Below are positions 1 through 64,000 of a stretch of 64,000 bases of DNA, one piece after another. The notes below the pieces were generated by a model. That model had not been told where the DNA came from. It made no database searches and saw nothing but the letters and a program-made list of their open reading frames with translations. Made by a program: the position numbers and the translations under genes. This stretch comes from an uncultured Tateyamaria sp. (GTDB lineage Bacteria; Pseudomonadota; Alphaproteobacteria; Rhodobacterales; Rhodobacteraceae): assembly GCF_947503705.1 (NCBI RefSeq), contig NZ_CANNES010000010.1, positions 62,001 through 126,000 on the forward strand. The letters run 5' to 3'. How positions within the stretch are numbered: position 1 is the stretch's first letter; each line of letters opens with the position of its first letter.

Positions 1-214
1 CCTCGACTTTTCCGCCGTCTCCGAAATCCGCACCAGGATCATGCAGGCACGAAATGCGGGCGCGGCCGTTTTGATATTGTCTGAGGATCTTGATGAAATC
101 ATGGAGCTGACCGACCGTGTGCTGGTGATGTCCGAGGGCACAATCACCTATGACGCCCAGACCGCTGAGGCCGATATCGCAACCATCGGGCGCCATATGG
201 GAGGTCATTTGTGA
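1..214 (+). CDS. ABC transporter ATP-binding protein, C-terminal end (partial)
   Basis: Reading from base 2, the frame is open to a TGA at 212-214 and encodes the last 70 residues of an ABC ATPase; the rest lies left of the window. It runs from a D-loop-like LDFSAV through the H-loop region [19 protein letters not shown], followed by an acidic tail. The SEDLDE wording is typical of the second nucleotide-binding domain of sugar/nucleoside importers with a doubled ATPase (RbsA/YufO type), so the protein probably energises uptake of a small solute at the inner membrane. The stop overlaps the GTG/ATG start of the next gene, so the two are likely co-transcribed. The substrate cannot be read from this fragment. 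Confidence 0.75.
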
Positions 215-882
215 TGGTCCGGATCGACGCCGCTTTGCCATTTGCGTTTGGCTTTGATCCGGCGGCGACGGCGCTTGTGGTTATCGACATGCAGCGCGAT
301 TTTATCGAGCCAAGCGGTTTCGGCGAAACGCTGGGCAATGATGTCTCATTGCTGCAAGCCATTGTGCCGACCACAGCGGCGATGTTGGCGTTCTGCCGTG
401 CCAAAGGCATGACAGTGATCCACACCCGAGAATGCCACCGCCCTGACCTGTCCGACCTGCCGTCGTCGAAACGCGACCGGGGCACCCCCCGTCTGCGTAT
501 CGGAGATCACGGCCCGATGGGGCGTATTTTGGTGGCGGGGGAAGAAGGCGCCGAAATCATTCCGGAACTTGCCCCGATCACAGGTGAGTTGGTCATCGAC
601 AAACCTGGCAAGGGCGCATTTTATGCCACGTCCCTCGCCGAATATCTCGCGGAAAACAGGATCTCCAAACTGATCCTGGCGGGCGTCACCACTGAAGTCT
701 GTGTGCAAACCACGATGCGTGAGGCCAATGATCGTGGCTATGACTGCCTGTTGATCGAGGACGCGACCGAAAGCTACTTTCCTGAGTTCAAGCGTGTCAC
801 GTTGGAAATGATCCGCGCGCAAGGTGGCATTGTGGGTTGGACCGCCCGTTTCGCACAACTGGAAAGGGCCTGGCATGACTGA
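211..882 (+). CDS. Isochorismatase-family cysteine hydrolase
   Basis: A protein of 222-223 residues of the isochorismatase-like (cysteine hydrolase) family; members cleave amide or urea bonds (biuret, N-carbamoylsarcosine, ureidoacrylate, nicotinamide). The expected triad is visible: Asp in VVIDMQRDF (about residue 26), Lys in [12 protein letters not shown] (about 131) and the nucleophile Cys in [11 protein letters not shown] (about 164), with the usual GVTTE cis-peptide segment before the Cys. GTG at 211 and ATG at 214 are both possible starts; both overlap the stop of the ABC ATPase gene. The gene overlaps the following cupin gene by 8 bp, so importer, hydrolase and cupin form an operon probably used for uptake and deamidation of a nitrogenous compound. 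The substrate is not identifiable. Confidence 0.85.
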
Positions 883-1207
883 TCCTCTGTCTATACCGGA
901 CTTGGCCACCCAATTTGCGAGTCTTGCATTTGAACCGTTCAGAGACGGCGTCGACATTCACTACATGAAAGAAGGCGCGCCTGCCGTGGCGCTTTTGAGA
1001 TATGCACCCGGAGCACGTGTTCCGAAGCATCGGCATACCGGGCTGGAAACAATCCTTGTGCTGGAGGGTGCGCAATCGGACGAGCGCGGCACATATCCAA
1101 CCGGATCATTTATCCTGAACCCGGAAGGCAGCGTGCATTCCGTTTGGTCAGACTCCGGCTGTGTCGTTTTGATCCAATGGGAGCGCCCGGTCGAAATTCT
1201 TGAGTGA
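875..1207 (+). CDS. Single-domain cupin protein (ChrR-type cupin)
   Basis: A 110-residue single cupin domain. Metal ligands fit the cupin pattern: H52 and H54 in [11 protein letters not shown]58, and H88 in the second motif GSVHSVW. The wording ([37 protein letters not shown]) matches the ChrR/anti-sigma-type cupin family rather than the DMSP-lyase cupins. ATG at 875 is chosen because the open frame further upstream lies wholly inside the hydrolase gene. It overlaps that gene by 8 bp and closes the operon. Its role may be a small metal-dependent enzyme or sensor connected with the hydrolase substrate; this is inference. Confidence 0.8.
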
Positions 1208-1558
1208 GACGAAATGGGGAGCAGGCAAGTGTAGGGCGAGTGAACTCGCGCCCGTCACCTAGCGGTGGTTTTGTGCGGGTGATGCTTGATCAAACAGCAG
1301 GCTGAAATAACCGCTACAACCTTATCGGTTTTTCAGATCTGGCAGGTGGTGATCCCAAACAGGCACTGCACATGCATAGCTTCAAATCGGGAACAGGATT
1401 CCAGACCGCGCGTTCTCAAGCCGCGCATCCAGATGTCTGAACCGAACACCGCCGCTTGCTATTTTCGCTTTCGCGAGGGCTGGACCGCCCCAATTTCTGT
1501 GCAGTATATGAGCCGGGTGGACGCCCAAGCCGGTTCGCGGACGATCGGAGATCAAAGA
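1208..1558. other. Intergenic region, no gene recognised
   Basis: About 350 bases between the cupin gene and dusA. One frame stays open through much of it as an upstream extension of dusA, but it has no Dus-like sequence. An imperfect hairpin (about 1234-1253, arms around a GA loop) lies after the cupin stop without a T-run. The dusA promoter is presumably here; no clear promoter elements were seen. Confidence 0.4.
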
Positions 1559-2569
1559 ATGCCCAACCACGCAGCCACTATGGCAGCGAGACTGTCCGTC
1601 GCTCCTATGATGGACTGGACAGACCGGCATTGCCGTTACATGCACCGCCTGCTCAGTCGGCGCAGCCTGCTTTATACCGAGATGGTAACTGCTCCTGCAT
1701 TGGTCCGCGGCGGAGCCTTGCACTTGCTCGATCATGATCCGGCCGAGCAACCTGTAGCCCTGCAACTCGGCGGATCGGACCCGGCAGAGTTGGCGCAAGC
1801 AGCACGTCTGGGCGAAAAGGCGGGCTATCCTGAAATCAACCTCAATTGTGGCTGCCCGTCTGACCGGGTGCAATCAGGCACTTTTGGTGCGGTCTTGATG
1901 CGCGACGCGGGCCTTGTGGCCGATTGCGTCGCGGCGATGCGCGCAGCCGTCGATGCCGAGATCACAGTGAAATGCCGGATCGGCGTTGATGACCAAATCG
2001 CCGAAGAGGTGTTGCCTGAATTTCTGGCCCGCATCGTCGCGGCAGGATGTGAACGGGTCACGATCCACGCGCGCAAGGCGTGGCTGCAAGGTCTCAGCCC
2101 CAAAGAGAACCGGGATATTCCACCTCTGAATTATCCTCTTGTGATGCAGATGAAATCCTATTTCCCGAACCTGCACATTTCGATCAATGGGGGCATCACG
2201 ACGTTGGAAGAGGCCGAAGAGATGCTTGATGCGGGCCTTGACGGGGTGATGATCGGGCGCGCGGCCTATCATCAACCGGCGGATATTCTGTGCGCTGCGG
2301 ATCGCCGCATCTTTGGCGATGGCCCTGACAGTACGGCGGAAGAGGCCGTGTACGCCATGCTCCCCTATATCGAGGCGCATCTAAGCGCGGGCGGGCGGCT
2401 GCATCAGGTCACGCGGCACATGCTGGGCCTTTTTGCGGGACGCCCAGGCGCGCGGGCCTGGCGCAGGGTGCTGAGTGAAGGGGCGACAAAACCCGTTGCG
2501 GGCCCCGAATTGGTGCAAGCCGCCTTGGCGCAAGTGACCGCTCTGGCACCCGCTGCGAAAGCGGTGTAG
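1559..2569 (+). CDS. dusA: tRNA-dihydrouridine synthase DusA
   Basis: FMN-dependent reductase that converts uridine to dihydrouridine in the tRNA D-loop (positions 20/20a for DusA), using NADPH. The 336-residue length is normal. It opens with the DusA hallmark ARLSVAPMMDWTDRHCRYM; the catalytic Cys lies in NLNCGCPSDRVQ (about residue 99); KCRIGVDD and the phosphate-binding segment SINGGITTLEEAEEML...GLDGVMIGRAAY are present. The ATG at 1559 is chosen because GGAG lies 8 bases upstream and the protein starts just before the family's conserved N-terminus; the longer open frame from 1286 adds unrelated sequence. It is followed closely by a TauE/SafE permease gene. Confidence 0.93.
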   Translation: MPNHAATMAARLSVAPMMDWTDRHCRYMHRLLSRRSLLYTEMVTAPALVRGGALHLLDHDPAEQPVALQLGGSDPAELAQAARLGEKAGYPEINLNCGCPSDRVQSGTFGAVLMRDAGLVADCVAAMRAAVDAEITVKCRIGVDDQIAEEVLPEFLARIVAAGCERVTIHARKAWLQGLSPKENRDIPPLNYPLVMQMKSYFPNLHISINGGITTLEEAEEMLDAGLDGVMIGRAAYHQPADILCAADRRIFGDGPDSTAEEAVYAMLPYIEAHLSAGGRLHQVTRHMLGLFAGRPGARAWRRVLSEGATKPVAGPELVQAALAQVTALAPAAKAV

Positions 2570-2598
2570 CCCGGACGCATTCGCAACGGAGAGTGCCG

Positions 2599-3420
2599 AT
2601 GCCTGATACATTCCTTTTGATCCAGATGCTTGTCCTGCTGGTCGTGATCGGCGCCGTTGCGGGCATCCTTGCGGGCCTCTTGGGCGTGGGGGGCGGTATT
2701 GTTCTGGTCTTTGCCTTCTTTTATGCCTTTCAGACACTTGGATATGACAGCGCACAGTTGATGCAGTTGTGTTTGGCGACCTCGCTGGCCACGATCATCG
2801 TCACTTCTGTGCGGTCTGTTCTCGGGCACCATAAAAAGGGAGCAGTGGATTGGGGCATCCTGCGATCCTGGGCAGCGGGTATCATGATCGGCGCTGTGCT
2901 TGGCATGCTGGTAGTGGCAGAGTTGCAGTCGACGACGTTGCAAGCGATCTTTGGCGTGCTGGCCCTTACCGTTGGTCTCTATATGGGATTTGGCAAGGCG
3001 GGTTGGCGGTTGGCTGATGCGATGCCGACAGGGATCAAGAGGGCCGTCCTGTCGCCTGTCGTTGGCTTTCTGTCTGTTCTGATGGGCATTGGTGGAGGCA
3101 GCTTTGGTGTGCCACTGATGAGCCTGCACAGTGTGCCGATCCACCGCGCCGTGGCCACGGCGGCGGGCTTTGGCGTGTTGATCGCGGTGCCTTCGGTTGT
3201 CGGCTTTTTGCTGGTGGAACTGGATGGGCCTGTACCGCCCTTCACTATCGGTGCAGTGAACGTACCCGCCTTTGCCGTTGTGATTGCAATGACCCTGATC
3301 ACGACGCCTTTTGGGGTCAAACTTGCACATGCGATGGACCCTGCGCCGCTGAAACGCGTCTTTGCCGTTTTTCTGGTGTTGGTGGCGCTGAACATGCTGC
3401 GCAAGGCAATGTGGGGATGA
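2599..3420 (+). CDS. Sulfite exporter TauE/SafE family permease
   Basis: A 273-residue polytopic inner-membrane protein of the TauE/SafE (DUF81) family, proposed exporters or importers of sulfite, sulfoacetate and other organic anions. Hydrophobic helices run along the whole length, with the family's two glycine-rich repeats (AGLLGVGGGIVLV near residue 25 and MGIGGGSFGVPLMSLH near residue 160). ATG 2599 is preferred over GTG 2593 because GGAGAG lies just upstream at the right distance. The last four bases overlap the next gene (ATGA), so translation is coupled. A second family member lies at 36152. The substrate is unknown. Confidence 0.85.
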   Translation: MPDTFLLIQMLVLLVVIGAVAGILAGLLGVGGGIVLVFAFFYAFQTLGYDSAQLMQLCLATSLATIIVTSVRSVLGHHKKGAVDWGILRSWAAGIMIGAVLGMLVVAELQSTTLQAIFGVLALTVGLYMGFGKAGWRLADAMPTGIKRAVLSPVVGFLSVLMGIGGGSFGVPLMSLHSVPIHRAVATAAGFGVLIAVPSVVGFLLVELDGPVPPFTIGAVNVPAFAVVIAMTLITTPFGVKLAHAMDPAPLKRVFAVFLVLVALNMLRKAMWG

Positions 3421-4151
3421 TGGCGCGCGACGGGTTCGAGGTCTTTGACTACGACCCGCGTGTTGCGCGGTGGGCCGCAGTGGCGCGTTCGGTTGCCCAG
3501 ACATTGGCAGACGATCCGAACATGCGCGCCAAAAACCTGCGTCATGGAGACACATGGTTTGTGGGTGTGGATGCGCTCCCCAATGCGGTGGATGGAGCGA
3601 TCAAAGGTGTTCCGTTGGATGGGCCTTGGGCAAATCAGGTGCCGGACCTGCCGCACCACGCAGCCCAGGTGTCAATCGTCTATCCCGGCTATCCAAAACA
3701 GGACGCAACAGAGAGCGACGCCAATCACCGGTTTCGCATCAGGCGCTGTGCAGCCCATGTGGACGGGTTGCTGCCCAAAGGACCTGCGCGGCGCAGGTTT
3801 GCATGCGAATACCACGCCTATATTCTGGGCATACCGCTGAACCTTGCGCCCTCAGCCCCCACTATGGTCTGGCGCGGGAGCCATCATATCATGAAAGCGG
3901 CCTTGCGTGACGCGATCGGCGATCGACCCATCGGTTCAGTCGATGTGACCGAAGTCTATCAAGCCGCGCGCCGTGCCGTATTTGAGCGCTGTGAAAGGGT
4001 GGCGATCGGGGTGGTCCCCGGGCAAAGCTTCCTTATCCACCGCTTTGCCCTGCACGGAACTGCGCCTTGGGAGGGGCCGGTTGCGGCCGGACGCATGATC
4101 GCATTCTTGCGACCCGAATTTCCAGACCCGCAGGATTGGCTTATGTCTTAA
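3417..4151 (+). CDS. Hypothetical protein, possible Fe(II)/2-oxoglutarate oxygenase-like fold
   Basis: A 244-residue soluble protein with no transmembrane segment. A candidate metal facial triad resembles phytanoyl-CoA/2-oxoglutarate dioxygenases: HVD in RRCAAHVDGLL (about residues 116-118), a distal His in IHRFALHGTAPW and a C-terminal Arg in AGRMIAFLRPEF. This assignment rests only on motif order and spacing. ATG 3417 overlaps the upstream permease stop by four bases, indicating translational coupling, so the protein may act on the compound moved by the permease. A cysteine-poor protein of unknown substrate. If a profile search finds no oxygenase, it should be called hypothetical. Confidence 0.55.
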   Translation: MMARDGFEVFDYDPRVARWAAVARSVAQTLADDPNMRAKNLRHGDTWFVGVDALPNAVDGAIKGVPLDGPWANQVPDLPHHAAQVSIVYPGYPKQDATESDANHRFRIRRCAAHVDGLLPKGPARRRFACEYHAYILGIPLNLAPSAPTMVWRGSHHIMKAALRDAIGDRPIGSVDVTEVYQAARRAVFERCERVAIGVVPGQSFLIHRFALHGTAPWEGPVAAGRMIAFLRPEFPDPQDWLMS

Positions 4152-4215
4152 CGGTTTCCTCACAGCAGCGCCGTTCTTTGCGTCGAAAAACAGCCGTAGA
4201 ACGCGTTGGGCTGCG

Positions 4216-4461
4216 TTACCGTTTCAGACGTGCAGTGCGCCCACCGCGCCGCCCTTTCGGGGCCGCCTCGCGCGTGGGCAGTTCGTCCATGATCCGGTGG
4301 CGTTCCTCGGCACTCATCCGGCTCCAGCTGCCGATCTCGTCGATAGAGCGCGCGCAGCCGGTGCAGAGCCGCGTTTCGGGATGGATGACGCAAATCTGAA
4401 CGCAGGGGCTTTCAATCTCTGCCCGTTTCCACACCAAGTTGCTTGGAACTGCCGCTGTCAT
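4216..4461 (-). CDS. DUF1289 small cysteine-rich protein
   Basis: An 81-residue protein with the DUF1289 signature: SPCVQICVIHPETRLCTGC followed by ARSIDEIGSWSRMSAEERHRIM. The four cysteines in C-x3-C-x8-C-x2-C spacing suggest a small metal-binding knuckle; function is unknown. The ATG at 4461 gives the usual family length; the open frame upstream runs into ruvX. It lies 7 bases downstream of ruvX on the same strand and is probably the last gene of the ccmI-ruvX operon. The basic C-terminus (KGRRGGRTARLKR) could bind nucleic acid, an inference only. Confidence 0.8.
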   Translation of the reverse strand: MTAAVPSNLVWKRAEIESPCVQICVIHPETRLCTGCARSIDEIGSWSRMSAEERHRIMDELPTREAAPKGRRGGRTARLKR

Positions 4462-4468
4462 GCCTGTC

Positions 4469-4948
4469 TCACTCTGCTTGCCGTGCCATGACAGACATCC
4501 TGTCCAGCAATCCTTGCAAGATATAGCCCGCGGCCACATGATCAATGACTTCGGCGCGACGTTTGCGTGTCGTATCCGCCTCAAGCAGAGCTTTTTCAGC
4601 CGCCACCGTGCTCAGCCTCTCATCCCAGAAGGTGATCGGGCCATCCCAAAGCTTTTCGAAATTGCGGGCAAAGGCCCGCGTGGATTGGCAACGTGGCCCT
4701 TCGGAACCGTCCATGTTGCGCGGCAGCCCCAGAACCAGCCCCCCAACAGATCGGTCGGCAATCAGGGCTTGCAAGCGGGCGGCATCCAATCCGAATTTTT
4801 TGCGCCGGACGGTTTCCAGCGGTGTCGCCACGGCCCGGTAGGTGTCGGAAACGGCCACGCCTATCGTCTTGTCGCCCAGATCCAGCCCCATTATGGCCCG
4901 CAATGGCGGCAGGGCCGTGATGAATGCCTGTGTGTCGTCGGTGATCAT
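4469..4948 (-). CDS. ruvX: Holliday junction resolvase-like protein RuvX (YqgF)
   Basis: A 159-residue RNase H-fold protein of the YqgF/RuvX family, implicated in 16S rRNA 5'-end maturation and possibly Holliday-junction resolution. The N-terminal nuclease motif IMGLDLGDKTIGVAVSD supplies the first catalytic Asp, GGLVLGLPRNMDGSEG is the central motif, FWDERLSTVAA supplies the Glu, and the last acidic residue is in EVIDHVAAGYILQ. The ATG overlaps the ccmI stop by four bases (ATGA at 4945-4948), so the two are translationally coupled. The DUF1289 gene follows 7 bases later. Confidence 0.93.
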   Translation of the reverse strand: MITDDTQAFITALPPLRAIMGLDLGDKTIGVAVSDTYRAVATPLETVRRKKFGLDAARLQALIADRSVGGLVLGLPRNMDGSEGPRCQSTRAFARNFEKLWDGPITFWDERLSTVAAEKALLEADTTRKRRAEVIDHVAAGYILQGLLDRMSVMARQAE

Positions 4949-6180
4949 TGCAGGCCGACCCGGTCGGCGGCTTCGTTCAGTATATCAACGGCACGGGGAT
5001 CTTCGCCAAAGACCTGCATGGCGTTCCGGAACACGGCGTCGGCTTGGCCCATCTGGCCCAAAACACCCAAGGCCGAGATCAACTGCGCCCATTCCTCAAC
5101 GGCCCCCCCCTCTGTCGCGAGGCGTTCGCTCAGGCCCGTCACCATGCCCTGAATCATGTCCATCCGTTCGGAAGGTGTCATGTCGCCTGCGGCTTCGATC
5201 TGGTCTGCGGTCGGGCCGCGCCCGGTGCCGATGACGGGGCGCGCATAATTCACGCCCGCACGCATCGCCATCGTGTCAATCTGTCCTTCGATCAAGGGCA
5301 TCCATGGGGCATCAGGTGGTCCTTCGCGCAAAAGCTGATCCCACACACGCAATGCGGTGTCCGGTCGCCCGGTCTGGGACATCATCAAACCGAAATAGTA
5401 ACGGGCCGTGCCATTGCCTGGGTCCATCGCAAGCGTCCCCTCCAGAACCGCCTCTGCTTCGGGCGAGACATAGCCGCCCGCCGCCAGGATCATAAGATCG
5501 GCGTAATCTGAGAAGTCCTGAGCAGTTGCTGCGTCGCCCTTCAGGTCGATGACCCGTGCCTTGGCTGCGTGGGCGGCGGCAAAGTTACCAAGCTGCGCTT
5601 CGGATTGGGTCAACAGGACATGCCCTTGCAAATCATCGGGGCGCGAGGCGACGGTCTGCCGCAAACGTTCGACCAAAGCCACATAATCGGGCGAGGTGCC
5701 CGGGGGTGGGCCCCCGCGATCGGTCAAGCTCGCCTCTGCCGTGGCTTGATTTGGCCGTTCGTCGCGCACGGTTTCGGCGCGTTCGATCCGATCGGCCAAG
5801 GCAAGATCGCCATAGCCGGGTGCGCCCAGTTCGAGGTAGATGTAGTAGGCGCCGCCGGCGACAGCCAGCGATGTCACGGCAGCGACCACAATCCCGCCAG
5901 ACCCGCCACGTGTTTCCTCGGCGCTTTGCAATGCGGCATCAGCGGCCAGGATGCGGCGGGATACTTCTGTGCGCGCACGCTCTGCATCCGCCTCCGACAC
6001 GACGCCCCGGGCCAGGTCCCTTTCGACTTCTTTCAATTGGTCGCGGTAGACGTCCAGGTCATAGGCTGCCGGTGCACGCGTCTCGCGGCGTCCCAGCAAC
6101 AAGGCGGCGGACAGGGCGCCAACCACCGCCAACGTCAGCATGGCCGTCAAAATCCAAAACAGCGTGTCATCCCCAAGCAT
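4945..6180 (-). CDS. ccmI: Cytochrome c-type biogenesis protein CcmI
   Basis: CcmI (CycH) chaperones apocytochrome c to the CcmFH haem-ligation complex at the periplasmic face. The 411-residue protein has an N-terminal membrane helix (LFWILTAMLTLAVVGALSAA), the cytoplasmic loop AYDLDVYRDQLKEVERDLARGV typical of CcmI-1, a second helix near residue 95 and a C-terminal TPR-rich periplasmic part (LQGHVLLTQSEAQLGNFAAA, GTARYYFGLMMSQTGRPDTA). The ATG at 6180 starts just before the first helix; the frame extends 33 codons further upstream without family-like sequence. ccmI is apart from ccmABCDG (37361-40114) and coupled to ruvX. It is divergent from soxB. Confidence 0.9.
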   Translation of the reverse strand: MLGDDTLFWILTAMLTLAVVGALSAALLLGRRETRAPAAYDLDVYRDQLKEVERDLARGVVSEADAERARTEVSRRILAADAALQSAEETRGGSGGIVVAAVTSLAVAGGAYYIYLELGAPGYGDLALADRIERAETVRDERPNQATAEASLTDRGGPPPGTSPDYVALVERLRQTVASRPDDLQGHVLLTQSEAQLGNFAAAHAAKARVIDLKGDAATAQDFSDYADLMILAAGGYVSPEAEAVLEGTLAMDPGNGTARYYFGLMMSQTGRPDTALRVWDQLLREGPPDAPWMPLIEGQIDTMAMRAGVNYARPVIGTGRGPTADQIEAAGDMTPSERMDMIQGMVTGLSERLATEGGAVEEWAQLISALGVLGQMGQADAVFRNAMQVFGEDPRAVDILNEAADRVGLQ

Positions 6181-6303
6181 TTCAAGCCTTCTTTTTCCAC
6201 CGCACCGTGGATGTAACCCTTGGCGGCCAATTGCAAAAGGGACAAAGCAGCGCGCCTGCGCCGCCAATCTGGCCTGCATGGCCGCATGTGTCGCAAAACC
6301 GTT

Positions 6304-6331
6304 AAAAAGTGCCGCCAGCGCGGCCCTTTTT
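6304..6331. terminator. A/T-flanked hairpin in the ccmI-soxB divergent region
   Basis: AAAAAG and CTTTTT flank a GCCGC/GCGGC stem with a CAGC loop and one mismatch. It has the form of a bidirectional intrinsic terminator, although both flanking genes point away from it. It could end a short leader or antisense transcript, or attenuate soxB. Confidence 0.45.
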
Positions 6332-6398
6332 CTTTGCCTCAGCGGCCATTAGAAACGCAAGCTCACCAGCAGTCGATTCCAGCGCCCGGACACCGCCC

Positions 6399-7643
6399 AT
6401 GAAACGTTACTCTGCCTTTGCCATCGCCCGTGAAGCCGCGCGCTATCACACTGGTTGGGAACGGGCCTGGCGCGCGCCGGAACCCAAGGCGAAATATGAC
6501 GTGATCATCATCGGGGCCGGCGGGCACGGGCTGGCCACAGCTTACTATCTGGGTAAGAACTTCGGCGTCACCAACGTTGCGATCCTGGAAAAGGGCTGGC
6601 TGGGTGGCGGCAACACGGGCCGAAATACGACGATCATCCGCTCGAACTATTTGCAGGATCCGTCGGCGGCCATCTACGAAAAATCCCGTTCGCTCTATGA
6701 AACGATGAGCCAGGATTTGAATTATAACGTAATGTTCAGCCCGCGCGGCGTCATCATGCTGGCCCAGACCCAGCACGAGATTCGCGGCTATCAGCGCACG
6801 GCCCATGCCAACGCCCTGCAAGGGGTGCAGACTCAGTTCATCGGCCCTGAAAAGGTCAAGGAGCTGGTGCCGATCATCAACATCAACGGCCCCCGCTATC
6901 CTGTTCTGGGTGGCCTTTGGCAGGCGCGTGGCGGTACAGCGCGCCATGATGCAGTGGCCTGGGGCTATGCGCGTGCATGCTCCGACATGGGCATGGACGT
7001 GATCCAGCAATGCGAGGTCACCGGTGTGCGCCGCGACGGCAACAAGGTTGTCGGTGTCGATACGTCCAAGGGCGCCATCGACTGTAACAAGCTGGGCGTA
7101 GTGGTGGCAGGCCATTCGGGGCATGTGGCCGACATGGCAGGTTTCCGGTTGCCGATTGAATCCGTCGCCTTGCAAGCGCTGGTCAGCGAGCCAATCAAAC
7201 CCTGCATGGATGTGGTTGTCATGGCAAACACCGTGCACGGCTACATGAGCCAGTCTGACAAGGGCGAGATGGTGATCGGCGGTGGCACCGATGGCTACAA
7301 CAATTATACCCAGCGCGGTTCCTTCCATCACATCGAAGAAACGGTACGGGCGTTGATCGAAACCTTCCCTATGATCTCGCGGTTGAAAATGTTGCGCCAG
7401 TGGGGTGGGATTGTCGATGTGACGGGCGACCGCTCGCCCATCCTGTCCAAGACACCGGTCGAGGGCATGTTCATGAACTGCGGCTGGGGCACAGGGGGCT
7501 TCAAGGCGATCCCGGGGTCAGGATGGGCTATGGCGGAACTGATCGCCAAGGGGCACTCGCCGCTGACGGACGAGTTTTCGATGAACCGCTTCCGGGCGGG
7601 CAAGTTCATTGACGAATCCGTCGCCGCTGGGGTGGCGCATTAA
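6399..7643 (+). CDS. soxB: Sarcosine oxidase subunit beta (SoxB)
   Basis: Catalytic subunit of heterotetrameric sarcosine oxidase, which oxidises sarcosine to glycine and passes the C1 unit to tetrahydrofolate. The 414-residue protein has the usual start MKRYSAFAIAREAARYHTGW, the FAD-binding Rossmann motif VIIIGAGGHGLATAYYLG near residue 35, the GNTGRNTTIIRSNY segment carrying the covalent-flavin region, and the C-terminal NCGWGTGGFKAIPGSG. ATG 6399 fits the family N-terminus; the in-frame extension to 6309 covers the hairpin and is unlikely to be translated. soxD, soxA and soxG follow from 8836, but after three small unrelated genes rather than directly. Confidence 0.95.
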   Translation: MKRYSAFAIAREAARYHTGWERAWRAPEPKAKYDVIIIGAGGHGLATAYYLGKNFGVTNVAILEKGWLGGGNTGRNTTIIRSNYLQDPSAAIYEKSRSLYETMSQDLNYNVMFSPRGVIMLAQTQHEIRGYQRTAHANALQGVQTQFIGPEKVKELVPIININGPRYPVLGGLWQARGGTARHDAVAWGYARACSDMGMDVIQQCEVTGVRRDGNKVVGVDTSKGAIDCNKLGVVVAGHSGHVADMAGFRLPIESVALQALVSEPIKPCMDVVVMANTVHGYMSQSDKGEMVIGGGTDGYNNYTQRGSFHHIEETVRALIETFPMISRLKMLRQWGGIVDVTGDRSPILSKTPVEGMFMNCGWGTGGFKAIPGSGWAMAELIAKGHSPLTDEFSMNRFRAGKFIDESVAAGVAH

Positions 7644-7646
7644 CCC

Positions 7647-8099
7647 ATGTCGATGACGCGCTATATCCTGAGACGCTTTGCACGGGTTGTTGCCTTTGTC
7701 GGCCTGGCGGCCTGGGCCATTGGCACCGTGCTTGTTCTGATGGGCAGCAACGCCGAGCTGTTCCAGCGCTTTGGTGCCCTTGGTGTGGCGGCGTCAGTCC
7801 TGTTTTTTACCGACCGGCTTGCCAAGATCGAACTGGGACGCCAGAAGTCGGTAGAAAAACTGCTGCACGAATACGGCATCGAGCTGACAGCAATAAAACA
7901 AGGCACGCCACCATCGGAAATCCCGCAAGATGGCTATGCCGTTGATTTCCTGACCGAAGAACGGAATTTCGACAAGCTGCGGGCACAAGCAGAGACGTTC
8001 AACTTTTTCAACGTCGTGCTGCTGACCGTGGCGACGCTGCAATGGGGTTTTGGCGACCGGCTGGTCAATCACCTGAACTGTGGGGCCGCGCAATGCTGA
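7647..8099 (+). CDS. Small membrane protein of unknown function
   Basis: A 150-residue protein starting 3 bases after soxB. It has two N-terminal hydrophobic segments (VVAFVGLAAWAIGTVLVLMG and FGALGVAASVLFF), a cytoplasmic or coiled middle (KIELGRQKSVEKLLHEYGIELTAI) and a C-terminal hydrophobic stretch (NFFNVVLLTVATLQWGFGDRL). No family is recognised. The tight spacing makes co-transcription with soxB likely. It is not a known sarcosine oxidase subunit; a role in membrane organisation or transport is speculation. Confidence 0.7.
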   Translation: MSMTRYILRRFARVVAFVGLAAWAIGTVLVLMGSNAELFQRFGALGVAASVLFFTDRLAKIELGRQKSVEKLLHEYGIELTAIKQGTPPSEIPQDGYAVDFLTEERNFDKLRAQAETFNFFNVVLLTVATLQWGFGDRLVNHLNCGAAQC

Positions 8100-8125
8100 T
8101 GGCCCCGACCCAACCACGCGTGGAC

Positions 8126-8317
8126 CTAGTCGGGTGTCTTGGTCCGTTCGCCTTGACCGGCTGCAGAGCCAAAGGCGATCAAGTCGCTCACGTCGATTTC
8201 GCGGCCGCCTCGCGCGGCCTTGCGCTTGGCCGCCCCGCGGCGTTCCAGCGCAAACATGATCAGCGCGCCGACGATGATCGCACCAAAGACCAGAACGGCC
8301 CCCATCTCTTTGCTCAT
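8126..8317 (-). CDS. Small single-helix membrane protein
   Basis: A 63-residue protein on the strand opposite to the sox genes: one N-terminal membrane helix (MGAVLVFGAIIVGALIMFAL), then a basic stretch (ERRGAAKRKAARGGR) and the tail EIDVSDLIAFGSA. A strong AGGAGG ribosome-binding site lies 7 bases before the ATG, preceded immediately by an 18-bp palindrome (8328-8345) that could be its operator. No family is recognised. The positive-inside arrangement suggests a cytoplasmic C-terminus. Confidence 0.6.
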   Translation of the reverse strand: MSKEMGAVLVFGAIIVGALIMFALERRGAAKRKAARGGREIDVSDLIAFGSAAGQGERTKTPD

Positions 8318-8327
8318 GACATCCTCC

Positions 8328-8345
8328 TGTCAACTCAAGTTGACA
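8328..8345. promoter_or_regulatory. Palindromic operator candidate before the 63-residue membrane protein gene
   Basis: The 18-mer TGTCAACTCAAGTTGACA has perfect 8-base arms around a 2-base centre and directly abuts the AGGAGG of the minus-strand gene at 8126-8317. The position fits a repressor or MerR-like activator site. The cognate regulator is not in the window. Confidence 0.45.
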
Positions 8346-8532
8346 CTTGCACAATACGCCACCACCCGTCACGCAAAAAAATCCGACCTTCAGACCGTGG
8401 TTTGGCGGGACGCAGCCGGGTCAAGCTGTGCAAAACGGCCGGCATTGGCCGCTTATCGGGACAGATCGGCGGGGCAGTTGTCACGCGGTCTGCCACGTCC
8501 GACGGTGAGGCTCCTAGATTCGAGGCTCTTAA

Positions 8533-8748
8533 ATGTCAGACTATCCAAATCCCAACGCACCAAACCACAATCTGCACCGCGGTGATGGTGTCAGCGGGCG
8601 CGGTGTGCTCATCGCGCTGCTTGTGCTGCTGGCCGTCATTGTACTCATCGCGATTGTCGGCTCGATCGGCGGTGCGGGCGACGGCACGGCACCGACTTCG
8701 GACGTTATCTCGCCCGCAGTTGAAACACCTTTGCTGCCGGCCGAATAA
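8533..8748 (+). CDS. Small membrane protein of unknown function
   Basis: A 71-residue protein: polar N-terminus rich in Asn and Pro (MSDYPNPNAPNHNLHRGD), one membrane helix (VLIALLVLLAVIVLIAIVG), then a short acidic, Pro/Thr-rich tail. A hairpin terminator follows at 8776-8804, which supports it being an expressed transcription unit. No homologue is recognised. It lies between soxB and soxD. Confidence 0.6.
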   Translation: MSDYPNPNAPNHNLHRGDGVSGRGVLIALLVLLAVIVLIAIVGSIGGAGDGTAPTSDVISPAVETPLLPAE

Positions 8749-8775
8749 CTCTACCTCACTCCCAAGCACCGCATC

Positions 8776-8804
8776 AGGCGGGCGTCTTACGACGTCCGCC
8801 TTTT
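8776..8804 (+). terminator. Intrinsic terminator after the 71-residue membrane protein gene
   Basis: Stem AGGCGGGCGTC / GACGTCCGCC with one mismatch and a TTAC loop, followed by TTTT. It separates the small gene from soxD, so soxDAG probably has its own promoter or depends on read-through. Confidence 0.6.
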
Positions 8805-8835
8805 GCGCGTCCGCCCCCCTGAACGGAGCATGCCC

Positions 8836-9165
8836 ATGCTGATCCTGACCTGTCCCTGCTGTGGCCAGACCGGCGAAGAAACCGAGTTTCACGCAGGCGG
8901 CGAGGCGCACCTGACGCGCTTTGGCCCCGGATCGTCAGATGATGATTTTGAGGGGTACTTGTTCATGCGTGAGAACCCGAAGGGCGTGCATTTCGAACGC
9001 TGGCGGCATGTTTATGGTTGCGGCAAGTGGTTCCATGCGGCGCGCTGTACGATGACGCTCGAAGTTTTCGGCACCTACGCGGCTCAAACAACAGAACCAC
9101 CCCAGGAATTGCGCGACAAGATCAGCGCGAAACGCCCTGGTTGGTCATGGGGCGCATTCTCATGA
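8836..9165 (+). CDS. soxD: Sarcosine oxidase subunit delta (SoxD)
   Basis: Small zinc-binding subunit of heterotetrameric sarcosine oxidase, 109 residues. It opens with LILTCPCCGQTGEETEF, carrying the CPCC zinc ligands, and continues with GGEAHLTRFGP, YLFMRENPKGVHFERWRHVYGCGKWF and the C-terminal His/Cys (FHAARC). ATG 8836 is preferred over ATG 8830 because GGAG at 8825-8828 is then at a workable spacing. soxA follows 72 bases later on the same strand. Confidence 0.93.
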   Translation: MLILTCPCCGQTGEETEFHAGGEAHLTRFGPGSSDDDFEGYLFMRENPKGVHFERWRHVYGCGKWFHAARCTMTLEVFGTYAAQTTEPPQELRDKISAKRPGWSWGAFS

Positions 9166-9237
9166 TCCCTCTTCATCTTGCCAAGAAAACTCCCTCCGGA
9201 GGCCCCGATGCTTCCGCCAGTGCCGAGGCCCGATAAC

Positions 9238-12200
9238 ATGAGCACACGTCTTGCCACACATGGCCGCCTTCTGAACAAGGACCGTGCCGTCCGGTTCAGC
9301 TTTAACGGCAAACAGCTCAAGGGGTTTGAAGGCGATACACTTGCCTCGGCCCTTTTGGCCAATGACCAAATGCTGGTTGGTCGGTCGTTCAAGTACCACC
9401 GCCCCCGCGGGATCGTGGCCGCAGGCCCAGAGGAACCCAATGCGCTGGTCAATCTGGGCGTCGATGGCAAGTTTGAGCCCAACCAAAGGGCCACGACGAC
9501 CGAGCTTTTTGACGGGCTGCTTGCGACCAGCCAAAACCACTGGCCGAGCCTTGAGTTCGATGTGGGCGCCGTGAATGCGAAGCTGTCCCGCTTTATGCCA
9601 GCGGGCTTTTACTACAAGATGTTTATCCATCCCCGTCCGCTGTGGAAATACATCTACGAGCCGTTCATCCGGCAGGCCGCTGGCCTGGGGCAGGCCCCTA
9701 AAGGACGGGATCAGGACACGTACGAACACTACTATGCATTCTGTGATGTGCTGATCATTGGCGGTGGCATCGCGGGCCTGCAAGCGGCCAAATCGGCCGC
9801 GCGGACCGGTGCCAAAGTTCTGGTGCTGGAACAAACCGCCCATTGGGGTGGCCGGGCACCGGTCGATGGTGGCACTGTCGATGGCCTGCCTGTGGATAAG
9901 GTCGTGGACGAACTTGTGTCCGAACTCTCTGGCATGGAAAATGTCACCTTGCGCCTGCGGACGATGGGCGCGGGTGTCTATGATCACGGCTATGTTCTGG
10001 GCTACGAGCGTCTGACCGATCACGCCCCAAAAGCTGACGGCCCCCGCCACCGCTTGTGGCGCATTCGGGCAGGCCACATTGTGACGGCCACAGGCGCAAT
10101 TGAACGCCCCCTCAGCTTTGCCGGGAATGATGTGCCGGGCGTCATGCTCGCCTCTGCCGTGCGCGACTATGTGGTGAATTACGGTGTATCGGCGGGCGAC
10201 CGCACGGTGGTTGTCACAAACAATGACGACGCTTACCGAACCGCTTTGGCCCTTAAAAGCGCCGGTCTCAATGTCCCTGTTATCCTTGATGCACGCGTCA
10301 CGCCCGTTGACAGCGCCCTCATGGCTGAGGCCAAGGCCGCAGGTATCCGCGTCATGATGGGCCACGGTGTGGCCAAGGTCTTGGGCGGCAAGCGCGTGAC
10401 CGGCGTTGCCGTATGCGCTCAAGCGGGCGAAGGGGCCGTGCTTGAGGAGATTGCCTGTGACGCGGTGGCCATGTCGGGAGGCTGGTCGCCCGTTGTCCAC
10501 CTGTGGTCGCATTGCGGCGGCAAGCTGCTCTGGGATAACGATTTTGCCATGTTCCGCCCCGATGTGGATAAAGCGCCCAAAGGTGCGGATGGCGCGGGCT
10601 TTGTCAGCCCGGCAGGGGCAGCCAATGGCCACTTTGGCCTGACCGAAATCATGGGCGACGCACATGCAATGGGCCAAGCGGCGGCCGAGGCCACGGGCTT
10701 TGCTGCCAAGCGCGGCAAGGCGCCCCAAGGCGAAAGCGTCGACGAGGCCCCGATGGCCCCGGTCTGGTTGATGCCGCAAGGAGCGGGCGTCACGCTGAGG
10801 TCGAAATCATGGCTGGATTATCAGAACGACGTCAAAGTCAGCGACGTGCAACTCGCCGCTCAGGAAGGATTCGAGAGCGTCGAGCATGCCAAGCGCTACA
10901 CCACCCTCGGCATGGCCACAGACCAGGGCAAGCTGAGCAATATCAATGGCCTTGCGATCCTGTCCGATGCGTTGAACCAACCGATCCCGCAGACCGGCAC
11001 CACAACCTTCCGCCCGCCCTATACGCCCATTTCCATGGGGGCCATTGGTGGCGAGGCGCGTGGCGAGGTGTTTCAACCGATCCGGCGCACACCGATGCAC
11101 GATTGGCACGACGCCAACGGTGCCGATTGGGAACCCGTGGGCCAGTGGCGTCGCCCCTATGCCTTTGTCCGCGATGGCGAGACGGTGCATGACGCAGTGA
11201 TGCGCGAGACCAAGAATACCCGCGAGAACCTCGGGCTGCTTGATGCATCCACCTTGGGCAAGATCATCGTCAAGGGCCCGGATGCGGGCAAATTTCTCGA
11301 CATGCTCTACACCAACATGATGAGCACGCTGAAACCCGGCAAATGCCGCTATGGCCTGATGTGTGGCGAAAACGGTTTCCTGATCGACGACGGCGTTGTG
11401 GCCCGGATCGACGAGGATACATTCCTGTGCCACACCACCACTGGCGGGGCCGAGAGCATACATGGCCACATGGAAGAATGGCTTCAGACCGAGTGGTGGG
11501 ATTGGGATGTCTATGTCGCCAACGTCACCGAGCAATATGCACAAGTGGCCGTTGTCGGCCCCAAGGCTCGCGAAGCGTTGGAGCGTTTGGGCGGCATGGA
11601 TGTGTCCAGGGATGCGCTTGGCTTCATGGAATGGGCAGACGGCACGCTGGGCGGCTTTGATGTTCGGGTCTACCGGATCTCTTTCTCGGGCGAGTTAAGC
11701 TATGAAATCGCCGTGCGCGCGGGGCAGGGGCAGGCTTTTTGGGATGCTCTGATGGCCGTTGGCGCGGACCTTGGCGTGATGCCTTACGGAACCGAAGCCT
11801 TGCACATTCTGCGGGCCGAAAAGGGGTTCATCATGATCGGTGACGAGACCGATGGCACCGTGATCCCCCAAGACCTGGGCCTGCATTGGGCGCTGTCCAA
11901 AAAGAAAGAAGATTATCTGGGCAAGCGCGCCCACACCCGCAGCCATATGGCTGATCCCGAGCGCTGGCAGCTTGTAGGCCTTGAGACAACGGATGGTTCC
12001 GTATTGCCCGATGGCGCATATGCGGTGGCACTGGGACGCAACGCCAATGGTCAGAAGAACGTGCAGGGCCGTGTCACCTCCAGCTACCACTCGCCCAACC
12101 TGGGCCGCGGGATCGCCATGGGGCTGGTGCTGCACGGGCCCGATCGGATGGGCGAAGTGATTGAATTCCCGGGCACGGATGGGACCACCTATTTGGCCAA

Positions 12201-12252
12201 GATCGTCAGCCCGGTCTTTCATGACCCGCAGGGGGAGAAGCAGAATGTCTGA
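9238..12252 (+). CDS. soxA: Sarcosine oxidase subunit alpha (SoxA)
   Basis: Large subunit, 1004 residues, which binds NAD+ and tetrahydrofolate and collects the formaldehyde-level carbon as 5,10-methylene-THF. In order: a small N-terminal ferredoxin-like domain (FEGDTLASALLANDQMLVG, RSFKYHRPRGI), an NAD-binding Rossmann domain (LIIGGGIAGLQAAKSAAR near residue 180), a flavoenzyme-like region, and a C-terminal aminomethyltransferase (GcvT-like) domain (YGLMCGENGFLIDDGV, SFSGELSYEIAV, ALHILRAEKGFIMIGDE). ATG 9238 fits family N-termini; ATG 9208 has a good GGAGG upstream and adds ten residues, so it remains possible. It overlaps soxG by 8 bases. Confidence 0.95.
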   Translation: MSTRLATHGRLLNKDRAVRFSFNGKQLKGFEGDTLASALLANDQMLVGRSFKYHRPRGIVAAGPEEPNALVNLGVDGKFEPNQRATTTELFDGLLATSQNHWPSLEFDVGAVNAKLSRFMPAGFYYKMFIHPRPLWKYIYEPFIRQAAGLGQAPKGRDQDTYEHYYAFCDVLIIGGGIAGLQAAKSAARTGAKVLVLEQTAHWGGRAPVDGGTVDGLPVDKVVDELVSELSGMENVTLRLRTMGAGVYDHGYVLGYERLTDHAPKADGPRHRLWRIRAGHIVTATGAIERPLSFAGNDVPGVMLASAVRDYVVNYGVSAGDRTVVVTNNDDAYRTALALKSAGLNVPVILDARVTPVDSALMAEAKAAGIRVMMGHGVAKVLGGKRVTGVAVCAQAGEGAVLEEIACDAVAMSGGWSPVVHLWSHCGGKLLWDNDFAMFRPDVDKAPKGADGAGFVSPAGAANGHFGLTEIMGDAHAMGQAAAEATGFAAKRGKAPQGESVDEAPMAPVWLMPQGAGVTLRSKSWLDYQNDVKVSDVQLAAQEGFESVEHAKRYTTLGMATDQGKLSNINGLAILSDALNQPIPQTGTTTFRPPYTPISMGAIGGEARGEVFQPIRRTPMHDWHDANGADWEPVGQWRRPYAFVRDGETVHDAVMRETKNTRENLGLLDASTLGKIIVKGPDAGKFLDMLYTNMMSTLKPGKCRYGLMCGENGFLIDDGVVARIDEDTFLCHTTTGGAESIHGHMEEWLQTEWWDWDVYVANVTEQYAQVAVVGPKAREALERLGGMDVSRDALGFMEWADGTLGGFDVRVYRISFSGELSYEIAVRAGQGQAFWDALMAVGADLGVMPYGTEALHILRAEKGFIMIGDETDGTVIPQDLGLHWALSKKKEDYLGKRAHTRSHMADPERWQLVGLETTDGSVLPDGAYAVALGRNANGQKNVQGRVTSSYHSPNLGRGIAMGLVLHGPDRMGEVIEFPGTDGTTYLAKIVSPVFHDPQGEKQNV

Positions 12253-12814
12253 AACCGTCACCGCCCTGAACGGGGCCGTCTGGTCTAAAGGGATCGCGAC
12301 AATCACAGAGGCACCACTGCAAGGGATGATCACCCTGCGTGGCGACTTGAGCATTTCGGCCATCAAAAAGGCGGCAAAAACAGCGACTGGCATGGCTGTG
12401 CCCGGGCCCGGCAAAGCCACAGTCGATGGCGATACCGGGCTTTGCTGGATGTCGCCGGACGAAATATTGGTACTTTGCCCCTACTCACAGGTGGCTGAGA
12501 CGTTGGACAAGATGACGGCGGTGTTGGCCAAAACACATGCGCTGGCCGTGGACGTGTCGGACGCTCGCGCAGTGTTTCAGGTTTCGGGCCCACTCGCCCG
12601 CGACGTGATGGCCAAGCTTGCACCGGTGGATTTCAGCGCAGACGCCTTTGCCCCGGGGATGTTTCGCCGGTCGCGCATGGCGCAAGTCGCCGCAGCGTTC
12701 TGGATGCCAGATGCCGATCGTTTCCAAATCGTATGTTTTCGCAGCCAGTCACAATATATGTTCGATCTTCTGAAAGTGGCCGCTCAGCCCGGGAGCGAAA
12801 TCCAAAAACCATAA
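12245..12814 (+). CDS. soxG: Sarcosine oxidase subunit gamma (SoxG)
   Basis: A 189-residue subunit of heterotetrameric sarcosine oxidase, which completes the alpha-beta-gamma-delta complex. Features match the family: KGIATITEAPLQGMITLRGD, WMSPDEILVLCP, VDVSDARAVFQVSGPLARDV, and MFRRSRMAQVAAAFW. The ATG lies inside the end of soxA (8-base overlap), so translation is coupled. It is the last gene of the operon; the sequence after it is AT-rich. Confidence 0.92.
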   Translation: MSETVTALNGAVWSKGIATITEAPLQGMITLRGDLSISAIKKAAKTATGMAVPGPGKATVDGDTGLCWMSPDEILVLCPYSQVAETLDKMTAVLAKTHALAVDVSDARAVFQVSGPLARDVMAKLAPVDFSADAFAPGMFRRSRMAQVAAAFWMPDADRFQIVCFRSQSQYMFDLLKVAAQPGSEIQKP

Positions 12815-12890
12815 AAATCGCGCCGTTTTTGCTTTCCCTCATTTCGTGTAACGCTAAGCTGCGCTAAGATGCAGTAAGGAATAGTGCAAA

Positions 12891-13283
12891 ATGAAACAAG
12901 CGGCCCTATCGATAGTATTTGCCGGTTTGGCAACTGTGGCGCAATCGCAAACCTTTATTTGCGACGTGAAATCGACAGGCGATGGATTTATTCCAGAAAC
13001 GCTTGTAATTGCATTGGATCTCGCCGCAAACCAAGCCGTCGTCTATGATGATATTATTGATTGGGCCGAAGGGGAACCTTTGAACGCCAAGATGCGCACG
13101 CGTTCGAATGGAACAACTGTCCTTTCTTGGGCGATGACTTTGCCAACCGAGCCAATGCGTGTTCACGTCAGTTACCGCGCCATCCTCGCTGCGGACAAAG
13201 CCTCTGTGGTTATGCGCGGCACGATGCGCAATGCAGAGAACAGCCCAAAGGGCAACGGTTCTTGCAAATTGGACAATTCCTGA
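12891..13283 (+). CDS. Secreted protein, first of a tandem paralogous pair
   Basis: A 130-residue protein with an N-terminal signal peptide (KQAALSIVFAGLATVAQSQ, cleavage expected after AQSQ or nearby). The mature part has Cys near each end (FICDVKSTGDGFIPE and GSCKLDNS), likely a disulfide. It is clearly related to the next gene: both have C-x-V-x-x-x-GDGFI, a D-x-I-D segment followed by P-x-x-AK, V/I-x-Y-x-A and a terminal C-K. No known family is recognised. It probably acts in the periplasm. Confidence 0.75.
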   Translation: MKQAALSIVFAGLATVAQSQTFICDVKSTGDGFIPETLVIALDLAANQAVVYDDIIDWAEGEPLNAKMRTRSNGTTVLSWAMTLPTEPMRVHVSYRAILAADKASVVMRGTMRNAENSPKGNGSCKLDNS

Positions 13284-13486
13284 AATTTTCAACTTTCAGG
13301 GCGAGAATTAAGGGTCAAGAGATAGCAACTCTACATTGCCCGATTGCGTGAAAAATACCGAATGGGTGGAATTTTCAGGCCTGGTAATTGGTGTTTCCGT
13401 AACGGTGCTGCTTTCCGTTTCGTTCACTTGTATTTGCCGGATTTGAGGTTACATATCAACCTATACCTGTGAAATCAGGACGAAAA

Positions 13487-13885
13487 ATGAAAAGACTTCT
13501 TATTGCGACAGCTTCTGTAGTGGCTTTGGCATCGCCTGCAACGGCTTTGAAACTGGAATGCAAGGTTACTGGCAAAGGGGACGGCTTTATTGCGCCAAAC
13601 CTTTTTCTGGAATTTGAACCGGGACAGCAGACTGGCACGGCTTATGACGGTGTTATCGACATGGTGCATGGCGCGCCCATTGAGGCCAAACTCAGAAAAC
13701 TAAGCCGCAGTGACAGCGAGTACCGTTTGAACTGGTCCGTCAACAATGTGCCGGCGCGGCCACGCCCGGTTCGGATCGCATATCACGCGACGGTCAACCT
13801 GGCAGATAATTCTGTGATTGTGCGCGGGTCCATTCGCGGCGCCACGAACCTGGTCACAGGAACGGGCCAGTGCAAAGTCAGATAA
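13487..13885 (+). CDS. Secreted protein, second of a tandem paralogous pair
   Basis: A 132-residue protein with a clear signal peptide (MKRLLIATASVVALASPATA) and a mature part beginning LKLECKVTGKGDGFIAPN. It ends with GTGQCKVR; the two Cys probably pair. The pattern of conserved residues follows the 12891 gene along the whole length, but identity is moderate, so the duplication is not recent. ATG 13487 is chosen because the signal peptide starts there; six codons upstream are also open. The 200-base gap between the paralogues suggests separate transcription. Confidence 0.78.
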   Translation: MKRLLIATASVVALASPATALKLECKVTGKGDGFIAPNLFLEFEPGQQTGTAYDGVIDMVHGAPIEAKLRKLSRSDSEYRLNWSVNNVPARPRPVRIAYHATVNLADNSVIVRGSIRGATNLVTGTGQCKVR

Positions 13886-13984
13886 AGGCTCAAACGGTCA
13901 GACGTGGCGCAGATCGCCCTTGAACTTGCAGCATTTCGCACAATGTGACAGTCACAACCTGAACTTTTCAAAGGGGGCCCTGCA

Positions 13985-14584
13985 ATGGCTTTTGAACTTC
14001 CTGATCTTCCCTATGCCCATGACGCGCTGGCGTCCAAAGGCATGTCTGCCGAAACCATGGAATATCACCATGACCTGCACCACAACGCATATGTCACCAA
14101 CGGCAACAAGGCGATTGAGGGCACCGAATGGGCAGGCAAGAGCCTGGAAGAGATCATTGTCGGTACATATGACGCCTCGGCCGTGGCCCAGAACGGCATC
14201 TTCAACAACATCAGCCAGTTGTGGAACCACAATCAGTTTTGGGAAATGATGGGGCCTGGCGACAGCGCAATGCCGTCCGAACTGGAAAAAGCGTTGGTCG
14301 AAAGCTTTGGCTCGGTCGATCAGTTCAAGGCCGACTTCTCCGCCGCCGGTGCAGGCCAGTTTGGTTCTGGCTGGGCGTGGTTGGTGAAGGACGCCGATGG
14401 CAGTCTGAAAGTGACCAAGACCGAAAACGGCGTGAACCCTCTGTGCTTTGGTCAAACGGCGCTGTTGGGCTGTGATGTGTGGGAACACTCTTACTACATT
14501 GATTTCCGCAACAAGCGCCCTGCCTACCTGACCAACTTCCTCGACAACCTCGTGAACTGGGAAAACGTCGCGAGCCGGATGTAA
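13985..14584 (+). CDS. sodB: Superoxide dismutase, Fe type
   Basis: Cytosolic enzyme that dismutates superoxide to peroxide and oxygen. At 199 residues the length is normal for Fe/Mn SOD. Metal ligands are visible in MEYHHDLHHNAY, LWNHNQFW and DVWEHSYYIDFRNKRP. The Gln just before WNH (SQLWNH), placed N-terminally rather than in the GGxG region, and the AGAGQFGSGWAWL motif indicate the Fe form. A ribosome-binding site (AAGGGGG) precedes the ATG. It converges with the LOG-family gene at 14716. Confidence 0.95.
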   Translation: MAFELPDLPYAHDALASKGMSAETMEYHHDLHHNAYVTNGNKAIEGTEWAGKSLEEIIVGTYDASAVAQNGIFNNISQLWNHNQFWEMMGPGDSAMPSELEKALVESFGSVDQFKADFSAAGAGQFGSGWAWLVKDADGSLKVTKTENGVNPLCFGQTALLGCDVWEHSYYIDFRNKRPAYLTNFLDNLVNWENVASRM

Positions 14585-14715
14585 TCCGGTCGGTCTGTGC
14601 GACAGAAATCGGCAGGGTTGCGACGCGCAATCTACATCGACAGCGTCTTGGGGTCACCCGGGGCGCTGTTTGTTTTCCAGGCCGGAGAACCGCCAGAAAT
14701 CGCGTCAGATTTTGA

Positions 14716-15255
14716 TCACGTCAAAGCAGCGATTGCCGCGTCGGCATCGGGTACGGCGGTGTAGTAGTCCAGCAACGTTGCATCCGCAAAACCGTTGTCG
14801 ACCACATGCTGCATCAGCGCGATCAGCGGATCCCAATACCCTTTCGTATTCACCAAAACGACAGGTTTTTCGTGCAAGCCCAGCTGCCGCCAGGTCAGCA
14901 CTTCGAACAGTTCGTCCAGCGATCCCGCGCCGCCCGGCAGCACAACAACCGCGTCGCAGTTCATGAACATCACCTTTTTGCGCTCGTGCATGGTCTCGGT
15001 CACGATGTAGCGGGTCAGATCGACCTTGCCGACCTCCCATTCCACCAGGTGTTTTGGGATAACGCCGAATGTGTCACCACCCGCCGCTTGCGCCGCACGG
15101 GCGACCGCACCCATCAGGCCCACATCACCCGCGCCATAGACAAGCCGCCAGTTCTTCTCCACCAGCGCACGCCCGAGCGTGTCCGCGGTGGCCATAAAGG
15201 CCGGGTCCGCCCCGGGGCGCGAGCCGCAATAGACGCAAACGGATTTCTGGGACAT
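14716..15255 (-). CDS. LOG family protein (TIGR00730 Rossmann fold)
   Basis: A 179-residue Rossmann-like protein of the LOG family; characterised members hydrolyse nucleoside 5'-monophosphates at the N-glycosidic bond (cytokinin riboside 5'-monophosphate phosphoribohydrolase). The active-site motif appears as VVVLPGGAGSLDELFEVLTW, a variant of PGGxGTxxE with Ser for Thr and Asp-Glu-Leu following, and the N-terminal VCVYCGSRPG and ERKKVMFMNCDA (catalytic Arg-Lys segment) are intact. It converges with sodB and is divergent from the LysM gene. The physiological substrate in this organism is unknown. Confidence 0.88.
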   Translation of the reverse strand: MSQKSVCVYCGSRPGADPAFMATADTLGRALVEKNWRLVYGAGDVGLMGAVARAAQAAGGDTFGVIPKHLVEWEVGKVDLTRYIVTETMHERKKVMFMNCDAVVVLPGGAGSLDELFEVLTWRQLGLHEKPVVLVNTKGYWDPLIALMQHVVDNGFADATLLDYYTAVPDADAAIAALT

Positions 15256-15383
15256 GGCGTGATCCTTGCAACATGCGTGGGAATGTGATCGGCCGCGATC
15301 GGCTTGCTTTTGACCGTTCTACCGTCGCCTGCTATGGAACCGCAACACATCCAGGGGATTTGCGGGTGTAGGGAAGGGACACG

Positions 15384-16832
15384 ATGTCAAAATGGGCAGC
15401 ACTGGCCGGTTCAAACGGCGTGATGGTTGCATCTGCAACGGCGGTTGCCGTGGCCGCAATCGGGGCAGGCGTTTTCATCAACAACCGGCCGGCCCAAGCG
15501 CCGGTCGAGGTGGCCCAACCGGCTGACCCTGAACCGCAGGTGATTACAACACCTGCTCCCGAAGCAGAGCCGGAAGTGGTCGCAGAAACGCCCGAGACGC
15601 CCCCGTCAATTGACGAGGTCCGTGTCGAGGCCGATGGTTTGACCATTGTTGCAGGTCGTGCGTCTCCGGGCAGCGAAGTTTCCGTTCTGTTGGATGGCGT
15701 CGAAAACACCTCTGTCACCGCAGATGCAGGCGGGGGTTTTGCGGCCATCACCATGATTGTGCCCAAGCCCACAGCTCAGGTACTCACCATTGTTCAGCGG
15801 TTGGGTGATCGGTCACTACCATCTGTCGAAGAAATAATCCTAGCGCCAACGGCTGTGGCGCAGCCCGAACCCGCACCGGTCATTGTCGCCGAAGCTGATC
15901 CAGCGCCAGAGCCTGAGCCCAAGGTCGCTGCGACAGTAGAACCGGCGGCGACGCCAGAGCCGACCCCCGAGGTCGTGGCAACCGCTGAGTCCGCTCCAGA
16001 AGCCGAAGTGACGCCAGAGGTCGTGGCGACAGCCGCGCCAGAGCCTGTCGCAAAGCCCGTGTCCGAAACACCTGCACCCCCCGCACCTGTTGTCGTTGCC
16101 GAGACGCCGCAGCCAACGGTAGAGGACACAGCCAACAACATTATCGCCAAGGCTATCACTCCGGCCCCATCCGCCCCCCCATCACCATCCCCATCCACGG
16201 TGGCGACAGTCACAGAGCCCTTAGCGCAACCCATCGAACCCGCCCCGGCGGAGCCTGAACCGACGGTTATCGCCGAGGCCAAGCCCGCCCCAGCGGAAGC
16301 AGCGCAACAGATCACCGTTCTAAAATCGACAGCTGACGGCGTGGAAGTGCTGGGCACCCCGCCGGAGGCGCTCGACAGCATCGCCATCGACACGATCAGC
16401 TATTCCGACGTGGGCGATGTACAACTTGCCGGTCGTGCCCAGTCAGAGGCAGACGCTGTACGCGTCTACGTCGACAACCGTGTGATTACCGAGTTGCCCG
16501 TGGACCCTGACGGACGCTGGCGCGGTGATCTGCCGGACATCGACACGGGCGTCTACACGTTGCGGGTTGATGAGGTTGATGCGACCGGTGATGTGACCAG
16601 CCGGGTTGAAACGCCGTTCCGCCGCGAGGACCCTGCCGTTTTGACTGCTGCAGACAGGCCTGAGGCGGCCGCAACCCAAGTGACCGTCCAGACGGGCACC
16701 ACGCTTTGGGCAATTGCGCGCGAACGCTATGGCGAGGGGCGATTGTTTGTGCAGGTGTTTGAGGCAAACCGCGACTCCATTCGCGATCCCAATCTGATCT
16801 ATCCCGGTCAGGTTTTTGCTCTGCCGAATTGA
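15384..16832 (+). CDS. LysM peptidoglycan-binding protein with Ig-like repeats
   Basis: A 482-residue envelope protein: an N-terminal membrane anchor (VMVASATAVAVAAIGAGVF), an Ig-like/beta-sandwich segment (VEADGLTIVAGRASPGSEVS, residues about 75-145), a long low-complexity linker rich in Pro, Ala, Glu and Val (about 150-310), a second Ig-like segment (DVQLAGRAQSEADAVRVYVD) and a C-terminal LysM domain (VQTGTTLWAIARERYGEGRL to NLIYPGQVFALP). This is a common alphaproteobacterial layout, probably spanning the periplasm to contact peptidoglycan. The base composition of the linker is repetitive (GAAGCC-type codons). Confidence 0.85.
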   Translation: MSKWAALAGSNGVMVASATAVAVAAIGAGVFINNRPAQAPVEVAQPADPEPQVITTPAPEAEPEVVAETPETPPSIDEVRVEADGLTIVAGRASPGSEVSVLLDGVENTSVTADAGGGFAAITMIVPKPTAQVLTIVQRLGDRSLPSVEEIILAPTAVAQPEPAPVIVAEADPAPEPEPKVAATVEPAATPEPTPEVVATAESAPEAEVTPEVVATAAPEPVAKPVSETPAPPAPVVVAETPQPTVEDTANNIIAKAITPAPSAPPSPSPSTVATVTEPLAQPIEPAPAEPEPTVIAEAKPAPAEAAQQITVLKSTADGVEVLGTPPEALDSIAIDTISYSDVGDVQLAGRAQSEADAVRVYVDNRVITELPVDPDGRWRGDLPDIDTGVYTLRVDEVDATGDVTSRVETPFRREDPAVLTAADRPEAAATQVTVQTGTTLWAIARERYGEGRLFVQVFEANRDSIRDPNLIYPGQVFALPN

Positions 16833-16913
16833 TTAGCGCCGCGCGAAGCTGCTCTGGCAACTTGTGCTGTCCTGCCCTATGTAGAAGCGTCTGAAAACTA
16901 GGACGCATCCCAT

Positions 16914-18767
16914 ATGCCCGCAGATACGACCGCGCAAGCGGCCCAGGCCGAACCGGCCACACCCACGCCTGATCCCAAAGATGACACGGCCAGCGCCGAA
17001 CGCCGTTCCGGGCTGCGCACGATACGCAAAGTCGCGCCTTATCTGTGGCCTGCCGATATGCCTTGGGTCAAAAAGCGTGTTGTTCTGGCCCTGATCGCAT
17101 TGGTGGTGTCCAAGCTGGTCTCTGTGGGGACGCCCTTGCTGTATCGTGATGCTGTGGATGCGCTCGCGGGGGACGGTGTATCGGTACTGGCCCTCGGAGC
17201 CATCGGCCTCACCATTGCCTACGGTTTTGCCCGGCTGATGACCGTTGGGTTTCAGCAATTGCGCGATGCAGTCTTTGCCCGGGTGGGGCAGCGTGCGCTA
17301 CGCATGTTGGCACTTGAGACGTTCGAGCATATTCACCGCCTATCGATGCGCTATCACATCACGCGCAAAACGGGGGGGCTGAGCCGGATCATTGAACGCG
17401 GCGTGAAAGGTGTCGATTTCCTTCTGCGTTTCCTGCTCTTTTCCATTGGGCCACTCGTGCTGGAACTGCTGATGATCGGGATCATCCTGACGATCCTCTT
17501 TGACGTGTCTTATCTGCTGATTGTTGCGGTCACGATTGGCTTATACGTTTGGTTCACCTTTGCAGTGACGGAATGGCGGGTGAAGCTGCGCAAGGTCATG
17601 AATGACCAGGACACTGACGCCAATCAAAAGGCTATCGATAGCCTTCTCAACTTTGAAACGGTCAAGTATTTCGGCGCTGAGCGGCGCGAGGCGATGCGAT
17701 ATGACAGCGCGATGGAGCGGTATGAGGCAGCTGCCCTCAAGACCAGCTATTCGCTGGCCTTCCTCAATTTCGGTCAGTCGGTGATCATCACCGGTGGTCT
17801 TGTGGGGGTGATGGTGATGGCCGCCTTGGGCGTGCAGAATGGGGACCTTACGGTGGGCGATTTCGTCATGGTTAACGCCTATATGATCCAGATCACGATG
17901 CCTTTGAACTTTCTGGGTACAGTTTATCGCGAGATCAGACAGGCGCTCGTCGATATGGGTGAGATGTTCGATCTGCTGGAACAGCCCGCCGAGGTTCAGG
18001 ATGCAGCCGGTGCGCGGGCCCTCAAGGTCACCGGCGGCCAGATCGAGCTGGACGATGTACACTTTGGCTATGATGCGGCCCGTCCGATCCTCAAGGGGGT
18101 GTCTGTTGTCGCAGAGCCGGGACAAATGGTGGCCATTGTCGGCTCGACCGGTTCTGGCAAGTCAACCATCGGGCGGCTTTTGTTCCGCTTTTATGACGTG
18201 GGTTCGGGCGCGCTGCGCATCGATGGGCAAGACATTCGCGACGTGACCCAGGAAAGCCTGCACGCTGCCATCGGTGTGGTGCCTCAGGACACGGTTTTGT
18301 TCAACGACACGATCCGTTACAACATTGCTTACGGTCGGGATGATGCCAGTCCCGATGACATCGTCGCCGCCGCAAAGGCGGCACAGATCCATGATTTTAT
18401 CGAAGCCTTGCCAGATGGCTATGATACGACTGTGGGAGAGCGTGGCCTAAAACTGTCCGGTGGCGAGAAACAACGCGTTGGCATTGCACGGACCCTCCTC
18501 AAAAACCCGCCCATACTGCTGTTGGACGAGGCGACCAGTGCGCTGGACAGCGAGACCGAGCAAGAGATCAAGGATGCGCTTGTGCAAGCTGGCGAAGGCC
18601 GCACGGTTCTGACCATTGCGCACCGCCTGAGCACGATTGCCGAAGCGGACCGCATTGTTGTGCTGGAGAAAGGCGAAATCGTCGAAACAGGCACGCATGA
18701 GGCGCTTTTGGCCAAAGATGGCCGCTATGCTCAACTCTGGCACCGACAGCAATCTGACGAAGACTAA
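16914..18767 (+). CDS. ATM1-type ABC exporter (permease fused to ATPase)
   Basis: A 617-residue half-transporter that works as a homodimer. Residues 1-330 hold six membrane helices of the ABC exporter fold, preceded by a basic, amphipathic N-terminus. The ATPase has Walker A GSTGSGKST, the Q-loop GVVPQDTVLFNDTI, the signature LSGGEKQRVGIARTL, Walker B ILLLDEATSALD and the H-loop IAHRLSTI. Motifs such as TRKTGGLSRIIERGVKG and LNFETVKYFGAE are characteristic of the ATM1/HMT1 group that exports glutathione-linked or Fe-S precursor compounds and heavy metals. It converges with the RND operon across a region packed with hairpins. Confidence 0.92.
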   Translation: MPADTTAQAAQAEPATPTPDPKDDTASAERRSGLRTIRKVAPYLWPADMPWVKKRVVLALIALVVSKLVSVGTPLLYRDAVDALAGDGVSVLALGAIGLTIAYGFARLMTVGFQQLRDAVFARVGQRALRMLALETFEHIHRLSMRYHITRKTGGLSRIIERGVKGVDFLLRFLLFSIGPLVLELLMIGIILTILFDVSYLLIVAVTIGLYVWFTFAVTEWRVKLRKVMNDQDTDANQKAIDSLLNFETVKYFGAERREAMRYDSAMERYEAAALKTSYSLAFLNFGQSVIITGGLVGVMVMAALGVQNGDLTVGDFVMVNAYMIQITMPLNFLGTVYREIRQALVDMGEMFDLLEQPAEVQDAAGARALKVTGGQIELDDVHFGYDAARPILKGVSVVAEPGQMVAIVGSTGSGKSTIGRLLFRFYDVGSGALRIDGQDIRDVTQESLHAAIGVVPQDTVLFNDTIRYNIAYGRDDASPDDIVAAAKAAQIHDFIEALPDGYDTTVGERGLKLSGGEKQRVGIARTLLKNPPILLLDEATSALDSETEQEIKDALVQAGEGRTVLTIAHRLSTIAEADRIVVLEKGEIVETGTHEALLAKDGRYAQLWHRQQSDED

Positions 18768-18774
18768 GGTGGAC

Positions 18775-18896
18775 GGAGACCGGCGCGGTCTCCGGCAGTT
18801 TTCCGGCGCGGAAAACAACATCGCGGAACGGTTTGTGCCTGGCGCATTGTACGAGGCGCCACAGTCCGGCCTGTTTCCGCGTCGGAAACAGGCCGG
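18775..18896. repeat. Array of four perfect hairpins between convergent genes
   Basis: Four inverted repeats fill the gap between the ABC exporter and RND permease genes: 18775-18793 (GGAGACCG, loop GCG), 18798-18816 (GTTTTCCG, loop GCG), 18840-18861 (TGGCGC arms, 10-base loop) and 18866-18896 (14-base arms CCGGCCTGTTTCCG, loop CGT). All arms are perfect. They probably act as bidirectional terminators or transcript-end protectors. The same three-base-loop design recurs at 27922-28029. Confidence 0.7.
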
Positions 18897-18901
18897 TCAG
18901 G

Positions 18902-21900
18902 TCACTCGGCGGCTTTCAGAGGGGCGTGACCCAGGGGCAATGTCGTTTGCCGAGGATCAACGCCGTCATCTTCGTCAAAGTCCCATACAATTTCCCGGTT
19001 GGGCATCTGCGACGCAGAGCGCACCAGTGCCCAATCGCGGGCCGCCCGGCTGGCCCGGCCCATGGACAGCTTTGCCAACAGTTGGCTGGCCCACATCGCA
19101 TAGGTCACGATCCAAACCCGAACAGCCAGCATCGACGGCGTCACCATCAAGGTCAGAACCGTCGCGACACCCAGTCCAAAGACCACGGCCGTCGCCAGTT
19201 GTTTCCACCAGAGGGCAGTGGGGCTGTCGACGGTATATCCGCCATTGCCAAAGTCCAAGCTAAGGCCGAACATCATCGGTGCGAGGCCTGCCATTGTGGT
19301 GATCGTGGTCAGCAAAACAGGGCGAATACGGTCTTGTGCGGTCCGAATGATCGCCTCGATCCGGGGCATGTATTTCTCATACTCCTGATAGGTGTCGATC
19401 AGCACGATGTTGTTGTTCACCACGATCCCGGCCAAGGCGACGATACCCGTACCGGTCATGATGATCGAAAACGGCTGACCCATAACGAGCATCCCGATCA
19501 GAACACCCGCGGTGGACAAGACCACGGCACCTAATACCAGCAGCGAGTTGTAGATCGAATTGAACTGCGCCAACAGAATAATGAACATCAGTCCCAACGC
19601 GCCCAAAAAGGCCTGCCCAAGGAAGGCACCCGACTCCGCCTGATCCTCTTGATCACCGGTCCATTCATATTCCAGCCCGGCGGCAAAGGGGGATGTGTCC
19701 AACCACTTTGTCAGTTCCGCAATCCGCTCGGTTGGATTAACCGGCACCAAATTCGCAGCACCTTCTTCAACGACCCGTTTCAGGTCCACGACATCACCAG
19801 CAGGCAACGTTTTGTAGACCGAATAGCGCGTCCGGTTTGGGGCTTCGATTGGCCCATTTGGATCGACCTTGAGGTATCCCAGATTGAGGCCAACCTGTGT
19901 ATTCACGTCATTTGGATTGTCTTCCACGCGCATGACCTTGACCAAACCGTCCTGCACGTCCGCCTTAACATCAAAGTATCGCTTTTGGCCGACGCGGTTG
20001 ATCTGGGCCAATTCGGCCACCGGCGTACGCGTGATGAAGTTGGCCAGCGGCACCAGACCATCGGCGGTGCGCACCTTGAGGGTGTCGAGCGTGCTCAGCA
20101 CCCTGTCCTCTTCCGGCAGGCGCACACGGATTTCGATCTCTTCATCCGAGGTGTCCACCCGCATCGTGTCGAGCAACAGGCCACGGGTCACGAGTTGAAC
20201 CATGGCCCCCACAGTCGCCACATCGGCGCCATAGCGGCCAGCCTTTTGCACATCCACGTCGATCTGCCAGTCGATACCGGGCAGGGGGCGGGTGTCTTCG
20301 GTCTTGATGATACCGGCGGTGGTGTCGAATTGCTGACGGGCCAGTCCGGCGGCGTCCATCAGGCTTTGCCAGTCATCGCCCTTGATGCGCAAATGCACAG
20401 GTTTGGCGCTGGCGGGGCCTTGGGCCAGAGCCTGCACGTCAGTCTTGATCCCGGGGATCTGGGCCAGTTCGGCGGACAACTCTTCTAGGATTGTGTCGCC
20501 GTCAAAATCGACCGCTTTGATCTCGCGCATCACGGTGTAATTGATGAACGGCAGCGTAAACCAAGGCTCAACCGCGTCGGGGCGTTCGCCCCAGGGAATG
20601 GTTTCCAGCTGGATCTGCCCGATGGAATCATTGGGCGACTGCGCCCCACCCGTGTTGGCGTTCAACCCGCCGTCACCGGCAAAGGCAAAGGCACTGCGAA
20701 TGCCGGGATGGGCATTAATGACCGCTTCGGCCTGTTGCAGCAGAGCGTCCTTTTCATCAAGGCTGAGGTTGCCGCGCGCCAGCACATAGACCAGCGCCTG
20801 CTCGGGTTCGGTCGCGACAAAGAATTCGACGCCGCGGTTGTTGTTGATGAAATAGATCAGGGTTGTACCGACAAACACAAAGACAAAGCCGATCATCACC
20901 AGCGGCATCACCGGATTACCGACGATGCCCTGGATCGTGTAGCCGAAAGCGGAGCGTTGGTAGCCCGAGTTCACCTTGCGCGCCCGCTTTCCAACGACGG
21001 CGCGGACGCCCCATGCGATACCGCCGAAAAAACGTGCGACGATTGCAAAGGCGGCAAGCACCACCAAAATGGATCCGGCAATGCCAGAGATCATGATCGC
21101 AGTCAGGCCGAGGCCGACGAGAAAGGTGTTCAGGAATGCGGGCAAAACCGAGCCCCAGATGTCTTGCTGGTCCATCGCGCCCAGGATCTCGCCCGCCTGA
21201 CCTACCAAGGGTTGGAAAGCGGCAAGTGGCACCAGCAGTGCTGTCGCCAGAACCAAGACGGCCAAATGCGCCAGAATGGGCAGCTTTGTAATGCGCGTCA
21301 CGGCGGCGCCCAAAACATCCATCAAACGTCCCAGAACCCCGCCCATCACCGGCAGGTAAATCAGCGCCACGATCAGCGACGCGGACAGAACAAAGATCAG
21401 GGTGACGGGCAGCATGCCCATGAATTCACCCGGTACGCCGGGCCAGAACAGCATCGGCAGGAACGCACAGAGCGTCGTGGCCGTCGAGGACACCACAGGC
21501 CAGAACATCCGCTTGGCCGCCTCGACATAAGACCGCATGGGCCCCACACCTGCCTGTTGCCGTTTGTCCGCATATTCCACAACCACAATGGCCCCGTCGA
21601 CCAGCATCCCCACCGACAGGATCAGCCCGAACATCACGATGTTCGAGATCGAAATGCCCATGATCGCCAAAAGCACAAAGCACAGTAGGAACGAGGTGGG
21701 AATCGCAAAGCCCACCAGAACAGAAGCGCGGGGGCCCAGGAACGCCAGCGAAACAATCATCACCAGCGCGATGGCTGTCAGCACCGACCCCTGCAACTGC
21801 CCCACCATGGAAGCAACCTCGCGGCTTTGGTCATTTGAGGTCCCCACTTCAACCGCGACTTGCAGCCCTTCGGGCCACTCAGCGGCCTTTTCGGCCACAA

Positions 21901-22801
21901 GCGCTTTCACAGCGGTGGCTGTGTCGATCAGGTTGAAGCCTTTGCGCTTGACCACTTGCAGTGCAACGGTGTCTTCGCCGTTAAAGCGAGCGGTCGAGGT
22001 GCGATCTTCAAAAGTCAGGTTGATCTGCGCCAGATCACCAAGGGTCACGACTCGGTCGCCATTGGTCTTGACCGGCAGGTCATAGATGTCGCGGGTCTCA
22101 TCAAAAGAAGATGGGATTTTGACGGCAAATGCGCCTTGATCTGTTTCGATCTCGCCTGCGGCAATCAGTTGGTTGTTGTTCTGCACAACGGTGATCAGTT
22201 CGCCTGCCGTCACGTTGTATGCCTCAAGACGCAACGGGTCGATGATGACCTCGACCATCTCGTCGCGGCTGCCCACGATGCTGGCCTCAAGTACGGCATC
22301 CATCGCCTCGATATCATCCTGAAGGTCTTTGGCCACGCGTGTGATCGTGCGTTCCGGCACCGGGCCGGTCAGGTTCACGATGATGATGGGGAATTCGGAA
22401 AAGTTGAACTCGTCCAGCGTATATTGCTCATAACCGTCGGGGAAATCGGCCTCGGCGCTGTCCATGGCGTCGCGCACATCGGCCATGACTTGCGTCTTGT
22501 TCCAGCCAAATTCGAACTCGAGCACGACGTTGGCATAGCCCTCGGCGGCGGTGGCTGTCATCTTGTTCAGGCCGTCAAGATCGGCCAATTCGGTCTCCAT
22601 CGGCTTAACCAGCAGCGTTTCGCTGTCTGCCGCCGAGATGCCCGGAAAGGGAAGCGAGATGACAAGGGTTGGGATTTCGATGTCCGGCTCGCCCTCTTTC
22701 GGCAGGCTGATGTAAGCAGCCGCGCCCGCAACAAGGGAAAGCACGATAAAGGCAAGTACCATCCGCGCACGAGACGCGGCCCAGTCAACAACACCGGTCA
22801 T
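18902..22801 (-). CDS. RND family multidrug efflux permease
   Basis: Inner-membrane proton-driven efflux pump of the AcrB/HAE type, 1299 residues, about 250 longer than AcrB. It shows the N-terminal helix, two porter halves (PFPGISAADSE, TSNDQSREVA), and TM4 with GLILSVGMLVDGAIVVVEYAD. Here the second of the two TM4 aspartates of AcrB is Gly, leaving Asp near residue 402. The matching second-half motif is GIVALAGIVVNNNIVLID. An insertion at about residues 500-600 adds several hydrophobic segments between the first membrane bundle and the second periplasmic half. The start overlaps the adaptor gene by four bases. No outer-membrane channel gene is adjacent. Confidence 0.92.
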   Translation of the reverse strand: MTGVVDWAASRARMVLAFIVLSLVAGAAAYISLPKEGEPDIEIPTLVISLPFPGISAADSETLLVKPMETELADLDGLNKMTATAAEGYANVVLEFEFGWNKTQVMADVRDAMDSAEADFPDGYEQYTLDEFNFSEFPIIIVNLTGPVPERTITRVAKDLQDDIEAMDAVLEASIVGSRDEMVEVIIDPLRLEAYNVTAGELITVVQNNNQLIAAGEIETDQGAFAVKIPSSFDETRDIYDLPVKTNGDRVVTLGDLAQINLTFEDRTSTARFNGEDTVALQVVKRKGFNLIDTATAVKALVAEKAAEWPEGLQVAVEVGTSNDQSREVASMVGQLQGSVLTAIALVMIVSLAFLGPRASVLVGFAIPTSFLLCFVLLAIMGISISNIVMFGLILSVGMLVDGAIVVVEYADKRQQAGVGPMRSYVEAAKRMFWPVVSSTATTLCAFLPMLFWPGVPGEFMGMLPVTLIFVLSASLIVALIYLPVMGGVLGRLMDVLGAAVTRITKLPILAHLAVLVLATALLVPLAAFQPLVGQAGEILGAMDQQDIWGSVLPAFLNTFLVGLGLTAIMISGIAGSILVVLAAFAIVARFFGGIAWGVRAVVGKRARKVNSGYQRSAFGYTIQGIVGNPVMPLVMIGFVFVFVGTTLIYFINNNRGVEFFVATEPEQALVYVLARGNLSLDEKDALLQQAEAVINAHPGIRSAFAFAGDGGLNANTGGAQSPNDSIGQIQLETIPWGERPDAVEPWFTLPFINYTVMREIKAVDFDGDTILEELSAELAQIPGIKTDVQALAQGPASAKPVHLRIKGDDWQSLMDAAGLARQQFDTTAGIIKTEDTRPLPGIDWQIDVDVQKAGRYGADVATVGAMVQLVTRGLLLDTMRVDTSDEEIEIRVRLPEEDRVLSTLDTLKVRTADGLVPLANFITRTPVAELAQINRVGQKRYFDVKADVQDGLVKVMRVEDNPNDVNTQVGLNLGYLKVDPNGPIEAPNRTRYSVYKTLPAGDVVDLKRVVEEGAANLVPVNPTERIAELTKWLDTSPFAAGLEYEWTGDQEDQAESGAFLGQAFLGALGLMFIILLAQFNSIYNSLLVLGAVVLSTAGVLIGMLVMGQPFSIIMTGTGIVALAGIVVNNNIVLIDTYQEYEKYMPRIEAIIRTAQDRIRPVLLTTITTMAGLAPMMFGLSLDFGNGGYTVDSPTALWWKQLATAVVFGLGVATVLTLMVTPSMLAVRVWIVTYAMWASQLLAKLSMGRASRAARDWALVRSASQMPNREIVWDFDEDDGVDPRQTTLPLGHAPLKAAE

Positions 22802-24075
22802 TGGGTTTGCTCCTGAAAGGTGGGTGCGACGGTGACGCCGGCAGTAACAAATTCCTGGCCTACAAGAATGACGTTGACCATGTCAGGCAGACCGGTCAGC
22901 CAAACGCCTTGCGCCGTGTCGCGCAGGATATTTACGGGCATAAAGGCCACGACGTTATCGTCGGACACGGTGCGCAGCCCAATCTTGCCCTCCTCATTGA
23001 GGGTTAGGGCCGAGGCGGGCAAAAGGTGGGCGCGTGCCCCGGCGGCCGAAATCGCAATCTCTGCGGTTTGGCCGTCGCGGATCGCAAAGTCAGAGTTGGG
23101 CACTTCAATCTCGACCCGGAAGGTGCGGGTGGTGGTGTCAGCGGCCCGGCTGAGGAAGGTCACCGTGCCGGTCACGTCACCGCCGCCTGCGGCGAGCCTT
23201 GCGGCGGCGGTTGCACCGACCTCGACCCGGTTCACTTCGGTCTCTGGCACAAAGGCCACCAGCTTCATCGGGTCAAGCTGAATGACGGTGGCGCAAATGG
23301 ACCCTTCTTGCAGCAGGCTACCAAGTTCGGCGGTGTCGGTTTCCAGAATGCCAGCGAAAGGCGCGCGCATTTCCAGTCGCTCGATTTCTTTTTCGGCAGA
23401 GGCCACAGCGGCTGCGGCACTCTCGATCGTGGCATCGGCCGACTCCATGCCCGACTTGGCGCCGATCACACCGGCGCGGGCCGCAGAAAGCGCCGCCTCG
23501 GCCGCAGCATAGGCCGCATCGGCCCCTTTGACTCTGGTTTCGGAGGCAAAGCCGCCTTCGCTCAGACGGCTGGCGGCGTTCTGATTCACACGCGCTTCTT
23601 CGAGCCGGGCAACGGCCTCGGCAACGCTGGCCTCAGATTGGGGAATTCGGCTTTCGGCTTCGGTCTTGCGGGCGACGGCCTCGGCAACGCGGGCGCGGGC
23701 CTCGGCGAGGGCCGAACCACGGGTACCGGGATCAAGGCGACACAGCAGCTCGCCTTCCTCAATGAACGCGCCTTTTCGCAAGGGGGGCGATACCACTGTC
23801 GAGGTTGTTTCGGCGCGCACATCAACCTGGCGGGCGGCTTCGGTCTGGCCACGGAGCATTACCGCGCTGTCAATCTCTCGGGCTACCGACCGGCGGGCCA
23901 CGACCTTGATCAATCCGTCGTCGACAACGGCTTGCGCTGTTTCGGGCTCGGCTTCTGGCGTGGGGGCCTCTTCGCGCGCGCCGTTCAGAAAAGCCATGGT
24001 ACGCTCACGCTCGATCACCCAAAAATACAGAGCGGTCGCCACCAGGATGGCAAGAATGAATGAAACGATGCGCAT
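22798..24075 (-). CDS. RND efflux periplasmic adaptor (membrane fusion protein)
   Basis: A 425-residue adaptor that links the RND permease to an outer-membrane channel. It has an N-terminal anchor (VSFILAILVATALYFWVI), a lipoyl/barrel-sandwich domain split by a long Ala/Glu-rich coiled-coil hairpin (about residues 120-220, with repeated ARA-EA patterns), then beta-barrel and membrane-proximal domains (IQLDPMKLVAFVPETEVNRV, GTVTFLSRAADTTTRTFRV). ATG 24075 is chosen because AGGGA precedes it and the anchor starts there; ATG 24132 adds 19 residues and has no ribosome-binding site. It is the first gene of the operon, and its stop overlaps the permease start. Confidence 0.9.
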   Translation of the reverse strand: MRIVSFILAILVATALYFWVIERERTMAFLNGAREEAPTPEAEPETAQAVVDDGLIKVVARRSVAREIDSAVMLRGQTEAARQVDVRAETTSTVVSPPLRKGAFIEEGELLCRLDPGTRGSALAEARARVAEAVARKTEAESRIPQSEASVAEAVARLEEARVNQNAASRLSEGGFASETRVKGADAAYAAAEAALSAARAGVIGAKSGMESADATIESAAAAVASAEKEIERLEMRAPFAGILETDTAELGSLLQEGSICATVIQLDPMKLVAFVPETEVNRVEVGATAAARLAAGGGDVTGTVTFLSRAADTTTRTFRVEIEVPNSDFAIRDGQTAEIAISAAGARAHLLPASALTLNEEGKIGLRTVSDDNVVAFMPVNILRDTAQGVWLTGLPDMVNVILVGQEFVTAGVTVAPTFQEQTQ

Positions 24076-24149
24076 TTGCGATATTCCCTGACGCTTTCGA
24101 ACAGCCGCTGCTGGCGGCAAGATTTGACTCATATAGAGTGTCTTACGAC

Positions 24150-24165
24150 TAAACTAACCAGTTCA
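24150..24165. promoter_or_regulatory. TetR-type operator candidate upstream of the RND efflux operon
   Basis: TAAACTAACCAGTTCA is an imperfect 16-bp palindrome with perfect AACT/AGTT half-sites four bases apart, about 75 bases before the adaptor ATG. Efflux operons of this kind are usually controlled by TetR-family repressors, but no regulator gene lies next to it. Confidence 0.35.
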
Positions 24166-24325
24166 GATTACTTTTTTTGGCAATAATCTGCAATGCGTCG
24201 CAATTGACGCAGTTTGCCGCATTTTTTGTCACTCTTGGCTTGGCCGCACGGGCGCGATAAGAGGGGCGCGAAATCAAGCGTGTGGGCCATACCAAAAGGC
24301 GGTCCAAACATGAAGGAGCGCGGGC

Positions 24326-24994
24326 GTGAGCAATACGGACAGCTTTATCGAAGAGGTCACCGAAGAGGTCCGCCGCGACCGGCTTTACGGCTATCTCAAA
24401 CGCTATGGCTGGATTGCGGGGCTGGTGATCGTGCTGATCGTCGGGGCCGCCGCCTTTAACGAATATCGCAATGCGCAGGCCGACGCCGCCGCACAGGCCC
24501 TGGGCGATGCAATGCTGGCCGGGCTAAGCGAGGACGACGAAGCAGCCCGCGCCGCCGCCCTGAGCACCGTTGAGGCAGGCACCGCCGAAGGTGCTGCCAT
24601 TCTGGCCTTTTTGACGGCCGGTGTTCAGGCCGATGCCGAAGAGACAGCGCAGGCCGTCGAGACGCTGAATACCGTCAGCAATAATGCAGATATCCCGCTG
24701 ATTTATCGGCAGGTGGCAACGTTCAAGGCGCTGACCCTGCAAGCCGACACATTGGATATCGACGCCCGCCGCGCCGGATTTGAGGCGCTGGCCGTGCCGG
24801 GTGTTTCGCTGCGGGTCGTGGCCGAAGAGCAATTGGCACTGATCGACATCGAGTCCGGCAATGTGGACGGCGCAATCGAACGGTTCCGCGCCATTCTCGA
24901 AGATGCTGAGGCGACCACGGGCTTGCAACGTCGTGCCCTACAGGCAATTGTGGCCTTGGGTGGATCGCCCTCGGCGGACGAGGCGAATGAGTAA
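24326..24994 (+). CDS. YfgM-like tetratricopeptide membrane protein
   Basis: A 222-residue bitopic protein with a short cytoplasmic N-terminus (EEVTEEVRRDRLYGYLKRYG), one membrane helix (WIAGLVIVLIVGAAAFNEY) and a helical TPR-like periplasmic domain. This fits the YfgM/DUF2133 family, ancillary to the SecYEG translocon and periplasmic chaperones. Translation starts at GTG 24326, with GAAGGAG at 24312-24318. The gene is just upstream of bamB and der, the same order seen in many proteobacteria (yfgM-bamB-der), which supports the call. The short open frames upstream are not genes. Confidence 0.87.
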   Translation: MSNTDSFIEEVTEEVRRDRLYGYLKRYGWIAGLVIVLIVGAAAFNEYRNAQADAAAQALGDAMLAGLSEDDEAARAAALSTVEAGTAEGAAILAFLTAGVQADAEETAQAVETLNTVSNNADIPLIYRQVATFKALTLQADTLDIDARRAGFEALAVPGVSLRVVAEEQLALIDIESGNVDGAIERFRAILEDAEATTGLQRRALQAIVALGGSPSADEANE

Positions 24995-25004
24995 GGGCTT
25001 GGAC

Positions 25005-26396
25005 ATGGCTGAAACAGGCAATCGGGCGTTGGCCTGCGGTTTGATGATGCAGCAGCCACGCCGCGCTGGTCTGGTCACAGCGCTCGTTGCGGCCTCCGTT
25101 CTGTTGGCCGCCTGCTCAGAACGCGAGATTATCCTGCCCGGCAAGCGCGAGCCGATCACGGCCGTGTTGTCAGGATCAGATACTGAAACAGACGCCGAGA
25201 CCGAAGTGGTCGAAGCTGCTGACGCCCCGCGCGACATTCAACTTCCTGGACAGGTTGCGAATGCGGATGCAGGCCAAGGTTTGGGCATCCAAGCCTTTCG
25301 CACCGACAATCCACAGCTTTCCACTGCATTGAACCCGGTTTGGGCTGTGAATATCGGCGAAGGTGACAGCCGCAAACATCGTATTGTGGCTGACCCGGTC
25401 GTGTCTGGTGGGCGCATTTTCACCCTTGATGCCACCACGCAAGTCACTGCCGTATCGGCAGGTGGCGGGATCATTTGGCAACGTGATGTGCTGCCCGATG
25501 GCGCGGACGAAGACGACGCAACAGGCGGCGGCATGGCTGCGGAGGGCGATGTCCTTTACGTGACTACGGGCTTTGGCGCTATCAGCGCGCTGGACGCCGC
25601 AACCGGCGCCACCATCTGGACACAAGACCTGGAATCAACCGGTTCGGGCCGCCCGGCGGTGTTCGGTGATTTGGTCTATGTGGTGTCTGGAGATGACACG
25701 GGCTGGGCGCTGGACAAGGCCGATGGCCGGATCAAGTGGCAGACCACCGCGGCCGAGAGCGGTTCAAATGTGTTGGGCGCGCCCGCGCCGATTGTGACGG
25801 ATGATCTGGCTGTTTTTGCCTTTGGATCGGGCGAGTTGCAGGCCGTTTTTCGCCGGGGCGGCCTGCGCCGCTGGGACGCGTCGGTTCTGGGCGAACGCAA
25901 GGGCCGGGCTCTGTCCAAGATCGGCGACGTGACGGGCCAGCCCATCGCGGCGGATGGCATGATCTATGCGGGCAACCAATCGGGTCGGACAATCGCAATC
26001 GACGCATCTAGCGGCGCCCGTGTCTGGACGGCCAACGAAGGTGCGATTGACACGGTTCTGCCCGTTGGCGGCAGTGTATTTCTGGTCAGTGACCGCAACG
26101 TGCTGCTGCGCCTTGACGGCGCCGATGGCAGCCGGATCTGGGGCACCGAGCTGCCAAATTTCGTCCGTGACCGGCCAGGTCGCACCGCAGAGGTTTTTGC
26201 CCACCATGGGCCAATCCTGGCAGGGGACCGACTGATTGTTGTGTCCTCGGATGGGTTGCTGCGCAGCTTTGACCCGGTTTCGGGGGCTTTGACGGGCACG
26301 GCTGACATTCCGGGCGGCGCCTCGACCGAAGCGGTTGTGGCGGGGCAGACCCTCTATGTCGTATCACGCAACGGGCAGCTCCTGGCTTATCGCTAG
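25005..26396 (+). CDS. bamB: BamB-like PQQ/beta-propeller outer-membrane assembly lipoprotein
   Basis: A 463-residue lipoprotein: signal with lipobox LLAACS, then an eight-bladed beta-propeller of PQQ-like repeats (GGRIFTLDATTQVTAVSAGG, GFGAISALDAATGATIWTQD, VYVVSGDDTGWALDKADGRI, GRTIAIDASSGARVWTANEG, LLRLDGADGSRIWGTELP). In the BAM complex BamB helps fold beta-barrels into the outer membrane. ATG 25005 has AAGGG seven bases upstream; ATG 24987, overlapping the yfgM stop, and ATG 25044 are alternatives that only change the pre-lipobox segment. The yfgM-bamB-der order supports the identification. Confidence 0.85.
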   Translation: MAETGNRALACGLMMQQPRRAGLVTALVAASVLLAACSEREIILPGKREPITAVLSGSDTETDAETEVVEAADAPRDIQLPGQVANADAGQGLGIQAFRTDNPQLSTALNPVWAVNIGEGDSRKHRIVADPVVSGGRIFTLDATTQVTAVSAGGGIIWQRDVLPDGADEDDATGGGMAAEGDVLYVTTGFGAISALDAATGATIWTQDLESTGSGRPAVFGDLVYVVSGDDTGWALDKADGRIKWQTTAAESGSNVLGAPAPIVTDDLAVFAFGSGELQAVFRRGGLRRWDASVLGERKGRALSKIGDVTGQPIAADGMIYAGNQSGRTIAIDASSGARVWTANEGAIDTVLPVGGSVFLVSDRNVLLRLDGADGSRIWGTELPNFVRDRPGRTAEVFAHHGPILAGDRLIVVSSDGLLRSFDPVSGALTGTADIPGGASTEAVVAGQTLYVVSRNGQLLAYR

Positions 26397-26468
26397 AATT
26401 TTCGGTCCTTTCCGTTTCAGCGCGAATGGTCTATGTGCCGCGCTTGATCTGATTTCCAGGACCGCACA

Positions 26469-27920
26469 ATGTCCATGACCCTCGCAATTGTCGGACGGCC
26501 CAATGTGGGCAAGTCGACACTGTTCAACCGCCTTGTGGGCAAACGCCTGGCGCTGGTCGATGACCAGCCAGGTGTGACACGCGACCTGCGCGAAGGAGCG
26601 GCCCGCTTGGCGGACCTCAAGTTCACTGTGATCGACACGGCGGGCCTTGAAGAGGCGACCGATAACAGCCTGCAAGGCCGGATGCGCCGGTTGACGGAGC
26701 GGGCGGTGGATATGGCCGACGTGTGTTTGTTCATGATTGACGCGCGGACCGGCGTGACACCCACCGACGAAGTGTTTGCTGACATCCTGCGGAAACGTGC
26801 GGACCACGTGCTTCTGGCCGCCAACAAGGCCGAAGGTGCCGCCGCAGATGCAGGCATGATCGAGGCTTATTCGCTGGGTCTGGGTGAGCCGATCCGCCTG
26901 TCAGCCGAGCACGGTGAGGGGCTGAACGACCTTTATGCCCAATTGCAGCCTTTGGCCGACATGTTTGCCGAACAGGCCGAAGATGATGCGCCCGAAGTGG
27001 ATGTGGCCGTTGATGAGGATGACGAGGATTATGTCCCCGTACCGACCAACGCCAAACCCTTGCAGGTGGCTGTTGTCGGTCGCCCGAATGCGGGTAAATC
27101 CACGCTGATCAATCAGATCGTCGGCGAGGACCGCCTACTGACCGGACCCGAAGCGGGTATCACCCGTGACGCCATTTCCCTGCGGACCACTTGGGGCGAA
27201 ACGCCCATGCGGATCTTTGACACCGCAGGGATGCGAAAAAAGGCCAAGGTGCAAGAAAAGCTTGAGAAATTGAGCGTGGGAGACGGGCTGCGCGCGGTGA
27301 AGTTTGCCGAGGTGGTTGTGGTTTTGCTGGATGCGGCGATCCCGTTTGAACAGCAGGACTTGCGAATCGCAGACCTGGCCGAGCGTGAGGGACGTGCGGT
27401 TGTGGTTGCGGTGAACAAATGGGACATCGAGTACGACAAGCAGGCCAAGCTGCGCGATCTCAAAGAAAGCTTTGAGCGGCTTTTGCCGCAGTTGCGCGGC
27501 GCTCCACTGATCACCGTATCGGCCAAGACAGGCCGGGGCCTGGACAGGCTGCATGACGCGATCCTGCGGGCCTATGATGTATGGAATCGCCGGGTGAGCA
27601 CGGCGCAGCTCAACCGGTGGCTGACAGGCATGTTAGAGGCGCACCCGCCGCCCGCGCCGCAAGGCAAGCGGATCAAGCTGCGCTATATGACCCAGGCCAA
27701 GACCCGGCCGCCGGGCTTTGTCGTGATGTGTTCACATCCCGACAAGGTGCCCGAAAGTTATAACCGGTATCTGGTGAATGGCTTGCGGTTGGACTTTGAC
27801 ATGCCGGGCACGCCGATCCGCCTGTATATGCGCGGCCAGAACGCAGCCAACCCGTATAAGGGCCGCAAGAAAGCGCCGCCGTCCAAGCTCCGCAAGCATA
27901 CGGACGGTCGGCGCAGCTAG
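26469..27920 (+). CDS. der: Ribosome biogenesis GTPase Der
   Basis: Essential double-GTPase that acts in 50S subunit maturation. The 483-residue protein has two G domains and a KH-like C-terminus. G domain 1: [19 protein letters not shown], and ANKAEG in place of NKxD; G domain 2: [27 protein letters not shown]. The domains are joined by an acidic linker (residues about 170-195). The C-terminal domain ends [19 protein letters not shown], basic as expected. Start ATG 26469 follows CAGGACCGCACA. The gene converges with the TspO-like gene over a hairpin array. Confidence 0.96.
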
Positions 27921-27921
27921 G

Positions 27922-28029
27922 CATTTTCCGAAACGGAAAATGGCAGGAAAACGGCGCGTTTTCCGCGTCCGGCTGCGACCGGTGCGGATTTTGCGTCAAA
28001 ATCCAGCCGGAAAATGCGTCATTTTCCGG
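27922..28029. repeat. Array of four perfect three-base-loop hairpins
   Basis: Four perfect inverted repeats follow one another: 27922-27942 (CATTTTCCG, loop AAA), 27946-27964 (GGAAAACG, loop GCG), 27986-28004 (GGATTTTG, loop CGT) and 28007-28029 (CCGGAAAATG, loop CGT). The last one contains the stop codon of the minus-strand TspO-like gene. Each loop is three bases closed by a G-C pair. They probably act as a strong bidirectional transcription end; the multiplicity is unusual. Confidence 0.75.
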
Positions 28030-28711
28030 TGGCCCGCACGGTCGGCCAAATCATCAATGCCACACCCGCCAGAGCCAGGATGACGCTCAGTTGGCTCAGC
28101 TCAAACTCACCGCGCACGGCGATGGCAATCAGCGCCCAGATCACGGCAATCCCGTAGGTCGGTGCGCGCCGCAGACGCATCTGCACAGCAAAGGCCAGCG
28201 CGGTAGCAGCCGTGATCATGACACCTGCGGCCACGGCGTCACTGGCCCAACCAAAGCCCGCCAGCATCAACCCTAGCGCCACAAAGCTCGCCGCACTGAG
28301 CCAGCCAGCATATAGGCCGACAGGCCATGCCGCAGCCCACGCTTCCGTCACCGGGCTGCGCCACAACGCCCAGAGGGCGGTCACCAGCATGACCCAGATC
28401 AAAAGCGTGGCCCACACGGGGCTTAGCACCGCCACTGGCAACCACACGGCACCCACGGCCAAGGATGCGGCCAATGGCCCACGCATCGCGCGCCAGGCCG
28501 GATCATTCCACTGTCTCCAGGCCCCGTACCCGCATCCTGCAATCAACCACACGTAAATCAGCCCCCAGATCGCAAACGCATATCCGGCAGGCTGGACTGA
28601 CGGATCGGTCTGGGGAATCGGGAACTGGTCTGCGTCAAAGCCGCCGAAATCGGGAACCCATATCGGGGAAAGGGCAAAGGCAACAGAAAGGATGAGGACG
28701 AGCACAGGCAT
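28019..28711 (-). CDS. TspO/MBR-like tryptophan-rich membrane protein
   Basis: A 230-residue polytopic membrane protein with about seven hydrophobic segments and many Trp (YAFAIWGLIYVWLIAGCGYG, GAVWLPVAVLSPVWATLLIW, WAAAWPVGLYAGWLSAASF). The Trp-rich pattern and the FAIWGLIY and PVGLYAGWLSAA motifs match the extended, bacterial TspO-related group often called tryptophan-rich sensory protein. Ligand (porphyrin or other) is unknown. ATG 28711 starts just before the first helix; the frame further upstream overlaps the divergent DUF2235 gene. Confidence 0.7.
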   Translation of the reverse strand: MPVLVLILSVAFALSPIWVPDFGGFDADQFPIPQTDPSVQPAGYAFAIWGLIYVWLIAGCGYGAWRQWNDPAWRAMRGPLAASLAVGAVWLPVAVLSPVWATLLIWVMLVTALWALWRSPVTEAWAAAWPVGLYAGWLSAASFVALGLMLAGFGWASDAVAAGVMITAATALAFAVQMRLRRAPTYGIAVIWALIAIAVRGEFELSQLSVILALAGVALMIWPTVRATGK

Positions 28712-28801
28712 GGTTTTCCACCGTTTACAAATTTCGCGATACGCGTACGCTGCTTTCGCAAAATAGGACAGATTTATATTTTTCAAAGGTTTGGAGGGAT
28801 C

Positions 28802-29956
28802 ATGACGGCCATAGCGATCTTTTGTGACGGCACCTGGAACAACAAGGACCGGACTGAAAATGACACCAGTGTCGCGCGCATCTTTCAGGCTTTGGAGACA
28901 GAGAAGAACCGCGGACGTCGCGGCGTCGACCCGCTTTATGTCGAAGGGGTCGGCGCGGATAACGAGGCGCAGTCTCTCGGGAAGTTCATCAACAAATGGC
29001 GCGGAGGGGCGCTTGGGCGCGGCTTGACCGCGAATGTGCGCAAGGCCTACGCGCATCTCTGTGCGAATTACAAGGCAGGCGACAAGATCTATATTTTCGG
29101 GTTTTCGCGCGGTGCCTATACGGCGCGGTCGTTGGCTGGCCTGATCCGTGCCTCAGGTCTTGTCCGCGACCCTGACGATATCAACAAGGCCATGGCACAC
29201 TATCGCAATCGTCATGACAGCACCAAACCCTCGACCCCCGAAAGCCTCGCATTTCGGGCAGAGAAATCGCCGGATTTCTACACCAACGAGGATGAGCGGG
29301 AATGGCGCAGGGACAACAACAAGCCCATCGGGGCCGCGATCCACATCGCCTATCTCGGTATTTTTGACACTGTTGGCACCCGGGGAATTCCCGGTGTTTT
29401 GAGCCAGTTAGGCCTGATCCCGGGCGGTCACGGCTTTCACGATCTTGAGCTGTCGAGCATGGTCCAATCTGGCCGCCATGCGCTTGGTCTGGACGAGCGG
29501 CGCAGGCTTTACAAGCACACGGAGTGGAGCAACCTCAAACGCCTCAACGACGCGGCAGGTGTGAATTCGGCGGGGCACACGCGCTATTTGCAGCAGTGGT
29601 TTCCGGGCGATCACGGGATGATAGGCGGCAGCGGTGCAAACCGTCAGATCAGCAATTCCGTCATGGCCTGGGTGCTGGAGGGAGCCGCCCAGGAAGGTTT
29701 GACTGTGGCGATGCCGAGCGTTGTGGCGCCGAAATCTGATGACTATGCCGGGCCGCTCAGCAACAAATCGGGCGGCTGGAATTGGGCGCGCGGTTGGCGG
29801 AGCGGACCTGCGGCGGAGGCGTTGATGGACGTGCATGACGTCGCACTGAAACGCGTTCGGGAAGTCCGTAAGTATCGGCCTAAAAGCTTGAAAATACTGG
29901 ACGTTCCAAGCTGGGAGGCGAAGGTGGACACGGAATTGTCCACCCGCATTGTGTAG
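28802..29956 (+). CDS. DUF2235 alpha/beta hydrolase (Tle1-like phospholipase domain)
   Basis: A 384-residue protein with the DUF2235 fold: N-terminal AIFCDGTWNNKD, then the nucleophile elbow IYIFGFSRGAYTARSLAGLI (GxSxG Ser near residue 102) and later GIFDTVGTRG, GLDERRRLY and the His-containing WFPGDHGMIGG. The family includes type VI secretion phospholipase effectors of the Tle1 class, but also many stand-alone proteins. No secretion genes, immunity gene or signal peptide are next to it, so a housekeeping or stress hydrolase is as likely. A GGAGGG ribosome-binding site lies upstream. Confidence 0.82.
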   Translation: MTAIAIFCDGTWNNKDRTENDTSVARIFQALETEKNRGRRGVDPLYVEGVGADNEAQSLGKFINKWRGGALGRGLTANVRKAYAHLCANYKAGDKIYIFGFSRGAYTARSLAGLIRASGLVRDPDDINKAMAHYRNRHDSTKPSTPESLAFRAEKSPDFYTNEDEREWRRDNNKPIGAAIHIAYLGIFDTVGTRGIPGVLSQLGLIPGGHGFHDLELSSMVQSGRHALGLDERRRLYKHTEWSNLKRLNDAAGVNSAGHTRYLQQWFPGDHGMIGGSGANRQISNSVMAWVLEGAAQEGLTVAMPSVVAPKSDDYAGPLSNKSGGWNWARGWRSGPAAEALMDVHDVALKRVREVRKYRPKSLKILDVPSWEAKVDTELSTRIV

Positions 29957-29959
29957 GGC

Positions 29960-31252
29960 TCAGGCGAGGGCGCCGTCGGCCGTCAGCGTCGTCTTGCCCC
30001 CCAGATAGGGGGCGAGGGCCGCGGGCAAGGTGACAGAGCCATCGACCTGCTGGCCGTTTTCCAGCACGGCGATCAGGCAGCGGCCCACGGCTAGGCCCGA
30101 GCCGTTAAGCGTATGAACAAATTGCGGTTTTCCGCCTTCACTTGGCTTGAACCGGGCGTTCATCCGTCGCGCTTGAAAGTCGCCGGTGGTGGAGACGGAG
30201 CTGATCTCGCGGAACGTGTTTTGGCCCGGCACCCAGGCCTCGATGTCATAGGTTCGGCGCGCGCCGAACCCCATATCGCCTGTGCAGAGGATCACAGTTC
30301 TGTAAGGGATATCAAGGGCTTCCAGGATACCTTCGGCGCAGCGCAGCATTCGTTTTTGCTCGGCGTCGCTTTCATCCGGATGGGTGACGGAGACCATCTC
30401 GACCTTTTCGAACTGGTGCTGGCGCAGCATGCCAGAGGTGTCGCGGCCGGCGCTGCCCGCCTCGGAGCGGAAGCAGAGCGTGTGCGCGGTCAGGCGGATG
30501 GGCAGCGCGGCCTCGTCGAGAACGTCGCCTGCGACGGAGAAGGTCAGGGGCACTTCGGAGGTGGGAACAAGCCACATCCCTTCTTCGGTGCGGTAGCTGT
30601 CTTCGCCAAATTTGGGAAGCTTATCAGTACCATACATGGCCTCGTCGCGGACGAGGACGGGTGAATTGACTTCGAGCAAGCCGTTCTGATCGACATGGGT
30701 GTCGATCATGAATTGGGCCAGCGCGCGGTGGATGCGGGCGACGGGGCCCTTGAGCATGACAAAGCGACTGCCGGAGGTCTTGGCGGCCGTTTCGAAATCC
30801 ATGGAGGCAGCTACGCCCTTGATTTCAAAGTGTTCTTTGGGCGTGAAATCGAAGGCGCGCGGCGTGCCCCAGCGGGTCACCTCGACATTGTCACTCTCGT
30901 CTGTACCTTCCGGCACGTCATCGGCGGGCAGGTTCGGGATGCGGGCCAGCGCGTCGGTCAGCAGGGCATCGAGGGATTTCGCCTCGTCCTGCACTTTTGC
31001 AATTTCCGCTTTCTTTTCAGCGACTAAGGCGCGCAGGCGCTGGAATTCATCCTCGTCCCCACGGCCCTTGGCGGCGCCCACGTCCTTGCTGGCCTTGTTC
31101 TGTTCGGCTTGCGCAGTTTCGGCGGCGAGGATCTTGGCGCGGCGGGCCTCGTCGAGGTTGAGAAGGTCAGACGACACGGGCGCATCGCATCGGCGCGCAA
31201 GGGCGGCGTCGAAGGCGTGGGGGTTTTCGCGGATGCTGCGGATGTCGTGCAT
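29960..31252 (-). CDS. serS: Seryl-tRNA synthetase
   Basis: Class II synthetase that charges tRNA-Ser, 430 residues. The N-terminal coiled-coil arm ([20 protein letters not shown] to [16 protein letters not shown], residues about 30-105) binds the tRNA. Motif 2 is seen as [20 protein letters not shown] and motif 3 as [16 protein letters not shown], with [19 protein letters not shown] between them. Start [15 protein letters not shown] is the typical SerRS N-terminus. The end lies 3 bases from the convergent DUF2235 stop. Upstream sits a G/T-rich region with direct repeats. Confidence 0.97.
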
Positions 31253-31554
31253 TTGTCTGGTCCTTTGGGACGGGTTTGCGGTGCCGTCCCTATGCCCGAT
31301 CGGGGCGCGCGGGCCAAGGGGTTAAGGCAGCGTGCGGTGGGGGTGTTGCGTGGGATTTGGGGGAAAATGAGCAGTTTGGTGGGGAGAGTGTACGTTTTGT
31401 GGGGCCTGGAACCGGGTGTTTTGGGTGGGTTTTGCGGGAAATAAGCAGTTTGGGGGGTAAAATGTACGTTTTGCCCTGCCCGGGGCCGTTAAGGGATCGT
31501 TTGGATTTGGCAGGCGTTAAGGTTTGGCGGCGAGTGGTAACTTTTAGTTAGGGT
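31253..31554. other. Intergenic region upstream of serS, with direct repeats
   Basis: About 300 bases without a credible gene. The plus strand is rich in G and T with few C. It holds a pair of direct repeats (31361-31399 and 31436-31473) and AT-rich sequence (TTTTAGTTAGGGTTTAG) next to the pentapeptide gene. It should include the serS promoter. Confidence 0.6.
31361..31473. repeat. Imperfect direct repeat, 38-39 bp, 75-bp period
   Basis: Copy 1 (31361-31399) and copy 2 (31436-31473) share GGGAAA, AGCAGTTTGG, a GGGG run and TGTACGTTTTG with a few substitutions and one length difference. The start-to-start distance is 75 bases. The shared GTACGTTTT core is part of a near palindrome in copy 2 (AAAATGTACGTTTT). 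It looks like a dispersed intergenic element or duplicated protein site. Confidence 0.65.
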
Positions 31555-33081
31555 TTAGCGTTTTGGGATGTCCTTGTCCCAGCCTTCGGGCAGGGTGGAT
31601 TGGAAGGCGCGCCATCGGGTGAAGAAGTCTTCGAAATCAAATTCCTCTCTTGCCCAATGCGGGGGCCAATCGTCGTGTTCGGGTGTGACGCCGTTTGGCA
31701 AGGTGATAGAGGCATCTCCGAACATGTCCCTGATTTGATCCTTGGAATGTGGTACTGTGCTAAAATCAACATCCTTAAGCGCAGCACCTCGGAGAGTAGC
31801 TGCGCTTAAGGATGTTGCAGCATCAAACTCCGCCCTGAAGAGGTATGCCCCCTGCAACTGCGCCCTGAAGAGGTGTGCCCCCTGCAACTGCGCCTCGATG
31901 AGGTATGCCCCCTGCAACTGCGCCCGGCTGAGGTCTGCCCCCTGCAACTCCGCGAAGCCGAGGTCTGCCCCCTGCAACTGCGCCCCGCTGAGGTGTGCCC
32001 CCTGCAACTGCGCCCGGCTGAGGTCTGCCCCCTGCAACTCCGCGAAGCCGAGGTATGCCCCCTGCAACTGCGCCTCGATGAGGTATGCCCCCTGCAACTG
32101 CGCCCCGCTGAGGTGTGCCCCCTGCAACTGCGCCCCGCTCAGGCGGGCCTTGTCAAAATTACCGCTTTCGACGTCGATGCCTTGCAGGTTTGCGCCGCGC
32201 AGGTCGATGGTAATGTCATCCGCCACCACGCCGTCCTTGCCCCGCAGCCGCCCCAGAGTCTGCACCGCGTTTTCCATGTCGGAGCGGGCGGTCAGGCCCC
32301 GTGCCCAGTGTTCAAGCGCGTCCAGCGAGATGGCGTCGGGCGTGACATCGAGATGGGCACAAACCTCGTCCTCGGTCATAGGCGGGCTGTCGTCTTGCGG
32401 ATACATGAGGGCGTGGGCGTCCAAATAGGCGTGCCGTTTTGCGGGCACTTCGTCCGGGCCGGAAAGCTCGCGGACATAGACGCTGAGCAGCCTTGCGACG
32501 CGCGGGGCCTCGTCTGGGCGTTCGCTTACCAGCCCTTCGAGCCGGTCGATGGCGGAGTTGCGGCGGGGCACGTCGTCTTCCCATCCGCCGTCCCTGGTTT
32601 GGCGGCGCGCATAGAGGTCGGTGGTGGCGGCCGTCATCTTGTCGTTGAACAGCGCCTCGGTTGCCGTGTCGGTTTGACGTTGTGTTAACCTGAGCCGGAT
32701 AATGGTGAAGGGCAGGGCGATCACTGCGCCCAGAACGGTTGTGAGGCCCGCGATGCGCAGGACGTAGAAGAGGTATTCGGTGCGTTTGTCCTTTAGGGCC
32801 ATGTCCGGGTCGAAGGGCAGGGCGATTGTTCTGAGCATCAGGACCAGGAGGCCGATGACGAGCAGGAGGGCGATGCCGCTGTAGAGAACGAGGGCCGCGA
32901 TGAAAAGGCTGGGGTGGAGGTTGTCCAGCCCCATGCGTTTGCGCAAGCTGAGGATGCCTGTGGCGCCGTCGTCTTTGGGCAGGGTGAGGTAGACCAGCGC
33001 TGAGGCGATCATAAGCCCCGCGAGCGTGACGGTGCCCCAGACCAGAGGGGCGGGCAGGTTGAGGGTGATCACAGGCTCCAT
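31555..33081 (-). CDS. Membrane-anchored pentapeptide-repeat protein
   Basis: A 508-residue protein with an N-terminal membrane region of three to four helices (LVWGTVTLAGLMIASALVYL, LFIAALVLYSGIALLLVIGL, VLRIAGLTTVLGAVIALPF), a cytoplasmic helical part (residues about 165-315) and a C-terminal right-handed beta-helix of pentapeptide repeats. About ten almost identical decapeptides of the type HLSGAQLQGA/YLIEAQLQGA occur from about residue 320. The family mimics DNA or scaffolds proteins, but no topoisomerase-poison protection role is evident. ATG 33081 follows the divergent gap to yajC. The repeat DNA is 30-bp periodic, so the copy number could vary. Confidence 0.82.
   Translation of the reverse strand: MEPVITLNLPAPLVWGTVTLAGLMIASALVYLTLPKDDGATGILSLRKRMGLDNLHPSLFIAALVLYSGIALLLVIGLLVLMLRTIALPFDPDMALKDKRTEYLFYVLRIAGLTTVLGAVIALPFTIIRLRLTQRQTDTATEALFNDKMTAATTDLYARRQTRDGGWEDDVPRRNSAIDRLEGLVSERPDEAPRVARLLSVYVRELSGPDEVPAKRHAYLDAHALMYPQDDSPPMTEDEVCAHLDVTPDAISLDALEHWARGLTARSDMENAVQTLGRLRGKDGVVADDITIDLRGANLQGIDVESGNFDKARLSGAQLQGAHLSGAQLQGAYLIEAQLQGAYLGFAELQGADLSRAQLQGAHLSGAQLQGADLGFAELQGADLSRAQLQGAYLIEAQLQGAHLFRAQLQGAYLFRAEFDAATSLSAATLRGAALKDVDFSTVPHSKDQIRDMFGDASITLPNGVTPEHDDWPPHWAREEFDFEDFFTRWRAFQSTLPEGWDKDIPKR
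31835..32150. repeat. 30-bp tandem repeats inside the pentapeptide-repeat gene
   Basis: About ten copies of a 30-bp unit built on CCCCCTGCAACTGCGCC with a variable tail. Blocks of several units recur as wholes (for example around 31891-31980 and 32011-32100), indicating recent internal duplication. They are in frame and encode the decapeptides, so this is not a CRISPR array. Confidence 0.85.
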
Positions 33082-33249
33082 CCCGCCACCATGGCGCGAA
33101 ATGGCGTCAACCAAAAGACCTTTGGTCGCACGACACCCCACAACCCCACATATACCGTCCTTTCCACCTTGCGCAGGGTCGCTGCCGCCCATAGGTTCTG
33201 CCAAACTCTGCGGCGGGCCTGAGAGGCCCCCAGACATAAGGACAGACCC

Positions 33250-33528
33250 ATGGAAGCCTTTGGCCAGTTTATCCCCCTCATTCTGATCTTTGCGATCATG
33301 TATTTCCTGCTCATCCGCCCTCAGCAAAAGAAGGTGAAGGAACATGCGGCCATGGTTGCGGCCCTGCGCCGGGGCGATCAGGTCGTCACCCAGGGCGGCC
33401 TGATTGGCAAGGTCGTCAAGGTCAAGGACGACAACGAGATCGAGGTTGAACTGTCTGAGGGCGTGAAAGTCCGCGTTGTGCAGTCGACCATTGCCTCTGT
33501 CATCAGCAAGACCGAGCCTGCCAAGTAA
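33250..33528 (+). CDS. yajC: Preprotein translocase subunit YajC
   Basis: A 92-residue single-helix membrane protein that associates with SecDF. It opens MEAFGQFIPLILIFAIMYFL and continues with the family signature LLIRPQQKKVKEH, followed by LRRGDQVVTQGGLIGKVVKV and a C-terminal beta-rich part. The stop overlaps the secD start (TAATG), the standard yajC-secD-secF order. It is divergent from the pentapeptide-repeat gene. Confidence 0.97.
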   Translation: MEAFGQFIPLILIFAIMYFLLIRPQQKKVKEHAAMVAALRRGDQVVTQGGLIGKVVKVKDDNEIEVELSEGVKVRVVQSTIASVISKTEPAK

Positions 33529-35189
33529 TGCTGCAAATCGATGCGTGGAAACGGGTCCTGATCTGGGCCACTTGTGCCCTTGGTCTGATGTTGGCGCTGC
33601 CCAACGGGTTTTACACCCGGGTGGAGCAGCACAATGACGCCGCCCAGGCTATCGAATTGGGGGCGGATACCCCTGAAAATCAGGCGTTTCTGGCGCAGTG
33701 GCCGACGTGGATGCCCTCGTCGCTGGTGAACCTTGGCCTTGATTTGCGCGGTGGGGCCCATTTGCTGGCCGAGGTGCAGGTCGAGGATGTCTATGCGAGC
33801 CGGATGGAGGCCTCCTGGCCCGAAATCCGCGATGCGCTGCGCCCAGAGCGTCAGATGATTGGCACCATTCGGTTGCAGCCTTCGCCCCCCGACGAGCTGC
33901 GCATTCGCATTGGGGAAGAAAGCGGGATGCCGCGCGCCTTGCAGGTCGTCCGCGCCTTGGCCCGCCCTGTGCAGACCCTGACCGGCGTGGGCGCCAATGA
34001 CATCGACGTGCGTGCCGAGGGCGATGTGATCATCGTGACCCTGAGCGATGCGGAGCGACTGGCCAGTGACGAGCGCACAGTGCAGCAATCGCTGGAGATC
34101 GTACGCCGCCGGATTGACGAAGTGGGCACCCGTGAGCCGACCATTCAGCGCCAGGGGGCGCAGCGTATTCTGATCCAGGTGCCGGGTATCGGATCAGCCG
34201 CCGAGCTGAAAGAGATCATCGGCACGACTGCGCAACTGACGTTCAACCCCGTTGTCAGCCGCACATCGGACGGTACCCAACCCCCCGGCGTGGGCAACAA
34301 GATCGTGCCGTCGCTGGACGAGCCGGGCCTGTTTTACGTGATCGAGAGCGCGCCTGTGGTGACGGGCGAGGATCTGGTGGATGCGCAGCCGAGCTTTGAC
34401 CAGAACGGGTCGCCTGCGGTGTCCTTCCGGTTCAACACCAGCGGCGCGCGGACCTTTGGCGACTACACGGCGGACAATATCGGATCGCCCTTTGCCATTG
34501 TTCTGGATGACGAGGTCGTCAGCGCCCCGGTGATCCAATCACATATTCCGGGCGGGTCGGGGATCATCACCGGCCGCTTTGATGTTGAGGAGTCGACCAA
34601 TCTGGCCGTTTTGCTCCGCGCCGGTGCCCTGCCTGCGGAACTGACCTTTCTTGAGGAACGCACCATTGGGCCGGAACTCGGCCAAGACAGCATTGATGCG
34701 GGCAAGGTCGCGACGATGGTCGCCTTTGCCGCCGTGTTGGTGTTCATGGCGCTGAGCTATGGCCTGTTTGGCCTTTTTGCCAATATCGCGCTGATCATCA
34801 ACATTGCGCTGATCTTTGGCCTGTTGTCCCTGATCGGAGCGACCCTGACCCTGCCGGGTATTGCGGGGATCGTGCTGACCGTTGGTATGGCGGTGGACGC
34901 CAATGTGCTGGTGTTCGAGCGGATTCGGGAAGAGCTGAAATCCGCAAGAGGGCCTGCGCGGGCGATTGAGCTGGGGTACGAGAAAGCGCTGAGCGCCATT
35001 ATCGACGCCAACATCACCACCTTCATCACTGCCGTCATCCTGTTTGCCATGGGCTCTGGCCCGGTGCGGGGCTTTGCGATCACGCTGGGCCTTGGGATTC
35101 TGACGTCCGTCTTTACCGCGATCTTTGTGACGCGCTTGCTGGTGGTGATGTGGTTTGAACGCCGTCGCCCCAAAACGATCGAGGTGTAA
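33528..35189 (+). CDS. secD: Protein translocase subunit SecD
   Basis: Inner-membrane RND-type protein that uses the proton gradient to complete protein export. The 553 residues comprise one N-terminal helix, the large periplasmic domain (LGLDLRGGAHLLAEV, a SecD hallmark; VDEVGTREPTIQRQGAQRI; SFRFNTSGARTFGDYT; VVSAPVIQSHIPGGSGIITG) and five C-terminal helices with GMAVDANVLVFERIREEL carrying the conserved TM4 Asp. The start codon overlaps the yajC stop. secF starts just 1 base after its stop codon. Confidence 0.97.
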   Translation: MLQIDAWKRVLIWATCALGLMLALPNGFYTRVEQHNDAAQAIELGADTPENQAFLAQWPTWMPSSLVNLGLDLRGGAHLLAEVQVEDVYASRMEASWPEIRDALRPERQMIGTIRLQPSPPDELRIRIGEESGMPRALQVVRALARPVQTLTGVGANDIDVRAEGDVIIVTLSDAERLASDERTVQQSLEIVRRRIDEVGTREPTIQRQGAQRILIQVPGIGSAAELKEIIGTTAQLTFNPVVSRTSDGTQPPGVGNKIVPSLDEPGLFYVIESAPVVTGEDLVDAQPSFDQNGSPAVSFRFNTSGARTFGDYTADNIGSPFAIVLDDEVVSAPVIQSHIPGGSGIITGRFDVEESTNLAVLLRAGALPAELTFLEERTIGPELGQDSIDAGKVATMVAFAAVLVFMALSYGLFGLFANIALIINIALIFGLLSLIGATLTLPGIAGIVLTVGMAVDANVLVFERIREELKSARGPARAIELGYEKALSAIIDANITTFITAVILFAMGSGPVRGFAITLGLGILTSVFTAIFVTRLLVVMWFERRRPKTIEV

Positions 35190-35190
35190 G

Positions 35191-36159
35191 ATGCGTTTGA
35201 AACTGGTCAAGCAGAACACGTCATTCGACTTTTTCTCGCGCTGGAAGGTCTGGTTGGGCATTTCGGCGCTGATGATGGTCATTGGCTTTGCCTCATTCGC
35301 AATTCAGGGGCTGAACTTTGGCATCGATTTCCGGGGCGGCACGACCATCCGGACCGAAAGCACGCAGCCCGTGGATATCGGTATCTACCGCGATGCGATG
35401 ACGCCGCTGGAGCTGGGCGACATTTCGATCACCGAAGTGTTTGACCCCACATTCGACGCCGATCAGAACGTGGCGATGATCCGCATTCAGGCGCAGGAAG
35501 GCCAGGAGGCGGTCACGCCGGATACCATCCGCGAAGTGCAGGCAGCGATGACCGTGGCGGTGCCGGATATCAAGTTCGTGTCGGTGGAATCCGTGGGGCC
35601 AAAGGTGTCGGGCGAGCTGATCCAGACCGCTGCCTTGGCCGTGGTTTTGGCCATCGGCGCGGTTCTGATCTATATCTGGCTGCGCTTTGAATGGCAGTTT
35701 GCGCTGGGCGCTGTGGCGGCCCTTGTCCATGACGTGATCCTGACCATCGGGGTCTTTTCGGAGCTTCAGATCAAGTTTGATCTGGCCATTATCGCGGCCC
35801 TGCTGACCATTGTGGGCTACAGTCTGAACGACACTGTGGTTGTGTTTGACCGGGTCCGCGAGAACCTGCGCAAATACAAGAAAAAGCCACTGAACGAGGT
35901 GCTGAACATCTCGATCAACGAGACGCTGAGCCGGACCGTGATGACCTCCGTGACCACCCTGCTGGCGCTGATCTCGCTTTATGTGCTGGGTGGGGATGTC
36001 ATTCGCGGCTTTGTCTTTGCGATGATCTGGGGTGTGATCGTGGGCACCTATTCCTCAGTCTTTGTGGCCTCGACCATCCTGCTGTGGCTGGGCGTCAAAC
36101 GGAACTGGGACAAGCCCGACAACACCGCCGGCAACCAATATGCCAACATAGATGCCTGA
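35191..36159 (+). CDS. secF: Protein translocase subunit SecF
   Basis: Partner of SecD, 322 residues. It has the N-terminal helix after WKVWLGISALMMVIGFA, the hallmark LNFGIDFRGGTTI, the first-domain motif VESVGPKVSGELIQTAALAV, and the membrane part with GYSLNDTVVVFDRVRENL and NETLSRTVMTSVTTLLALI. ATG 35191 follows the secD stop directly; the upstream extension lies inside secD. Its end overlaps the next TauE/SafE gene by 8 bases, so five genes from yajC on are probably one transcript. Confidence 0.97.
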   Translation: MRLKLVKQNTSFDFFSRWKVWLGISALMMVIGFASFAIQGLNFGIDFRGGTTIRTESTQPVDIGIYRDAMTPLELGDISITEVFDPTFDADQNVAMIRIQAQEGQEAVTPDTIREVQAAMTVAVPDIKFVSVESVGPKVSGELIQTAALAVVLAIGAVLIYIWLRFEWQFALGAVAALVHDVILTIGVFSELQIKFDLAIIAALLTIVGYSLNDTVVVFDRVRENLRKYKKKPLNEVLNISINETLSRTVMTSVTTLLALISLYVLGGDVIRGFVFAMIWGVIVGTYSSVFVASTILLWLGVKRNWDKPDNTAGNQYANIDA

Positions 36160-36904
36160 TCTGATCACCGCCGCCCTGGCGTTGCCGGGGCTGTGGTGGT
36201 TGGCGCTGGCTATTGTCGCCGCAGGGCTGGTCCGGGGGTTCACCGGCTTTGGCTCTGCCATGATCATCATGCCTGCGGCGTCGTCCGTGTTGGACCCGTT
36301 TGCGGCACTGGTCTTTTTGACTGTTGTGGAATTCTGGGGCCCGCTGCCCAACCTGCGCAATGCGTTGCAGGTGGGCCAGCGCCGTGACGCGTTGCGCCTG
36401 TTGGCGGGGGCGGCGGTGGGCCTGCCCTTGGGCCTGTGGGCCCTGTCGATGATGGAGCCTGCCATCTTTGGCTGGACCGTGTCTGTTGTGGTTCTGATCC
36501 TGCTGGTGCTGCTGATGATTGGGTGGCGGTACACTGGTCAGGTGGGGCGGCGCACCGTCTTTGGCGTGGGCGGATTGGGCGGCCTGCTGGGGGGCATTGC
36601 AGGCATTCCCGGCCCGCCTGTCATCATGCTGTATATGGCTAGCGCCAAGCCCATTGCCGTCATCCGTGCCAATTTCCTTTTGTACCTGCTGGGCATCGAC
36701 CTGATGATGCTGACCATCTTTGCGGTCATGGGCTTACTTGATCCGCTTGCAATCATGGTGGGCGTGTTGCTGGTGCCCGTCTATATGGGCGCGAATATGC
36801 TGGGTGCGTGGTTTTTTGACCCCGGGGCAGAGCGACTTTTTCGCACTGTGGCCTACATTGTGATCGCGGCATCGGCTATTCTGGGCCTGCCTGTCTGGAG
36901 TTGA
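36152..36904 (+). CDS. Sulfite exporter TauE/SafE family permease
   Basis: A 250-residue polytopic protein, second TauE/SafE-like member in the window and only distantly similar to the one at 2599. Family repeat motifs are LVRGFTGFGSAMIIMPAAS near residue 25 and GLGGLLGGIAGIPGPPVIML near residue 145, each at the start of a helical half. The first 8 bases overlap the end of secF, and the Mth938-like gene follows after 7 bases. The substrate is unknown; neighbours do not identify it. Confidence 0.83.
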   Translation: MPDLITAALALPGLWWLALAIVAAGLVRGFTGFGSAMIIMPAASSVLDPFAALVFLTVVEFWGPLPNLRNALQVGQRRDALRLLAGAAVGLPLGLWALSMMEPAIFGWTVSVVVLILLVLLMIGWRYTGQVGRRTVFGVGGLGGLLGGIAGIPGPPVIMLYMASAKPIAVIRANFLLYLLGIDLMMLTIFAVMGLLDPLAIMVGVLLVPVYMGANMLGAWFFDPGAERLFRTVAYIVIAASAILGLPVWS

Positions 36905-36911
36905 GGATACC

Positions 36912-37265
36912 ATGCGTCTGAACGAGATCACATATACCGATGCCAAGCCGGTTGAGGGCTATGGCCCCGGGTTTTTCCGCATTGGCGGTGAGGTGATCGA
37001 GGGCGGGGCGTTGACCGGGCCGACCGGCACCGGCCCCTGGGGCGGTTATGACGATCCGCAGCCTTTGCTGGATTTGGCGGGCCAGGTGGATGTGCTGTTC
37101 TTGGGCACGGGCGCGGACATCGCCCATATCCCGGCCGATCTGCGCGCCACATTGGAAGAGGCGGGCTTGGGCGTTGAGGTCATGTCATCACCTTCCGCTG
37201 CGCGGACCTATAATGTGCTTTTGAGCGAGGGCCGCCGGATTGCTCTGGCGATGTTGCCTGTGTGA
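36912..37265 (+). CDS. Mth938-like domain protein (DUF498)
   Basis: A 117-residue protein of the Mth938/DUF498 family, related to the mitochondrial complex I assembly factor NDUFAF3. Recognisable parts are ITYTDAKPVEGYGPGFFRIG, VDVLFLGTGADIAHIP and VEVMSSPSAARTYNVLLSEG, a conserved run near the C-terminus. In alphaproteobacteria it commonly sits after secDF, as here. A role in respiratory complex assembly is inferred from the eukaryotic homologue only. Confidence 0.88.
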   Translation: MRLNEITYTDAKPVEGYGPGFFRIGGEVIEGGALTGPTGTGPWGGYDDPQPLLDLAGQVDVLFLGTGADIAHIPADLRATLEEAGLGVEVMSSPSAARTYNVLLSEGRRIALAMLPV

Positions 37266-37294
37266 TCTGTCGATTGGGGCCCTCTGCCTCTAAC

Positions 37295-37323
37295 CCCCTG
37301 AGGATGTTTTTGGAACAGAGAAG
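37295..37323 (+). repeat. Short intergenic repeat element
   Basis: The stretch CCCCTGAGGATGTTTTTGG followed by AACAGAGAAG lies between the Mth938-like gene and ccmA. It resembles, in layout (a GAGNAT-TTT core, then GGAAC, then A/G-rich end), the elements at 40150-40223 and 51187-51213. Such short elements after genes are likely dispersed family members; copy number must be checked genome-wide. Confidence 0.4.
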
Positions 37324-37360
37324 GGTTTTGCGCCTCATTGCAATGGGATAGGTCTGGGCC

Positions 37361-37975
37361 ATGGAATTGACCGTGTCCGATCTGACCGTGGCCCGTGGTG
37401 GTGTGCCGATCCTGGCGGGGGTGCAGTTTGTGCTGGCGCCCGGGCGGGCCCTGGTGCTGCGCGGCCCCAACGGGTCGGGCAAGACGACGCTGTTGCGCAC
37501 GGTGGCGGGCTTGCAGCCTGCGATGGCCGGGACCGTTGCGGGCGCAGAGGAACGCATCGCCTATGCCGCCCATGCGGACGGGTTGAAGGCGGCCCTGACG
37601 GTGGCCGAAAACCTGGCTTTTTGGGCGTCGGTGTTTGGGGGCGCGTCGATTGAACCTGCCTTGGATGCTTTTGATTTGCGCGCGCTTGCGGGCCGTCGGG
37701 CGGGCCATTTGTCGGCGGGTCAAAAGCGTCGTTTGGGCCTGGCCCGGTTGATGGTCACGGGCCGCGAAATCTGGGTGCTGGACGAGCCGACCGTGTCGCT
37801 GGACGTGGCATCGGTTGCGATGTTTGCTGATGCGGTGCGTGGCCATCTGGCGGGCGGCGGCATGGCGTTGATCGCCACCCATATAGACCTGGGGTTGGAG
37901 GCCGATGTGCTCGACGTGACGCCATTCCGCGCGCTGGCCTGGGACGTTGCGGGCAGCGACGAGGCGTTCCTGTGA
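37361..37975 (+). CDS. ccmA: Haem exporter ATP-binding protein CcmA
   Basis: ATPase of the CcmABCD complex that releases holo-CcmE in System I cytochrome c maturation. 204 residues with Walker [17 protein letters not shown], signature [15 protein letters not shown] (variant of LSGGQ), Walker [13 protein letters not shown] and H-loop [12 protein letters not shown] 37361 gives the normal N-terminus ([14 protein letters not shown]). Its stop overlaps the ccmB start by four bases. It opens the ccmABCDG operon. Confidence 0.95.
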
Positions 37976-38628
37976 GGGCGCTGTTGATCCGCGATTTGCG
38001 GCTGGCGTTGCGGGCGGGGGGCGGTTTCGGCCTTGGGCTGGCCTTTTTCCTGATCGTTGTTGTCTTGGTCCCGTTTTCGGTGGGCCCGTCATCCGAGCTG
38101 CTGTCGCGGATTGCGGCGGGGGTGCTGTGGCTGGGCGCACTGTTGGCGTGCTTGCTGTCTTTGGATCGGTTGTTGGCGGTGGATTGGGAGGACGGGGCGT
38201 TGGACCTGTTGGCGACCTCGCCCCTGCCTTTGGAGGGGGTCGTGGCGGTCAAGGCGGTGGCGCATTGGATCACGACCGGCCTGCCTTTGGTGCTGGCAGC
38301 CCCCGTTCTGGGCGTGTTGCTGAACCTGCCGGGGCCGGGGTACGGGCCGCTGGTCATCAGCCTGGCCCTGGGCACGCCGGCCCTGTCGATGATCGGGGCC
38401 TTTGGTGCGGCCCTGACGGTGGGGATCAAGCGGGGCGGGTTGCTGTTGTCGCTGCTGGTCCTGCCACTTTATGTGCCGACGTTGATCTTTGGCGCCGAGG
38501 TGGCGCGGCGGGGGGCGCAGGGGTTGGATACCAGCACGCCCATGCTCCTCTTGGCGGGGATCACCTGTGCGGTGCTGGCACTGATGCCTTTTGCCGCAGC
38601 GGCGGTGCTGCGGGTGAACCTGCGATAA
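37972..38628 (+). CDS. ccmB: Haem exporter permease CcmB
   Basis: Membrane subunit of the CcmABCD complex, 218 residues with six hydrophobic helices. Family motifs include [20 protein letters not shown] at the start, [20 protein letters not shown] and [20 protein letters not shown] followed by [15 protein letters not shown]. Translation starts with GTG at 37972, overlapping the ccmA stop (GTGA). ccmC follows after 47 bases. Confidence 0.95.
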
Positions 38629-38675
38629 CGTGAATTTGGATTGAGAAGCGCGGGATGAGGGCTTAGATACGACCC

Positions 38676-39434
38676 ATGTCACTTTGGGAATATGCCAATC
38701 CGGTCAAGTTCTTGTCGCTGAGCGAGCGGGCGTTGCCGTGGCTTTGGGGCGGGGCTGCGCTGTGCCTTGTGATCGGGCTGGGTTGGGGTTTTTTCCTTAC
38801 CCCCGATGATTTCCGCCAAGGCTCCACCGTCAAGATCATCTATCTGCATGTGCCGGCCGCCTTTTTGGCCATCAACGCCTGGTTCATGATGCTGGTTGCC
38901 TCGCTGATCTGGATCATCCGGCGGCACCATGTGTCGGCGCTGGCCGCGCGGGCCGCTGCACCTGTGGGGGTCGTCATGACGTTGATCGCGCTGGTGACGG
39001 GGGCCATTTGGGGCCAGCCGATGTGGGGGACGTGGTGGGCGTGGGATCCGCGGCTAACCTCGTTCCTGATCCTGTTTCTGTTCTATCTGGGCTATGTCGC
39101 GCTGTGGGAGGCCATCGAGGACCCCGACAGCGCCGCCGATCTGACGTCGATTTTGTGCCTCGTGGGCACGGTCTTTGCCGTACTCAGCCGCTATGCAGTG
39201 AACTTCTGGAACCAGGGGCTGCACCAGGGCGCGTCGCTGAGCCTGGATAAGGAAGAGAACGTGGCGGACGTGTTTTATCAGCCGCTTTTGGTGTCGATCG
39301 GAGGCTTTGTCCTGCTGTTTCTGGCACTGGTTTTGTACCGGACGGGCACGGAAATCCGAGTGCGCCGGACGCGTGCGCTGATCGCGCGGGAAGAGCGTGC
39401 CAGTGGACTGTCGCCGGAGGTGCGCGATGCCTGA
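38676..39434 (+). CDS. ccmC: Haem lyase/export protein CcmC
   Basis: Loads haem onto the chaperone CcmE at the periplasmic side. 252 residues with six helices. The tryptophan-rich haem-handling motif is present (WGQPMWGTWWAWDPRLTSFL), with flanking His residues in YLHVPAAFLAINAW and RYAVNFWNQGLHQGASLSL. ATG 38676 is followed by SLWEYANPVKFLSLSERALP, a normal N-terminus. It overlaps ccmD by 8 bases. Confidence 0.96.
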   Translation: MSLWEYANPVKFLSLSERALPWLWGGAALCLVIGLGWGFFLTPDDFRQGSTVKIIYLHVPAAFLAINAWFMMLVASLIWIIRRHHVSALAARAAAPVGVVMTLIALVTGAIWGQPMWGTWWAWDPRLTSFLILFLFYLGYVALWEAIEDPDSAADLTSILCLVGTVFAVLSRYAVNFWNQGLHQGASLSLDKEENVADVFYQPLLVSIGGFVLLFLALVLYRTGTEIRVRRTRALIAREERASGLSPEVRDA

Positions 39435-39582
39435 TCTTGGCAAATATGCGGATGCGGTCCTGTCGGCCTATGCGGCTTCGTTGTTCCTGTTGGCCGCGAT
39501 TGTGGTGCTGACGCTGTGGCGTGGGCGTCGGGTGCGGGCCGAGATGCGCGATGTGGAAGCGCGGAGCAAGCGGGATGGCTAA
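39427..39582 (+). CDS. ccmD: Haem exporter protein CcmD
   Basis: A 51-residue single-helix protein that stabilises the CcmABC-CcmE complex. It has the usual MPDLGKYADAVLSAYAASL N-terminus, one membrane helix to about residue 35 and a basic C-terminus (WRGRRVRAEMRDVEARSKR). It overlaps ccmC by 8 bases at its start and ccmG by 8 bases at its end, typical of this operon. It is easily missed because of its size. Confidence 0.92.
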   Translation: MPDLGKYADAVLSAYAASLFLLAAIVVLTLWRGRRVRAEMRDVEARSKRDG

Positions 39583-40114
39583 GGTCTCGCCCCTGATGCT
39601 GGCCCCGCCGCTGATCTTTGCGGGCTTTGTCGTATTTGCGGGCATTGGCATGTTTCGGGACAATCCGAACGAGTTGCCCTCGACCCGGCTGGGAGGGCCT
39701 GCGCCAGCGCTGACCGAAGCGACCCTGGCCGATTTTCGGGGTGTGACCGACGGCGATCTGGCGCGGGGTGAAGTGACCCTGGTCAATTTCTGGGCGTCGT
39801 GGTGCCCACCTTGCCGGGCCGAACACCCCAAGCTGTTGGAGATGGCCGCGGATGGTATTCCGATCATCGGGGTGAATTTCCGCGATAGCGAAGGGCCGGC
39901 AGCGGGCTACCTGGAGGCGGACGGAAATCCTTTTGTCGGTGTGGCATTTGACCCGCAGGGGCGGTCGGCCATCGACTGGGGCGTCACCGCCCCGCCTGAG
40001 ACATTCATTCTGGACGGCGACGGCACGGTGCTGTTTCGCTATATCGGTCCGCTTGTGGGGTCGGACTACGAACACCGCTTTGTGCCCGCTTTGACCGAGG
40101 CGCTGTCAAATTGA
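39575..40114 (+). CDS. ccmG: Thiol:disulfide interchange protein CcmG (DsbE)
   Basis: Periplasmic membrane-anchored thioredoxin that reduces apocytochrome c before haem attachment. 179 residues: N-terminal anchor (SPLMLAPPLIFAGFVVFAGI), the thioredoxin active site NFWASWCPPCRAEHP, and the CcmG-specific acidic/Pro region GVTAPPETFILDGDGTVLF. ATG 39575 lies within the end of ccmD. The operon ends here with a hairpin terminator. ccmE, ccmF and ccmH are not in the window. Confidence 0.95.
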   Translation: MAKVSPLMLAPPLIFAGFVVFAGIGMFRDNPNELPSTRLGGPAPALTEATLADFRGVTDGDLARGEVTLVNFWASWCPPCRAEHPKLLEMAADGIPIIGVNFRDSEGPAAGYLEADGNPFVGVAFDPQGRSAIDWGVTAPPETFILDGDGTVLFRYIGPLVGSDYEHRFVPALTEALSN

Positions 40115-40139
40115 GCGCCTGACGGCGCATTCCATTTTT
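40115..40139 (+). terminator. Intrinsic terminator of the ccm operon
   Basis: GCGCC/GGCGC stem with a TGAC loop immediately after the ccmG stop, followed by ATTCCATTTTT. Confidence 0.6.
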
Positions 40140-40149
40140 GATCCTTGGC

Positions 40150-40223
40150 TTCATTGTTCCGATAAATATGCAAATCCAACGTCTGCTACCTGTGTTGGGT
40201 TTGCATATTTGAAGAACAATGAA
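40150..40223. repeat. Long inverted repeat (about 30-bp arms)
   Basis: Left arm 40150-40180 begins TTCATTGTTC and continues AAATATGCAAATCCAAC; right arm 40194-40223 reads, in reverse complement, TTCATTGTTC then AATATGCAAACCCAAC. Only a few positions at an internal bulge and one inner base differ. The loop is 13 bases. The outer part resembles the element at 51187-51213, so this may be two copies in opposite orientation. Confidence 0.75.
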
Positions 40224-40228
40224 TGCAA

Positions 40229-40256
40229 AAAGCCCCGGACGTGGTGCCGGGGCTTT
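40229..40256. terminator. Bidirectional terminator between ccmG and acnA
   Basis: Perfect 10-bp stem AAAGCCCCGG / CCGGGGCTTT with an 8-base loop. A T-run follows on the plus strand (to 40267) and a weaker one on the minus strand, so it probably ends acnA transcription and any read-through from ccm. Confidence 0.75.
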
Positions 40257-40277
40257 GCGCATTTTTTTAAGAGGCGT

Positions 40278-42965
<2,688 letters not shown>

Positions 42966-43066
42966 GAAAGCTCCCTTTCTGAATGCGATGGGTGGCGAAG
43001 GAATTGCCTGCGTATTGCCCCAAGCGCGGATTGCGATCAACCAATTTTGGGGGTGGTGCGACGATT

Positions 43067-43086
43067 TTGTATACTATTGCATACAA
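43067..43086. promoter_or_regulatory. GntR-type palindrome between acnA and the DUF1223 gene
   Basis: TTGTATACTATTGCATACAA has perfect 6-base TTGTAT/ATACAA arms and largely symmetric centre, the form bound by many FCD-type GntR regulators. It lies 102 bases before the acnA ATG and 118 bases before the DUF1223 ATG. The regulator and target are not known. Confidence 0.5.
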
Positions 43087-43203
43087 TATGGCGTGAAGGA
43101 ACTGACACAAATGCTCAACAAACCTTGATTGGTTATTTGTTTGCAGGCTCCATAAGTGTGTTCCATACCAAAGACTGATCCCCAAGGCACGGTGTGCACA
43201 TCC

Positions 43204-43896
43204 ATGAAACAGCTTATCCCTTATCTTTTGGCCGCACTGTCCTGTATCGGTGCGCCTGCGATGGCGCAGTCTCCGGTGGTGGTTGAGCTGTTTACCTCGC
43301 AGGGTTGTTCGTCTTGCCCGCCTGCCGACAAGTTGATGCATGAGCTGGCCAAGCGTGATGACGTGATCGCCCTGGCCCTGCATGTGGATTACTGGGATTA
43401 TATCGGGTGGAAGGACGAATTTGCGGACCCCAAACATGCCGAACGCCAGCGTGGGTATGCGGTCGAGGCGGGGCGCCGGTCGGTCTATACCCCGCAGATG
43501 ATCATCAATGGTGTGACTGACATCGTGGGCGCGCGGCCCATGGAGCTGTCCAAGGCCATTGCAGAACATGCGGCCAATCCCGCCCCCGTGGCGCTGGAGG
43601 TTGTGCGTGCCGGGTCCAGGGTGACGATCAGCGCGGATGCCGTGTCTGCGGAAGGCCCGTTTTTGGTGCACATGCTGCGATACCAGTCAGAGCGCACCGC
43701 GCGGATCACCCGAGGCGAGAATGCGGGCCACACCCTGAGCTATGCCAATGTGACCGAGGATTGGAAAATCCTGGCCGAATGGGATGGTGTGACGACCCTC
43801 GCCATGGATGCGGTGGCCGAGGGGGATAACCCGGTTGTCGTGATGGTCCAGAAGGGTCGCCACGGTCCGATCCTGGCGGCGGCGCAACTGCGCTAG
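43204..43896 (+). CDS. DUF1223 secreted thioredoxin-like protein
   Basis: A 230-residue protein with a signal peptide (MKQLIPYLLAALSCIGAPAMA) and the DUF1223 motif VVELFTSQGCSSCPPADKLM, a redox-type CSSC close to the mature N-terminus. HVDYWDYIGWKDEFADPKHA and SVYTPQMIINGVTDIVGA are further family blocks. The family is of unknown function but has a thioredoxin-like fold, so a periplasmic oxidoreductase is likely. ATG 43204 is set by the signal peptide. It converges with the acyltransferase gene, 10 bases away. Confidence 0.87.
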   Translation: MKQLIPYLLAALSCIGAPAMAQSPVVVELFTSQGCSSCPPADKLMHELAKRDDVIALALHVDYWDYIGWKDEFADPKHAERQRGYAVEAGRRSVYTPQMIINGVTDIVGARPMELSKAIAEHAANPAPVALEVVRAGSRVTISADAVSAEGPFLVHMLRYQSERTARITRGENAGHTLSYANVTEDWKILAEWDGVTTLAMDAVAEGDNPVVVMVQKGRHGPILAAAQLR

Positions 43897-43906
43897 ACCT
43901 TGCAGG

Positions 43907-44806
43907 CTAGACTTTTTCGTCGGGGCGCCAGCGCCGCGCTGTCCACAACCACTGTTCGGGATTGGCGCGGATGCGCGCGCTGAGGCTATCGTTCAGCGCC
44001 TGCGTCATGGTCAATGGGTCTGTATGCGGTACGGGCGCTTCCATCTCGAAGCTGAACGTGAGCCCGTCCGGGTTGCGGATGGCGTAGTACGGGATCAGCA
44101 AGGCGTTGTAGCGCAGCGCCAATTCCCCGGCAGAAATGGCTGTGCAGGCAGGTTTGCCCAAGAACTCCAGCACTGGCGTGTCGGCCACATGCTGATCAAA
44201 GAGCAGCACCAATTGCCCGCCCGCCTTGAGGTGGCGCACAAAGCCTGCGGTGCCCTTGCGCCCCTGGGCAAATCCGGGGCCATTCAGCGTTTCCATCGCG
44301 GCCACGTAATGTGCGTTGAAAAACGGGTTCGACATGTCGCGATAGAGCCCGCTCACCTCATAGCCTCGATCCACCAGGTTGGCGCGGCTGGCCTCGTAAT
44401 TGCCGAAGTGCCCACCCGCCAGGATCACGGGCTGCCCGGTCTTTGCCGCCTCTTCAAAGGCAGCAAAGCCCGGTCCCTCATACTCCAACCCGCGCTGACG
44501 GTCGTGGAATTTCGAGGTCGAGTAAATCTCGATCAGGGTTCGCCCGGCATTGTCGAGGCTGGCGCGCGCAATCCGCGTGATCTCGGCATCGGGCAAGTGG
44601 GGCATGATATAGCGCACGTGCTGTTCGGCGCGCCGCATATAGCCGACCGCTGGGCCGATGATCCGCGCCATGATCCAGCCCATGGCGGGCACCCGCCAGC
44701 GGTAAGGCAGCACCAGCAGACCCCCCAGCAGCACGCGCGCAAAGAGGTTGACCACCCTGTGCTGGGCCTTGATCCGGGTCGGCATGTCCTCAAGCGCGTA
44801 ACGCAT
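43907..44806 (-). CDS. Lysophospholipid/lipid A acyltransferase family protein (LpxL/HtrB-like)
   Basis: A 299-residue inner-membrane acyltransferase of the LpxL/HtrB family, which transfers acyl chains in lipid A or related lipid synthesis. It has an N-terminal hydrophobic segment (LFARVLLGGLLVLPYRWRVP), the H-x4-E catalytic motif in LAGGHFGNYEASRANLVDRG, and the family blocks YRDMSNPFFNAH, VLLFDQHVADTPVLEFLGKP and WLWTARRWRPDE at the end. ATG 44806 is chosen; the frame remains open far upstream but only as an out-of-frame shadow of the DMT gene. It is likely co-transcribed with that gene. Confidence 0.85.
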   Translation of the reverse strand: MRYALEDMPTRIKAQHRVVNLFARVLLGGLLVLPYRWRVPAMGWIMARIIGPAVGYMRRAEQHVRYIMPHLPDAEITRIARASLDNAGRTLIEIYSTSKFHDRQRGLEYEGPGFAAFEEAAKTGQPVILAGGHFGNYEASRANLVDRGYEVSGLYRDMSNPFFNAHYVAAMETLNGPGFAQGRKGTAGFVRHLKAGGQLVLLFDQHVADTPVLEFLGKPACTAISAGELALRYNALLIPYYAIRNPDGLTFSFEMEAPVPHTDPLTMTQALNDSLSARIRANPEQWLWTARRWRPDEKV

Positions 44807-44829
44807 GGCGGTCCTCGTGGGGGCCGCGC

Positions 44830-45687
44830 CTAGCGACCTCGTGTTTCTCGGTGCCAGACATAAATACCTGCGCTCGCGATCACAAGCGCGCCGATCAGCG
44901 TCCAGTTGTCTGGCACCTCGCCGAAAAACACCAGGCCGAGGAGGCCCGCAAAGATAAGGCCGGTGTAGTTGAACGGAGCGAGAAGCCCGGCATCGGCTGA
45001 GGACAGTGCGCGGATCAACATGAATTGCCCTATGGTGCCGAAAGCCGCAATAAGCACAAGCAGACCGGCACCTGTCCAGGTTAGCCTTGTCCAAGCAAAG
45101 GGCACGATAGCCGTCAAGACAATTGCCCCTACAAGCCCGGTGTAGAACAGCGATGTCCACGGGTCTTCGCCGGGCCCCAATCGTCGCGTGATCAGCGTGT
45201 AGCTGGCAAAGCAGAAGGCGGCGAGCAGGGGCAGGACAGCGGCGGTTTGAAAAACCTCTGCCCCGGGGCGGATCACGATGAGCGCGCCGATCAGGGCGAC
45301 GATGATGGCTCCGATCCGCCGTGGTCCCAGCGGTTCGCCCAAAAACAGTGCCGCACCAAGTGCGATCAGAACCGGGTTGACCGAGGCCACAGCAGCCACC
45401 TGGGCCAGCCCTATCTGTCCCAGCGCGACAAAGAAGAAGAGGTTTGCCAGCATCAGCAGGACCGAGCGCGCAACTTGCAGGATCGGCCGACGGCTGCGCG
45501 CGACCTGGCGCAGGCGCGGTGCGGTCAGGATCACCACAATCATCATCAAGCCCGCATAGCGCGCCCAGAGGGCCGGCAAAGTGCCAGTGATGGGCGATGC
45601 GGCTTTGACGCTCGCATCCATGAGGCTGAAACACAGAATAGCGCCGATGGCGAGGGTGATTGCGCGGGCGGGGGCGGCTTGGCTCAT
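44830..45687 (-). CDS. EamA/DMT family transporter
   Basis: A 285-residue inner-membrane permease with ten hydrophobic helices in two EamA repeats. Repeat 1 spans ALWARYAGLMMIVVIL to GEPLGPRRIGAIIVALIGAL; repeat 2 spans LLAAFCFASYTLITRRLG to PFNYTGLIFAGLLGLVFFGE. The NYTGLI-GLVFFGE region is the usual drug/metabolite exporter motif. The substrate is unknown. It is followed by the acyltransferase gene after 23 bases. Confidence 0.9.
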   Translation of the reverse strand: MSQAAPARAITLAIGAILCFSLMDASVKAASPITGTLPALWARYAGLMMIVVILTAPRLRQVARSRRPILQVARSVLLMLANLFFFVALGQIGLAQVAAVASVNPVLIALGAALFLGEPLGPRRIGAIIVALIGALIVIRPGAEVFQTAAVLPLLAAFCFASYTLITRRLGPGEDPWTSLFYTGLVGAIVLTAIVPFAWTRLTWTGAGLLVLIAAFGTIGQFMLIRALSSADAGLLAPFNYTGLIFAGLLGLVFFGEVPDNWTLIGALVIASAGIYVWHRETRGR

Positions 45688-45761
45688 GCAATGCAGATAG
45701 GCGGCCTGCGCTCGCTGTCGAGCGGAATTTTGTTTGTTTTGGAATGGTTTAGCGTGTTGCC

Positions 45762-46835
45762 CTAGTCTTCATCATTGTCGGCGATCAGCATCAGTTCGCC
45801 CGCCGCCTCCATCTGCCGGATCGTAGCGACGACAGTGCCCATGGCGGTGTCGGTTTCGGCGGCGTTGGGCTTGTCCATCTCCTGAATGGTTTCGCGCATC
45901 TGGTCGGCCAGACGGGCCGACATGTTATCGAGCAGGTGGTCAGCGCTGGCCTGCAAATTCATGGCGGGCGCCCCGGCAAGGGCGATCATCAGCGCGTCCT
46001 GATCCATTTCGCGCAAGATCCGAGGTACGTCGCGCGGCGCGATCCGTGCGGGGATATTGGCAAAGGTAAAGATCGCCTTGCGGACCTCATTCGCGAACCC
46101 CTCATCCGTTTCGTCAAGCCCTGCAAGCATGTCCTCGCGGGTGATGGAGGTGGTGGAATTGAGAATCGCACCCACCCGTTGCACTGGCCCATCGTTGAAG
46201 GCCCGCACAGGACGCGCATCCAGCTGGCTGGCCAGCGACAATCCGATCCGATCCACGGCTTCGGGCGTCACGGCCCCGGTCAGCGACACCGCATAGGTGA
46301 TCTGCCGGGCGCGGGGGCCGGGTAACTTGCCCAGCAGTTCAGCGGCCTTGCTGACATCGAGTTTGGACAGCATGACGGCGGCGATTTCGACGCTTTCCTC
46401 CTCAAGAATAGGGAGCAGCAGTTCGGGGCCCATATCGCGGATGCGTTTCCAGGGGTCGCCTGCCTCGCGCACGCCGGCCTCTTTGCGCAGGCGGGCGGCG
46501 GTTTGCGGGCTGATCCGCCCATCCAGCGCATTAAGTGCGCCCGCCATGCCGCCGAGAAAGGACAAACCGATGCTTTCCACCTCGCTGGCGAATTCCTCGG
46601 CCACTTGTTTGAGCGTATCACGGTCAACCAGCCGCATCTGGCCCATGGCCTTGGTGAGGTGTGCCTGCAACTCTTCCGGCAGGTCCTCAAGCGGGATGTC
46701 AGCGCCCTCGTTCAGCAAAAGCCGCACGACGATGGCGGCCTTTGCCCGGCGGCTGAGCGCGCCGGAGGCCAGCGTAAGACCGCCGCCCGATCGCGTGACA
46801 GCGGGGGCGGCGGAAATGGGAACCAATTCGGTCAT
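45762..46835 (-). CDS. fliG: FliG-like flagellar motor switch protein
   Basis: A 357-residue protein with the layout of FliG: an N-terminal helical domain (SRRAKAAIVVRLLLNEGADI), a middle ARM-like domain (EIAAVMLSKLDVSKAAELLGKLP) and a C-terminal domain (AIFTFANIPARIAPRDVPRI, LREMDQDALMIALAGAPAMN, NMSARLADQMRETIQEM, AAGELMLI). FliG forms the torque ring of the flagellar C-ring and contacts the stator. The FliG EHPQ motif is absent. No other flagellar gene is near, which is unusual. ATG 46835 is chosen because GAGG lies 8 bases upstream; two further upstream ATGs are possible. Confidence 0.8.
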   Translation of the reverse strand: MTELVPISAAPAVTRSGGGLTLASGALSRRAKAAIVVRLLLNEGADIPLEDLPEELQAHLTKAMGQMRLVDRDTLKQVAEEFASEVESIGLSFLGGMAGALNALDGRISPQTAARLRKEAGVREAGDPWKRIRDMGPELLLPILEEESVEIAAVMLSKLDVSKAAELLGKLPGPRARQITYAVSLTGAVTPEAVDRIGLSLASQLDARPVRAFNDGPVQRVGAILNSTTSITREDMLAGLDETDEGFANEVRKAIFTFANIPARIAPRDVPRILREMDQDALMIALAGAPAMNLQASADHLLDNMSARLADQMRETIQEMDKPNAAETDTAMGTVVATIRQMEAAGELMLIADNDED

Positions 46836-46920
46836 GACCTGCCTCAAGAACGGATACGGCTCGTTCATGGCAGGCAAAGGTTGAGAAACCCTCAACCCCT
46901 GGTCTGTTTAGCGAGTGGGC

Positions 46921-47520
46921 TTAGTAATTATAGGTCGTGCCCGTCTCGATGGCGGAGCGCAGCGACGCTTCGGCCCAGGTGCCTGCACCGCCCCGCGCTT
47001 GGATCTCGCGCAGTTGCATCATTGCCGCGACTTTGTCACCGGCCGCCACCATGCCCTGAGCCATGTAGGACCGGGCCAGGATGTTGTCGGGGTTCGCGTC
47101 GATGGCCTGTTGGTAATACATGTTGGCCAGGGTCAGGTTGCCCAGTTTGCGCGCGGTAAAGCCGCGATAGGTCAGCACACGGTCAGAGGCCTGATCCGGC
47201 ATGTTGTCCAATACCTGGGTCGCCTCGTCATAGCGCCCTGCATAGGCCAGTTCGCGCACCGCATCATAAAGCGTGTCTTCGTCCAGATGCGAAGTTTTGT
47301 CGGGGCGGACGCATTTCTGCAGGTCCACGTCCCACACGCCATTCACCTTTTCGGAAAAGCGAACGTATTTCTTGGTCTCGGGATCCCACTGGCGGGCCTT
47401 GAAACAGTTGGCTGTGGTTTTGGTTGCGGCGGGCTTGTCTTCGCTGCCGGCGGCAAAACCGATCGTGGGCAGAGCCAGAGGCAATGTCAGGGCTGCGGTG
47501 ATGGCGAGTGTCTTGAGCAT
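46921..47520 (-). CDS. Secreted TPR-like protein
   Basis: A 199-residue protein with a signal peptide (MLKTLAITAALTLPLALPTIGFA), a short Cys-containing segment (NCFKARQWDPETKKYVRF and VWDVDLQKCVRPDK) and a helical TPR-like domain (LYDAVRELAYAGRYDEATQV, LTYRGFTARKLGNLTLANMY, ARSYMAQGMVAAGDKVAAMM). It probably acts in the periplasm as a protein-interaction module. The Cys-x-Trp/Tyr-Asp-KxCV pattern recurs in the next small gene. Function unknown. Confidence 0.78.
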   Translation of the reverse strand: MLKTLAITAALTLPLALPTIGFAAGSEDKPAATKTTANCFKARQWDPETKKYVRFSEKVNGVWDVDLQKCVRPDKTSHLDEDTLYDAVRELAYAGRYDEATQVLDNMPDQASDRVLTYRGFTARKLGNLTLANMYYQQAIDANPDNILARSYMAQGMVAAGDKVAAMMQLREIQARGGAGTWAEASLRSAIETGTTYNY

Positions 47521-47609
47521 ATTTTCGTCTCCGGTTGGACGCGTCGGGTTGATGATATGAGAGTAACCCGGCGCGTCCGAATTTTATGCGATCACGAAAC
47601 TGTGATTTT

Positions 47610-47774
47610 TCAGCTGGTCGTCGGCACACAGGCTTTGGAGGCCGCGTCATAGCTGGTGCCCGCCGCACAGGACATCGCCTGCTGGTCCTTGTTGCCATAA
47701 TTGCAGCCCATGGCCAAGCTGAGGGTGGGGGCGAGGGTGAGGGCCAGCGCCACGGCAAGTGTCTTGGTCGTCAT
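47610..47774 (-). CDS. Small secreted cysteine-containing peptide
   Basis: A 54-residue protein: signal peptide (MTTKTLAVALALTLAPTLSLA) and a 33-residue mature part with three Cys (MGCNYGNKDQQAMSCAAGTS, then SKACVPTTS). A GAAGGAGA ribosome-binding site lies at good distance before ATG 47774; the longer open frame upstream is not supported. The YD-x4-KACV ending resembles the segment in the neighbouring TPR protein and chitin-binding-like knots. Function unknown. It lies just after purB on the same strand. Confidence 0.65.
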   Translation of the reverse strand: MTTKTLAVALALTLAPTLSLAMGCNYGNKDQQAMSCAAGTSYDAASKACVPTTS

Positions 47775-47942
47775 CAGTCGTCTCCTTCGTGTTGGATGAC
47801 ATGAAGGTAGATCAATCCGGGCGCGGGGCAAAACAAATTCCGCCCGGCCCGCGACGTGCGGCGCAGGCGCGCCCAAGGTGTGCGCAGGGCGCGCCCGTGA
47901 TCTGGCCGCCATAAGGTGGCAGTGAACTTTGCCCCGATCCGA

Positions 47943-49250
47943 TCAATCCTCTTGGAACACCCGGGCAAAGATCGTGTCGACGTGCTTGGTGTGATAGCCA
48001 AGATCGAACTTTTCCTCGATCTCTTCGGGGCTGAGGGCCGCGACAACGTCGGCATCGGCCAGCAGCTCTTCTTTGAAGTCCGTGCGATGCTCCCAGACCT
48101 TGAGTGCGTTGCGCTGCACGAATGTATAGGCGTCCTCGCGGCTGACACCGGCCTGGGTCAGGGCCAAAAGCACCCGCTGGCTCATCACCAGACCGGGGAA
48201 CTTGTTCATGTTGTCCATCATGTTGTCGGGAAAGATCAGCATCTTGTCGATCACGCCGGTAAGGCGGGACAGCGCAAAATCGAGGGTGATGGTGGCGTCG
48301 GGGCCAAGCATCCGCTCGACCGAGGAATGCGAAATGTCGCGTTCATGCCAGAGCGCTACATTCTCCATCGCGGGGATCACGGCAGAGCGGACCATGCGGG
48401 CCAGGCCCGTCAGGTTTTCGGTCAGCACGGGGTTTTTCTTGTGGGGCATCGCGCTTGAGCCTTTCTGGCCCATGGAGAAGAACTCCGCCCCCTCAAGCAC
48501 TTCGGTGCGCTGCATGTGACGGATTTCGGTGGCGATGTTTTCGATGCTGCTGGCCACAACGCCCAGGGTCGCGAAAAAGGCCGCGTGGCGGTCGCGGGGG
48601 ATCACTTGAGTGCTGATAGGCTCGGGCACGAGGCCCAGCTTGTCGCAGACATGTTCCTCCACCGCAGGGTCGATATTGGCGAACGTGCCGACCGCGCCGC
48701 TGATGGCACCCGTGGCAATCTCGGCGCGGGCATCGCGGACGCGGCTGAGGTTCCGGTCCATTTCGGCATAGAACCGGGCAAAAGTCAGGCCCATCGTCGT
48801 TGGCTCGGCGTGGATGCCATGGCTGCGGCCGATGCGAACGGTGTGCTTGTGCTCCATCGCGCGGCGTTTGAGGGCGGCAAGCAGCCCCTGGATATCGGTG
48901 ATCAAGAGGTCCGCCGCGCGAGTCAGTTGGACGTTGAAACAGGTGTCGAGCACATCCGAAGACGTCATGCCCTGGTGGACAAAGCGGGCCTCGTCGCTGC
49001 CCACATGTTCGGCCAGATGGGTGAGAAAGGCGATGACGTCATGTTTGGTTACCGCCTCGATCTCGTCGATGCGGGCCACGTCGAATTCCACGTCCTTGGC
49101 CTTCCACACAGCCTCGGCGTTTTCGCGGGGGATCACGCCCAGATCGGCCATGGCGTCGCAGGCATGGGCCTCGATCTCGTACCAGATCTTGAATTTCGTG
49201 GCAGGTTCCCAGATGGCAACCATGTCAGGGCGGGAATAGCGTGGGATCAT
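47943..49250 (-). CDS. purB: Adenylosuccinate lyase
   Basis: Purine-biosynthesis lyase acting on SAICAR and adenylosuccinate. 435 residues, normal for the alphaproteobacterial form. Blocks: MIPRYSRPDMVAIWEPATKF (start), KHDVIAFLTHLAEHVG, FVHQGMTSSDVLDTCFNVQL with the catalytic His, GRSHGIHAEPTTMGL, and the fumarase-superfamily signature GSSAMPHKKNPVLTENL. ATG 49250 is chosen because the protein then has the usual start and length with AAGG upstream; ATG 49301 adds 17 residues. A divergent secreted-protein gene starts 99 bases upstream. Confidence 0.95.
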   Translation of the reverse strand: MIPRYSRPDMVAIWEPATKFKIWYEIEAHACDAMADLGVIPRENAEAVWKAKDVEFDVARIDEIEAVTKHDVIAFLTHLAEHVGSDEARFVHQGMTSSDVLDTCFNVQLTRAADLLITDIQGLLAALKRRAMEHKHTVRIGRSHGIHAEPTTMGLTFARFYAEMDRNLSRVRDARAEIATGAISGAVGTFANIDPAVEEHVCDKLGLVPEPISTQVIPRDRHAAFFATLGVVASSIENIATEIRHMQRTEVLEGAEFFSMGQKGSSAMPHKKNPVLTENLTGLARMVRSAVIPAMENVALWHERDISHSSVERMLGPDATITLDFALSRLTGVIDKMLIFPDNMMDNMNKFPGLVMSQRVLLALTQAGVSREDAYTFVQRNALKVWEHRTDFKEELLADADVVAALSPEEIEEKFDLGYHTKHVDTIFARVFQED

Positions 49251-49349
49251 GGCGGGCACCTTTTCCGTGTTGTGCGAAATATGGACTGTTGGAATTTTCA
49301 TCGCGCTCTTAGACTGCGTGCGATCCCGCGACAAGGTGAAGGCCCGGAT

Positions 49350-49691
49350 ATGAGACGCTTTGTGACACGCTTTGCCCTGATGACTGCCGTTTTGGCGGGC
49401 CCTTCGGCGGCTGAGGACTGGAGTGTGATGGACGGCGCAGAGATCCGCGCCGCCCTTGAAGGGCGCACATTGCAATATGCCAACGCGTGGCAGGAGTTCC
49501 GGACCTCGGGTCGGACACTCTATAATGCAGGGCAGGACAGTTGGGGATATTGGCGGGTGCAGGGGGATCAATATTGCAGCCAATGGCCGCCTTCTGACCT
49601 GTGGGCTTGTTACGCTATGGATCGGCGGGGCGATGTGCTGCGCTTTGTGGGCGAACGGGATGACATCACCGAAGCGGTCTATGCCGACTGA
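49350..49691 (+). CDS. Small secreted protein of unknown function
   Basis: A 113-residue protein with a signal peptide (RRFVTRFALMTAVLAGPSAA) and a mature part with two Cys (DQYCSQWPPSDLWACYAMDR) and many aromatic residues. It contains ALEGRTLQYANAWQEFRTSG and GYWRVQGDQYC, a pattern seen in small periplasmic proteins of this group, but no named family is recognised. The long frame upstream is antisense to purB. It overlaps the DUF6314 gene by 11 bases. Confidence 0.75.
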   Translation: MRRFVTRFALMTAVLAGPSAAEDWSVMDGAEIRAALEGRTLQYANAWQEFRTSGRTLYNAGQDSWGYWRVQGDQYCSQWPPSDLWACYAMDRRGDVLRFVGERDDITEAVYAD

Positions 49692-50097
49692 AATGCGGGT
49701 TCTGGCGGAGTTCGAAGGTGTCTGGCGCATCGCGCGCGAGATCGTTCCGGATCGTGGACCGCCTGCGCATTTCGAGGGGCAAGGGGTGTGGGCGCCCGCG
49801 GCGGGTGGCCTGGACTATGCCGAGCGCGGGATGCTGAACATGGCTGGCGCTGCGCCGATGGTGGCCGAGCGGCGCTATTTCTGGGGGAATGACCTGTCTG
49901 TTTACTTCGACGACGGGCGATTTTTTCACAAAGTCCCCGCGGCAGGGGGGGAGGCCGCCCATTGGTGCGATCCCGATCAGTATCACGTGCGATATGATTT
50001 CGGTGCGTGGCCCCGCTTTGACGTGATCTGGCGGGTTGTGGGGCCGCGCAAATCCTATCGGATGACCAGCCGGTTCAGCCGCTTGGAAGAGCCGTGA
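49681..50097 (+). CDS. DUF6314 family protein
   Basis: A 138-residue protein with lipocalin-like beta character: LAEFEGVWRIAREIVPDRGP at the start, GGLDYAERGMLNMAGAAPMV, YFWGNDLSVYFDDGRFFHKV and HWCDPDQYHVRYDFGAWPRF. This matches the DUF6314 family, common in Rhodobacteraceae. ATG 49681 overlaps the previous gene; ATG 49693 is possible. Function is unknown; a ligand-binding barrel is inferred. Its 3' end overlaps the convergent DUF6455 gene by 23 bases. Confidence 0.78.
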   Translation: MPTEMRVLAEFEGVWRIAREIVPDRGPPAHFEGQGVWAPAAGGLDYAERGMLNMAGAAPMVAERRYFWGNDLSVYFDDGRFFHKVPAAGGEAAHWCDPDQYHVRYDFGAWPRFDVIWRVVGPRKSYRMTSRFSRLEEP

Positions 50098-50332
50098 GGG
50101 CGTCGGCGTTCGGGCAATAGGCCGGGGGGCTGTCCAGATGCAGCGCGGTGGCTTGCAAGGCGGCGCAACCGCGCTGGTCGGGGCAGGCGGCGCAGCGATA
50201 GACCATGTTGCGGATCTTGCGGGCCTGGGCAAGGCTGGGTACTTCGTTCGGGGCCAGGACGACCTTGCCCATCCGGCCCATCAGACCGGTCATCAGATCA
50301 GCGCTGCGCGCCAGGTTCGAGGTAAGGGGCAT
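50075..50332 (-). CDS. DUF6455 small cysteine protein
   Basis: An 85-residue soluble protein with the DUF6455 pattern: RSADLMTGLMGRMGKV, then YRCAACPDQRGCAALQATA and YCPNADALTAL. Four Cys (C-x2-C-x5-C and a later YC-P-N) could bind a metal or Fe-S cluster. Upstream lies a perfect FNR-type box (50391-50404) at a distance suitable for activation, suggesting response to low oxygen. ATG 50332 sets a normal length; the frame upstream crosses the promoter region. Its stop lies inside the DUF6314 gene. Confidence 0.75.
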   Translation of the reverse strand: MPLTSNLARSADLMTGLMGRMGKVVLAPNEVPSLAQARKIRNMVYRCAACPDQRGCAALQATALHLDSPPAYCPNADALTALPSG

Positions 50333-50390
50333 GGGGCGGGACCTTTCGTTGATTTGGCAAAGCAATATCCTCGGGGCCGGGCCTGTGTCC

Positions 50391-50404
50391 TTGATGTATA
50401 TCAA
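50391..50404. promoter_or_regulatory. Perfect FNR/FnrL-type box between DUF6455 and bioY
   Basis: TTGATGTATATCAA is an exact TTGAT-N4-ATCAA palindrome, the consensus for FNR/FnrL/Dnr regulators. Its near edge lies 59 bases from the DUF6455 ATG and 78 bases from the bioY ATG, so with class II placement (centre near -41.5) leaders of about 24 and 42 bases would result. It could serve either gene. Confidence 0.65.
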
Positions 50405-50481
50405 GCGGCTTTGCACTTGCAGAAAGCGGGGGGGATTGGCACAACTGCGCCAATCCTTTTGATGCAAACATGTGAGGCCCT

Positions 50482-51081
50482 ATGCAAACGACGTGGAATA
50501 ACAACGTACTGAGTGACGTAATTGGCGCAAACGAAGGGGCCGCGTTGCGGGCCAAGCAAGCGGTTCTGGTGGTTGCGGGTGTCCTGCTTCTTGCAGTTGC
50601 AGCAAAAATCAAGGTGCCGATGTGGCCTGTTCCGATCACCATGGGCACTTTTGCGGTTCTGACCATCGGTGCCGCATATGGCGCGCGTTTGGGGCTGGTG
50701 ACGATCATTGGCTATATGCTGGTGGGCGCCCTGGGTTTTGACGTCTTTGCAGGCTCCTCTGCCGAGGCGGCGGGCCTGACCTACATGATGGGCGGCACCG
50801 GCGGCTATCTGGTGGGCTATGTGCTGGCCACGGTCGCGCTGGGTGCGCTGGCGCAGCGCGGCTGGGACCGGTCGGTGCTGTGGATGGCGCTGGCGATGCT
50901 GATCGGCACGGTGCTGATCTATGTGCCGGGCCTTGCCTGGCTGGGCCAGCTTTATGGTTGGGACAAGCCGATCCTGGCCTGGGGTCTCACACCTTTTCTG
51001 ATCGGCGACGCAATCAAGCTGGCGCTGGCTGCCCTGGTTCTGCCTGCAGCCTGGAAACTGGTAGGCCGTGCGCGCGGCTGA
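50482..51081 (+). CDS. bioY: Biotin transporter BioY
   Basis: Substrate-binding membrane component (S unit) for biotin uptake, 199 residues with six helices. Motifs: AAKIKVPMWPVPITMGTFAV, YGARLGLVTIIGYMLVGALG with the BioY G-x-x-Y-x-x-G pattern, and TYMMGGTGGYLVGYVLATVA followed by a C-terminal FLIGDAIKLALAALVLPAAW. No bioM/bioN energising genes are adjacent, so BioY may work alone or with a shared ECF module. A GC-rich hairpin follows at 51102-51131. An FNR-type box lies upstream. Confidence 0.93.
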   Translation: MQTTWNNNVLSDVIGANEGAALRAKQAVLVVAGVLLLAVAAKIKVPMWPVPITMGTFAVLTIGAAYGARLGLVTIIGYMLVGALGFDVFAGSSAEAAGLTYMMGGTGGYLVGYVLATVALGALAQRGWDRSVLWMALAMLIGTVLIYVPGLAWLGQLYGWDKPILAWGLTPFLIGDAIKLALAALVLPAAWKLVGRARG

Positions 51082-51101
51082 TCCATCCTTGACCTGAATG
51101 A

Positions 51102-51131
51102 GAGGCGCGGACCCTTGCGGGCCCGCGCCTC
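51102..51131 (+). terminator. GC-rich hairpin after bioY
   Basis: GAGGCGCGG pairs with CCGCGCCTC, with an inner CCC/GGG stem and a TTGC loop. The following sequence (ATTCTATTCTT) is only moderately T-rich. Confidence 0.55.
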
Positions 51132-51186
51132 ATTCTATTCTTGGGACATGTTGCAAACCTGAGCCCGTGCAGCCTGATGGTCAGGC

Positions 51187-51213
51187 TTCATCGTTCCTGA
51201 AATACTCAAATCA
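51187..51213 (-). repeat. Short intergenic repeat element next to the OsmC-fusion stop
   Basis: TTCATCGTTCCTGAAATACT followed by CAAATCA matches the left arm at 40150 (TTCATTGTTCCGATAAATAT, then GCAAATC) at most positions. The minus-strand gene's stop codon sits at its edge, so the element marks the 3' end of that gene, as is expected of a dispersed post-stop repeat. Confidence 0.5.
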
Positions 51214-52440
51214 CGCCTCAGCCAGCGCCACATCCACCAGTTCCGTGATCACGGTGGAAGAGCGTTCGAGCGTCCGGTGTACCGGGCACTTGTCAGCAAT
51301 TTCGAGCAGGCGTTGCCGTTGGTCCGCGTCCAGTGTGCCCGTCAGGGTGATCCGCCGTTTCCATTCGTCGATCTTGTCGCCCACGCCGGTTTCGGCGTCT
51401 TGGGCGTGCACCTTGTTGTGGCTCACATCCACCGATACGTGATCCAGCGCCCATTCCTTGCGCCGCGCATACATGCGGATCGTCATCGAGGTGCAGGCTG
51501 CCAGCCCGGCGCTGAGCAGACCGTAGGGCGACAGCCCCTGGTTGGTGCCGCCATAGGCGCGCGGCTCATCCGCCAGGATGTGGTGCCGGGTGCCGTGGAT
51601 GATGTCCTGCAAGTAGCCGTTTGGGTCGGCCTCGGAGCTGCGCACGATCCCTTCGGGCGCGCCGATGGGCGGCGCGGGGGGCTTGAGTTCCAGATATTTG
51701 CGCGCCCAGGTCGCGATGATGTCGGCGGCGTATTCCGCGTGCTCGGCCCGGGTGACAAGGTGGTCGGCGTCGTCCAGCGTGACGAAGCTCTTGGGGTGTT
51801 TGGCCGCCAGAAAGATGTCACTGGCATTGTTGATGCTGACGATGGTGTCGCCGGGCGCGTGCAGCACCATGAGGGCGGCCTTAAGCTTGCTGATGACCGG
51901 TGAAAGCGCTTCGCTGGCGACGTCCTCGATGAATTGTTTGCCGATGCGGAAGGGGCGGCCACCAAGGCTGACCTCGGCCTCGCCTTTGGCAATGATTTCG
52001 GGCACTGCGTCAGCAAAGTTATGGGTGACGTGACCGGGGTCGAAAGGGGCACCGATGGTGGCCACGGCCTTGATCTGATCGAGGTTTGCCGTGGCCTTGA
52101 GCACTGCGGCCCCGCCCAGGGAATGGCCGATCATCAGGCTCGGGGCCATGTCCCGTTCATTGAGGTATTCGACGGCCTTTTCAAGGTCTTGCACGTTGGA
52201 AGTGAAGGATGTGTTTGCGAATTCGCCGTCGCTGTGCCCCAAGCCGGTAAAGTCAAAGCGCAGCACCGCGATGCCCAGCGTGGTCAGCCGGGCCGCAATC
52301 CGGCGGGCGGCGGGGATGTCCTTGCCACAGGTGAAGCAATGGGCAAAGACGGCCGTGGCCAGATGCGGCCCTTCGGGCAGGTCCAGACGGGCGTCGAGCG
52401 TGCTTGCGTGACCCGGAAAAGTGATGCGTTCGGTTGGCAT
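51211..52440 (-). CDS. Fused alpha/beta hydrolase and OsmC-family protein
   Basis: A 409-residue fusion. Residues 1-250 form an alpha/beta hydrolase: LRFDFTGLGHSDGEF, the nucleophile elbow LMIGHSLGGAAVLKA, the acid in LHAPGDTIVSINNA and the His in TLDDADHLVTRAEHAE. Residues about 270-409 form an OsmC/Ohr-type peroxiredoxin domain: YGGTNQGLSPYGLLSAGLAA with CTSMTIRMYA (first Cys), and DKCPVHRTLERSSTVITELV (second Cys). OsmC proteins reduce organic hydroperoxides through the two Cys. The fusion suggests ester or peroxy-ester detoxification, as inference. ATG 52440 follows the unrelated upstream frame. Confidence 0.9.
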   Translation of the reverse strand: MPTERITFPGHASTLDARLDLPEGPHLATAVFAHCFTCGKDIPAARRIAARLTTLGIAVLRFDFTGLGHSDGEFANTSFTSNVQDLEKAVEYLNERDMAPSLMIGHSLGGAAVLKATANLDQIKAVATIGAPFDPGHVTHNFADAVPEIIAKGEAEVSLGGRPFRIGKQFIEDVASEALSPVISKLKAALMVLHAPGDTIVSINNASDIFLAAKHPKSFVTLDDADHLVTRAEHAEYAADIIATWARKYLELKPPAPPIGAPEGIVRSSEADPNGYLQDIIHGTRHHILADEPRAYGGTNQGLSPYGLLSAGLAACTSMTIRMYARRKEWALDHVSVDVSHNKVHAQDAETGVGDKIDEWKRRITLTGTLDADQRQRLLEIADKCPVHRTLERSSTVITELVDVALAEA

Positions 52441-52720
52441 GATTTCGTCCCCTTGTTGCGACAAAGAATGGGGACGCATGCCCCGGCTGTGAAGGGGGTG
52501 TAGCATGGCTCACGACATGGTGTTGGTGCTTCGCATTTCATTACAAAGGCTGCCAGAGACTGACGGGCCGGGTTTTTTGCGTGGGACCGACAGGGACATG
52601 TGCGCGGGGCTGCCCGGGTGCGCTGGTCAAACGGTTAATTTTCCGCGCTTTGACGAGGGCTGCATTCACCAAGTCTTAACATCTGTTTGAAAGTATGAAC
52701 GGGGGCTTAAAGGACGGTAA

Positions 52721-53029
52721 ATGAAGTATGAATTTCGCATGTTTCTCTATGCGGTTTTGGTGGGCGGTGCGATTATTGGCGTGGTGTTTTCCTTTCCGTC
52801 ATTGACGACAGGTGGCGGGACGCTTTCGGCGGGAGTCAGTCAGGCGGAATTTGAGGCCGCCTTTGGTCAGGAGCTGGCCTATTGTCAGGCGCAGCCTGAT
52901 GCCGTTGATTGCCGCTGTTTTGCAAATATTTCGGGTTTGATCCTCGCTGATGCCGAGCCCCGTGTTCCGGGGGCCCGCTATGCCGACAAAGAGGAACTGG
53001 CGCGCGGACAGGCCGCGCGCAGCTGCTAG
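52721..53029 (+). CDS. Small membrane-anchored protein of unknown function
   Basis: A 102-residue protein with an N-terminal membrane segment (FLYAVLVGGAIIGVVFSFPS) and a short exported domain with three Cys near CQAQPDAVDCRCFANISGLI and one at the C-terminal SC. AAAGGA lies upstream of the ATG. No family is recognised. It ends 5 bases before the convergent dddP stop. Function unknown. Confidence 0.65.
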   Translation: MKYEFRMFLYAVLVGGAIIGVVFSFPSLTTGGGTLSAGVSQAEFEAAFGQELAYCQAQPDAVDCRCFANISGLILADAEPRVPGARYADKEELARGQAARSC

Positions 53030-53034
53030 CCTGC

Positions 53035-54378
53035 TTAACCCTCGCCCATCAGCATCGGATCAAAGGGATATGTCGTCAGGTTCTCGAACCCGTCTTCGGT
53101 CACCAGCACCTGATCCTCCAGCTTGATCGAGAAATCGCCACCGACTTCACCCACCGAAGCCTCGACACACAGGACCATGCCCGCCTCAAGCGGGTGGTCG
53201 AACGCGCCCGGCACGGCCTTGTCCGGGTAAGCCACAAGGGGCCATTCGTCACAGAGCCCAACGCCGTGCATCAGGCAGCCATATTTCAGAGCCTGGTATT
53301 TGTCATCGAGCCGGTGGCAATTGGCCGTAAGCTCGGGGATCATGACACCGGGTTTGATCATTTGCATGTTGGTCTGGATGTGTTCAACCGCGTGGCGCAT
53401 GGCATAGACCATATCGGGGGGCGGTTTCTGTTCCCCGATCCACCAGCTGCGCGAAATGTCGATGCAGATCCCGTAAGAGCCGATAAGGTCAGTGTCGAAG
53501 GAGATAATCTCGTTGCGCTGGCAGACCCGCCCGCCGCATTCCTGGAACCACGGATTGGTGCGTGGGCCAGAGGCGAGGAGCCGCGTTTCGATCCATTCGC
53601 CGCCCCGCTTGATGTTTTCGGCGTGCAGCACGGCCCAAACGTCGTCTTCGCAGGTCTTGCCGTCGCCCACATTGGCGCGGGCGAAATCCTCCATCGCTTT
53701 GACGGAGGTTTCGCAGGCGTGGTTGGCGCAGCGCATGGCGAGGATTTCATCAGGCCCTTTTACACTGCGCGATTTTTCGGTGACTTCCTCGCCGTCGATG
53801 AGGGTAAAACCCTGCGCCTCCAGAGCGCGCGCGCCGTGCAGCATGATCTTGTCCACGGCCAGGCGCTTGTTGCCGCCGCCATGTTCGGCGATCAGGTCCC
53901 GCACCTCGGCAGAGAGCGGATCGGCAACCTTGTCGGGCCGGTCGCCGGCGGAGAAGTAGAACATCGACGCGCCGGAGCGGACTTCGCGCACCAGCGGGTT
54001 GAAGCCGGAGAGGAAGGGCGCGTTTTTGTAGTCCCAGATCACCATGTAGCCGTCGGCACAAAGCAGCACGGCGCGGAACGGGTTATGCGTGTTCCACAGC
54101 TGCATGTTGGTGCTGTCGGTCGCATAGCGGATGTTGAGCGGGTCAAACATCAAGAGACCGCCAAGGTCACGGTCCACGATATGCTGCGTCAGCCGCTTCC
54201 AGCGGAATTCGCGCATGGCGGCCAGATTGGGCAGTTGCAGCCCCGCTGCGGCCCATTCGTCAAAGGCCAGTTGCGTCGGCCCGATCTCGATCCGGTCGGC
54301 GTCATTTGGGGTGCCGTCGCCGAGCGTTGCACCCCGATTGGGGTCGATTTTGCGGGTTTCGCGGTAGTGCTGGTTCAT
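53035..54378 (-). CDS. dddP: DMSP lyase DddP
   Basis: Cleaves dimethylsulfoniopropionate to dimethyl sulfide and acrylate. It belongs to the M24 metallopeptidase (pita-bread) fold but is not a peptidase. The 447 residues start MNQHYRETRKIDPNRGATLG, as in Roseobacter DddP. Residues known from the Ruegeria enzyme are all at the same numbers here: D295, D297, D307, H371, E406 and E421 (metal ligands), and Y366 and D377 (catalysis), found in ISFDTDLIG, CIDISRSWW, GCLMHGVGLCDEWP, LCVEASVG and LEDQV. ATG 54378 has GAGG upstream. It is divergent from the DUF3445 gene. No acrylate-use gene (acuI, prpE) is next to it. Confidence 0.96.
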   Translation of the reverse strand: MNQHYRETRKIDPNRGATLGDGTPNDADRIEIGPTQLAFDEWAAAGLQLPNLAAMREFRWKRLTQHIVDRDLGGLLMFDPLNIRYATDSTNMQLWNTHNPFRAVLLCADGYMVIWDYKNAPFLSGFNPLVREVRSGASMFYFSAGDRPDKVADPLSAEVRDLIAEHGGGNKRLAVDKIMLHGARALEAQGFTLIDGEEVTEKSRSVKGPDEILAMRCANHACETSVKAMEDFARANVGDGKTCEDDVWAVLHAENIKRGGEWIETRLLASGPRTNPWFQECGGRVCQRNEIISFDTDLIGSYGICIDISRSWWIGEQKPPPDMVYAMRHAVEHIQTNMQMIKPGVMIPELTANCHRLDDKYQALKYGCLMHGVGLCDEWPLVAYPDKAVPGAFDHPLEAGMVLCVEASVGEVGGDFSIKLEDQVLVTEDGFENLTTYPFDPMLMGEG

Positions 54379-54544
54379 GGTGGCCTCGCTGTTTGGATCA
54401 GCGTGGCGCGGAAATTTCCACGATGTTTGCCAGAATGCGACGTGTTTCGGCGTCGTTTTCACGCATGGTTTCGATGGAGTGGAGCGCCGCCCTTGTGCGG
54501 TTTGGTGGGTTTTGGTCCTGCGGTTGATCCGGTAGGTTTGGGAT
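54379..54544. promoter_or_regulatory. Divergent dddP / DUF3445 promoter region
   Basis: The 166-base gap carries two inverted-repeat candidates: a GGAAATTTCC palindrome at 54410-54419, flanked by CGTGG and CCACG, about 32 bases before the dddP ATG; and CGACG / CGTCG around an 8-base spacer at 54438-54455. Either may be an operator controlling one or both genes. No regulator gene is adjacent. Confidence 0.35.
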
Positions 54545-55303
54545 ATGAATGTCATGAAGGCCCCCATTTTACAGCGGCATTTGCCTGCTGACATGCAGGC
54601 TGGCCGGGCGCTGCCGGGCATCCAGCCAGAGCATGGCCCGTGGCTGCGCGTGGATGAAGCCTATGGCGCACAGATGGCGCGGCGGCGCGCGCTGCTGCGA
54701 GATGCGCCGCACCTGGTCCTTTACCAGGAGAACGCGGCCTTGCCCGCGGCACAAGAGCTTTTGGAGGCGGTTCTGACGGAACTGCCGGGCCTTGGATTTG
54801 AGCGTGCGGGCGATGTGGTGACTTGTCCGGATGCCCGTAAGGTGGACGTGTCGTCCACCACCGCGCCGATGGGTCTGCTTGGGGAATTGCTGCAGAACGA
54901 CTTTATCATCATGGAAAAACGCGGCGACGAACACGTGTTGAGCGCCGGTGTGCTATGTTTTCCGGCGTCGTGGCGGTTGAGCGAAAAGGCGGGTCGCCCG
55001 CTGACGGACATACATGTGCCGGTAGAGGAATATACGCCCGAGTTGGCGCGCCGAGTGCAGCGCCTTTTTGACGGGATCCAGGTGGGCCGACCGCTCTGGC
55101 GCTTCAACCAGCTGTGGTACGATGATCCCGAGTTGTTTCAGCCCCGGTCGGCCCGGGACCCGCGCCGCGTGGATGCGACGGAGGCGGGGCCGTTTTACCG
55201 AACCGAGCGGCAGACGCTGCTGCGCCTGCCGATCAGCCGTGCGGTGGTGTTTGCCATCCACACTTACGTTTTGGCCCGGGCGAATGTGCCTGACCTGACC
55301 TGA
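54545..55303 (+). CDS. DUF3445 haem-dependent oxidative demethylase-like protein
   Basis: A 252-residue protein of the DUF3445 family, which includes the haem-dependent oxidative N-demethylases acting on dimethylamine with an electron-transfer partner. Visible blocks: GIQPEHGPWLRVDEAYGAQM, LLGELLQNDFIIMEKRGDEH, VLCFPASWRLSEKAGRPLTD with IHVPVEEY, and FYRTERQTLLRLPISRAVVF with IHTYV. The Cys and His that could bind haem are not assigned here. The partner reductase genes seen in full demethylase operons are not present. Start could be ATG 54545 or 54554. It is divergent from dddP. Confidence 0.85.
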   Translation: MNVMKAPILQRHLPADMQAGRALPGIQPEHGPWLRVDEAYGAQMARRRALLRDAPHLVLYQENAALPAAQELLEAVLTELPGLGFERAGDVVTCPDARKVDVSSTTAPMGLLGELLQNDFIIMEKRGDEHVLSAGVLCFPASWRLSEKAGRPLTDIHVPVEEYTPELARRVQRLFDGIQVGRPLWRFNQLWYDDPELFQPRSARDPRRVDATEAGPFYRTERQTLLRLPISRAVVFAIHTYVLARANVPDLT

Positions 55304-55307
55304 GGAT

Positions 55308-55325
55308 GGCGGATCAAGATCCGCC
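55308..55325. terminator. Hairpin after the DUF3445 gene
   Basis: Perfect GGCGGATC / GATCCGCC stem with an AA loop between convergent genes, followed by TTA. It probably ends transcription from both sides. Confidence 0.5.
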
Positions 55326-55338
55326 TTACGGGGATGCG

Positions 55339-55782
55339 TCAGCCGCCCGCCCAGGCGTCGTCGATCACCACATGGGGCTGGCCGTCTGATGTGGCCCGCA
55401 ACGTCGTGCCATTTGCCTCGACCACGCAATTTACCTGTTGGCGATAGGCCGAGAAGTGCCGCGAGGTGACCACGTCTACCGGTGCGTCAAAGCGCAAGGT
55501 GAGCGCATGGCGCCCCTTGGCCATTTGGCGCGCGGCCTTGACGTGGCCGACAAAGCGGTGGCCCAGATAGCGGCCTTTGATCCGCTGACCGGGGGTATAG
55601 CTGTGCTGGCCGCTGTCGTGGGCGCGGGCAGACAATGTGTTCCAGTCGCGGGCGCCCCATTGGTGGGCCACTGCCTCAAGCGCCTGCGCATGAGAGCAAG
55701 GGGTGCCAGAGGCTGCAAGCGCGGCGCGCAACCGTTTGGCCTGCGCCTTGAGCGCTGCGCGTGAGGGAAGGGGGATGTCCAT
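55339..55782 (-). CDS. Glyoxalase-related (Glyoxalase_8-like) domain protein
   Basis: A 147-residue protein. The N-terminal part, ALKAQAKRLRAALAASGTPC followed by SHAQALEAVAHQWGARDWNT, matches the small helical domain annotated as glyoxalase-related, common in Rhodobacteraceae. The C-terminal part (IKGRYLGHRFVGHVKAARQM, LRFDAPVDVVTSRHFSAYRQ) is beta-rich and could be an RNA/ligand-binding barrel. No glyoxalase active site is seen. Function unknown. Confidence 0.7.
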   Translation of the reverse strand: MDIPLPSRAALKAQAKRLRAALAASGTPCSHAQALEAVAHQWGARDWNTLSARAHDSGQHSYTPGQRIKGRYLGHRFVGHVKAARQMAKGRHALTLRFDAPVDVVTSRHFSAYRQQVNCVVEANGTTLRATSDGQPHVVIDDAWAGG

Positions 55783-56004
55783 ATCCGTCTCCTGATCCGG
55801 TCGCGTGGAATTGCCTGATCGGGTCTCCGCATTGCCGGGGCTGCGACCTTGAGGAATGGGGTCGGAACGTCAGGCTTCACCAGTTGCGGAGGGCAGGGGC
55901 CTGAACCCTATGGCGGTCAATTAGGGGCGCAGGTCGGACAATGCAACCGGTGCAAGCGGTAGCCGTGCGCGCCTGTTGCAGAACTGCATAGGTGCATCCC
56001 CGTA

Positions 56005-56026
56005 AGGCGTACCTATCGGTACGCCT
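56005..56026 (-). terminator. Hairpin after the lytic transglycosylase gene
   Basis: AGGCGTACC pairs perfectly with GGTACGCCT around a TATC loop, just 3' of the minus-strand gene at 56034. The downstream tract is not clearly T-rich. Confidence 0.5.
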
Positions 56027-56033
56027 CGCGTTT

Positions 56034-56834
56034 TCAGCCGTCGATGCGGGCCGCCATGATAGCGATGGCTTGCTGGTAGACGGTGGCTGCGTTCCACTGC
56101 TTGATCACGGCAAAGTTCGGCTCACCTTCCTGATAGCCGCGCCCGGGTTTCCACCCTTTTTGGCGCAGGAAATTGGCGGTTGAGGCCAGCGCATCGGTCT
56201 GGTTGTAGAAATCCACCCGTCCGTCGCCATTGGCATCCACGCCGTATTTCAGAGCATTGCCGGGCAGGAACTGGGTATGCCCCAACTCGCCATGTTTGGC
56301 CCCTTTGGTTGTTGGGGTAATCGCCCCCTGATCCACCAGCTTCAGCGCGCCGATAGCATGCGGTTTGAAGAAATCCGACCGGCGGCAATCATAGGTCAGC
56401 GTCACGATGGCCGAGACCACCGAACTGTCGCCCATAAAGCCGCCAAAGGCGGTTTCCATCCCGTGGATCGCGATGATGACCCCGGCGGGTACGCCATATT
56501 GCCGCTCAAGTGCGGCATAGAAATCGGGGTTGCGCGCCTTTCGTTTGCGGCCTTGGGCCACAATCGTGTCCGCCCCGCGGATCTGCATGAACTTGGGCAG
56601 GGAGTAGCGGAAGGACTTTTGGTTTCGATCCGCCGCGATGGTGCGGGTGGCATAGCTGGACTGTGCGAGCGCATCGAGACCGCGCCGTTTTACGCCTGCG
56701 CGCTTTGCCTCTTTGGCAAAGCCCGCTTTCCAGCCCTCGAACCCTGCGCCGGTATTGCCGCATTGGGCATGCGCCGTGCCGGTGATCGCGGCGCAGAGCA
56801 TGGCCGCACCCCACAGTTTAAACGCTTTCATCAT
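56034..56834 (-). CDS. Lytic murein transglycosylase (MltB-like)
   Basis: A 266-residue periplasmic enzyme that cleaves peptidoglycan glycan strands to 1,6-anhydro ends. Signal peptide MKAFKLWGAAMLCAAITGTA is followed by the MltB-type (SLT_2) domain: RNQKSFRYSLPKFMQIRGAD, IIAIHGMETAFGGFMGDSSV with the catalytic Glu in GMET, and HTQFLPGNALKYGVDANGDG. The size is typical of the short Rhodobacteraceae form. Either ATG 56834 or 56831 may be used. Function likely in cell-wall turnover. Confidence 0.88.
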   Translation of the reverse strand: MMKAFKLWGAAMLCAAITGTAHAQCGNTGAGFEGWKAGFAKEAKRAGVKRRGLDALAQSSYATRTIAADRNQKSFRYSLPKFMQIRGADTIVAQGRKRKARNPDFYAALERQYGVPAGVIIAIHGMETAFGGFMGDSSVVSAIVTLTYDCRRSDFFKPHAIGALKLVDQGAITPTTKGAKHGELGHTQFLPGNALKYGVDANGDGRVDFYNQTDALASTANFLRQKGWKPGRGYQEGEPNFAVIKQWNAATVYQQAIAIMAARIDG

Positions 56835-56910
56835 GCTAACTCCCGTTTCTGTCGGTGTGCAGTGTAGCGCGGGCCCCGCGCCAATGCCAATTTCGTAACG
56901 CCGTGGGGCT

Positions 56911-56988
56911 TTAACCGAAGATCAGTTGCAAGCCCGACAGCGTGATGGCGAGGCCACAGATCACCTGGCAAAATCTGGGATAGGTCAT
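56911..56988 (-). CDS. Possible 25-residue hydrophobic peptide
   Basis: A short open frame in the gap between the transglycosylase and the next secreted-protein gene, encoding a 25-residue hydrophobic peptide of one possible helix (VICGLAITLSGLQLIFG at the end). GAGG lies 9 bases before the ATG. Evidence is thin: no homologue is recognised and chance is possible. Confidence 0.2.
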   Translation of the reverse strand: MTYPRFCQVICGLAITLSGLQLIFG

Positions 56989-57022
56989 GGGCGTGGCCTC
57001 GTGAGACCATCGGTATGTGTCA

Positions 57023-57748
57023 TCAATTCGCCACGCGGTTCAACGGCGCACAATGCAGTCCAAGCCCCACGATACGGCGCCGATTGCCCGAGCCGTCAGT
57101 ATGGCGTACCTGTACGCCGTAGGCGACTTGCCCGTTCGGGCACCGCTGCATCGTTTCCCAACGACCGCTGCAATTTGGCCGACGATCCACATCGAACCAG
57201 GTCCGCCCGCATGTCCGAAGATAGTGACCGTCGCGCGGCACGGCGGCGTATTGCGTCAACCGGTCAGGTTTTGGCACCACGGCATATTGCGCGCCGTCTT
57301 CCATGCAGGGGCCAAAGTCGCCTTCAACGCGAATCCCTTTGACCTTTGAGCGGTCGCTGTTCATGCACACCTGGATGGCATTCACAAAGATGCCCTCGGC
57401 CCAACTGACGGTGCCTGCGTAATCCGGGTCGATTGAGCCGTCGCTTGTGCCGCATTCCTCCAGGGCCTGGGTCGGGTTGTCTGCGCCTGCAAAATGCACC
57501 CTGATCTGGCAAGGGGCATCGCGCCGTTCATCAATGCTCAACCCGGTCAGAAAACCGTTGCGCCGCAGGATGTTGGAGCGCAGCAACGTTGAGCGCCCGG
57601 CGGCCCGGCCGGAGATGGCGGTGTTTTGGACCGGGACGCCCAGTCGATAATACTGGTAGTCCGCTAGCTCTGCGGTTTGGGCGCTGGCAGCCGTGCCCAC
57701 CAGCGCCAGCGCGCAGGTGATCAGTGCGGTTTTGAAAATTGCGAACAT
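57023..57748 (-). CDS. Secreted two-repeat protein (VOMI/beta-prism-like)
   Basis: A 241-residue secreted protein: signal peptide MFAIFKTALITCALALVGTA and a mature part with eight Cys. The two halves share a pattern of hydrophobic strands ending NAIQVCMNSDRSKVKGIRVE in the first and YGVQVRHTDGSGNRRRIVGL in the second, resembling beta-prism proteins related to vitelline membrane outer layer protein I. This is motif similarity only. Probably periplasmic or extracellular; the function is unknown. Confidence 0.72.
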   Translation of the reverse strand: MFAIFKTALITCALALVGTAASAQTAELADYQYYRLGVPVQNTAISGRAAGRSTLLRSNILRRNGFLTGLSIDERRDAPCQIRVHFAGADNPTQALEECGTSDGSIDPDYAGTVSWAEGIFVNAIQVCMNSDRSKVKGIRVEGDFGPCMEDGAQYAVVPKPDRLTQYAAVPRDGHYLRTCGRTWFDVDRRPNCSGRWETMQRCPNGQVAYGVQVRHTDGSGNRRRIVGLGLHCAPLNRVAN

Positions 57749-57883
57749 GGAAAAACTCCCTCAAAAATCATGCTGAACTGTGTCGGCGAGAGTTGCGCAT
57801 TTCCGAGGGGGCGCACAGTCTGGAATACCATGCCTTTTGCGGCTGTCGATGAGGGCCTCGCGGGCGAATGGGGCAGTGTGGGT

Positions 57884-58297
57884 CTAGTTGCGGCCCATCG
57901 CGTCAAAGCCCTCGAGCGCTTTCATCCCTTCCATAAAGTCGGCCTGACGCTGCAATGCGATTGTGCCTGCATTGAACGGTGTGATGGCCGTTGCGCGCTC
58001 TTCCTTGGGGGCGGAGGCGATCATGGCCTGGTGCATACCCTGCGGAGCAAAAGCGGACATCGCGCCATACCCCATCACTGCAATAAGGATTGGCAGACCA
58101 TAGCGAAAGGTTGGAATATCCCAGACCGAACCGATCAGGTCGGAGAGGTTGATGCCGCCCGTGTTGCGGCGCAGCGTCTTGAGGTCGGCCATGCGCTCGG
58201 GCGCAAGGCTTGGGTCTGTGGCGTGGGGGCGTTGCGCCGCCGTTTTGGCCTGGATGCGCGCCAGTCGAGCTTCAAACTCGGATTGTCCGTCAGACAT
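57884..58297 (-). CDS. Small membrane protein of unknown function
   Basis: A 137-residue protein with a polar N-terminus (QSEFEARLARIQAKTAAQRP), one central membrane helix (YGLPILIAVMGYGAMSAFA) and a polar C-terminus (IALQRQADFMEGMKALEGFD). No family is recognised. The N-terminal heptad-like stretch could form a short coiled coil. It follows glnA on the same strand, after the glnA terminator and with a 140-base gap. Confidence 0.65.
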   Translation of the reverse strand: MSDGQSEFEARLARIQAKTAAQRPHATDPSLAPERMADLKTLRRNTGGINLSDLIGSVWDIPTFRYGLPILIAVMGYGAMSAFAPQGMHQAMIASAPKEERATAITPFNAGTIALQRQADFMEGMKALEGFDAMGRN

Positions 58298-58387
58298 GTC
58301 TGTTCTCTCTTTGCTGCCCTGCCGTCGGGTAGAGAAAACAACTTGGGCGAGAAAATGGCGGCAGACCGTTCAGGAAAGACCTGCATG

Positions 58388-58416
58388 AAAAAAGGGCGCC
58401 CCGAAGAGCGCCCTTT
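58388..58416 (-). terminator. Intrinsic terminator of glnBA
   Basis: AAAGGGCGC pairs with GCGCCCTTT around an 8-base loop; on the minus strand a T-run follows. It sits about 22 bases after the glnA stop. Confidence 0.75.
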
Positions 58417-58437
58417 CAAAAATCTGCCGAAGGGAGA

Positions 58438-59841
58438 TCAGCAGCTGTAATACATGCCGAACTCGACCGGGTGAGGCGTGTGCTCGTATGTTTCGATCTC
58501 TTCCATCTTCAGCTCGATATAGCCTTCGATCTGGTCTTTGGTGAACACGTCACCGGCCAGCAGGAAGTCCATGTCGGCTTGCAGCTCTTCCATTGCTTCG
58601 CGCAGGGAGCCGCAGACGGTTGGGATGTCGGCCAGCTCTTCGGCGGGCAGATCATAGAGGTTCTTGTCCATCGCCTCGCCGGGATCGATCTTGTTGTTGA
58701 TGCCGTCCAGGCCGGCCATCAGCAGTGCGGCAAAGCAAAGGTACGGGTTGGCCGCAGGATCGGGGAAACGGGCCTCGACGCGCTTGGCTTTGGGCGATTC
58801 TGTCCATGGGATCCGAACGCAGCCCGAACGGTTGCGGGCCGAATAGGCGCGCAGCACGGGGGCTTCGAACCCTGGGATCAGACGCTTGTAGCTGTTGGTC
58901 GCGGGGTTGGTGAAGGCGTTGAGCGCCTTGGCGTGCTTGAGGATACCGCCGATGAAATACAGCGCTTCCTGGCTCAGGTCCGCATATTTGTCACCTGCAA
59001 AAACGGGCTTGCCGTCTTTCCAGATCGACATGTTCACGTGCATGCCGGTGCCGTTGTCGCCCGCGATGGGCTTGGGCATGAACGTCGCCGATTTGCCGTA
59101 GGCAGCGGCCACGTTGTGGATGACGTATTTGTATTTTTGAAGCTCGTCGGCCTGTTTGGTCAGACTGTCAAAGATCAGGCCCAGTTCGTGCTGACAGGAC
59201 GCCACTTCGTGGTGGTGCTTGTCGACCTTCATACCCAGACGCTTCATGGTCGAGAGCATCTCGGAGCGCAGGTCCTGGCTTTCGTCCGTGGGGTTTACGG
59301 GGAAATAGCCGCCCTTGACGCCGGGACGGTGGCCCATGTTGCCCATCTCGTACTCGGTGTCGGTGTTCCAGGACGCGTCTGTCGCGTCAACTTCGTAGGA
59401 CACCTTGTTGATGCTGTTGGAATAACGCACGTCGTCAAACAGGAAGAATTCTGCCTCGGGGCCCATATAGGCCACGTCACCGATACCGGTGGATTTCAGG
59501 TATGCTTCGGCCTTTTCGGCGGTGCCGCGCGGGTCACGATCATAGGCCTCGCCTGTGTCGGGCTCAACGATGGAGCAGTGCACGCAGATCGTTTTTTCGG
59601 CATAGAACGGATCGACATAGGCGCTGTCCTGGTCGGGCATCAGCTTCATGTCGGAGGCTTCGATGGATTTCCAGCCCGCGATGGAGGAGCCGTCAAACAT
59701 GAAGCCTTCTTCGAGGAAATCTTCGTCGACCTGATCGGCCATGACGGTAACGTGCTGCAGCTTGCCACGGGGGTCGGTGAAACGGATGTCGACGTATTCG
59801 GCATCTTCTGCCTTGATCATGTCGAGAACGGGGTTTGCCAT
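58438..59841 (-). CDS. glnA: Glutamine synthetase type I
   Basis: Assimilates ammonia by ATP-dependent amidation of glutamate; dodecamer. 467 residues with GMFDGSS-like [19 protein letters not shown], the metal/glutamate region [35 protein letters not shown], the ATP motif [20 protein letters not shown], and the adenylylation Tyr in [14 protein letters not shown]. That Tyr marks the GSI-beta form controlled by GlnE. It lies 33 bases after glnB on the same strand and shares its promoter. A terminator follows. Confidence 0.97.
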
Positions 59842-59874
59842 TTCTGGGTAGTCCTTCCTGTCTTTTCAGTTTGG

Positions 59875-60324
<450 letters not shown>

Positions 60325-60386
60325 TCAGATTGTGGGCGATCCGCCTAAAAAGTAATCAAAAGTGAATCGCGAGGGGTGTTGCAGAG

Positions 60387-62087
60387 ATGACAGAGCTTTT
60401 GACTGCCGCCCAGATGCGTGCCGTCGAACAGGCCGCCATCGGTTCCGGCGCGGTCACGGGCCTGGAGTTGATGGAGCGTGCAGGCGCAGGTGTGGTTGAG
60501 GCCGTGTTCAAGGAATGGCCGGACCTGTCGGATGGCACCCACCGTGCCGTCGTGCTGTGTGGCCCTGGCAACAATGGGGGCGACGGGTTTGTCGTGGCCC
60601 GCCTGTTGGCGGAATGTGGTTGGTCGGTCGAGGTTTTTTTATTCGGTGATGCCGACAATCTTCCGCCGGACGCAAAAACAAACCATGACCGCTGGCGCAG
60701 ATTGGGCGATGTGGCATCCCTGACAGTAAACGCGCTTGAGGCGTCCCAAGCGGTTCTTGATCCCGGCCCGAAGCGTGATGGGGTCATTATCGACGCCGTC
60801 TTTGGCACTGGCTTGGCCCGCCCGGTAGAAGGTGATTTGGCGCGCTGCCTTGGTTTTGCGCGGTCTGCCGTGCCGCTGTGCGTTTTGCGCTATGTCGCGG
60901 TCGACGTTCAAAGCGGGGTGTGCGCGGACAGCGGCAAGCTGTTGATGTCCGAGAATGGCCAATGCCCTCACGACTTTGCGGCCGACCTTGTGGTGTCGTT
61001 TCACCGAGCCAAGGTGGGGCACTACCTTGGGTCTTCGCCGCGGCAGAGCGCGACTTTGAGCGTCGCAGATATCGGTTTGGACGCCGTCCAACAAACGTAT
61101 GTGGCCCACGATTTGGGTACGCTTCTGTCGCAAGGGGCAGATGGGCTTCGAGCCTCCTTGGCGCGTGAAGCTGGTATCATTTCAACGCGAGGCGCTCACC
61201 TTCAAGTTGTGACTTTGGTCGATGGGTATGACGCTTTGCTGAACAAGGCCGAGGTGGGCGGTACCCAGAAATTCGATCACGGCCATGCGCTGGTCTTGAG
61301 TGGCGGACCGGGGCGCACGGGTGCCGCGCGGCTGGCAGCGCGTGGTGCCTTGCGGATCGGGGCGGGTCTGGTGACGGTAGGCGTGCCGCCCGCGGCGCAG
61401 ATGGAGGTGGCGAGCCACATCACAGCGCTGATGCTGGCGCGGGTCGCGGATGGCGAAGGTCTTGCCATGGTTCTGGCTGATGATCGGATCAACGCCCTAT
61501 GTTTGGGGCCAGGTTTGGGCCTTGGTGATCATGCTGCGGACCTGATCGACACGGTACTGGGCGGAGGACACCTTCGCCCTACCCGCCACGTGGTCTTTGA
61601 TGCGGATGCGTTGACCTTGATTGCGCAGGATAGCGACCGGATGAAGGCGTTGAACGCATATGCTGTCCTGACACCGCACGGAGGGGAATTTGCCCGGTTG
61701 TTTCCGGATATTTCGGACAGGCTTGCCGATTTGCCGAAACAAGGCCCGGCCTATTCCAAGGTTGATGCGACACGTGATGCGGCGGCGCGCTGCGGGGCGA
61801 TTGTTCTGTTAAAGGGGCCAGATACAGTCATTGCGCACCCGGATGGTCGTGCATCAGTCCATGCGGCGGTCCATGACCGGGCCGCGCCGTGGCTCGCTAC
61901 AGCCGGAGCCGGGGATGTTTTGGCCGGGTTCATCACGGGGCTTTTGGCGCGCGGCTTCGATCCGATGGCGGCCTGTGAAACAGCCGCGTGGTTGCATGTG
62001 GAATGCGCGCGGGCCTTTGGCCCGGGCCTGATTGCCGAGGATTTGCCCGAGACGTTGCCGCAGGTTTTGCGTGCGCTGATCGCTTAA
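60387..62087 (+). CDS. nnr: Bifunctional NAD(P)H-hydrate epimerase/dehydratase
   Basis: Repairs hydrated NAD(P)H. The 566-residue protein fuses an N-terminal epimerase (YjeF_N) with a C-terminal ADP-dependent dehydratase (YjeF_C, ribokinase-like fold). N-terminal part: LTAAQMRAVEQAAIGSGAVT and VLCGPGNNGGDGFVVARLLA, then IIDAVFGTGLARPV. C-terminal part: ALVLSGGPGRTGAARLAARG, CLGPGLGLGDHAADLID, VLTPHGGEFARLFPD and the active-site WLATAGAGDVLAGFITGLLA. It overlaps the convergent Hint gene by four bases. Confidence 0.95.
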   Translation: MTELLTAAQMRAVEQAAIGSGAVTGLELMERAGAGVVEAVFKEWPDLSDGTHRAVVLCGPGNNGGDGFVVARLLAECGWSVEVFLFGDADNLPPDAKTNHDRWRRLGDVASLTVNALEASQAVLDPGPKRDGVIIDAVFGTGLARPVEGDLARCLGFARSAVPLCVLRYVAVDVQSGVCADSGKLLMSENGQCPHDFAADLVVSFHRAKVGHYLGSSPRQSATLSVADIGLDAVQQTYVAHDLGTLLSQGADGLRASLAREAGIISTRGAHLQVVTLVDGYDALLNKAEVGGTQKFDHGHALVLSGGPGRTGAARLAARGALRIGAGLVTVGVPPAAQMEVASHITALMLARVADGEGLAMVLADDRINALCLGPGLGLGDHAADLIDTVLGGGHLRPTRHVVFDADALTLIAQDSDRMKALNAYAVLTPHGGEFARLFPDISDRLADLPKQGPAYSKVDATRDAAARCGAIVLLKGPDTVIAHPDGRASVHAAVHDRAAPWLATAGAGDVLAGFITGLLARGFDPMAACETAAWLHVECARAFGPGLIAEDLPETLPQVLRALIA

Positions 62088-62587
62088 GCCGCGACCGCTT
62101 CGACCATGCGCAGCGCTGGAACCGACAGCTCCAGCCCGTCGGCATAGACCACATGCGGCGCGTCAAAGCCAAGCTGCACCAGCGTCATCTCGCGCGGCCC
62201 CAGTGAGGTGATGTATTCGTCGTCAATCAGGCACCCCGCAGGCATCACCGCCTGGGATGCCCCGCGCAACGCCTTGGCCCGCCAATCGCGCACGAGTACC
62301 ATTTGGGCGGCGGGCAGCATAACGTTGTGTTCGGGCCTTGTATCGCCCAGCGATCCGGCAGCGATGGCCACAGCCTCGGTCGTGATGCGGGTGGATTGCA
62401 CTGACGTCAGTGCAACCATGCCCGCATTTCGGGTGATCACCCTGTCGCCTGCGGACAGATACTCAACGGGGATTTCGCCGTCTGCTGTCAAAAGGATGGT
62501 GCCGGCCACCAGGCCGACATGCGTAAACTCTGTGCGCAACTGCGGTGTTTTCCCGCTTTCGATGCGCCCGACCGTTTTCGGTTTCAT
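62084..62587 (-). CDS. Hint-domain protein (Hedgehog/intein-like)
   Basis: A 167-residue protein with a Hint-like fold: GLVAGTILLTADGEIPVEYL, SAGDRVITRNAGMVALTSVQ with the family's D-x-V-x-T, then NVMLPAAQMVLVRDWRAKAL, AGCLIDDEYITSLGPREMTL. Such Hint modules are widespread in Rhodobacteraceae, usually at the end of RTX-type secreted proteins, but here it stands alone and lacks an N-terminal Cys at the splice site, so self-cleavage is unlikely. ATG 62587 is chosen; the upstream codon at 62605 is TTG. Confidence 0.78.
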   Translation of the reverse strand: MKPKTVGRIESGKTPQLRTEFTHVGLVAGTILLTADGEIPVEYLSAGDRVITRNAGMVALTSVQSTRITTEAVAIAAGSLGDTRPEHNVMLPAAQMVLVRDWRAKALRGASQAVMPAGCLIDDEYITSLGPREMTLVQLGFDAPHVVYADGLELSVPALRMVEAVAA

Positions 62588-62726
62588 GGCGTCTCTCTCT
62601 TGCAACCTGCCTCTAGGTTAAGCGCAGGTTAGCTGAAGAACCGGTTAATGTCGCGCAATTTCTGCACCATGGCACACGCAATTGCTCTCGCATCCTTGTG
62701 CGGGCTTTGCTAAAGCAGGCGGCGTT

Positions 62727-62810
62727 GCGGGTGTGGCGGAATTGGTAGACGCACCAGATTTAGGTTCTGGCGCCTATGGCGTGGGGGTTCGAGTCCCTTC
62801 ACCCGCACCA
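62727..62810 (+). tRNA. tRNA-Leu (UAG)
   Basis: A full cloverleaf: acceptor arms GCGGGTG and CACCCGC with encoded ACCA end; D-arm with GGCGGAATTGGTAGAC; anticodon arm CCAGA-TTTAGGT-TCTGG with anticodon TAG (reads CUA); a long variable arm typical of Leu; and T-arm GGGGTTCGAGTCCC. The 84-base length fits class II tRNA. A terminator-like hairpin follows at 62835-62867. Confidence 0.95.
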
Positions 62811-62834
62811 ACTCATCTTTTAAGACTTCATAAT

Positions 62835-62867
62835 TTCAATCCCTTGAGGCGATTGAATGTTTTTTAA
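62835..62867 (+). terminator. Terminator-like hairpin after tRNA-Leu
   Basis: TTCAATC / GATTGAA stem with a short loop, then TGTTTTTTAA. Position and T-run suit transcription termination of the tRNA. Confidence 0.6.
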
Positions 62868-62965
62868 TCCACCCCTTTGTCCACCCTTTCAGCTGTGGCG
62901 ACCTGTAATGTTCGGCGGAGAGCTGCCATTCTCTGCGGGTGCGCAATCTTTGGTCGGGATTGTCA

Positions 62966-63156
62966 AAAGCAGCCATTCACCGCCCATGTGACCATAACAC
63001 CAATGCTGCACCGGTCATCAAGGGCAGCTATGCGCAGAGAGCTGACTTTGCAAACTCTGGCCCGTTTCCCGACAGCGGACTTTCGTGTAGCGCGCGGCGA
63101 AAGCGGGGTGAGAGCCCAGAACAACCGACGCTGCGATTGGAGTAGATGGCTGCTTT
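62966..63156. repeat. 191-bp segment bounded by perfect 11-bp inverted repeats
   Basis: AAAGCAGCCAT at 62966-62976 recurs in reverse complement at 63146-63156. The segment carries no convincing gene. The form is that of a small non-autonomous mobile element or a decayed one, but flanking target duplications are not clear. Confidence 0.35.
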
Positions 63157-63340
63157 AGGATTGGGTCAGCATTGCAAAGCTATAGAATTGACAGATTGGC
63201 TAGCGAGCGTCGCCGACGGAGAAAGGGTTCACAGAGCAGTGCAACACATCACGCCATTTTGGTGACGCGGTGGCGAAAATCAAACCATAGGTAGAATAGT
63301 CGAGCGATTTCATTAGCTTACCGTTAGATATGCTTGAGTG

Positions 63341-63355
63341 TTAACTTTTTGTTAA
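63341..63355 (+). promoter_or_regulatory. CtrA-type box
   Basis: TTAACTTTTTGTTAA matches the TTAA-N7-TTAA consensus of the alphaproteobacterial response regulator CtrA. A second, near-miss spacing (TTAA-N6-TTAA) follows at once. The nearest downstream gene is the PAS gene, 248 bases away. Confidence 0.45.
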
Positions 63356-63602
63356 CCGTTCTTAACCGAAAGTTGCGAGCAGTATGTAAGCACCGCCTGT
63401 ACAAATCGTGTCTTGTTTTGTGCGCCATTGGCCAGACCTTTTTGTTCTTGTTTGAAGCCAAGCATTCATCGGCGTGATCCTAAAGGAGGGCCAGATAGTC
63501 CCGGTTAACCACCGCGTAAGAGTGCAGCTTGTTAGACCAAAATGAGCAGGTCTTCTGAGTGACTTCACCGATCCAAACCCGAGGCGCAAATAGGGCAGCA
63601 AA

Positions 63603-64000
63603 ATGATACCTTTCCAGGTCTTCGAGCAAATATCAGACAAGTGCAATGAAGGGTTGGTGCTGGGGAAAGCGTGCAGCAATGATGGCGCAATTATGGAGCT
63701 ACGATGGTGCAACAAAGCGTTTTCAAACATCACGGGCTACAGCATGCAGGAAATCATGGGCCAGCGAGGGACGATATTGATCGGCCCGGACATGCAACAA
63801 GACAAACACTTACTAATCATAGAAAAACTGATGAATTGGGAACAATTCTCAGTGAAACTCCTCAACAACCGAAAAAATGGCGAGCTGCATTGGCAAAAGA
63901 TGAGTTGGGTACCTCTATCTGATCCTGTAACCGGAGACCGTTGGTGGATATGCTCAATCATGGAACTTGAGCCGCAAGCCGAATTTTTGCCCAAGCGACA
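63603..64000 (+). CDS. PAS-domain protein, N-terminal part (cut by window edge)
   Basis: Starting at ATG 63603 (AGGG upstream; TAG in frame at 63591), the frame is open for 132 codons to the window end. It encodes a PAS fold: IMELRWCNKAFSNITGYSMQ, EIMGQRGTILIGPDM, FSVKLLNNRKNGELHWQKMS and the closing DRWWICSIMEL. It resembles LOV-like PAS domains, but the photoactive NCRFLQ Cys motif is absent. The output domain (kinase, GGDEF or EAL) lies beyond the window. Codon use is more A/T-rich than in neighbours. Confidence 0.75.
   Translation, partial: MIPFQVFEQISDKCNEGLVLGKACSNDGAIMELRWCNKAFSNITGYSMQEIMGQRGTILIGPDMQQDKHLLIIEKLMNWEQFSVKLLNNRKNGELHWQKMSWVPLSDPVTGDRWWICSIMELEPQAEFLPKR

Follow-up and report, generated by a model that had tools for sequence, protein, structure and literature searches.

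A predicted DMSP lyase gene of the ordinary DddP type in a Roseobacter-type bacterium and its chromosomal setting

DMSP is an algal compound, and DddP is a well-known marine enzyme which converts it to acrylate and the gas dimethyl sulfide (DMS). The closest described systems are RlDddP of Ruegeria lacuscaerulensis (PDB 4rzy, 4rzz, 4s00 and 4s01) and RdDddP of Roseobacter denitrificans (4b28). In PMC10686828 4S01 is given as RlDddP, and PMC4108388 identifies RdDddP as the protein of its PDB entry and, in the abstract, terms it a 'putative' lyase. The latter source (Hehemann 2014) lists Asp295, Asp297, Asp307, His371, Glu406 and Glu421 as metal ligands and favours Asp377 as the base. According to PMC5395565, DddP chemistry employs a movable iron on the carboxylate, a Trp and a Tyr on the sulfur and an Asp as proton acceptor, and RlDddP acts on DMSP with a Val-Pro activity below measurable levels. 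The same source places the Km of DddP enzymes for DMSP in the millimolar range, and reports that DMS production is reduced by 50% in a dddP mutant of R. pomeroyi and that 10% of the wild-type DMS is left in a dddP mutant of R. nubinhibens. DddP therefore need not carry the main flux, given its millimolar Km and the half of the DMS that is kept in the R. pomeroyi mutant, although the R. nubinhibens mutant points the other way. DMSOP is also a substrate of DddP, mostly a poorer one than DMSP (PMC10686828).

The gene described here lies on the minus strand of the window, i.e. the whole 64,000-nucleotide stretch of DNA that was analysed, and extends from 54378 to 53035 as 447 codons with zero internal stops (Table 1). 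The first-pass annotation had placed a full-length 447-residue gene at 53035-54378 without naming a strand, and this placement holds; the plus-strand frame across the same interval represents an antisense open frame only. The longest mechanical ORF of dddP reaches 54621 (528 aa), however the start was assigned to 54378 as homology is found from residue 1 and as a GAGG, the probable ribosome binding site, is located 5 bases ahead of the ATG. The promoters of dddP and of the divergent HODM-like gene may both be situated in the gap that separates them.

Table 1. Features discussed in the text; positions refer to the window unless another contig is named.
Feature	Position	Strand	Remarks
dddP, predicted DMSP lyase	53035..54378	minus	447 aa, ATG at 54378..54376; homology
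GAGG, probable ribosome binding site of dddP	54384..54387	minus	read in sequence
Gap separating divergent dddP and HODM-like gene	54379..54544	none	ORF map, sequence reading
HODM_asu-like (PF11927) protein	54545..55303	plus	252 aa; conserved beside dddP, divergent orientation
Alpha/beta hydrolase-OsmC fusion	51211..52506	minus	431 aa; conserved neighbour of dddP
purB (adenylosuccinate lyase)	47943-49730	minus	595-aa frame
FliG-like protein	45762-46895	minus
DddL-type cupin DMSP lyase candidate	1420-2100 of L108 (contig C1 of the same genome)	minus	PF16867

The dddP product could be aligned without gaps to RlDddP (4rzy; 369/445 residues identical, 82.9%) and to RdDddP (4b28; 338/445, 76%). A phmmer search against the PDB returned 4rzy as the top match (E 4.3e-267, 889.5 bits), followed by the variants 4s01 and 4s00 and then by 4b28, and the NCBIfam DddP equivalog NF043017 was covered over model positions 1-443/443 and scored 887.9 bits, where 600 is the cut-off. 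Nei-Gojobori dN/dS values of 0.06-0.16 were obtained for dddP against eight relatives, ratios which are rough owing to dS values of 0.8 to 1.3 in these comparisons, and purifying selection acts on the gene. The E value, the 83% gapless identity over 445 residues and the dN/dS values together exclude a chance match. There is very little doubt, on comparative grounds, that the gene encodes an ordinary DddP, i.e. a DMSP lyase with the M24-peptidase fold, of a Roseobacter-type bacterium, and in view of the 83% identity to 4rzy the protein is expected to form a homodimer with a binuclear iron centre. RlDddP is alike in its 447 residues, its numbering and the eight active-site residues named below but differs from the window protein, which is known from its sequence, at 17% of residues; RdDddP possesses the same six metal ligands and is somewhat more distant.

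Residues D295, D297, D307, Y366, H371, D377, E406 and E421 are present at the same numbers as in RlDddP and RdDddP, and all eight are unchanged in 81/81 aligned sequences (the query plus 80 loci), an agreement which is expected and constitutes no independent test as the 80 loci are the best-scoring of 458 relatives. The six metal ligands by which a DddP is recognized (D295, D297, D307, H371, E406 and E421) are thus all in place. W95, which would be the sulfur-binding Trp, is present too, beside D377 and Y366. In the printed alignments 4s00 corresponds to the RlDddP sequence changed at position 366 and 4s01 to that changed at 377, which fits with the treatment of both positions as active-site residues. 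The reading of this gene as a DddP DMSP lyase with these eight residues, as put forward in the first-pass annotation, is supported at this level by the closest characterised homologues, and the alignment which that annotation had suggested as a check identifies DddP lyases and not prolidases as the nearest characterised proteins (889 versus 43 bits). If the mechanism is carried over from the homologues on the strength of this identity, two iron ions would be bound by three Asp, two Glu and one His as in the crystallised proteins, the movable iron would bind the carboxylate of DMSP, the sulfur would be held by the Trp and the Tyr, and removal of the alpha proton by Asp377 would lead by beta-elimination to DMS and acrylate, which are the best prediction for the products of this enzyme. 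Acrylate would then reach propionyl-CoA by way of a PrpE-like acyl-CoA ligase and AcuI. The activity, expression and in vivo flux of dddP in this bacterium are matters which we infer.

The distribution of the gene was assessed in a sample of 394 genomes spread evenly over the family, 217 of which scored above the DddP cut-off; some match at E 0.001 was found in 341, the extra ones being mostly other M24 proteins, and among 14 control genomes 11 had a match at E 0.001 and 0 scored above the DddP cut-off. The nearest named relatives are Tateyamaria loci (L004-L008), with dddP proteins 88-91% identical; Ruegeria/Silicibacter loci (e.g. L010, L012-L026 and L043) show 82-83% identity. In both groups the gene neighbourhood is partly alike, some loci differing by extra genes between dddP and its neighbours or by the absence of neighbours. 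Further Tateyamaria loci (L028, L031, L039, L042, L049 and L054) show only 81-83% identity. Titles and abstract openings in the literature on Tateyamaria with DMSP, and on dddP with synteny, contained nothing on this gene, and the available part of PMC4337385 makes no mention of dddP.

Within the genome, which comprises 4.43 Mb in 31 contigs, full-length dddP was found as a single copy, and two M24 paralogues are only distantly related to its product (28% and 24% identity). Of the genes that the first-pass annotation had proposed to look for, dmdA is present, its product scoring 692 bits against an equivalog cut-off of 410, and acuI adjoins it in the same orientation. The AcuI candidate scored 642 bits against AcuI of the PDB and passed the subfamily model TIGR02823 (446.2 versus 297.25) while narrowly missing the NF051456 AcuI equivalog (418.5 versus 440 bits); PrpE-like ligases are present, the best one scoring below both PrpE cut-offs (661.3/827.4 and 694.8/955 bits). 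One BCCT transporter was found, under every curated cut-off compared. The best Methyltransf_2 match, sought as DsyB for DMSP synthesis, had BchU/CrtF as its top model, a weak match (64.3/276.1 bits) made with no DsyB reference in the comparison.

A protein of 226 aa matching PF16867 (169.9 bits versus a cut-off of 27) is a candidate DddL-type cupin lyase, an assignment based on Pfam and on a plasmid protein which carries a DddL annotation and shares 63% identity with the candidate over 98%. On the plasmid, a TetR-type regulator and an oxidoreductase precede the annotated DddL. The candidate aligns weakly to DddQ (38 bits) and retains, as judged by eye, the cupin His-x-His, Glu, His and two Tyr. 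Its gene converges on a phenylacetate-CoA ligase (PaaK) frame with a 4-base overlap. A second PF16867 match in the genome was dropped, as it scored 21.5/27 bits and weakly resembled ChrR-type anti-sigma models.

It is a distinct, though clearly the less probable, possibility that dddP is intact but minor, the DddL-type lyase being the main source of DMS and DmdA demethylating most of the DMSP. While the presence of a candidate with the cupin motif and of a DmdA above its equivalog cut-off would be in keeping with such a division of labour, it agrees less well with the purifying selection on dddP, with the occurrence of dddP above its cut-off in more than half of the sampled family genomes, and with the outcome of an NCBIfam search in which no model was matched by the DddL-type candidate. 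That DMSOP, cleaved to DMSO and acrylate, would be the main physiological substrate of this DddP in place of DMSP is unlikely: according to PMC10686828, the known DMSP lyases tested, including DddP, cleave DMSOP and the Roseovarius nubinhibens DddP in E. coli slightly preferred it, but DMSP is favoured by most DddP enzymes, its cleavage by DddP is the more efficient, and the DMSOP activity conferred by dddP is far below that of some other lyases. Cleavage of DMSP is the predicted role of the window protein, yet the DMS and acrylate output of the organism is something that we infer, as a second lyase candidate and a demethylase share DMSP and as DddP also cleaves DMSOP.

The reading of the protein as a prolidase, or as another M24 peptidase merely resembling DddP, was rejected as having next to no likelihood since, despite Pfam Peptidase_M24 and Creatinase_N matches above cut-off, the best prolidase in the PDB, the proline dipeptidase that follows 4b28 in the ranking, reached just 43.2 bits, the four remaining NCBIfam models gave 24.8-34.6 bits against cut-offs of 393-630, and the M24B Xaa-Pro dipeptidase/aminopeptidase models were not reached (NF007310, 30.6/393 bits; NF040821, 29.3/630 bits). 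The DddP entries themselves bear the PDB titles 'Peptidase M24' and 'metallopeptidase'. Two substrate histidines of M24 peptidases are replaced by Asp and Phe in DddP (PMC5395565); in the window protein Phe278 is aligned opposite a His of the proline dipeptidase 5giu, and the Asp may be Asp377, which is present.

The gene neighbourhood was surveyed in 80 dddP loci over up to 10 kb per side (E 1e-8), some of them on short contigs, and matches to the HODM-like gene occurred in 68 loci, to hydrolase-OsmC in 69, to purB in 62, to MltB in 68, to glnA in 68, to BioY in 36 and to a VOC protein in 15. The HODM-like match was divergent and at most 200 bp from dddP in 59/80 loci, 78 of the 80 having at least 1 kb on this side of dddP, while an OsmC start was located no more than 1 kb downstream of dddP in 43/80 and was combined with a divergent HODM-like gene in 40/80. 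Two observations concern other genes of the window. Homology of purB begins at residue 161 of its frame, the true start probably lying near codon 160, and the FliG-like protein passed three Pfam FliG domains but missed the NCBIfam FliG model (119.9/226.7 bits), possibly representing a divergent flagellar switch protein.

Among the 394 family genomes dddP and a short HODM-like gene occurred together in 189, the HODM-like gene only in 105, dddP only in 28, and 72 had none of the two (odds ratio 4.6, Fisher p 3e-10, shared ancestry uncorrected). For this count presence of dddP was defined as a best E below 1e-180 (217 genomes), 14 genomes whose single PF11927 match was taken for the long form were left out of the short-form count, and genomes with two PF11927 matches were counted, unchecked, as having the short form; the division into long and short forms in the family, by open-frame length and score, is our own reading. 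In 20 stretches from the 105 genomes with the HODM-like gene only, picked among the best-scoring matches listed, glnA was nearby in 13 and hydrolase-OsmC in 7, a dddP match near the HODM-like gene was found in 0/20, and in 7/20 the HODM-like gene was the sole window neighbour matched. The HODM-like gene is hence not dependent on dddP, as it is found without dddP in 105/394 genomes and block genes are kept in 13/20 stretches, and a role as a dedicated dddP partner is not supported since it occurs without dddP, often in the same block; nor is a partnership in DMSP metabolism evident. Rather, dddP fills a slot of a conserved chromosomal block that is able to exist without it, given that dddP-less loci retain glnA and, less often, OsmC.

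The HODM-like protein of the window, a short one, matches the haem-dependent oxidative N-demethylase 5lte of the PDB (45 bits) over residues 59-289/344 of the latter, the C-terminal part of which is consequently without a counterpart. By analogy with dimethylamine demethylation the protein could be imagined to S-demethylate oxidatively the DMS formed by the neighbouring dddP, or to share regulation with dddP, a proposal which derives from neighbourhood and moderate co-occurrence and which we regard as very improbable. Titles and abstract openings in the HODM / DUF3445 literature held no DMSP link, and PMC13390433, which deals with the catabolism of trimethylamine by marine bacteria, may bear on the long HODM-like form.

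The finding of dddP is correct but ordinary, the family being well studied and common in this lineage, and knowledge of DddP is unchanged by this copy of an already known enzyme. Beside DddP the genome encodes a second candidate lyase and a demethylation route, and the bacterium joins the many Roseobacter-type bacteria that are predicted to release climate-active DMS from DMSP.
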